Source of the DNA: Rhodothermia bacterium
GTDB taxonomy: Bacteria; Bacteroidota; Rhodothermia; Rhodothermales; UBA2364
Length of the DNA stretch: 32,078 bases
Assembly (NCBI GenBank): GCA_017303715.1
Contig: JAFLBZ010000048.1
Coordinates: forward strand, 1 to 32,078
Direction: 5' to 3'
Both the position numbers and the translations under genes were made by a program. Below, in pieces: positions 1-32,078 of the stretch (position 1 is its first letter; each line of letters starts with the position of its first letter). The notes beneath the pieces are model-generated. The model was not told the DNA's origin. It saw only the letters and a list, made by a program, of their open reading frames with translations, and did not search any database.

Positions 1-106
1 AAGTCACGATCTGTTTTGACATTTGAATATATCGAAAAATCTTTCATCGTTTTATATAGATTAATATTGAGAGGAATACACGTTTAAACTAATGTAAACA
101 TTATAC
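1..106. other. AT-rich flank after truncated protease
   Basis: This short stretch is clearly richer in A and T than the gene beside it. Read on the minus strand it should carry the C-terminal third of the S8 protease, but no GTSMAAP-like serine motif appears in any frame. It has no recognisable gene. The change of sequence character falls near position 120, so a recombination, deletion or insertion boundary lies there. Confidence 0.5.
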
Positions 107-1519
107 TTATCCCAATGCAACAAGTCTCTTGTATTTCGATCCGGGCACGGGCGCGTAAATGTCCACGCCGGGCGCAAAAACATCCACTTCCGATTTGCCA
201 AAATTAGAGAAGGAGGCTAAGGCATTTTCGCCGCTTTCCCAATTGGAGGCACCCACTTCGATCATGTTTTTAGGCCGTCGCGACCGGTCTTTGCTGTCAT
301 CAGGCCCAAACCAATCTACCGGAAAGTTTGGGGTTTCGTCTATATTGGCGGCGTCATTTCCTGCAGCATGAACAATCAGTACGTCTTTAGAAGCGGCATA
401 TTGAATGGCCTTATCTACGGCCTCTTTCTGTGGGGAGTAGCCTTTTCCAAAGCTCATGTTAATGATGCTTGCACCATTATCAACGGCATAATAAATTGCG
501 TTGGCAATATCTTTATCGCGTTCGTCGCCATCGGGAACGGCACGTAACACCATAATCCGTACATTATCTGCCACGCCCATTGTTCCCAAGTTATTGGTAC
601 GGTCGGCAGCAATAATTCCGGCAACGTGCGTGCCGTGGTCTGCATCTGGCCCTTGGTAGTCGTTATTACCATAACCACGCTCGTTCAGGTTGTTGTAGTC
701 GTCTCCGACAATGCTTCGTGGGTCAAAATCTGTGTTATAGAAGTAGTTGGCGCGTGCGTCGAAGTAATTAAGACCCTCTTCTATGTCGGCGTCAATAAAT
801 GCCTGCATTTCCTCTACGGTGTCAAACGATTTTCCTGCTCCGGCCAAGTTTTCGATGATGTTTTGTCCGATGGTAACAAATTGTTTGTCTTTTGCTTCTG
901 GTTTTAGATCATAAGCGTTTTCTGGCGTCGGCGCTTTGTCACCAAGAAGACGTTTAAGGGCACTCATGGTATTGCCAATCATCGTTTTGGTCATTTGGAT
1001 TTGACTGAGTTGCGACTTGGCTTCTGCGCGCTTACTTTCCACTTCAGCCTTTGCCGTTGCATACCGTTCGCAATCACTTTTGTCTTTGCCTTGCATATTT
1101 GCAGGGTTGGCATTTTCGCATTTGCCGCGCATAGCGACCACAAAGCGGGTGACTTCGCCGGTGTCGTGGCTTACGTTTCGGCCATCTTTTCCGCCGAGGA
1201 AACTCCAGCCATGTACATCATCCACATAGCCATTTTTATCGTCATCTATGCCATTGCCCGGAATCTCTTTTGGATTAACCCAAAGAACGGATTTTAAATC
1301 TTCGTGACCAACATCCACCCCAGAGTCAATCACAGCCACAACAACCGTTTTGCCGCTACGCCCCGTCAAGAGTTCTTTATACATCCGCTCGGTTGAGACG
1401 CCGGGGACGTTGTCTCGCTCCGGGTCTAAATTATACCAATTTTTTGGCGCTTGGGCATGGACGTTCGTGCTGGCATATAAGGCCAAAAACATCCAAAAAG
1501 AAAGAAGGAGTTTTTTCAT
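107..1519 (-). pseudogene. S8 subtilisin-like serine protease, truncated before catalytic Ser
   Basis: The product is a secreted subtilase: a signal peptide (MKKLLLSFW... ending at about AQ), catalytic Asp in AVIDSGVD (about residue 65), catalytic His in DHGTHVAGI (about 295), and the oxyanion Asn in HAAGND (about 388). Between Asp and His there is an insertion of roughly 150 residues, partly Lys/Glu-rich and probably coiled coil, as seen in Bacteroidota S8 proteins. The chain ends ...GSKYKRLVALG and stops, exactly where the family normally continues with the GTSMAAP motif that carries the nucleophilic serine. The C-terminal part of the catalytic domain and any sorting domain are absent. I chose ATG at 1519 over an upstream TTG (1528) because the signal peptide starts there. 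Family assignment is secure; loss of proteolytic activity is inferred from the missing serine. Confidence 0.88.
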
Positions 1520-1771
1520 AAAACGCAAATAGAAGGTGGAAAAAAAGAACCATTAGGACGCCGGGGAATGAATTTAGTTTCTGGCCAGCCTGAATTTGAA
1601 AGGTTACATTATTGGTAAAAACTTCAATTCAACCCCATGTTGAATCCGCTACCATTATAGTTTGGTCTCAATGCAAACGTTATAAAACTTATCCGTATTG
1701 TATTTTGGCAAAAATTAAGACTAGTTTGAATGATTTTGATTTGTATAAAGTAAATAAAAAACAGGTATTTA

Positions 1772-3040
1772 ATGATGATCGTTTATCCAGCCAAGGTTTT
1801 ACAAGGCGAGGTTTTATTGCCTGCGGATAAGTCCATTTCCCAACGTGCGGCGCTTTTTGCCGCGCTTGGCAACGGCACTTCTGTGCTTGAAGGCTATGCC
1901 AGTGCTGCCGATCCGCAGTCCATGTTGTCGTGTATTCGGCAATTGGGTATTGAGATTGAACATGCGTCCGATGGAAGTCTGCTGGTGCATGGGAAAGGGC
2001 TACACGGCCTTAGCAAGCCCGATGAACCCTTAGATTGCGGAAATTCAGGAACGGCCATGCGGTTCTTGGCCGGTGTTTTGGCAGGCCAGCCGTTCGATTC
2101 AGTCTTGGTGGGAGATGCCTCTCTTTCTCGGCGTCCGATGGGGCGTGTGGCAAATCCTTTGCGCGAAATGGGCGCTCGTATTAAATTGACGGATGGCCAT
2201 GCACCTATATATATAAAAGGAAACCCTGAACTCCGTGGGATTCGTTACGATATGTCTATTGCGTCGGCTCAGGTAAAAAGTTGTGTTTTATTGGCGGGGC
2301 TGTTTGCCAAGGGGGAAACCCAAGTGGTAGAGAAAGTGCCCACACGCGATCATACCGAGCGTATGTTGGGCATTCCAAACAAGGGGGGCGTCCTAACGGT
2401 TTTGGGTGGCACTGAACTTCCGGCGCAACGGTATAAAATCCCTCGCGACTTCTCGGCGGCGGCCTTTTTTATGGTGGCGGCCTCGATCGTTCCCGGTAGT
2501 GAATTGCGACTACCACAAGTGGGTTTAAATGCCTCAAGAACGGGGTTGTTAAGTGTTTTACGCGAAATGGGCGCGGATATTACCTTAGAAAATGAGCGGG
2601 AAACCAATGGCGAACCCATTGCCGATCTCCGGATTCGGGCTGCAAAATTAAGAGGAATCGCACTTGATGGGGCGGTGATTGCAAACATTATAGACGAAAT
2701 TCCTATTTTGGCCGTTGCTGCCACACAAGCCGAAGGCATCACCGAAATTCGCGGGGCGGAAGAATTGCGCGTAAAAGAAACCGATAGGATTTCGGCTATG
2801 GCAATAAACCTTGCGAGGCTGGGCGCAACTGTAACGGAATGGCCGGATGGAATGCGCATCATTGGAGGAACAAAACTGAAAGGAGCAACCGTAGAGACCT
2901 TCTTAGACCACCGAATTGCGATGAGTATGGGCGTGGCGGCATTGGTGGCGGATAGTCCGACCGAGATTTTGGAGGCGCATCACGCGGCAGTTTCCTTCCC
3001 CGATTTTTGGGCACAACTTGAACACGTCAGCAAACCGTAG
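1772..3040 (+). CDS. aroA: 3-phosphoshikimate 1-carboxyvinyltransferase (EPSP synthase)
   Basis: This enzyme condenses shikimate-3-phosphate with phosphoenolpyruvate, the sixth step of the cytoplasmic shikimate pathway to aromatic amino acids. Visible signatures are the N-terminal ADKSISQRA (Lys20, Ser21, Arg25), DCGNSGTAMRFLAG, SLSRRPMGR, SAQVKSC, the DEIPILAV catalytic Asp segment, EELRVKETDRI and the C-terminal DHRIAMS. Length (422 aa) is normal. The segment after HTERML is a few residues shorter than in the Bacillus-type enzyme as I recall it, and the usual PGD turn reads PRD, so the domain-2 loop is somewhat divergent. Two ATG codons are adjacent at 1772 and 1775; no strong Shine-Dalgarno is seen. 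The next gene starts 6 bp after the stop, so they may be co-transcribed. Confidence 0.95.
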   Translation: MMIVYPAKVLQGEVLLPADKSISQRAALFAALGNGTSVLEGYASAADPQSMLSCIRQLGIEIEHASDGSLLVHGKGLHGLSKPDEPLDCGNSGTAMRFLAGVLAGQPFDSVLVGDASLSRRPMGRVANPLREMGARIKLTDGHAPIYIKGNPELRGIRYDMSIASAQVKSCVLLAGLFAKGETQVVEKVPTRDHTERMLGIPNKGGVLTVLGGTELPAQRYKIPRDFSAAAFFMVAASIVPGSELRLPQVGLNASRTGLLSVLREMGADITLENERETNGEPIADLRIRAAKLRGIALDGAVIANIIDEIPILAVAATQAEGITEIRGAEELRVKETDRISAMAINLARLGATVTEWPDGMRIIGGTKLKGATVETFLDHRIAMSMGVAALVADSPTEILEAHHAAVSFPDFWAQLEHVSKP

Positions 3041-3046
3041 TCCGCT

Positions 3047-5443
3047 ATGTATAGACACGTCCTATCTTTTTATGTGCTTTGGCTTTGTTGTGTGCTTGTA
3101 TGTCTGCAAAACCTTCATGCGCAAGGACGGGTTGTGGTCAGTGGGTATGTTTCCGATACAACTACTGGCGAACGTCTCATCGGGGCGAGTGTGTATGCGG
3201 CTTCGCTGAAAATAGGTACGGTGAGTAATCGGTATGGTTTTTTTAGCTTAATGGTTCCGAAGGATTCTCTGGTACTGGCCGTTAGTTTTGTCGGCTACAA
3301 AAGCCGTTTTTGGGCACTTCGCCCAGAAAAAAACCTTATGATCGAGGCCGGACTAACGCCTGAAACCGCCACAGGGAACGTAGAAATTACCGCCCATCAT
3401 CGTCGCTCTGGAGTGGAGACGGCAGAAACCAGTACCATCGAGATTCCCATTCATCAGATCAAAGCCCTGCCAGCGCTTCTGGGCGAGGCGGATGTCATTA
3501 AGGCGCTCCAACTCATGCCCGGCGTTCAGTCCGGCTCCGAGGGCAGCTCGGGGCTATACGTCCGAGGCGGTGGACCAGATCAAAACCTGATCTTGGTGGA
3601 TGATACGCCCGTTTATAATGTGAGTCATCTTTTTGGTTTTTTTTCGGTGTTTAATGCTGACGCCATACAGTCGGTTTCACTCTCTAAGGGTGGATTTCCG
3701 GCGCGGTATGGTGGACGGTTGTCCTCCGTGGTGGAAATTTCGCTCAAGGAAGGGAACCTGCGCGACTGGAAAACGGAAGGCTCTATTGGCTTGGTAGCCT
3801 CTAAAATAGCCGTTCAAGGCCCCATCATACGAGACAAAATGAGTGTCTTTGTTTCGGCAAGACGTACCTATATAGATGTACTTGCACGTCCGGTATTGCG
3901 CCGTTTCTCGGACGAAGATCCCGATCGCGATGTGGAAAGCGGTTATTATTTTTATGATTTAAACGCCAAATGGAATTGGATCCCTTCGCAGAAAGACCGT
4001 TTCTTTCTAAGTTGGTACAGTGGAAAAGACGCTTTCTATCTTGATCAGAAACAACTGTTTAACCAAAAAAAGAATGAGAACTTGCTGCAAGTTGGAATGG
4101 ATTGGGGGAACATCGCCTCGGCATTTAGATGGAATCATTTGTTCAACAACCGGCTGTTTGCCAATACCGTACTTTCTCTGAGCAACTATGCCCTGACGGC
4201 AGACTACGCAGAGTCCGAATACGCCTTTCTTACGCCGCAAAACAAGGATGAATACGCGGCTCAATATACATCTGGAATTCGGGATTGGCGGCTCAAAACG
4301 GACTGGGACTGGTCTGCCCATGCACGGCATATCATTCGGTTTGGTGCATGGGCTATCCGTCATCGTTTTGTTCCGGCAGTGGCACAAGTCTCAATTCAGG
4401 ACGGCAGTTCTGCACCTATTGAAACCGAGTTTAAGCCGCAATCCGATAAAATCTTTAGCACAGAGTCTGCTTTGTATATCGAAGACGATTGGCAGGCTTC
4501 TGGACGGTTACGCCTTAATGGTGGCATACATCTTTCGGGATATTGGGTGAGGGGGCGAAGTTTTTTTTCGGCACAACCCCGTATTTCTGCAAGATTTAAA
4601 GCCGGACGATATGCTCTTAAAGCCTCCTTTGCGCATGTTCAGCAACCACTCCATTTGCTCACAACCAGTAGCATAGGACTTCCGACCGATTTATGGCTAC
4701 CTGCTACCGAAAAAGTGCCGCCTTCCTATGCCACACAAACAGCCTTGGGCCTTGTACGCGAGTGGGACGGATGGGAGGCGACCGTAGAAGCCTATTACAA
4801 ACCCATGAAGGGGATTATTGAATACAAACCAGGGGCGAATTTTGTAAACCAACCTGCATTGGACTGGCAGGAAAAGGTGGTCATCGGCAAAGGGCTTTCT
4901 CGCGGATTAGAGTTTTTCGTGCAGAAAATAACAGGGAAAACAACGGGGTGGATGGGTTATACCTTGGCGCAAAGTACCAGAATTTTCAAAGACTTAAACG
5001 AGGGAAAATCCTTCCCATACCGCTATGACCGCTTGCACGATGTGGTTTTGATGATCCAATACAAAGCAAATGAACGGGTGGCATTTTCTGGAACATGGGT
5101 TTATGGAACGGGCAATGCCCTTACGTTGGCCGTCTCGAAGGTTGCGGGGGCAAGCCGCCCTTGGGAAAGTGGCACAACCTATTGGTACTATGGCAGCCGG
5201 AACAGCTATCGCATGTCGCCCTATCACCGAATGGATCTAGGTGTTAATTTTAATAAATTGTTAAAAATTAAACCCTTAGGCGAATTTTCAAGAGTGATTT
5301 CGCTGAGTGTGTATAATGCCTATAACCGCAAAAATGCCTTTTTTATTTATGAAGGTGAAGACCCTATTACCCTTAATAAATCCTTCCGACAAGCCAGTCT
5401 GTTCCCTATTATTCCCGCAATCTCGTATGCGTTTCGGTTTTAA
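3047..5443 (+). CDS. TonB-dependent outer-membrane receptor with carboxypeptidase-like N-domain
   Basis: This is a 798-aa outer-membrane receptor, energised by TonB, that imports an unknown ligand. Residues 1-26 form a signal peptide ending in HAQ. Residues about 28-90 are a CarboxypepD-regulatory-like beta-sandwich (SGYVSDTTTGERLIGASVY, then SFVGYKS). The plug domain spans about 128-237, with VIKALQLMPGV, YVRGGGPDQN and GGFPARYGGRLSSVVEIS. The rest is a 22-strand-type barrel rich in aromatic residues, ending in a C-terminal aromatic (AFRF), as expected for outer-membrane insertion. No SusD partner, TonB or substrate-specific enzyme is adjacent, so the ligand cannot be deduced. The gene begins 6 bp after aroA, but a functional link with aroA is not implied. 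Confidence 0.92.
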   Translation: MYRHVLSFYVLWLCCVLVCLQNLHAQGRVVVSGYVSDTTTGERLIGASVYAASLKIGTVSNRYGFFSLMVPKDSLVLAVSFVGYKSRFWALRPEKNLMIEAGLTPETATGNVEITAHHRRSGVETAETSTIEIPIHQIKALPALLGEADVIKALQLMPGVQSGSEGSSGLYVRGGGPDQNLILVDDTPVYNVSHLFGFFSVFNADAIQSVSLSKGGFPARYGGRLSSVVEISLKEGNLRDWKTEGSIGLVASKIAVQGPIIRDKMSVFVSARRTYIDVLARPVLRRFSDEDPDRDVESGYYFYDLNAKWNWIPSQKDRFFLSWYSGKDAFYLDQKQLFNQKKNENLLQVGMDWGNIASAFRWNHLFNNRLFANTVLSLSNYALTADYAESEYAFLTPQNKDEYAAQYTSGIRDWRLKTDWDWSAHARHIIRFGAWAIRHRFVPAVAQVSIQDGSSAPIETEFKPQSDKIFSTESALYIEDDWQASGRLRLNGGIHLSGYWVRGRSFFSAQPRISARFKAGRYALKASFAHVQQPLHLLTTSSIGLPTDLWLPATEKVPPSYATQTALGLVREWDGWEATVEAYYKPMKGIIEYKPGANFVNQPALDWQEKVVIGKGLSRGLEFFVQKITGKTTGWMGYTLAQSTRIFKDLNEGKSFPYRYDRLHDVVLMIQYKANERVAFSGTWVYGTGNALTLAVSKVAGASRPWESGTTYWYYGSRNSYRMSPYHRMDLGVNFNKLLKIKPLGEFSRVISLSVYNAYNRKNAFFIYEGEDPITLNKSFRQASLFPIIPAISYAFRF

Positions 5444-5648
5444 AGAACAACAGCTATAAGCCTTTTGTGAAGATGTAATTCTTAGATTAATTTATCAGTT
5501 TTCCACAAACAATCATTTTATACCGTATTTTTTTAGAACTAAAATTTGCGTACCTGAAAGATGTTTTCTTCGTTAAATAAATTATCTTCTTTGTCAAAAT
5601 AGAAAATCTTAAACTGTAAATCATAACGCAAACAGTAAGGCCAAGAAA

Positions 5649-6893
5649 ATGAAAATAGTGATATTAACATTAGGAACACGTGGCGATGTGCAACCTTACG
5701 CTGTTTTAGGACAAGCACTCCAACAACGTGGACACCAAGTCACCTTATCAACAGCAAAAAACTTTGAGCAACTCGTAAAATCATATGATATTAATTTTGT
5801 ACCAGTAGAAGCAGATTTTGAGCAGCTTTTAAACTCAGAAGAAGGAAAAAAAATGATGAAGGGGAACCCTTTTGCGGTTAAGAGAAACATCAATACTTGG
5901 GTTTACCCCTTAATAACAAATTCTCTTACAACGTTTTACAAATTAGCAAAAGAAAGTGACATCGTTTTATATCATGTTAAGACATTGGCAGATAGTTTTG
6001 CCGATCAATTTCCGTATAAAATGATAAGAACGAATGTTTTACCCATTATAGAACCAACAAGTGAATTTGCCAACCCTGCATTTAGTGGTTTGTTCATTCC
6101 TAAATTTCTTAACAGGTTAACTTACCTGTTCTCAAATTTGAGTATAAATCTATTGTCAAAGCCTATTAGACAATTTAGGGCAAAATTTGACCTCCCAAAA
6201 AAATTCCATATTCCAATAATAAAGGATATTTACGGTATAAGTTCTGCATTTCTACCAGTTCCTAAAGACTTTCCAAAACGTGTGAAATTTACAGGATTTT
6301 GGCTCGGCACATCGAAAACGGAATTAACGAATGATGTAGTAGAATTTTTGAATGAAGGTGAACCACCATTGCTATTAACGTTTGGCAGTATGCCTTTTAA
6401 AAGTAAATTTGACTTGCAAAGTGTTCTGCTAAAACTATCAATAGAATTGGGTATAAGAATCATTGTGGTGAGGGGTTGGGGACTTGATCAAACAGAAAAA
6501 CTTGAGAATCAGCCGAACATAAAAGTTATTGCATCAGCACCTTATGAAAAATTATTCCCCCTAACGAAGGCAATTATCCATCACGGTGGAATTGGGACAA
6601 CAGCCGAATGTTTGAGGGCTGGAAAACCTTTTATGATTTGCCCAATATTGTACCCCATCGGCGACCAAAAATTCTGGGGGCAACATGCTTACAAAAGAGG
6701 ACTTGCCGTCGAGCCAATCCCCATCAAAAAAATGACAGAGAAAATGTTTTTAGCGGGCGTCCAAGAACTATTGACGCGCCAGCAACTATATGAAAATGCA
6801 AAACAGATGCAGGTTTTCATCAATGACGAAAATGGACTCCAGAAAACCATCGAAGAAATAGAACGACACTGCGCTTTTTCCCCAAACCGATAG
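5649..6893 (+). CDS. GT1-family glycosyltransferase (MGT/sterol-glucosyltransferase-like)
   Basis: A 414-aa cytoplasmic GT-B glycosyltransferase that transfers a sugar from a nucleotide-sugar donor to a lipid or small-molecule acceptor. The N-terminus KIVILTLGTRGDVQPYAVLG is the classic acceptor-domain start of UGT51/UGT80-like and antibiotic glycosyltransferases. The donor-binding half has LLLTFGSMP, then HHGGIGTTAECLRAGKP (His311-His312) and PILYPIGDQKFWG, matching the PSPG-like donor motif. Base composition differs from its neighbours: 60-base lines I counted gave 43% (5701) and 30% (5941) GC, while flanking genes look near 50%, and the 5' spacer is AT-rich. The last ~250 bp return towards local composition. 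Horizontal acquisition is likely but inferred. The acceptor is unknown. Confidence 0.88.
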   Translation: MKIVILTLGTRGDVQPYAVLGQALQQRGHQVTLSTAKNFEQLVKSYDINFVPVEADFEQLLNSEEGKKMMKGNPFAVKRNINTWVYPLITNSLTTFYKLAKESDIVLYHVKTLADSFADQFPYKMIRTNVLPIIEPTSEFANPAFSGLFIPKFLNRLTYLFSNLSINLLSKPIRQFRAKFDLPKKFHIPIIKDIYGISSAFLPVPKDFPKRVKFTGFWLGTSKTELTNDVVEFLNEGEPPLLLTFGSMPFKSKFDLQSVLLKLSIELGIRIIVVRGWGLDQTEKLENQPNIKVIASAPYEKLFPLTKAIIHHGGIGTTAECLRAGKPFMICPILYPIGDQKFWGQHAYKRGLAVEPIPIKKMTEKMFLAGVQELLTRQQLYENAKQMQVFINDENGLQKTIEEIERHCAFSPNR

Positions 6894-7099
6894 ATGCCTT
6901 ATAGACCCAAAACCGCTATTCCGACGGCACACCCGTGCAGTATCTTGCGCATTCGGCGGATTTTTCTAAGGGCCACTGTGCAAAGGGAAGCGGGAGTAGG
7001 AACGCCTGGAAATGACTTAATGGGAAGAGATGAGACCAATTTCAAACGGCTGATTCGCTTAATATCAACAACATAAACCCTGTAAATCACCCTTGGTCA

Positions 7100-7378
7100 T
7101 CATAAAGATATTTTCTTTAACTCAGTTTTGAGGAAGTCTATCGTATGTTCCACAAGTTCGGTGGGAGGGGACGGCGTTTTGGGCATTTCATGTAATAGAC
7201 CGATGGTCGCCTTGTACCGAGAAAGGTAGGCTTTGCAATTTCGGCAAAGACGCAAGTGTTGCTCGAATCGCCATTTTTGGTCTTCGGTTAAGGCATTTTC
7301 AAAATAGTCCGTGAGGAAATGGTGGGCATCTTGGCAACGAAGGTCTATTCCCAACCTATGTTTAAGGGCTTGAATCAT
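7100..7378 (-). CDS. zinc-finger anti-sigma factor
   Basis: A 92-residue protein with the ZAS signature: Cys15, then HLRLCRNC (His-x3-Cys-x2-Cys) in the middle, inside a helical region of the type CxDxHxFLxDYxxxxL...FExHL. Proteins of this class bind zinc, hold a cognate ECF sigma factor inactive and release it on a signal. There is no transmembrane segment, so this would be a soluble anti-sigma factor or one working with another partner. Its start overlaps the 3' end of the sigma gene by 17 bp, a layout that implies translational coupling and equal expression. The C-terminal 30 residues have no recognisable domain. The stimulus cannot be deduced from the sequence. Confidence 0.85.
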   Translation of the reverse strand: MIQALKHRLGIDLRCQDAHHFLTDYFENALTEDQKWRFEQHLRLCRNCKAYLSRYKATIGLLHEMPKTPSPPTELVEHTIDFLKTELKKISL

Positions 7379-7964
7379 AATGGGTTAATCGTTTCTGAAG
7401 GGCGTTTCGGGCACGGTGGAGCCGGACTCGTAGGTTTCCTTCGGTAATTTGGAGGATCGAGGCTACTTCATCCATCGGTAAGTCTTCAAGGTCTCGTAAT
7501 AAAATAGCCACCCGATATGCTTCCGGTAGTTGTTCTATGGCCTCATATAGCAGCCGGATTTGCTCTCTTCGGATTAGGCCCTGTTCTGGATTCCACATTT
7601 GGTACTGCTCTTGGGCATGTCCGTTAACAAGAAACATTGGCTGAAGGGCCTCTATTTCGGATTCCTCCATGACCTCCGTGCGATACGCTTTTCGCAAGTT
7701 GGTGCGTGCCAAGTTGACCCCAATAGCACACAACCAAGTAGAAAACTTAGCCTCACCTCTGAACTGGTCAATCCTGAGCAATGCCTGAAGAAACGTTTCT
7801 TGTACCAAGTTCTGAACTTCGTCTGGATCTCTGATTAAGCGAGCAATACACCGATACAATTTGGGCGTTTCTTCTCGAACCATGCGCGTTATCGCCGCAT
7901 CGTCCCTGTTGCGGAGGGCCTCTAGATGGCTTAGTTGATCGGTATAGGTATTTGTTCCAGGCAA
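7362..7964 (-). CDS. ECF-type RNA polymerase sigma factor
   Basis: A 200-aa sigma-70 family factor of the ECF group. Region 2 lies at about residues 30-95 (PDEVQNLVQETFLQALLRIDQFRG, then FSTWLCAIGVNLARTNLRK) and region 4 at about 140-195 (LPEAYRVAILLRDLEDLPMDEVA, then LRVRLHRARNALQKRL, the helix-turn-helix that reads the -35 element). It overlaps the anti-sigma gene by 17 bp. The 5' end is odd. The longest in-frame start is a TTG at 7964, with no good ribosome binding site, and the first ~28 codons are repeated in degenerate form immediately upstream in a different frame (offset 104 bp). The true start, and whether this gene is still well translated, are therefore uncertain. Confidence 0.9.
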   Translation of the reverse strand: MPGTNTYTDQLSHLEALRNRDDAAITRMVREETPKLYRCIARLIRDPDEVQNLVQETFLQALLRIDQFRGEAKFSTWLCAIGVNLARTNLRKAYRTEVMEESEIEALQPMFLVNGHAQEQYQMWNPEQGLIRREQIRLLYEAIEQLPEAYRVAILLRDLEDLPMDEVASILQITEGNLRVRLHRARNALQKRLTHYDSSP

Positions 7965-8064
7965 GCAAATAGTACGGTTCGAACCATGCGTGTGATCACC
8001 ACATCGTCCCTATTACGGAGAGGGTCTAAATAGTTTAGTTGATCGGTATAGGTATTTGTTACAG
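7875..8064. repeat. degenerate direct duplication of sigma-factor 5' end
   Basis: Two direct copies of about 86 bp lie at 7875-7960 (inside the sigma gene) and 7979-8064 (upstream), with a constant offset of 104 bp. By eye about 13 of 86 positions differ, most of them transitions; the block GATCGGTATAGGTATTTGTT is identical in both (7937-7956 and 8041-8060). Because 104 is not a multiple of three, the two copies lie in different minus-strand frames. Confidence 0.9.
7979..8064 (-). pseudogene. remnant of sigma-factor N-terminus
   Basis: Minus-strand translation gives TNTYTDQLNYLDPLRNRDD followed by VVITRMVR, which matches the first residues of the adjacent sigma factor (TNTYTDQLSHLEALRNRDD, AAITRMVR). 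It sits in an open frame that starts at 8164 and runs out of the sigma frame shortly after the copy. It is either the leftover of the ancestral start region after a tandem duplication, or the stub of a deleted paralogue. It has no complete domain and is unlikely to make a functional protein. Confidence 0.7.
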
Positions 8065-8203
8065 CCCAAGATAGAAATGCCGATTCGCCCCAAACGTGCG
8101 TTAACAAATGCAAAGATCGCCTCTTGATAAGCGAAGCGTCATGCCTCTTTACGTCCCGAATCAAGATAAAACAGGTTCTTTTAATCCATTGTAAATAGGC
8201 GCC

Positions 8204-8602
8204 TTAGATGATGGTAATCTGGAGGGTGTATTTGACGTTTTTGATCATCGAAACCCCCATCACGCCAAGTCCTTGCACCACTACCTTGTATGTGCCATTT
8301 TCGGGCAGGTCAATGGTTTGCGCACCCGTGCCTTCATCCAGCAATATTGTTCCATCTTCGTCCCCTTGCATTACCAAAAAACCCACCTTGCTGCTCGTCG
8401 TTTTGAGTTTAACCTGCAATCGTTGCCCACCTTTAGCACGAAACATATAGGTATGTATTCCTTCCACATTCAGTAGCGTACCCTTTGCCGTCGCACTATT
8501 GGCTCCCTTTGCGAACCGCACCTGTTTGCTGAACGTGGGTTGCGAAAACGTGGTAACGGCACAGAACAAGGTTAGTACAAAAAAAAGAATGGTCGTTTTC
8601 AT
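8204..8602 (-). CDS. small secreted beta-sandwich protein (PliI/PPC-like)
   Basis: A 132-residue protein with a clear signal peptide (MKTTILFFVLTLFCAVTTFSQ). The mature part follows the pattern VRFAKGANSATAKGTL, YMFRAKGGQRLQVKL, LDEGTGAQTIDLPENGTYKVVV, then YTLQITI at the end. That order (sequestering turn, AKAGQ-like strand, L-P-x-NGxY strand, final YTLxI strand) is what I know from g-type/i-type lysozyme inhibitor (PliI) and bacterial pre-peptidase C-terminal beta-sandwich domains. Function as a lysozyme inhibitor is only a possibility. I chose the ATG at 8602; an extension to 8659 would run into dxs and lacks signal-peptide character. Periplasmic or extracellular location is expected. Confidence 0.65.
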   Translation of the reverse strand: MKTTILFFVLTLFCAVTTFSQPTFSKQVRFAKGANSATAKGTLLNVEGIHTYMFRAKGGQRLQVKLKTTSSKVGFLVMQGDEDGTILLDEGTGAQTIDLPENGTYKVVVQGLGVMGVSMIKNVKYTLQITII

Positions 8603-8651
8603 ATAATACAATGTTTTAGGGATTTTATGGTGTTTCTTTTTCTCGTGTTGT

Positions 8652-10589
8652 TTACGCACTCATTGTTTGGGTTTGTCGTAGAAAATTTAAGGTTTGGGTT
8701 GCGATTCCTTTTGGATCTAAACCGACTTCCGCATAAAGCTCGTCTTGTGTGCCATGTTCTACGAACGTATCGGGTAGTCCAAGCCGGAGAACATCGGCTT
8801 TATACCCATGATCGCACATCCATTCCAAGACAGCACTTCCGGCTCCGCCTTGAACGACGCCATCTTCTATGGTGACAACCGTGTCGTAGGTGGAGAAGAC
8901 CTCTTCGAGGAGGGGCGCATCCAAAGGTTTCACAAACCGTAGGTCGTAATGTGCGGCCTCGACACCGGCTTCTTGAAGGAGGAGACGGACTTTGTGAACA
9001 GACTGTCCGATCGCACCATAGCTTAGAATCGCCAGATCAGTTCCATTCGCTACTTTGCGACCTGTTCCAAGTGGTATTTCCTCGAAGGGCGCCCGCTGGT
9101 CTGCTGGTGTTCCGCCTCTTGGATACCGAATGGCGTATGGGCCTTTTTCGTATATACTGGCCGAGTACATCAGGTTACGGAGGTCTTGGGCCTCCATAGG
9201 TGCGGCGACCACCAAATTTTGAACACAACGGAGGAAAGGAATGTCTAATACGCCGTGATGCGTTGCGCCATCAGCGCCCACCAATCCGGCACGATCCATA
9301 CAGAACACGACCGGAAGGTCTTGCAAGGCTACGTCATGAATAATGCCATCATATGCCCGTTGTAAAAAACTGGAATAGATGGCCACAAACGGTTTTAGCC
9401 CTTGTGTTGCCATTCCTGCAGCTTCTACAACGGCGTGCATCTCGGCAATACCCACATCAAAGGCGCGATTGGGCATTTGCTTCATCATCTTACTCAGACC
9501 TGTTCCACTGGGCATGGCCGCCGTAATACCTACAATTTTAGGGTTTTCTTGGGCCAATTCTAGGATGGCATCCCCAAAAATATCTTGCCAATTCGGGATT
9601 TTACGTTTACCCGGATCTGGTTTGACCAACGATTCTCCGGTAAGTTTATCGAAGGGCGAGCTTTGAGCGTGCCACTTGAGTTGGTCTTGCTCGGCAGGTG
9701 CAAAACCCTTTCCTTTGACGGTCATGCAATGCAGCAAAATAGGGCCTTTTAGGTCTTTTAGGTCGTCCAAAATTTTGGCGAGTTGTACAACATCGTGGCC
9801 ATCCACGGGGCCAAAATACCGGAAGCCGAGTGCCTCGAATAGCCCACCCGGTGTTAAGGCGGCCTTCATGCCATTTTCGATCCGTCCGATGAAACGTTGC
9901 ATGGTTCCACCACCTTTCCCCTTCATTTTTTCAAGAAGATCCCACACCTCGTCACGTAGTGTATTCCAGCCTTTTCCGGCAGTGATCTCAGCCAAGTACT
10001 CGTTCAGTGCGCCCACGTTGGGGTCAATAGACATGCGGTTATCGTTCAAGATCACCAACAAATCGGACTTGGCGGTTCCGGCATTGTTCAGCCCTTCAAA
10101 AGCCAAGCCTCCAGTCAGCGAGCCATCACCGATAATGGCCACCACTTTTTGGTCTGTACCCGAAATGTCGCGTGCCTTCGCCATCCCCAAAGCTGCGGAG
10201 ATGGACGTGGAAGCATGGCCAACCCCAAAGGTATCAAACTCGGACTCGGAGCGCTTTGGAAATCCCGAAATGCCTTGGTATTTGCGGTTGGAGTGGAAAA
10301 CGTCGCGCCTACCAGTTAGGATTTTATGGCCATATGCCTGATGACCCACATCCCAAACAATCTGGTCTTTGGGGGTGTTGTACATGTAATGTAGGGCAAC
10401 CGTCAGTTCAACCACACCAAGCGAAGCGGCAAAGTGCCCACCATGCACAGAGATGATGTCAATGATGTATTGTCTTAGCTCTTCAGCAACTTGTGGCAAT
10501 TTTTCTATGGGCAATTCGCGCAGAATGTGTGGTTGGTCTATCTGTGCGAGCATAGGGCCGGGGATATGAGCGGTTTGGCGTTCTGTCAT
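8652..10589 (-). CDS. dxs: 1-deoxy-D-xylulose-5-phosphate synthase
   Basis: A thiamine-diphosphate enzyme that condenses pyruvate with glyceraldehyde-3-phosphate, the first step of the MEP pathway to isoprenoids. At 645 aa it is full length. Visible are His49 in SVHGGHFAASLG, WDVGHQAYGHK, the ThDP/Mg motif GDGSLTGG (about 154-161) with NDN at 182-184, the catalytic-base region GIAEMHAVVEAAG, YSSFLQRAYD, and DRAGLVGADGATHHG in the pyrimidine-binding domain, followed by the transketolase C-terminal domain. xseB ends 21 bp upstream, so dxs is probably the last gene of an xseB-dxs transcript, an arrangement familiar from other bacteria that keep xseB, ispA and dxs together. ispA is absent here. 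Confidence 0.97.
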   Translation of the reverse strand: MTERQTAHIPGPMLAQIDQPHILRELPIEKLPQVAEELRQYIIDIISVHGGHFAASLGVVELTVALHYMYNTPKDQIVWDVGHQAYGHKILTGRRDVFHSNRKYQGISGFPKRSESEFDTFGVGHASTSISAALGMAKARDISGTDQKVVAIIGDGSLTGGLAFEGLNNAGTAKSDLLVILNDNRMSIDPNVGALNEYLAEITAGKGWNTLRDEVWDLLEKMKGKGGGTMQRFIGRIENGMKAALTPGGLFEALGFRYFGPVDGHDVVQLAKILDDLKDLKGPILLHCMTVKGKGFAPAEQDQLKWHAQSSPFDKLTGESLVKPDPGKRKIPNWQDIFGDAILELAQENPKIVGITAAMPSGTGLSKMMKQMPNRAFDVGIAEMHAVVEAAGMATQGLKPFVAIYSSFLQRAYDGIIHDVALQDLPVVFCMDRAGLVGADGATHHGVLDIPFLRCVQNLVVAAPMEAQDLRNLMYSASIYEKGPYAIRYPRGGTPADQRAPFEEIPLGTGRKVANGTDLAILSYGAIGQSVHKVRLLLQEAGVEAAHYDLRFVKPLDAPLLEEVFSTYDTVVTIEDGVVQGGAGSAVLEWMCDHGYKADVLRLGLPDTFVEHGTQDELYAEVGLDPKGIATQTLNFLRQTQTMSA

Positions 10590-10610
10590 AAAATCAGGGA
10601 GAATAAAAAC

Positions 10611-10811
10611 TTAGGAGGGTTCTAAGAATCGTTTTTCGATACGCAGTTGGGCTTCTTGCAGGCGAACTTCACAGAAATCCGCAAGAGATAAGCCTTGCTC
10701 ATACAGCGTGAGCGCTTCTTCTAAGGCGATCGGTTGCTCAAGTGTGCGGACAATCTGTTCTAACGCTTGGATGGCTTCGCTAAAAGTGTATTCAGAAGGA
10801 TCCTGGGCCAT
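10611..10811 (-). CDS. xseB: exodeoxyribonuclease VII small subunit
   Basis: A 66-residue small subunit of exonuclease VII. The sequence DPSEYTFSEAIQALEQIVRT, then the ALEEALTLYEQGLSL stretch and CEVRLQEAQLRIEK, is the standard two-helix XseB pattern. Several copies bind one XseA to form the enzyme that degrades single-stranded DNA to oligonucleotides. I use ATG at 10811 (MAQDPSEY); a 24-residue N-terminal extension is possible from 10883 but is not family-like. The large subunit gene lies 262 bp upstream on the same strand, and dxs starts 21 bp downstream. Confidence 0.92.
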   Translation of the reverse strand: MAQDPSEYTFSEAIQALEQIVRTLEQPIALEEALTLYEQGLSLADFCEVRLQEAQLRIEKRFLEPS

Positions 10812-11073
10812 AAACGTTTGAGGATTTGATTGTTTTGCAAAGTTTCGTCGGGGTATTGTTGTGTCGTTATCGTAATAAGTCATTTCCGAAAAACATGGGC
10901 GATAAAACGAATCTTACTCGGATTTGTTCGCCACTTGCTGTACTTCTTTTCCAACAACAGCCTCAAGGTAAAAACCAAGAGCAAGATTTATCACGGTCTT
11001 GTGTTGCAAATTTCGGGTAAAGTATCGGGAATTGCAAGCCAAATTTATGTTCTCATCTCCAAAGAACCACCGC

Positions 11074-12279
11074 TTAACGATCTGCCGTGGTTTCTGTAAC
11101 GGTTACGGGCACATCTCCATCAATAAAATGCAAGGTAAGGGTTTGGTCTGGCTGGGCTTGGTCGGCACGCAAGACCATTTCCTTTCCTTGGAAAACCTGC
11201 ACATACCCCCGTTTTAGCGGAGCATTGGGATCAAGATGGCGTAATTGGCTCTCCCATAATTGTAGAACGGCACGGGATTGCTCCAATTGGAAGCGTGCCG
11301 AGCGTTGTAATTGCTGGCGAAGCTCTGTAACGCGCCGCGTTTGCTCCTCAAGGATCAACCGAGGGCGATTGAGCGCATAGGATGCGCGAAGGCTCCGTAG
11401 GCGCTCTTGTGCCTGTTCTATCCGTCGGGCAACCCGAATTTTGGCCGTATATCGCAGGTTCTGGAGAAGTTGTAAGACCTCTCTTTGGTCGGGTGTTGCC
11501 AATTCGGCAGCATTGGATGGGGTTGCCGCCCGTACATCTGCTACAAAATCCGCTATTGTAAAGTCCGTTTCATGGCCAACGGCACTCATGACCGGAATCC
11601 GGCTGTGATAGATGGCGCGGGCTACCGCCTCTTCGTTGAAGGCCCAAAGGTCTTCGATACTTCCGCCACCGCGCCCAATAATAACCACATCGGGAGGCCC
11701 AGATTGTGTATTTAGCTGGTAAAGCGCACGCGAGATTTCGTCGGCGGCACCTGCACCTTGTACGGCAACCGGAATCAAAACGACCTGCACCGCCGGAAAT
11801 CGCTGCTGGATCACCCGTAGCATGTCTTGGATGGCCGCACCGGTTTCACTGGTGATTATACCGATTTTTTGGGGAAATCGCGGGATTTTTCTTTTTCTTT
11901 GTGGATCGAAGAAGCCTTCTGCGGCCAATTTTTTTTTGAGAGCCTCGAAAGCAAGGTTTAGATCACCTTCTCCTGCCGGACGCATGGACTTTACGACAAA
12001 GGAGTACGTGCCTCGCGGCGGATAGATGGAGAGTGCGCCGTGTGCCACCACTTTCATCCCATCGCGCGGGGTGAAAAACAAATATCTGCGGTTAAATTGC
12101 CACAATGCGCACGAAATTTGGGAGTGGGTGTCTTTAAGGCTGAAGTATAAATGCCCAGACGTATGTGCTTTAAAATTAGAAATCTCGCCCTCTACCCACA
12201 GATCGGAGAACGTATCTTCGACCACTTCCTTTAGGGAACCGTTTAGGTCGGATACCGAGATAATGTTGTGTTCTGGCAT
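11074..12279 (-). CDS. xseA: exodeoxyribonuclease VII large subunit
   Basis: A 401-aa large subunit of exonuclease VII. An N-terminal OB-fold (about residues 5-100, with LWVEGEISNFKAHTSGHLYF) is followed by the nuclease domain with IGIITSETGAAIQDM, GRGGGSIEDLWAFNEE and SAVGHETDFTIADFVAD, and then a long helical, Gln/Arg-rich region (about 265-350) that binds XseB. The C-terminal part ends with LKRGYVQVF, the usual beta-rich tail. It starts 3 bp after the fructosamine-kinase-like gene and so is almost certainly in the same transcript. xseB follows after a 262-bp spacer in which I see no gene. Confidence 0.96.
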   Translation of the reverse strand: MPEHNIISVSDLNGSLKEVVEDTFSDLWVEGEISNFKAHTSGHLYFSLKDTHSQISCALWQFNRRYLFFTPRDGMKVVAHGALSIYPPRGTYSFVVKSMRPAGEGDLNLAFEALKKKLAAEGFFDPQRKRKIPRFPQKIGIITSETGAAIQDMLRVIQQRFPAVQVVLIPVAVQGAGAADEISRALYQLNTQSGPPDVVIIGRGGGSIEDLWAFNEEAVARAIYHSRIPVMSAVGHETDFTIADFVADVRAATPSNAAELATPDQREVLQLLQNLRYTAKIRVARRIEQAQERLRSLRASYALNRPRLILEEQTRRVTELRQQLQRSARFQLEQSRAVLQLWESQLRHLDPNAPLKRGYVQVFQGKEMVLRADQAQPDQTLTLHFIDGDVPVTVTETTADR

Positions 12280-12282
12280 GTA

Positions 12283-13140
12283 TTATCCAAACTTTTTTAA
12301 AGTCGTTGCGACGCTTTCGGCATACGAAGATCCAAACAACAGCAAATGGTTAAGCAGATGATACAAATTATAGAGCGGTTTTCTTTCCTCAAATCCAGAT
12401 GCGAATGGCCAAGCAAATTGATAGCTTTCGTAAAAAACCGATGAAAATCCTCCGAACAAGGTGGTCATGGCAAGGTCGGTTTCGCGATCACCATAATATA
12501 CGGCTGGATCTATCACCGCAGGGCCATTTGGGGTAAAACAAACATTTCCATGCCATAAATCACCATGCAAGAGAGAAGCCGGAGGATGTTTGGGAAGGAT
12601 TTGTGGTAGTGCTTTACATAATGACTGAAAGGGAATCTCCCATGTTGCAGGCCAACGTTTGGCTTTTCGGCAACGCTCCGCCATTGGCCACAGTCTGTTT
12701 TCAAGAAAGAAAGTAGGCCAATCGGTTTGCCACGAATTTAGTTGCCTTGTTCGCCCAATAAAATTGTGGGATTGGAAGCCATATGCAGCGGTTGGGCTAA
12801 AGCTTTGGTGAAGTTTTGCAAGACCTTCACCAAATTTTCTGAAGTGCTCCTCGGTTGCTTTAACGGGTTCGAGCCATTCCAAAACCAGAATACCAGATTC
12901 TTGCGCCACCACATACGGAACGATGAGGCCAGAATGGGCCTGCTTGAGGGCCGCCAATCCTTGGGCCTCGCTCTTAAAAGTGTCGGATACGCCGCTCGTG
13001 AGTCCGGTCTTTGCAAAATACACATTTGTGGATGTGCGTACATGCCACGCCTCGGCAATGTCTCCACCGGATACGGGAGAAACTGCCATCACTTGTTCCG
13101 AAAGTGCCTTTGAAAGATGCCTGATCTGGCTGGGGTGCAT
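12283..13140 (-). CDS. fructosamine kinase family protein
   Basis: A 285-aa protein of the fructosamine/ketosamine-3-kinase family, which phosphorylates sugar adducts on amines so that they fall off (deglycation). It has the aminoglycoside-phosphotransferase-like kinase fold: nucleotide-binding Lys in YFAKTG (44), EWL hinge (about 88-90), catalytic loop HGDLWHGN (192-199) and the metal site AVIDPAVYYGDRETDLAM. The ATG at 13140 is chosen; a TTG start at 13176 would add 12 residues of no family character. It is immediately upstream of xseA (3 bp). The true substrate may be ketosamines or erythrulosamine/ribulosamine adducts. Confidence 0.93.
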   Translation of the reverse strand: MHPSQIRHLSKALSEQVMAVSPVSGGDIAEAWHVRTSTNVYFAKTGLTSGVSDTFKSEAQGLAALKQAHSGLIVPYVVAQESGILVLEWLEPVKATEEHFRKFGEGLAKLHQSFSPTAAYGFQSHNFIGRTRQLNSWQTDWPTFFLENRLWPMAERCRKAKRWPATWEIPFQSLCKALPQILPKHPPASLLHGDLWHGNVCFTPNGPAVIDPAVYYGDRETDLAMTTLFGGFSSVFYESYQFAWPFASGFEERKPLYNLYHLLNHLLLFGSSYAESVATTLKKFG

Positions 13141-13576
13141 AAGTTTATATAGTGTGATTTTAGAAGATAAGCCCAAGCCTTGGGGTTCTTTATGTCTTTA
13201 TTTTTAATTGGATTTTATGGAACCGCATAAGTAAAATTCCGAGAGATACTAAACGTGGGGAGTGGCGTTTTTTATGTGGGCAAATTCTTCGCAGGTAATG
13301 TGGGTTGAATTGAGTTCTGGCGTGGGTACATTGCCATGCGTGTTCACCGGCATTAATCGTAAGTTTTGCAGAAATCGAGTGGTTTGTTTCCGAAATGAAC
13401 CGAAACTATTTTTAAAACGCCTTTCCGCTGTCTATTATATTACACACCTTGTGCAACCGATTCCAGACAGTTCGCATCCATAAAAGAGCGGTTCTAAGCC
13501 AAAAAAAGGCTTTAGGAAGCGTGGATCGGTTTTTGTTATGTCGTTTTATACTCGCCCCATTACCAAAAAGCGTCTT
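13141..13576. other. long intergenic region between divergent genes
   Basis: This 436-bp space lies upstream of both the fructosamine-kinase gene (minus) and the DUF4783-like gene (plus), so it should hold both promoters. An open frame at 13262-13483 encodes 73 residues with no recognisable motif, and I regard it as chance. A small hairpin AAGCC-A7-GGCTT occurs at 13496-13512. I see no RNA gene or repeat family. Confidence 0.4.
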
Positions 13577-13993
13577 ATGAAAACAATGAAAAACTTCGTG
13601 GTCGGTCTCTTGGGTTTGCTTGGACTATGGATGTTACCTATTACGCTTTGGGCACAAGATGACGGATCAGAAACCTTGCGGAAAATTGAATCCGGATTTT
13701 CCAACAACGATATGCGAATGGTTTTGCAATTTGCGTCTGATCCAATATTTGTTCGGACACCGGATGACAATGCTTCTTATAGCCCCGTTCAGGCGCGTTA
13801 TGTATTGGAGAACTTTTTTAGAACACAGCCGGCGCGTGGATTTCGGTTTACCGATCTCTCGCCGGGGAAAAATGCGGCTTTTGCTACGGGTGAATTTCGT
13901 TCTCGAAATGGCCAATCCATGCGTATTTATGTCCGCCTCCGCCGAAACGGGAGTTCGATGGAACTGAAAGAAGTGCGGATTACCCCATCCTAA
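13577..13993 (+). CDS. DUF4783-like secreted protein
   Basis: A 138-residue protein with a signal peptide (MKTMKNFVVGLLGLLGL to about WAQ). The mature region follows the DUF4783 pattern of Bacteroidota: a first helix (TLRKIESGFSNNDMRMVLQF), a strand-turn ending in SYSPVQARYVLENFF, then F-R-FTDLSPGKNAAFATGEF, a turn with NGQSMRIYVRLRR, and a last strand LKEVRIT. The order of helices and strands is compatible with an NTF2-like fold. No function is established for this family. The ATG at 13577 gives a clean signal peptide; the longer reading from 13538 adds a basic stretch before it. A hairpin terminator candidate follows at 14017-14045. Confidence 0.8.
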   Translation: MKTMKNFVVGLLGLLGLWMLPITLWAQDDGSETLRKIESGFSNNDMRMVLQFASDPIFVRTPDDNASYSPVQARYVLENFFRTQPARGFRFTDLSPGKNAAFATGEFRSRNGQSMRIYVRLRRNGSSMELKEVRITPS

Positions 13994-14016
13994 GTTGGAT
14001 GAAAATTTGTACATTG

Positions 14017-14045
14017 GGGCAGGACATCAGGTTCAGCCCTTTTTT
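14017..14045 (+). terminator. probable Rho-independent terminator
   Basis: The stem GGGC-a-GGA pairs with TTC-a-GCCC around a CATCAGG loop and is followed directly by a run of six T. It stands 23 bp after the stop of the DUF4783-like gene, in the right orientation. Confidence 0.55.
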
Positions 14046-14095
14046 GTTTGCATAAGTTTGGCGGAATAATATCCTTTTAATGCGTAACAGAATAA

Positions 14096-14113
14096 AAAGG
14101 GCTTAAGTCCTTT
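14096..14113. promoter_or_regulatory. 18-bp near-palindrome upstream of sensor kinase
   Basis: AAAGGGCTTAAGTCCTTT is symmetrical apart from one G/T position. It lies 60 bp before the ATG of the large sensor kinase. It could be an operator for a dimeric regulator or a small hairpin; nothing in the sequence decides between them. Confidence 0.35.
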
Positions 14114-14173
14114 AAAAATAATATTTGGACAATTTGATTCATAAGCTGTATTAGCCAATTTAGACACTTGCAT

Positions 14174-17100
14174 ATGTCTTGGGGTATATCAAAACGTATT
14201 TCTGCATGGTGGATCATTGCCCTCTTTTTGGCAACGGTATGGTCTGTTACGGCCATATTGCGGCCTGTTGTACATGCCGTGAAGCAACCAACATTGCAGG
14301 AAGCACTTGCGGTCATTCAGTCTGATTTCTCCGCGCGTATTTTGCAGATGGAAGCCCAGCGCCGGCGAGTGGCTGCCGAGCCTTTTGTTTTGCGTTGTTT
14401 AGAACAGGTAACCGCTGGCGACCATATCGAACATCTTTCTCCGGCCCAAAAGGAGGCTATTGACTGGTTTAGCACATTCCAGGACTTCGACGAACGGCAA
14501 ATGGCGATAGAGTTGTACGATGTAGAGTACAAACTTTTGGCGTGGCGCGGTGTCAGTTTGCCCCTTCAAGACGCCGAGCGTTTGGCGCCCTTCCCCACAA
14601 AGACCACCTATCGGGTTTATACGGCGGCCCAAGATGGTCTCTTGGCATTGGAACAATGGACACCCGTATATCGCCGATCAACAGTGGTGGGTGGTATTCG
14701 GGTGGTGTACCTCATCAATGTCCCCACTTCCGCACAAGGCTCTAATTTACCCGATTTTCGGTTGGAGGACATTTGGCAACAAAAAACCATGCGCCCCGTG
14801 CGTGTGGATTGGCGGACGAAAAGCGCCCATGCTGCAAATCCAAAACAAGGCGTTGGTCTTTTGCGAACACCTGAGGGAACGGTTTTGGGTGAAGTTCAGG
14901 TTTTTGCAGTGGTAGAAACCGAACGACCGAATGAAGCGACTGGCATTCAGGACATTGCGGTTTTCTGGGGCGTTTTGTTTTGGGGATGGTTGGTTTTTGG
15001 CTTTTTCGTTGCTGTGAAGCCTATCGAAAAACGTTTTGGCGGTTGGGCTGGTCATGGGGTTTGGGGTTTGGGACTTTTGGCATTGTGGGGATTTCGGTAT
15101 TGGTTGATCTTTAAAGAAGTCCCCAAACGCTGGTTGCTGGGTGTGCCGATCAGTGGGCAGTTGTATGATCCAAGATATTTGGCCTCAGATCTGGGCATGG
15201 GATTAATGCAGTCTATTGGTGATCTGGCCATTTCTGCTTTTTTTGTGTGGATGTCCGTCTTTTTGTGGACGGATCGGCTACTCCAAATACAAAACCGTCC
15301 GTTTAAAAACAAAGCCACCTCGTCAACTTGGCTTCCTAAACTTACGTTTCTTGTCTGGGGTCTGGCCCTCGCTTTGCTGATAAAGATCGGGTGGTTGGGA
15401 TTTTCGATGGTGGTAGAACGTTCTGTTTCCGATTCTATCTTGGATTATTTGGCGTGGACGGGCTTGATGCCACCCGTCACCATTATGTTGGTTTATTGTA
15501 GTTTGTTGTTACTTGCACTTGCTATACTCTTGGCTGCAACGGTTTTGATGCGATTTTGCCTTCATAAAAGTGGCATTCTATGGCCTAATAGACCCAAGTA
15601 CCTCGATGTTGGTGTATTGATTTTGTGGATGCTGGTTCTAAAGGTTTTTGAATGGTGGGGATTTTTAAGCTCTTTCCAAATAAATGGCTTGGGTGAGTGG
15701 CTTTTGGCCGGAGGTGCGTTAGGGGCGATGTGGTTCTGGAAGCGCGATGCCGAATTGCCCTTGCGGTTGCTCCACCTGCGGAGTTTATTGCTCTTGCTGT
15801 TTGTCGGGGTTGTGTTTACGTATCCCACCATTTATCAAGCACTTCGGCTAAAATTGGAACGTCAAATGGAATTGGTGGCGGACGATTTTGCGCAGGGTGA
15901 GGAAGAACAGATTTTGGGTGCGTTAGAACAAACCATTTTCGATACGCGGCGTAGCAATCCTGTTTTCAAGTCTTTCGATAAGGTTACAGCAGATTCAAGT
16001 CTGGCAGTTGGTATTCTAAATCGGTTAACAGAAGAACTTAATACGTTGAATCAAGGTGATTTTGAAACCTCGATTGGTTTTTTTGATCTTAAGAATTCCC
16101 CGTTGTTTTTAAAAGGGCTGGGTGGTGGACGGGATGCGCAACGGTCGCGGCTGCTACAATCTGGCTTGTCGGATTTTCTGGCGCTCAAAGATGCTTTCCA
16201 CAGCTCGGAAAAAGCAGATCAATTGGTACAGCGTGTATCGCAGCAACAAAATGGCCAATTTCAATACGAAGGCATAGCCCCTTTAACCGAACGAGGTGAA
16301 GCCATTGGTTGGGTAATGATTAGGGCAGAACAACGGATTCGTTATGCCGGAGAAAATTCATTTGTTCGGACTTCGGACGAGGTGATCCAGCGCGAGGGTT
16401 GGCGAAGGAAGTTGGCAGTGGCTGAATACCAAAACGGTATTTTAGTGCGTGGACAGGGAGGCCCCTTCATTAAAACACGCTTACCCGATGAGATCGTCCG
16501 ACAGTTCGATCATAAAGATCGTTATTGGAAAGAGGAAAAGGTATATGATCAGGCATACAATACGTTTTATCATAATCCCTATATGCCGGGGTCGAGGGTT
16601 TTTTCCAATAAAGTCATCGCTGTACGTACACCTGCTACAAATCCCTATGATCACTTGTACTACCTATTGCGGATTATTGTATCGGGGTTGTGGTTGCTCT
16701 TTCCTGTTTTTACAATTGGCTTGGTTTTTCGATTTAGGAAGGGGTTTTTGCCCATGCCCCGCCGACAGTTTCGGGACAAGGTGCTGAACGCCTTCTTGGT
16801 GGTTGGTGTGGTCTCGGTGGTGACGATGGGTATTTTGGGGCAGCAGGTGGTGACCCGCGAAAACCGAGAAACCCTCCGCGAAAACTTGGAACGGCGTTTA
16901 GACCGAACCGCAGAGGCACTTCAGGTACAATATAGCCGAAACGTGCCAGCATGGGAAATCTTAACGGGTATTCTAAGCCGCAACCGCTTAGACTCGTTGG
17001 CCACCAACCTGAGTTTAGACATGAGTGTGTATCGAGGCGCGGAGTTGGTTGCCTCCACACGCTCAGACTTGGTTCGGGAACGCTTGGTGCCCATTCGGTT

Positions 17101-18235
17101 GCCAATCGAAGCCTACGAGCAATTGTACCTCCAAACGCTCCGAAGTGCATACGTGGAAAGTAAAGGGAGAGCGGGCAATTATACGATTGGCTATCGGGCA
17201 CTGTCGGACGAAAATGGGGTGCCGCGTTATACTTTTTCCGTTTTGATGATCTCGGAGCAAGAGCAAGTGCTGGAGGAGCGGGCTAGAACGACGGCGTATC
17301 TCTTTGGTGCGTTGTTACTTTTGATGTTCTTGGTGATGATAACGGTAACGGTTTTGGCAAATGCACTTACACGACCATTAAGTGGTTTGCGCCAGGGTCT
17401 GGAAACTGTTGCAAGTGGACGTTTTGATGCGAAAATTGCGGTGACTTCGCACGATGAAGTGGGTGAATTGGTGGAAACCTTCAATGATATGCAACAACAA
17501 TTATCCGATAGCCGCGAAAAATTGGGCTTGCAAGAGCGGCAATTGGCTTGGAGCGAGATGGCACGTCAGGTGGCGCACGAAATCAAAAACCCGCTAACAC
17601 CCATGAAACTCTCCTTACAACACCTGAAACGTGCGCAAAAAACGATTGATATGAACGATGAAGACGAACGGGCACGCTTCGAGCTTATGTTTCATCGGAT
17701 CACGGCCACCTTAGACGAGCAAATAGACTCCTTAACCAATATTGCAAACTCGTTTTCCACATTTGCCCGGTTGCCCAAGCGGGTCTTGGAAAGATTGGAG
17801 CTAAATCTTGCCGTGGAGGAATGTATCTCACTGATGGAAAGAAGTGATGGTTATGAATTGCTCTTTACACATACCGATAACGAAATTTGGGTGATGGCAG
17901 ACCGCGAGGAGTTGCGGCGTATCTTCTTGAACCTGATTAAGAATGCACTACAAGCCATGCCAGAGGGCGGTACCGTTCGTATGCACGCCGGCCTTTGCAC
18001 CCACTTAAGCGGCAAACCTATGGCCTTTTGCGAGGTTCGCGACACGGGAACAGGTATCCCAGAAGCCTTGCAAGACAAAATTTTTCAACCGAATTTCTCT
18101 ACCAAAACCAGTGGAATGGGGCTGGGATTGGCCATTGTTCGCAAAAGTATCGAAGACCTTGGCGGACAAATTACTTTTACGACCAAGCAAAACGAGGGGA
18201 CTACTTTTCGGGTGGAATTGCCACTCGCCCCATGA
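14174..18235 (+). CDS. very large NtrY-like membrane sensor histidine kinase
   Basis: A 1353-aa sensor kinase, about twice the usual NtrY length. Reading from the N-terminus: one membrane segment (about 11-31), a probable extracytoplasmic region to about 258, a block of about eight hydrophobic segments (260-555), a second soluble region of about 270 residues (556-828), a membrane segment (829-855), another pair (869-893 and 1039-1065) enclosing a third soluble domain, then HAMP (about 1060-1115), the phospho-acceptor His1135 in VAHEIKNPLTPMKLSLQHL, and the ATPase domain with N-box Asn1257 (NLIKNAL), D1290 in DTGTGIP and GMGLGLAIV at 1314. It should autophosphorylate His1135 in response to an envelope or membrane signal. 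No response regulator is adjacent. The start is the ATG at 14174, six bases inside a TTG-initiated reading. Confidence 0.9.
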   Translation: MSWGISKRISAWWIIALFLATVWSVTAILRPVVHAVKQPTLQEALAVIQSDFSARILQMEAQRRRVAAEPFVLRCLEQVTAGDHIEHLSPAQKEAIDWFSTFQDFDERQMAIELYDVEYKLLAWRGVSLPLQDAERLAPFPTKTTYRVYTAAQDGLLALEQWTPVYRRSTVVGGIRVVYLINVPTSAQGSNLPDFRLEDIWQQKTMRPVRVDWRTKSAHAANPKQGVGLLRTPEGTVLGEVQVFAVVETERPNEATGIQDIAVFWGVLFWGWLVFGFFVAVKPIEKRFGGWAGHGVWGLGLLALWGFRYWLIFKEVPKRWLLGVPISGQLYDPRYLASDLGMGLMQSIGDLAISAFFVWMSVFLWTDRLLQIQNRPFKNKATSSTWLPKLTFLVWGLALALLIKIGWLGFSMVVERSVSDSILDYLAWTGLMPPVTIMLVYCSLLLLALAILLAATVLMRFCLHKSGILWPNRPKYLDVGVLILWMLVLKVFEWWGFLSSFQINGLGEWLLAGGALGAMWFWKRDAELPLRLLHLRSLLLLLFVGVVFTYPTIYQALRLKLERQMELVADDFAQGEEEQILGALEQTIFDTRRSNPVFKSFDKVTADSSLAVGILNRLTEELNTLNQGDFETSIGFFDLKNSPLFLKGLGGGRDAQRSRLLQSGLSDFLALKDAFHSSEKADQLVQRVSQQQNGQFQYEGIAPLTERGEAIGWVMIRAEQRIRYAGENSFVRTSDEVIQREGWRRKLAVAEYQNGILVRGQGGPFIKTRLPDEIVRQFDHKDRYWKEEKVYDQAYNTFYHNPYMPGSRVFSNKVIAVRTPATNPYDHLYYLLRIIVSGLWLLFPVFTIGLVFRFRKGFLPMPRRQFRDKVLNAFLVVGVVSVVTMGILGQQVVTRENRETLRENLERRLDRTAEALQVQYSRNVPAWEILTGILSRNRLDSLATNLSLDMSVYRGAELVASTRSDLVRERLVPIRLPIEAYEQLYLQTLRSAYVESKGRAGNYTIGYRALSDENGVPRYTFSVLMISEQEQVLEERARTTAYLFGALLLLMFLVMITVTVLANALTRPLSGLRQGLETVASGRFDAKIAVTSHDEVGELVETFNDMQQQLSDSREKLGLQERQLAWSEMARQVAHEIKNPLTPMKLSLQHLKRAQKTIDMNDEDERARFELMFHRITATLDEQIDSLTNIANSFSTFARLPKRVLERLELNLAVEECISLMERSDGYELLFTHTDNEIWVMADREELRRIFLNLIKNALQAMPEGGTVRMHAGLCTHLSGKPMAFCEVRDTGTGIPEALQDKIFQPNFSTKTSGMGLGLAIVRKSIEDLGGQITFTTKQNEGTTFRVELPLAP

Positions 18236-18272
18236 AAAACCGCCCTGCAAAAGCATAAGCGGTGCATCTTTT
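18235..18272. terminator. possible bidirectional terminator between convergent genes
   Basis: ACCGC and GCGGT (18239-18263) enclose an inner TGC-AAAA-GCA hairpin. On the plus strand TCTTTTT follows within a few bases. On the minus strand the hairpin is followed by TTTTTC. It lies directly after the sensor-kinase stop and could also end minus-strand transcripts from the desaturase-like gene about 100 bp away. Confidence 0.45.
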
Positions 18273-18360
18273 TGGTGTGGGTTGAGGGTTGTGCCTTAAT
18301 CCATAACCTGCGTTAAGGAACAGTAGTTCACGTATTCTTTTGACTAAAACGGAATTTGCC

Positions 18361-19236
18361 TCATTTCTCCTTCTTCAATCCATACCAAAATTGCCCCCAA
18401 AACGATTTTGGGAACTGCTCAATATCGTCGAAGCCCAAGGGAATGTCGCGTCCACTCGAAGGGATATAATCGGTTCTGAACAAGTAATCCCAGATGCTAA
18501 GCGTTAGTCCAAAGTTTACGCCATAGGGATGCTCTCCTGGCATGGCCTTTGCATGATGCCAAATGTGCATTTGTGGATTGTTGAAAATGTATTTTAAAGG
18601 CCCAAGTGGTACATTAATGTTTGCATGGTTAAAATGTCCTATCACCAAAGTTGCCAAATAAACCAAAAAGAAGTCAGAGATTCCAAAGCCAATCATCGCT
18701 AATGGTATATATTGTATGGTGCTATATACAATATTCTCCATCCAATGATAACGTAGGTGCGCCGCAAATCCCATTTGTTCTACAGAATGGTGTACCTTGT
18801 GGAAGTTCCACAAAAAAGGAATCCGATGAAGTAAAATATGGGTGTTCCATTGGATAAAATCACGTACAACAAATAGCGTAAGTAATTGCGCCCATATTGC
18901 CCAACTGCGAATCTCTATGGCAACCAAGTTTTTAATGCCAAAATTCCCCAAGAAATCGTTAAAGGCCACCACCACCACATCCGAGATAGCTGCATAACCT
19001 ATCAATGAGAAGAGGAAAAAGTTGAAAAACATGTAGAAGAAATCCAACCAAAAGTCTTGCCTAAATTTGGGTTGATCTTTCCGCCAAGGTGTTAGCCACT
19101 CCAACAACAAAAAAAACGCAGAGACGGCCAGAAGCCAATAAAAGATGTTGTCCCAAGAAGGGTTGAGGATGGTCTCCATCAAATAATGGGCGTACGCAAG
19201 GTAGCCTTCCTGTAAGATTTGGAGGTATCGTTCCAT
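18361..19236 (-). CDS. fatty acid hydroxylase / sterol desaturase family membrane protein
   Basis: A 291-aa integral membrane di-iron enzyme of the fatty-acid-hydroxylase superfamily. Hydrophobic segments occur at about 32-47, 65-90 and 115-130, with further ones in the second half. The eight-histidine cluster is complete: HILLH (about 133-137), HKVHHS (about 146), HLRYH, HFNHAN and HIWHHAKAM (about 224). Such proteins hydroxylate or desaturate fatty acids, sterols or carotenoid-like lipids, or cleave ether lipids; the substrate here is unknown. No sterol-pathway genes are nearby. It is preceded by a 6-bp-arm palindrome (19259-19274) just upstream of its ATG and lies downstream of mutL on the same strand with a 108-bp spacer. 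Confidence 0.9.
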   Translation of the reverse strand: MERYLQILQEGYLAYAHYLMETILNPSWDNIFYWLLAVSAFFLLLEWLTPWRKDQPKFRQDFWLDFFYMFFNFFLFSLIGYAAISDVVVVAFNDFLGNFGIKNLVAIEIRSWAIWAQLLTLFVVRDFIQWNTHILLHRIPFLWNFHKVHHSVEQMGFAAHLRYHWMENIVYSTIQYIPLAMIGFGISDFFLVYLATLVIGHFNHANINVPLGPLKYIFNNPQMHIWHHAKAMPGEHPYGVNFGLTLSIWDYLFRTDYIPSSGRDIPLGFDDIEQFPKSFWGQFWYGLKKEK

Positions 19237-19258
19237 GATGAATGATGGTTTTGTTTAT

Positions 19259-19274
19259 ACTTGTTACTACAAGT
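19259..19274. promoter_or_regulatory. palindrome in desaturase-like gene leader
   Basis: ACTTGT-TACT-ACAAGT is a perfect 6-bp-arm inverted repeat, 22 bp upstream of the ATG at 19236 (minus strand). GTTAC also occurs twice here with a 10-bp period. It could be an operator or a weak RNA hairpin. Confidence 0.35.
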
Positions 19275-19344
19275 TACAACAGATTTTAATTCAATGGAAG
19301 ACTTTAACACGCGATTCAAGAATACACAAACGCAAATAGACGGT

Positions 19345-21270
19345 TCAGCGCCGTTTAATGGTTCCTTGCATCTCAATGTGGCCAATGCGTCCAAACCGTT
19401 TATCCAGTTCTTCGATCGGGATGCGGATGATGGTTGGGCGTCCGTGTGGGCAAGCATAGGGCATTTCGCAGGCCATGAGTTGTGCATATAAAGCCCGAAT
19501 TTCAGTGTCCGTAAGTCTTTTTCCTGTTTTAATGGCCGCCCGACAGGCCAAACTCTTGGCTAGGTTGTCCCGCCCTTTTAGATTAAGCTCGTCTCGGTAG
19601 GACTTAAATTGCTCAAGAACTTCTTCTAACATGGCTCCTTCCCGCCCCGGAGGAATGTCGGCGGGTATATTTGTAAGCATTACAGAGCGTCCAGAGAGGG
19701 TCTCAAATCCAAACCCCAAGTTCAGTAAATCGGGCTGGAGTTCCAAAACAAGGGCAAAGTCACCGGGTTGGAAAGAAATAGTATGCGGAAAAAGCAGGTG
19801 TTGGGAGGGCGCTTGTCCGGTTGTCATTTGTTTGAGAAAGCGCTCGTAGAGGATACGTTCATGCGCTGCATGTTGGTCTAAGATGGCCAACCCTTGCTCG
19901 GTTTGGGAAAGAATGTACTTGTCATGTAATTGCCAAACGCGGTCACTGAATTGCTCCGTTTGCGGTGGCATGGCGACTTCGGGCGAGGGGACTGGGGTGG
20001 ATAAACCGCCATAAAGTTCATCATTTGCCTTGCGGAAGTCACCCTTAAAGAGGTCGTCTGGTCGCTTGGGCGGCGTATAACTTCCGGTGTTTCGTGGTGC
20101 GACCCAACCCTGAGTGGCTTTTGTTTGGAAGGAAGGATTTTCTCGAAAGTTGGGTTCAGCGCGTATCTCTGCGGATGGATTTTTGGGGAGTGCATTTGGT
20201 CTTTCTACCCATCTTCCAGCATCAAAGGTGATGTCGGGGCTAATATCTAATTCCCCCAAAGCACGTTTAACGCCACTCCGTAACAATCCAAAAAGCCCAC
20301 TTTCATCATCAAACTGTACTTCTGTTTTTGTTGGGTGGACATTCACATCTACATGGGCTGGGTCTAATTCGATAAATAAAACAAAAAACGGATATGCTCC
20401 ACGCGGCAATAAATCACCATACCCCAACTGGACGGCTTGCTCCAAACGATGATTTTTTATAAATCGGCGATTAACGAATAAGAACTGTTCGCCTCTTGTT
20501 TTTCGGGTAAAGTCTGGTTTGGAGATGTAACCTGTAACACGAATGTGCGCGACCTCCTCGGAAATCGGGATGAGGTTGTGAATGGGTATCGAAAACAGGT
20601 CAGCGATTCTTTGTTGCAAACCGGACGACCCTTCCCGCATGGGGAGTTCGTAAATCTCACGATCGTCGTGATGGAGGCTAAAAGCCATGTCTGGCTGGGA
20701 GAGTGCAATAAACTGAAAGACCTCGGTGATGCGCTTAAACTCTGTTGCAGGCGATTTTAGGAAATTTCGGCGTGCGGGCACATTATAGAACAAATTCCGA
20801 ATGGCAAAAGTGGTTCCATTTGGGGTTGCGATAGGCATTATGGGGCTAAATTCAGAGCCGTCCACCCGCACCCTTGTACCTGTTTCATCCTGAATACGTT
20901 TTGTTCGGAGTTCTACCTGTGCTACTGCAGCAATGGAGGCCAAGGCTTCACCACGGAATCCCATCGTTCGGATCCGCTCAAGGTCTTCGATAGACTTTAT
21001 TTTACTGGTTGCATGGCGTAAAAAACACGAAACTGCATCTTCCCGTGACATCCCACAGCCATCATCTTGCACTTGAATGAGTTCGCTTCCAGCTTTTTTG
21101 ATGCGTAAAGAAATGCGAGACGCACCTGCATCAACGCTATTTTCCATCAGTTCTTTTATGGCGCTTGCCGGACGTTGCACCACCTCGCCGGCTGCAATTT
21201 TGTTCGCCAAATGAGGCGACATCACGCGAATAATGCCAGAATCTGATTCGGAGTTTTTTTCGAGAGGCAT
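19345..21270 (-). CDS. mutL: DNA mismatch repair protein MutL (endonuclease type)
   Basis: A 641-aa MutL. The N-terminal GHKL ATPase has NKIAAGEVVQRPASAIKEL, catalytic Glu43-Asn44 in LMENSVDAGAS, DDGCGMS and TMGFRGEALASIAAVA; the transducer domain follows. The C-terminal dimerisation domain carries the endonuclease motif DQHAAHERILYE, with ACRAAIKTGKRL, ACEMPYACPHGRPT and a final FGRIG. That set marks a nicking MutL as found in organisms without MutH. It acts after MutS recognition of a mismatch. The ATG at 21270 places IIRVMSPHLANKIAAGE at the family's normal start; the open frame extends 43 codons further up, into the divergent promoter region, without family character. mutS is not in the window. 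Confidence 0.96.
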   Translation of the reverse strand: MPLEKNSESDSGIIRVMSPHLANKIAAGEVVQRPASAIKELMENSVDAGASRISLRIKKAGSELIQVQDDGCGMSREDAVSCFLRHATSKIKSIEDLERIRTMGFRGEALASIAAVAQVELRTKRIQDETGTRVRVDGSEFSPIMPIATPNGTTFAIRNLFYNVPARRNFLKSPATEFKRITEVFQFIALSQPDMAFSLHHDDREIYELPMREGSSGLQQRIADLFSIPIHNLIPISEEVAHIRVTGYISKPDFTRKTRGEQFLFVNRRFIKNHRLEQAVQLGYGDLLPRGAYPFFVLFIELDPAHVDVNVHPTKTEVQFDDESGLFGLLRSGVKRALGELDISPDITFDAGRWVERPNALPKNPSAEIRAEPNFRENPSFQTKATQGWVAPRNTGSYTPPKRPDDLFKGDFRKANDELYGGLSTPVPSPEVAMPPQTEQFSDRVWQLHDKYILSQTEQGLAILDQHAAHERILYERFLKQMTTGQAPSQHLLFPHTISFQPGDFALVLELQPDLLNLGFGFETLSGRSVMLTNIPADIPPGREGAMLEEVLEQFKSYRDELNLKGRDNLAKSLACRAAIKTGKRLTDTEIRALYAQLMACEMPYACPHGRPTIIRIPIEELDKRFGRIGHIEMQGTIKRR

Positions 21271-21430
21271 ATGTGGATGCTTGTTGGGATGAAGATGTAT
21301 AGGTGAATATTGAGTGAGACACCAAAACCTTTCCAAAAAGTTCCTGCATCTTGCGATCATCACCTTGGGATGTTCCCGCATTTTGCTTTCGAAATTCATG
21401 TTACAGAGTTGTTCATTGTTCTATCATAAA

Positions 21431-21480
21431 TACCTCTATAATTGATATGCTAAGAGGTAAATTATAGAGAGGTCTATAAT
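21431..21480. promoter_or_regulatory. overlapping inverted and direct repeats in divergent promoter
   Basis: Between mutL and the DUF2490-type gene, TACCTCTATAATT (21431-21443) is mirrored by AATTATAGAGAGGT (21460-21473, with two extra bases), and TACCTCT also pairs with AGAGGTA (21453-21459). CTATAAT recurs at 21474-21480. The layout looks like two or more half-sites for a regulator close to the start of the plus-strand gene (ATG 21508). Confidence 0.4.
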
Positions 21481-21507
21481 TCGTCATTTTTTAGTTACGG
21501 TTGTAAA

Positions 21508-22236
21508 ATGCTTAAAATATTTGTATTTGTCCTTGTGTTCTTGGGTGCATTAATTGAAGTTTCTTATGCCCAAAAAAACATTCAAAACCAAACGTTAATG
21601 TGGGAGACTTTTAGCGTGTCGGGTGCGATTAAAAAGTACCCAGTCCAGATTGAACTTCAGCAGCGGCATTACATAAATCCGATTGCACAGCATCAATTTC
21701 TGGTGAGGGGACAAGTTGGAAAATCAATCAGTCATAATTGGCGTATTGCACTGGGGGGTGCTTTTTTTCTCCAAAGCCCAAACGATCCAAAAACAACACA
21801 CCGCTTGGCCGTTCCAGAAATTCGGCCTCATGTAGAAGCTGTTTACCAACAAAATGCCTCAAAAACAAACATTAGCCACCGATACCGTTTAGAGACTCGG
21901 ATTTACCACAAGCAATCTCCAGATAAAAAAGAGCTTGTGGATGGTTATTTCTACAATAATATGAGGCTTAGATATAGATTACAAGCAGTTATCCCTACGA
22001 CTCGTTTTTTGTCTAAACATGTCGCTATTAATGTGAGTAATGAAGTACACTTAAACATAGGAGAGAAGATAAAATACAATGTTTTTGATCAGAATCGGCT
22101 TTATGGTGGCCTCGCGGTTAGTCGTCGGAAAAGTCAATATGAAGTTGGCTATTTGAATTGGTTTCAGCAACAAAGCTCTGGCATTGATTTTTATAATAGA
22201 CATATCCTTCGTTTAGGATTTAATTATAAAATGTGA
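21508..22236 (+). CDS. DUF2490-type outer-membrane beta-barrel protein
   Basis: A 242-aa protein with a signal peptide (residues 1-21, ending SYAQ). The rest alternates in the manner of outer-membrane strands and carries the DUF2490 hallmarks: an early W-x-x-x-S strand (MWETFSVSG), ELQQRHY, HNWRIALGGAFF, HRYRLETRIY, RLRYRLQ, NEVHLNIG, FDQNRLYGGL and YEVGYLNW, ending in a final strand (RHILRLGFNYKM). DUF2490 proteins are small predicted barrels of unknown function. Composition is more AT-rich than mutL. The promoter region has a notable repeat arrangement at 21431-21480. I cannot assign a ligand. Confidence 0.8.
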   Translation: MLKIFVFVLVFLGALIEVSYAQKNIQNQTLMWETFSVSGAIKKYPVQIELQQRHYINPIAQHQFLVRGQVGKSISHNWRIALGGAFFLQSPNDPKTTHRLAVPEIRPHVEAVYQQNASKTNISHRYRLETRIYHKQSPDKKELVDGYFYNNMRLRYRLQAVIPTTRFLSKHVAINVSNEVHLNIGEKIKYNVFDQNRLYGGLAVSRRKSQYEVGYLNWFQQQSSGIDFYNRHILRLGFNYKM

Positions 22237-22375
22237 AAAATATCATGATAACTCCGCTGAGATGATATACAAAGTCTGTAATTTGTAAGTCCTTAAATGC
22301 TAAATAAAATGTTTTAATATCCGACACGCCTTGCTAAAGTGACAATAGCGTTAATACATGATGTAAAGTTTAGGT

Positions 22376-23320
22376 ATGATACAGTCTAAGCCTTCTCCGA
22401 TAGATCACGACGGTCTTTTTAAAGAATTGATCCGTGTGTTCACGTTTGAGTTTCTGGAGTTGTTTGTCCCAGAGTTATCTATTGACATAGACCGAACTTC
22501 TTTCGAGTTTTTAGACAAGGAATTGTTGCAGGTTTTGGATCAAGGTGATCGTAAAGAAGTTGATTTATTGGTTAAGACCCGTTTTAAGGGTGAACCTGTA
22601 TTTTTCTTGATTCACTTCGAGGTTCAATCGTCGCACCAAAATTGGTCACCTCGTCGTATGTTTCAATATGCATCACGTTTATACGAGCGCTTTTCACTAC
22701 CGATCTATCCAATAGCGCTTTTGACGTGGGATTCTCCGCAGAAAGCCGCCTCAAGTGCATTCTCATTTGGTTTTCCACATCTGAAGGTTCTGGAGTTCAA
22801 TTTCCACACCATTCAACTCAACCGTTTGCCTTGGCGTGCGTTTATGCGGATAGAGAATCCGGTAGCGACGGCCTTGATGGCGAAGATGGATATCCCGAAG
22901 TCGGATCGTCCGAAAGTGAAATTGGAATATCTTCGTATGATTACGACGTTGAAGATAGATGTAACGAAATCGGCCTTGATCTGGCAATTTATGGAAACGT
23001 ATCTTCGGTTAAATGCACAAGAGGAACAAATGGCCCAACAGTTGATACAAACGGAACTTCCACCAGAAAAACAAAACGAGATGAGGCTTTATAATACTTC
23101 TTTTCATGAGAAAGGCAGAACTGAAGGCAGAACTGAAGGTGAACGTCTTGCCAAGTTATCAACACTAAGCCGTTTAGTCGAGCGCAAGTTTGGGGAATCG
23201 GTATTGGCTTTGCACAAAGAAAAAATCGAGGAACTACCGATTACCGAAATTGATGCCCTTTTTGATGTGGCCATTTTCTTTGACGATGCCTCCGAACTTG
23301 CTGCGTGGTTTAAGCAATAG
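22376..23320 (+). CDS. Rpn/YhgA-like PD-(D/E)XK nuclease (DUF4351-type tail)
   Basis: A 314-aa protein of the Rpn family (once annotated as transposase), which are recombination-promoting DNA endonucleases. HDGLFKELI at 11-19 is the usual N-terminal signature. The catalytic core is EVDLLVKTRF (Asp63) then FFLIHFEVQS (Glu82-x-Gln84), a PD-(D/E)XK arrangement, followed by RRMFQYASRLYER. The C-terminus has GRTEGRTEGE from residue 247, encoded by a perfect 12-bp tandem repeat, and a DUF4351-like end (LVERKFGESVLAL...LFDVAIFFDDASELAAWF). Members are mobile, multicopy and often associated with genome rearrangement. It stands alone between a plus-strand porin-like gene and the convergent kinase gene. 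Confidence 0.88.
   Translation: MIQSKPSPIDHDGLFKELIRVFTFEFLELFVPELSIDIDRTSFEFLDKELLQVLDQGDRKEVDLLVKTRFKGEPVFFLIHFEVQSSHQNWSPRRMFQYASRLYERFSLPIYPIALLTWDSPQKAASSAFSFGFPHLKVLEFNFHTIQLNRLPWRAFMRIENPVATALMAKMDIPKSDRPKVKLEYLRMITTLKIDVTKSALIWQFMETYLRLNAQEEQMAQQLIQTELPPEKQNEMRLYNTSFHEKGRTEGRTEGERLAKLSTLSRLVERKFGESVLALHKEKIEELPITEIDALFDVAIFFDDASELAAWFKQ
23114..23137 (+). repeat. 12-bp tandem repeat inside Rpn gene
   Basis: GGCAGAACTGAA occurs twice in direct tandem, encoding GRTE twice, followed by GG and a degenerate third unit. The unit is a multiple of three, so slippage would change length without breaking the frame. Confidence 0.85.
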
Positions 23321-23370
23321 ATTTTAGGAGTTATTTATTTGGGAACAACTGGTGTATTGGTGTTTAAAAG

Positions 23371-25032
23371 TTATTTTCGCGAAACCCACCAAAGGCGTAT
23401 CGCCATTAAAATAGACAAAATATACCCAATAAAACTGATGGTCGGCATTCCCAAAGTGTGGTGCGGCATTGGTGCTAACAAAGAAAGGGAAGAGCCTAAA
23501 AATAGAGCAGAAGTAATGAGGGCGAGTGTGAGATGGTTTGCACCTCGATGCATTTTCTCAAGGATTGGGTCGAAGCCGTGGTGTTCTATTTGAACCTTAA
23601 GCCGCCCTTTTCGGAGTTGACGCATAATCTCGCGCCCTTCAATCGGCAAGGACTTAAAAAGCATCCAAAATTCTAAGCTATCGTTCCATAGCTCCGGAAC
23701 AATTTTGTTTGGCATAAAACGATCGGCCACCAAGCGTACCCCAAAAGGTTTTATGAATTCCATCGTTTGGAAGTTTGGTGCAATCACTTTTCCAATCCCT
23801 TCTAACATCGCCAAAGCCCTTAAAATCAGGAAGATACTACCCGGAACCCGCATTCGGTTTTCGTACATGATTTTCTGTAATTGGGTAGCCAAAGCTGCCA
23901 TATTAGACTCGGAAACCTGAAGGGAGGCGTAGTCTTCTATGATTTCGTTCAGGTCATATTCCAACTGCCGGACATCTTTGATCTCGTCATCCACCGCGAG
24001 ACGACGTAGGTAAAACGCTGTAGCGCGTGCATCACGGCGGGCCATACTGATAAAAATGCCGGCAAAGTTTTGTTTGTCCGAGTCCATCAAAGACCCCACC
24101 ATCCCAAAGTCAATCAAGCAAATTACACCATCTGGCCGAACCAAGATATTCCCCGGATGAGGGTCTGCATGGAAATACCCGTGTTCAAAAATTTGCCGCA
24201 GATAAATTCTCATCCCTTCTTCGGCGATTTTCTCTGGGTTAATGCCCCAAAGAGCCAACTTTTCAGTGTCTGTAATTTTGCAACCACGTACCCGTTCCAA
24301 GACCATCACGCGGCTTGTGGTAAGTTCTCGGTAGGCTTTAGGGATATAGAACGTCGTTTCATTTTTATAATAAGTCCGAAATTGGTCGTAATTACGCGCC
24401 TCATTGTTGTAGTCTAATTCCTTTTGCATGGTGCGCTCAAATGCCACAACCAGATCCATGACATTGGTGATGCCGACCCGCTCCAGAAAGTCTTTTGTTT
24501 TTTCAGTCAGGAACTTCAAGATTTCGAGGTCTGTTTGGATGAGCCGTGCCACATTAGGGCGTTGAACTTTAACCACCACCTCTGCTCCATTGGTCAGACG
24601 TGCCAAATGTACTTGCCCTATAGAAGCCGAGCCAATAGGGACATCTTCGAAATACGCAAAAAGGTTTGGAATAGCACTTCCCAATTCCTCTTCAATGATG
24701 CGCCGTGCGTCATCGGTAGGGAATGGGGGGACGTGACTTTGCAACTTCTCGAACTCTGTAATTAATTCATCCGGTAATAAGTCTGCTCTATTCGAAAGGA
24801 CTTGCGCAAACTTTACATAGGTTGGGCCCAATTCCTCGGCCACCATTCGGATTCGTTCCCAGCGGCTATATTCCATCACGGGTCGTTCCTGTCGTATCCA
24901 GAGTGCCCGCCTGCGTTCCGACACCAAGCTTTTAAGGGCCGTCTCGGAGATCACTTCTTCAAAACCATATTTAAAAAGGACGCGAAGTATTTCACGAATA
25001 CGCCTTATGTTTTGAAAGGTTTTTGTAAGCAT
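23371..25032 (-). CDS. AarF/UbiB (ABC1/ADCK) atypical kinase-like protein
   Basis: A 553-aa membrane-associated member of the ABC1/ADCK/UbiB atypical kinases, which support quinone biosynthesis through ATP-dependent lipid extraction or chaperoning. Seen here: the motif after ELGPTYV is KFAQ (residues 74-77) where the family consensus is KxGQ; the ATP-binding VVVKVQRP; FHADPHPGNILV; and LIDFGMVG. The C-terminus has two hydrophobic segments separated by LLAPMPHHTLG, forming a membrane anchor, followed by a basic end. The KFAQ variant is, to my recollection, usual in Bacteroidota. The gene is 58 bp downstream of a flavin-binding protein gene, probably in the same transcript. Involvement in menaquinone rather than ubiquinone metabolism is inferred from the presumed host. 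Confidence 0.93.
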   Translation of the reverse strand: MLTKTFQNIRRIREILRVLFKYGFEEVISETALKSLVSERRRALWIRQERPVMEYSRWERIRMVAEELGPTYVKFAQVLSNRADLLPDELITEFEKLQSHVPPFPTDDARRIIEEELGSAIPNLFAYFEDVPIGSASIGQVHLARLTNGAEVVVKVQRPNVARLIQTDLEILKFLTEKTKDFLERVGITNVMDLVVAFERTMQKELDYNNEARNYDQFRTYYKNETTFYIPKAYRELTTSRVMVLERVRGCKITDTEKLALWGINPEKIAEEGMRIYLRQIFEHGYFHADPHPGNILVRPDGVICLIDFGMVGSLMDSDKQNFAGIFISMARRDARATAFYLRRLAVDDEIKDVRQLEYDLNEIIEDYASLQVSESNMAALATQLQKIMYENRMRVPGSIFLILRALAMLEGIGKVIAPNFQTMEFIKPFGVRLVADRFMPNKIVPELWNDSLEFWMLFKSLPIEGREIMRQLRKGRLKVQIEHHGFDPILEKMHRGANHLTLALITSALFLGSSLSLLAPMPHHTLGMPTISFIGYILSILMAIRLWWVSRK

Positions 25033-25090
25033 GGTTCTGGTGTTTTGTGGCGAGTATTTGGGCTATTTGAGCCTTGTAAAGCCGTTATAG

Positions 25091-25747
25091 TTATTTACGG
25101 CCATAAGACAGGACATAGTCCGGCACGGGAATGTGATCCGGTAGGGCTTCGTCCTTGATAGGTGGGCCATAAACGGTTTGGATCGGAAGAATTCCTGCCC
25201 AATAAGGTAAGTCAAGGTCTTCTTGATCATCCTTTACACCTGCATTTCTAATCTTTGCGGATGCTTGTTCAATATTAATTCGTACAATCATGGTGGCCTT
25301 TAGCTCTTTTTCATTTGGGATGCGGGAGTCGTCCCATCGGTGGGGAATAAGGCGCTCCATAAAAAGAGCCGTGAAGCGCATTTTTTCCTCTGGGTTTTCA
25401 ATTTTACCGCCCTTGCCGAATAACATTGCCGAGCGATAATTAACGGAGTGGTGAAAGGCAGACCTTGCCAGAATTAACGCATCGGTATGGGTGACGGTAA
25501 TACAAACGGGCTCGCCAGCAGCGATGTGCCGCATCATCCGACTTGCGGACGAACCATGCAGTAGGAGATCGTCTCCGTCCCTTGCAATGAGCGTGGGGAT
25601 CACCATCGGTTGGTCGTCAATCACAAATCCTACATGTCCGATCAAGGCTTCGTCCACGATCCGGTAAATGGTTTCGCGGTCGTAGTGGCCTCTTTCAGGG
25701 AGGCGGATAACGGTGTTTTTTTTTGACTTTGGGTTAGGGGTGTGCAT
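25091..25747 (-). CDS. pyridoxamine 5'-phosphate oxidase family flavin-binding protein (NimA-like)
   Basis: A 218-aa protein of the split-barrel FMN-binding superfamily (COG3467-type, related to NimA nitroimidazole-resistance proteins). The pattern RGHYDRETIYRIVDEALIGHVGFVIDDQPMVIPT, cut here into its parts (RGHYDRETI, GHVGFV, MVIPT), then DDLLLHGSSASRMMRH, VCITVTHTDALILARSAFHHSVNYRSAMLFG, is the standard core. These proteins bind FMN or heme and act as reductases on unknown small substrates. The C-terminus (about 155-218) is the usual extra segment with WAGILPIQT. The gene begins shortly after a terminator hairpin from the M20 peptidase and is followed by the AarF/UbiB gene. Confidence 0.87.
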   Translation of the reverse strand: MHTPNPKSKKNTVIRLPERGHYDRETIYRIVDEALIGHVGFVIDDQPMVIPTLIARDGDDLLLHGSSASRMMRHIAAGEPVCITVTHTDALILARSAFHHSVNYRSAMLFGKGGKIENPEEKMRFTALFMERLIPHRWDDSRIPNEKELKATMIVRINIEQASAKIRNAGVKDDQEDLDLPYWAGILPIQTVYGPPIKDEALPDHIPVPDYVLSYGRK

Positions 25748-25764
25748 TTGGTTTTGTGGTAAGA

Positions 25765-25804
25765 GGTTATAAAATAAGCCTCCACAAGGATTGTTGCGGA
25801 GGCT
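25765..25804 (-). terminator. Rho-independent terminator after M20 peptidase
   Basis: On the minus strand AGCCTCCGCAA pairs with TTGTGGAGGCT (11 bp, one G-U) around the loop CAATCC, followed by TATTTTAT. It stands 30 bp after the peptidase stop and before the flavin-binding gene, so those two genes are largely separate transcripts. Confidence 0.8.
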
Positions 25805-25834
25805 CCGATGCTTTTTTTCGCAACAAGTGGTTGA

Positions 25835-27202
25835 TTATCGCTTAGCGAAAGCTTCCATAAAACGTACACTGGCTTCAATGCCTTTATGGAAGCGGTCTAT
25901 GCCGTATTTTTCATTGGGCGAGTGGATGGCATCGGAATCTAAGCCAAAGCCCATGAGAACAGTATTCAGCCCTAAAATGTTTTTAAAATCTGCCACAATG
26001 GGGATAGAGCCACCCTCACGGGTGAAGACGGGCTTGCGGCCATAGACCCCTTCCATTGCCTCGCTTGCGGCTTGCATAGCGGGGTGGTGTATGTCCACCA
26101 TAGCGGCATGGCCACCGTGTAAGGCCGTGAATTTAAGTTTCATGGTAGGTGGTGTATTTTCTTCAAAGTACTTGCGCAGCATCTCGGCCACCTCGTCTGG
26201 TTGTTGGTCTGGAACCAAGCGGCAGGAGATTTTTGCACCAGCTTTGGCCGGGAGGACGGTTTTGGCTCCTTCGCCTTGATAGCCGCCCCAAATGCCATTG
26301 AGGTCTAAGGTAGGGCGTGCGGTGATGCCTTCGAGGAGGGAATAACCGGCTTCGGTTCGGGTTTCAGCCACATCAACTTCTTCTTTCCAAGCGGCCTCAT
26401 CAAAAGGTAGAGACGCAAATCCAGCACGTTCTTCATCCGAAAGGGTGCGAACGGCGTCGTAAAAGCCGGGTAAGGTGACGCGGTGGTCGGCATCATGTAG
26501 GTTGTTGATCAATCGGCACAATTCATTCAATGGGTTATGGATACCGCCGCCATAGACGCCAGAGTGTAAATCGCGATTTGGGCCAGTAAGTTCAACTTCT
26601 ACATAAGCAAGACCACGTAATCCATATGTGATGCTGGGCACATCTTCGGCAAAAAGGGAAGTATCAGAAATCACCACAATATCGGCGGCCAACTTTTCTT
26701 GGTTTGCTTCGAGGAATTGCGAAAGGTGCGCAGATCCAACTTCCTCTTCGCCTTCAATGATGAATTTGAGGTTGACAGGTAATTGTCCTTCACCTTTTAA
26801 CCATGCTTCAGCGGCTTTTACGTGCATAAACGCCTGCCCTTTGTCGTCGCAAGAGCCGCGTGCATAAATCAAACCATCTTTGATAACAGGTTCAAAAGGC
26901 GGGGAATCCCACAATTCCAACGGATCTGGCGGTTGAACGTCGTAGTGGCCATAGACCAAAACGGTCGGTAAGTTGGCATCACGGATATGCTCGGCAAAGA
27001 CCACCGGATGTCCGGGGGTTGGCATAATTTCAACGTGGGACATACCAATGCCCCGTAGGTTGCTTGCTAACCATTCAGCGGCTTTCTTTACGTCCTCGGT
27101 ATGGTTAGAGTCTGCACTCACCGAAGGGATCCGAAGCCATTCGAGAAGTTCTGAAACCTGCTGTTCTGCATGATCAGCGGCGTATTTTAAGGCTTTTTGC
27201 AT
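25835..27202 (-). CDS. M20 family dipeptidase (carnosinase-like metallopeptidase)
   Basis: A 455-aa di-zinc peptidase of MEROPS M20, closest in pattern to the CNDP/carnosinase group. Metal and catalytic residues are visible: His86 in GHYDVQPP, Asp88, bridging Asp119 in CDDKG, Glu153-Glu154 in EGEEEVGS, Asp180 in VISDTS and His427 in IHSPNEKYG. The lid/dimerisation domain (about 200-380) contains RDLHSGVYGGGIHNP. It probably hydrolyses dipeptides in the cytoplasm. There is no signal peptide. A strong terminator lies 30 bp after the stop. Confidence 0.93.
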   Translation of the reverse strand: MQKALKYAADHAEQQVSELLEWLRIPSVSADSNHTEDVKKAAEWLASNLRGIGMSHVEIMPTPGHPVVFAEHIRDANLPTVLVYGHYDVQPPDPLELWDSPPFEPVIKDGLIYARGSCDDKGQAFMHVKAAEAWLKGEGQLPVNLKFIIEGEEEVGSAHLSQFLEANQEKLAADIVVISDTSLFAEDVPSITYGLRGLAYVEVELTGPNRDLHSGVYGGGIHNPLNELCRLINNLHDADHRVTLPGFYDAVRTLSDEERAGFASLPFDEAAWKEEVDVAETRTEAGYSLLEGITARPTLDLNGIWGGYQGEGAKTVLPAKAGAKISCRLVPDQQPDEVAEMLRKYFEENTPPTMKLKFTALHGGHAAMVDIHHPAMQAASEAMEGVYGRKPVFTREGGSIPIVADFKNILGLNTVLMGFGLDSDAIHSPNEKYGIDRFHKGIEASVRFMEAFAKR

Positions 27203-27266
27203 AGTGGTTCAAGGTTTGGAATGCGAATATGTTGCCGGAAAGATACAATTAGAATGACGGTAATGT

Positions 27267-27974
27267 CTAAATTTTGGAAGCGTTTTCGGTGATTTTAAGA
27301 AGGCGCTGTACGGCATCACGGTCGGTTGCCTGCCAAGAAGTGTATTTTCCTGTTGGCGTTGTGATGGTTCTTCGGAGTGAGGCATGGAGTTCTTTTACAC
27401 CTGTTTTCTGTAAGATTTCCACTGCATTTTCCGGTGAGATTCCACCACCGGGCAAGATGCCTATCCTTCCTCGTGCGACCCGAACCAATTGGGCTAGGTT
27501 TGGGACACCTGCTAATGCGGTGTCTTTTTGCCCTGATGTCAAAATTCTGCTAAAGCCTAAAGAAACAAGGATCTCAATAGCTTCTTCCATGTTAGGGACC
27601 TCGTCGAAGGCGCGGTGGAATGTTGTTTCGATCCCTTTTGCGGCCTCTAAAAGACCTTGACAGGCGAGTGTATCTATGGTTCCATTGGGCAATAGCGCAC
27701 CAAAAACGACCCCCTCAACCCCTTCTTCGCGGCAAATGTGAAGGTCTTCTTGCATGATGGCGAATTCGTCGGGTGTATAGCAAAAGTTACCGCCTCGTGG
27801 TCGGATCAATACAAAAACAGGTAGATTCAAACGTTTCTTAACGGCACGAATCATACCAAGGCTGGGTGTGGTTCCGCCTTCGATGAGGTTCTCGCAAAGC
27901 TCAATGCGGTGAGCGCCGCCTTCTAAAGCAGCAATGGCGGACTTAAAATTTGATGTGCAAACTTCCAAGGTCAT
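27267..27974 (-). CDS. cutC: CutC family protein (copper homeostasis CutC)
   Basis: A 235-aa TIM-barrel protein of the CutC family. The signature order is clear: LEVCTSNFKSAIAALEGGAHRIELCENL, split as LEVCTSNF and AHRIELCENL, then GGTTPS, VFVLIRPRGGNF, FHRAFDEVPN, ILTSGQ, GRIGILPGGGISPENA and ELHASLR. The name derives from early copper-tolerance work in E. coli; a role in copper handling is disputed and cannot be shown here. I chose ATG at 27974 (MTLEVC). The longer reading from 28085 would run across the divergent rfbB start and lacks family sequence. Confidence 0.93.
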   Translation of the reverse strand: MTLEVCTSNFKSAIAALEGGAHRIELCENLIEGGTTPSLGMIRAVKKRLNLPVFVLIRPRGGNFCYTPDEFAIMQEDLHICREEGVEGVVFGALLPNGTIDTLACQGLLEAAKGIETTFHRAFDEVPNMEEAIEILVSLGFSRILTSGQKDTALAGVPNLAQLVRVARGRIGILPGGGISPENAVEILQKTGVKELHASLRRTITTPTGKYTSWQATDRDAVQRLLKITENASKI

Positions 27975-28065
27975 ATAATTGCGTGGTATAGGGTGTGTAT
28001 AGTGTTTGATGTTTGGTTTTATGCGACGTTGCCTTAGTTTAGAACCATTAAACAAAATATAGCAG

Positions 28066-29127
28066 ATGCATTTAACAAAAACCATATTAGTGACGGGTGG
28101 TTGCGGCTTTATAGGCTCCGCCCTTGTTCGCTGGTTAATTCAAGAAACCCCTCATCGTGTTGTCAATATAGATGCCTTAACGTATGCGGGCAATCTGGCT
28201 ACATTAGACTCGGTAGCACAATCTCCACGGTATGTTTTTGAACACGCAAATATTACCGATGCAACAGCTTTAGAACGTATTTTTACGACTTACCGCCCGG
28301 ATGCAGTGATGCACCTTGCGGCAGAAAGCCACGTAGATCGCTCGATTGATGGCCCGGCGGCGTTTATTCAAACCAATATCGTGGGTACGTATCTCTTGCT
28401 CGAAGCAGCACGTACTTTTTGGATGAAGTTGACAGAGGCCCAGAAAAACACCTTCCGGTTTCTGCATGTCTCAACAGATGAAGTGTTTGGGTCTTTGGAT
28501 ACATCCGATTTTTTTCGCGAAGATACGCCGTATCAGCCCAATTCTCCGTACGCTGCAAGCAAAGCGGGATCCGATCACTTGGTGCGTGCGTGGTTCCACA
28601 CCTATAAATTGCCGACCGTGACCACAAATTGCTCCAATAATTACGGCCCATATCAATTTCCGGAAAAACTAATTCCTATCGTCATCCTAAATGCCTTATC
28701 CGGTTCGGCGATTCCAATATATGGCAAAGGGGAAAATGTGCGGGATTGGCTTTTTGTGGAAGACCATGTTCGGGCGTTGTGGCAGGTTTTGGAAACGGGC
28801 GTCATCGGCGAAACCTATAATATTGGTGGGTGGAACGAGCAGTCTAACCTTGCGGTTGTAGAAGCCATTTGCAAGATATTAGACAAAGTCCGTCCGTCCT
28901 CAAAACCCTATGCCGACCTCATATCCTTTGTTGAAGATCGTCCGGGGCATGATTTTCGGTATGCCATGGATGCGCATAAAATTGCCCGTGAATTGGGCTG
29001 GAAACCAAAAGAAACCTTTGAATCTGGTTTACGGAAAACGGTGCTTTGGTATCTTGAAAACCAATCTTGGTGGCAGGACATTCTTTCTGGTGCTTACAAA
29101 ATGGGCAGGTTAGGACTGCGGGCATAA
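28066..29127 (+). CDS. rfbB: dTDP-glucose 4,6-dehydratase
   Basis: A 353-aa short-chain dehydrogenase/reductase enzyme that converts dTDP-glucose to dTDP-4-keto-6-deoxyglucose. The Rossmann motif GGCGFIGS lies at about 11-18, with [21 protein letters not shown], the active-site STDEVFGSL, and Tyr-x3-Lys in [29 protein letters not shown] and [11 protein letters not shown] follow. Full length. The next gene, rfbA, starts 17 bp after the stop, so they form an operon for nucleotide-sugar synthesis feeding surface polysaccharide or glycolipid. Confidence 0.97.
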
Positions 29128-29144
29128 ATTTAAACCGAATAAAC

Positions 29145-30026
29145 ATGAAAGGAATTGTTTTGGCGGGTGGTACAGGTTCTCGTTTATGGCCTGTGACCTA
29201 TGCAATCAGTAAACAACTTTTACCCGTTTACGATAAACCCATGATTTATTATCCGCTTTCTACTTTGATGTTGGCGGGTATTCGGGAGGTATTGGTGATT
29301 ACGACGCCTCACGAGGCGCCGCTTTTCCGGCATCTTTTGGGAGATGGGACGCAGTGGGGGATGAACCTGCAATACGCTGTTCAGCCAGAGCCGGAAGGAC
29401 TGGCACAAGCCTTTATCATTGGTCGAGAATTTATACAGAACCAAGCCGTCTGCCTAATCCTTGGCGACAATATTTTTTATGGCGCTGGTTTACAAGAAAA
29501 ATTGAGTAGAGCAGCAAAACTTAAAACAGGTGGCGTGGTATTTGGTTATCAAGTAAAAGACCCGCATCGGTATGGGGTGGTTTCGTTCGATAACAATGGG
29601 AAAGCAACCTATATCGAGGAAAAACCTAAACATCCACGTTCCAATCATGCGGTTACAGGGCTGTATTTTTATGACAATCAGGTTGCCGATATTGCGGCAT
29701 CACTCAAACCTTCTGCAAGGGGAGAATTGGAGATTACAGATGTAAACAATGTATATCTATCCAAGAATCAATTGGAGGTGATGCTTTTGGGACGCGGTTA
29801 CGCTTGGTTGGATACAGGAACACACGAGTCTTTACTACAAGCCGCCAATTTTGTACAGACCATAGAAGAACGACAGGGACTAAAGATTGCGTGCCCAGAA
29901 GAAATTGCTTACGAAAATGGCTGGATATCCAAAGAACATCTTATGCATTTGGCCAAGAACCTCGAAAAAAGTACTTATGGGGCCTATCTAAGGGCATTTA
30001 TCAATGCAAACTCCTACCTCCGATAG
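29145..30026 (+). CDS. rfbA: glucose-1-phosphate thymidylyltransferase
   Basis: A 293-aa nucleotidyltransferase that makes dTDP-glucose from glucose-1-phosphate and dTTP. Visible are [16 protein letters not shown] at the N-terminus, [20 protein letters not shown], the [10 protein letters not shown] metal-binding aspartate, [38 protein letters not shown] and [15 protein letters not shown]. The ATG at 29145 matches the family start; a longer open frame reaches back into rfbB. rfbC and rfbD, needed to reach dTDP-rhamnose, do not follow, because the next features are a repeat and a tRNA gene. Confidence 0.97.
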
Positions 30027-30162
30027 GCTCAAGCATCGGCTTTCGACATGATCAAGCACCAGATTGAAGATGGGAATACGTCGCCCGATGGGGCTTTCCT
30101 GTTAGCTCGGAAACGGTTTTATACTAAGAGACCGTCCCTTTGGGGCTAAATTGTAGTCTAAT

Positions 30163-30198
30163 AATCTTGACAGTGCTAATAATCTTGACAGTGCTAAT
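30163..30198. repeat. 18-bp perfect tandem repeat (two copies)
   Basis: AATCTTGACAGTGCTAAT occurs twice with no spacer. Each unit contains TTGACA, the sequence of a bacterial -35 box. No matching -10 is obvious at the right distance, so promoter function is not claimed. Confidence 0.9.
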
Positions 30199-30240
30199 TT
30201 TGATCTCTCACTTTTTATTTAACCCATTACTCACGTAATT

Positions 30241-30278
30241 AAAAGAAAAAGTCAACCACACTTGTGATTGACTTTTTT
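30241..30278 (-). terminator. terminator of tRNA-Asp (bidirectional hairpin)
   Basis: On the minus strand GTCAATCACA pairs with TGTGGTTGAC (10 bp, one G-U, 2-4 nt loop), followed by TTTTTCTTTT. On the plus strand the same hairpin is followed by TTTTTT, with one C-A mismatch. It begins 20 bp downstream of the tRNA 3' end. Confidence 0.8.
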
Positions 30279-30280
30279 GT

Positions 30281-30357
30281 TGGCGATCCGGACGAGACTC
30301 GAACTCGCGACCCCATGCGTGACAGGCATGTATTCTAACCAACTGAACTACCGGACC
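30281..30357 (-). tRNA. tRNA-Asp (anticodon GTC)
   Basis: Seventy-seven nucleotides that fold as a tRNA. The acceptor GGTCCGG pairs with CCGGATC (one G-U), followed by discriminator G and an encoded CCA. The D-arm is TAGTTCAGTTGGTTAGAATA, the anticodon stem-loop is CATGC-CTGTCAC-GCATG with GTC as the anticodon, and the T-loop is TTCGAGTC. A terminator hairpin follows. The gene is single, with no tRNA partners around it. Confidence 0.97.
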
Positions 30358-30446
30358 TTTTTTCTAAGGACTGAAATATATTAATATTTGGAGTGTCTGC
30401 GCAAGTACCCTTTCAATAAAAACAACAGATCAATAAAACCTTCACA

Positions 30447-31109
30447 TTAGAAAGAGCGATAGGATACTGCTAACGTAAGAACACACATCTGTTTATAACG
30501 CGGATGTGGCCCAATGGCTGCCCCCATATATTGCCATTGTGTACCGAGGAGCGCCACTCTGTGCCCTCTGTCGGCTACGCCGTCGTCCACCAACCACTGT
30601 AGTACAAATCCTTCGACGTCATTTTGTCCATAAGCAATGTTCTCTCCAATCTCCCCCGACCATGTTCCAAATCGCTCCGCACGATTCCATACATGCCCGC
30701 TATCATGGCCTTTATGCCCGGTTGCGCCTGTTTTGCCTTGATCCCAAACGTGCTGATTGGCTGCCTTGGTGAGTCCTTGCGCCAGTGCTAAAGGGGGAAG
30801 CGGGGGCTGTGCCAAAAGTACCGATATGGCTTCTTTAACCGCCTTTGCGCCCTCGGTGGTTACAATTCGAGGCTGGTTTGGCAAACTTAAAATTGTACCG
30901 TGATAATGCGGCATCCAAGATTGAAGTTTGTGCGCATACAGCGCCGGATTTCTGCGAAGTTGATTGATTTCTGCCAAAAGCGTTGTCTCAAAGGTCGTAT
31001 TGGGCATGGTGGGCGTGGAGTATGGCCTCAGCACATTGCATTGGGCGAAAAAAAATGCCCATAAAATTGTGCTCTTACGCCATTTTATATACACATTTTT
31101 ATGTAACAT
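30447..31109 (-). CDS. CAP/SCP-domain secreted protein
   Basis: A 220-aa protein with a hydrophobic N-terminal segment (about 12-24, TILWAFFFAQC) that is probably a signal peptide; Cys24 could be lipidated, but the preceding residues do not fit a good lipobox. The CAP (cysteine-rich secretory/antigen 5/PR-1, SCP-like) domain spans about 40-215: a first helix LLAEINQLRRNPALYA, PPLPPLALAQGLTKAANQH, the central GEIGENIAYG, and VLQWLVDDGVADRGHRVALL. This WxxDDGVxxRGHR form is common in bacterial CAP proteins. Function in bacteria is unknown (adhesion, lipid binding and protease-related roles are all proposed). The start at 31109 keeps the signal peptide; a Met at about residue 35 would remove it. 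Confidence 0.85.
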   Translation of the reverse strand: MLHKNVYIKWRKSTILWAFFFAQCNVLRPYSTPTMPNTTFETTLLAEINQLRRNPALYAHKLQSWMPHYHGTILSLPNQPRIVTTEGAKAVKEAISVLLAQPPLPPLALAQGLTKAANQHVWDQGKTGATGHKGHDSGHVWNRAERFGTWSGEIGENIAYGQNDVEGFVLQWLVDDGVADRGHRVALLGTQWQYMGAAIGPHPRYKQMCVLTLAVSYRSF

Positions 31110-31256
31110 GTTTTGGGGATCAAAACAAGGTCAAAAAAACACTTAAACAAATTGTTAAGATATTGAGAAAGCCTTAAATAACTTCTATCTTCCAAGTATA
31201 AAACAAAACCAAGTCTGGTTTCTGTATAACATCTGTAAACATAAACACTTATTTAT

Positions 31257-31265
31257 AAGGGAGGA
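31257..31265 (+). promoter_or_regulatory. strong Shine-Dalgarno of BON-LysM gene
   Basis: AAGGGAGGA stands five bases before the ATG at 31271 and is the best ribosome binding site in the window. Other genes here have weak or no visible Shine-Dalgarno, as is usual in this group, so high expression is suggested. Confidence 0.7.
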
Positions 31266-31270
31266 CGCAA

Positions 31271-31633
31271 ATGTCAGTTCAAGCAAAATACCAAGAGGTA
31301 CTCGATTTGGGTGCTGCATTCCAAGCAACAGAGGGCAAAGTTGAAGAAGCCAATGGTGTTCTCAAAGTTTGGGGAACCGTTAAAACCCAAGGCCAAAAAG
31401 ACGCTCTTTGGGACAAAATTAAAGCCATTGGTGGCCAAGCACCCGGCGACATTCAGGCAGACATCAAAGTATCTGGAGAAAGCCTTTCTCACGAAGTTGT
31501 TTCCGGCGATACATTGGGTAAAATTGCCAAGACCTATTTGGGCAGTGCTGCAAAGTACAAAGAAATTGCTGAATTCAACAATATCTCGAACCCAGACCTC
31601 ATCAAAGTTGGTCAAGTGATTCGGATTCCCTAA
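31271..31633 (+). CDS. short Kbp-like BON-LysM protein
   Basis: A 120-aa protein without a signal peptide. Residues about 1-70 have the alternating pattern of a BON domain (KVEEANGVLKVWGTVKTQ, then ALWDKIKAIGG and DIQADIKVSG). Residues 74-120 are a LysM domain (HEVVSGDTLGKIAKTYLGSA, then NPDLIKVGQVIRIP). The pairing is that of E. coli Kbp (YgaU), a 149-aa cytoplasmic K+-binding protein; this one is about 30 residues shorter, mostly in the BON part. A cytoplasmic K+-sensing role is possible by analogy only, and peptidoglycan binding is unlikely without export. It has an unusually strong ribosome binding site and a strong terminator. Confidence 0.85.
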   Translation: MSVQAKYQEVLDLGAAFQATEGKVEEANGVLKVWGTVKTQGQKDALWDKIKAIGGQAPGDIQADIKVSGESLSHEVVSGDTLGKIAKTYLGSAAKYKEIAEFNNISNPDLIKVGQVIRIP

Positions 31634-31995
31634 GTTGACCAAGCGTTTGCTTTATCGCCTTCCGTGCAAGTTTCGGGAGGCATTTTTTTTGCCTCCATTT
31701 AGGGCACGGAGGTTAACCCATGTGCGTTTCGGTTTAATCAAACGTGTGTTATGGGGTTAATGATGGATGACCAATTTTATACCGCTACCAAGATCCTTAG
31801 GCGATATTCCACTTCATCAAGGCGGGCATCCCCCTGCGAAGTGGTAAGTTAGTTGAGCGTAACCGGAAAAGTGCGGTGTCTAAGCATCGTCGAAGCCAAC
31901 GTATTTAAAAATAACCCACTATAAATAAATTAAAGACTCAAATCTCTGGCACTGAACGGTTGAAATATGGTTATCTTAGCGCCAAAATTTCCGCC
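31634..31995. other. intergenic region after BON-LysM gene
   Basis: This stretch of about 360 bp holds the terminator at 31657-31690 and a second inverted repeat, CCACTTC (31809-31815) with GAAGTGG (31838-31844), enclosing a smaller GGG-CAT-CCC hairpin. The last 100 bp are AT-rich and probably contain the promoter of the gene that starts at 31996. I see no coding signal. Confidence 0.5.
31657..31690 (+). terminator. Rho-independent terminator of BON-LysM gene
   Basis: GCCTTCCG pairs with CGGGAGGC (8 bp, one G-U) around TGCAAGTTT, followed by A and eight T. It starts 24 bp after the stop codon. Confidence 0.85.
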
Positions 31996-32078
31996 ATGCC
32001 ATTGACAAAATCAGAATTTGAGACGCTAAAATCCCATCAGTTCTGCGACGACCCTGCCTGTAAAATGTACGGCCTGGT
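31996..32078 (+). CDS. 5' end of unidentified gene, cut by window edge
   Basis: An open frame begins with ATG at 31996 and is still open at the window end (27 codons). It starts MPLTKSEFETLKSHQFCDDP and has cysteines at residues 17 and 22 (C-D-D-P-A-C), then KMYGL. The CxxxxC arrangement followed by a Tyr-Gly could be half of a zinc ribbon, such as the N-terminal finger of some IS transposases or DNA-binding proteins, but 27 codons are too few to decide. No terminal inverted repeat can be recognised upstream. Confidence 0.4.
   Translation, partial: MPLTKSEFETLKSHQFCDDPACKMYGL

Follow-up and report, generated by a model that had tools for sequence, protein, structure and literature searches.

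The 5' end of a gene encoding an ECF sigma factor is present twice at one locus of a Rhodothermia bacterium, which raises the question of what each copy contributes to the gene. The window analyzed here, a stretch of 32,078 nt, corresponds to contig C48 from a genome of 4.35 Mb, and the GTDB family to which this genome belongs comprises three genomes, Bacteroidetes bacterium UBA2364 among them. The gene (7362–7964, minus strand, TTG start) encodes an RpoE/SigW-like protein of 200 aa with Sigma70 region 2 (Pfam Sigma70_r2, 1.2e-12) and region 4 (r4_2, 7.5e-17) and without region 3; the NCBIfam sigma70-ECF superfamily model scored above its cut-off, the RpoE and SigW equivalogs below theirs. The adjoining cognate anti-sigma factor gene (7100–7378, minus strand) overlaps the end of the sigma gene and encodes a zf-HC2 protein of 92 aa, and at least 40 of 54 orthologs are likewise followed by a similar gene. 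An extra open reading frame (8659–8204) separates dxs from the sigma gene in the window; in the two other genomes of the family, G001 and G002, dxs directly precedes it. Both of these relatives (L002 and L003) carry a strong terminator-like hairpin after dxs and before the sigma gene, in G001 GCCACCGACATTCGGTGGC followed by a T-rich stretch, so that readthrough from dxs is unlikely there. The extra reading frame (8204–8659, minus strand) is predicted to encode a small secreted protein (132 aa from ATG 8602) with weak, sub-threshold similarity to the PPC domain, and weak matches suggest possible distant relatives in tandem sets on contigs C20 of G000, C7 of G001 and C27 of G002. Elsewhere in the window, 14168–18235 (plus strand) encodes a 1355-aa sensor histidine kinase with HAMP, HisKA and HATPase_c domains, in which approximately 1060 residues N-terminal of HAMP have no Pfam match at 1e-5.

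As originally predicted, an 86-nt block is present twice, at 7875–7960 and 7979–8064, with 73 of 86 positions identical (85%) and a spacing of 104 nt. TRF likewise detected this array, with a period of 104, 84% matches and 1.8 copies. This similarity is far beyond chance, since the best self-match of an 86-mer reached 43/86 in 50 shuffles and the best such matches at similar distances elsewhere in the window were 44 and 47. With small indels allowed, the tandem units extend to 8087–7982 (outer, upstream copy, 106 bp) and 7981–7878 (inner, downstream copy, 104 bp), both on the minus strand and directly abutting. Each unit opens with CGAA[T/C]CG, CGA is present at both joints, and the alignment of the 23- and 21-nt unit prefixes was equaled in only 0.7% of shuffles. 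The 18 bp that appear as a spacer between the 86-nt blocks are therefore partly homologous as well; their placement as a suffix of the repeat unit gave a poor alignment and was rejected. The event is an ordinary head-to-tail tandem duplication and not a pair of blocks around an unrelated spacer.

The single-copy state that had been sought in close relatives was found in both G001 and G002, and the duplication thus arose in the lineage of the window. The identities agree with a lineage-specific event: the copies are 85% alike, and either copy is only 63–68% identical to G001 or G002. Within the block G001 and G002 are 89% identical to each other, and the two copies have diverged about as far as these two genomes. 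They differ at 13 positions, 7 of which would alter amino acids, in line with the original view that the duplication is not brand new. Polarization of the differences with G001 and G002 places a derived T to G change in the -35-like box of the inner copy and, in the old coding frame of the outer copy, an E to D change and probably a helix-breaking proline. Compared with these two genomes, polarized coding changes were no fewer in the inner copy than in the outer.

The sigma frame opens at TTG 7964–7962 and contains no ATG or GTG until the ATG at 7881–7883 (minus strand, residue 28), the sole other canonical in-frame start and a possible start of a short isoform. An in-frame TTG is found at the identical position in both single-copy relatives (TTGCGTGTAACA vs TTGCCTGGAACA), where the gene also has 200 codons, and a longer protein is excluded in G002 by a stop codon in the same frame, three codons upstream of the TTG. 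The TTG lies 19 codons ahead of the aligned reference residue, in agreement with the 15–23 codons seen in many orthologs. We infer that TTG 7964 is the start codon used. Possible damage caused by the duplication had been seen in the TTG start and in the lack of a ribosome-binding site; since both single-copy relatives likewise have a TTG without a clear Shine-Dalgarno sequence, this is the normal state of the gene, and of the original proposal on the start the part that stands is that the duplication may have created a regulated one.

A feature missed by the original prediction is a conserved, promoter-like bipartite element within the duplicated block. Among 56 matches to the sigma factor from the order (54 of them usable for some counts), GTAAC was found within 260 nt upstream in 48, compared with 10.0 ± 2.7 in dinucleotide shuffles. 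When 45 orthologs, with the window genus left out, were anchored on GTAAC alone, a second box emerged at a fixed distance, with A at +24 (42/45), C at +25 (40/45) and A at +28 (41/45), followed by A or G; position +6 was A or G. The resulting pattern, GTAAC[A/G]-N17-ACnnA, is found near the start of the sigma gene across the order, and exact GTAAC-N18-ACnnA was present in 39 of 54 orthologs but, among paralogous sigma genes from these genomes, in 3 of 20. Relatives thus conserve, ahead of the sigma gene, a -35-like and a -10-like box at a constant distance, the geometry of an ECF promoter. GTAAC[A/G] is already established as a -35 sequence of ECF promoters: it is carried by the SigD promoters of C. 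glutamicum (-35 GTAAC[A/G], -10 GAT; PMC6338062), and a -35 box of this type is also found in the promoters of ecfF in B. japonicum (PMC3420878) and bcrS in Brucella (PMC8315932), both of which are autoregulated and have mapped 5' ends. The conserved element resembles the promoters through which GTAAC-type ECF sigma factors autoregulate. The start codon of many orthologs lies 30–42 nt after GTAAC, as expected if transcription from a promoter there gave only a very short leader. In a sizeable minority the start codon lies at +6 to +15, inside the element, and in some of these (e.g. L100, L105) the only canonical start is between the boxes, at +8 or +15; such orthologs need another promoter or start, because a transcript beginning near +35 would miss it. 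They may have another promoter, a non-canonical start or another role for the element. A conserved ATG at +15 inside the element, mostly in the context M-x-x-T/S-K/E, was seen in two genera (L087, L090, L095, L099, L100, L108, L109, L104, L105 and L023). In L088 and L107, two orthologs from other genera, the sigma gene is preceded by a pair of GTAAC-type elements (46 and 34 nt apart), and tandem elements may thus have originated repeatedly. The element is therefore a putative promoter, probably used by its own sigma factor; the orthologs whose sole start codon is inside it call for caution.

The two copies at the locus have kept different features. A position weight matrix (PWM) of the element, built without the window genus, was scored at 64,096 window positions, and the outer element at 8063–8035 (minus strand; TGTAACAAATACCTATACCGATCAACTAA; TGTAAC 8063–8058, ACTAA 8039–8035) was the best of all with 17.6 bits, the next reaching 12.2. 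The inner version at 7959–7931 (minus strand; TGGAAC 7959–7954, ACTAA 7935–7931) scored 10.0 bits and ranked seventh in the window. A change of GTAAC to GGAAC in the -35-like box makes the promoter activity of the inner element doubtful; the -10-like box, the reading frame and the TTG of this copy are intact. With the same PWM the elements of the single-copy relatives, which overlap the start of the coding frame, scored 10.8 and 10.3 bits; their -10-like box is off consensus, with CC for AC at +24/25. The copies are identical over 26 nt spanning the element and differ at 12 of the 57 positions that follow, an identity that is suggestive but not strong, since P was 0.006 for a predefined stretch and 0.08 for such a run anywhere in the block. 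By the geometry of ECF promoters (PMC3420878), transcription from the outer element is predicted to start at 8029–8027 (minus strand), 34–36 nt after the G of GTAAC and approximately 64 nt before the TTG.

We consider it reasonably likely that, through the duplication, an autoregulatory promoter came to lie approximately 100 bp ahead of the start codon. The duplicated segment, about 105 bp around the start of the gene, would have carried the gene's own promoter, recognized by the sigma factor itself. The outer copy would now provide this promoter (8063–8035), a transcription start near 8028 and a leader of approximately 64 nt, and the inner copy would supply TTG 7964 and the N-terminal codons, with former promoter sequence now coding. 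The original tasks would thereby be split between the two copies. Against this reading count the orthologs whose only start is between the boxes, the off-consensus -10-like box of the two close relatives, the P of 0.08 for an identical run anywhere in the block, the lack of a visible wider regulon, and the polarized coding changes, which are no fewer in the inner copy.

Several other explanations were weighed against this division of tasks. The outer copy might be an inert relic that is drifting to loss, with the gene expressed from another promoter, an explanation that we regard as unlikely. The number of differences between the copies, more than half of them amino acid-changing, is compatible with a relic, and no wider set of element sites stands out in the genome: the strict pattern gave 8 matches genome-wide in G000 vs 9 for a reversed control, and with no enrichment no wider regulon is visible. 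One match, on C20 beside relatives of the 8204–8659 reading frame, falls in the lipobox codons of a lipoprotein (TGTAAC encodes Cys-Asn) and was dismissed as chance. Against a relic, it is the outer copy that holds the near-consensus element, the best in the window, and the inner copy that has lost the T of the -35 box. Identical tandem repeats of about 105 bp are usually lost through recombination, so the persistence of both copies at 15% divergence hints that they were retained. More improbable still, the duplicated element might serve as a control site of another kind in DNA or RNA, such as an operator or a leader element, and not as a promoter. The start codons inside the element speak for such a site; two boxes at promoter spacing with a known ECF -35 sequence, the many starts at +30 to +42 and the rarity of the element at paralogs speak for a promoter, and EcfF offers a precedent for an annotated start that overlaps a mapped transcription start.

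The original prediction had seen a lesion or a leader-coupled start, in which an out-of-frame reading frame across the TTG controls or weakens translation of the sigma factor. Its observation that the outer copy leaves the sigma frame is correct: in its own frame the outer copy reads NTYTDQLNYLDPLRNRDDVVITRMVR, and from its ATG a short out-of-frame reading frame of 18 codons (MVRTVLFACLEQIPIPIN, then stop; 7987–7931, minus strand) overlaps the TTG start and ends approximately 30 nt past it. We nevertheless hold this explanation to be very unlikely. The TTG without a clear Shine-Dalgarno sequence is shared with the single-copy relatives, the leader is less structured than its shuffles (z +1.9), and the duplication was found in no other genome. 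A conserved overlapping leader frame was considered and rejected: G001 has an ATG followed by 26 codons that end past the TTG, but the equivalent ATG in G002 meets stops. The frameshift would matter only if the outer copy were translated through, which no reading frame need do, and its reading as damage is likely misplaced, because the order-wide comparison suggests for the outer copy a role as promoter and leader. We give equally little credence to an origin of the outer copy from an older allele, of which only the truncated 5' end would have remained after a diverged gene copy recombined in beside it. The outer copy does retain more of the residues common to relatives (V, N, Y), and its clearly polarized changes are synonymous. 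However, the copies resemble each other more than either resembles the relatives (85% vs 63–68%), and a simple tandem duplication yields just such directly abutting units, with CGA at each joint.

A promoter moved away from the start codon, the reading that we prefer, can be set beside several known ECF systems. Like the SigD promoters of C. glutamicum, the element combines a GTAAC[A/G] -35 box with a -10 box at similar spacing; SigD belongs to a different sigma lineage, its -10 box is GAT, and its promoters show no duplication. The ECF16 factors EcfF (Bradyrhizobium) and BcrS (Brucella) share the TGTAAC -35 sequence and an autoregulated promoter, here a predicted one, and at ecfF the annotated start overlapped the mapped transcription start, a conflict that was resolved by a downstream start (PMC3420878). 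ECF16 promoters read [T/C]GTAAC-N17-CGAA, so that the -35 box agrees and the -10-like box, ACnnA, does not; their anti-sigma factor is a six-helix membrane protein (DUF1109/NrsF), in contrast to the 92-aa zf-HC2 protein at this locus, and no duplication occurs there. Membership in ECF16 is ruled out by the type of anti-sigma factor and the -10 difference.

The closest known design, as far as likeness in sequence layout can tell, is Streptomyces sigR, in which an upstream autoregulatory promoter and a start codon between two promoters are found together with the longer isoform SigR' (PMC5472188). Like sigR-rsrA (sigRp2/sigRp1), the locus pairs an ECF sigma factor with a zinc-type anti-sigma factor in an operon, a predicted autoregulatory promoter lies upstream of a second, putative promoter region, and an unusual start codon lies between them; the order of outer element, TTG 7964, inner element (GGAAC) and ATG 7883 would fit this layout, although the inner element is of doubtful activity. 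Should both elements be active, the outer would drive the sigma factor from TTG 7964 and the inner a shorter form from ATG 7883, a feedback circuit of two promoters and two isoforms that we think rather unlikely; if real, a single tandem duplication would have made a sigR/SigR'-like circuit and turned promoter DNA into coding sequence. If instead the promoter was simply moved upstream, as we favor, a small duplication can part a promoter from the coding sequence that it overlapped, a route that could lead to sigma genes with two promoters, sigR for example. The same reading would predict GTAAC[A/G]-N17-ACnnA as the autoregulatory promoter of one ECF family throughout a bacterial order, and would call for caution with the many annotated starts in that family that overlap the element. 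Unlike the present locus, sigR has promoters that differ from each other without a visible origin in duplication, its second promoter is not autoregulatory, and its extension, which begins at an ATG, is 58 residues long; in the window the second element originated as a duplicate of the first and has since diverged. In summary, the locus is probably a variant of known designs, uncommon but readily understood.
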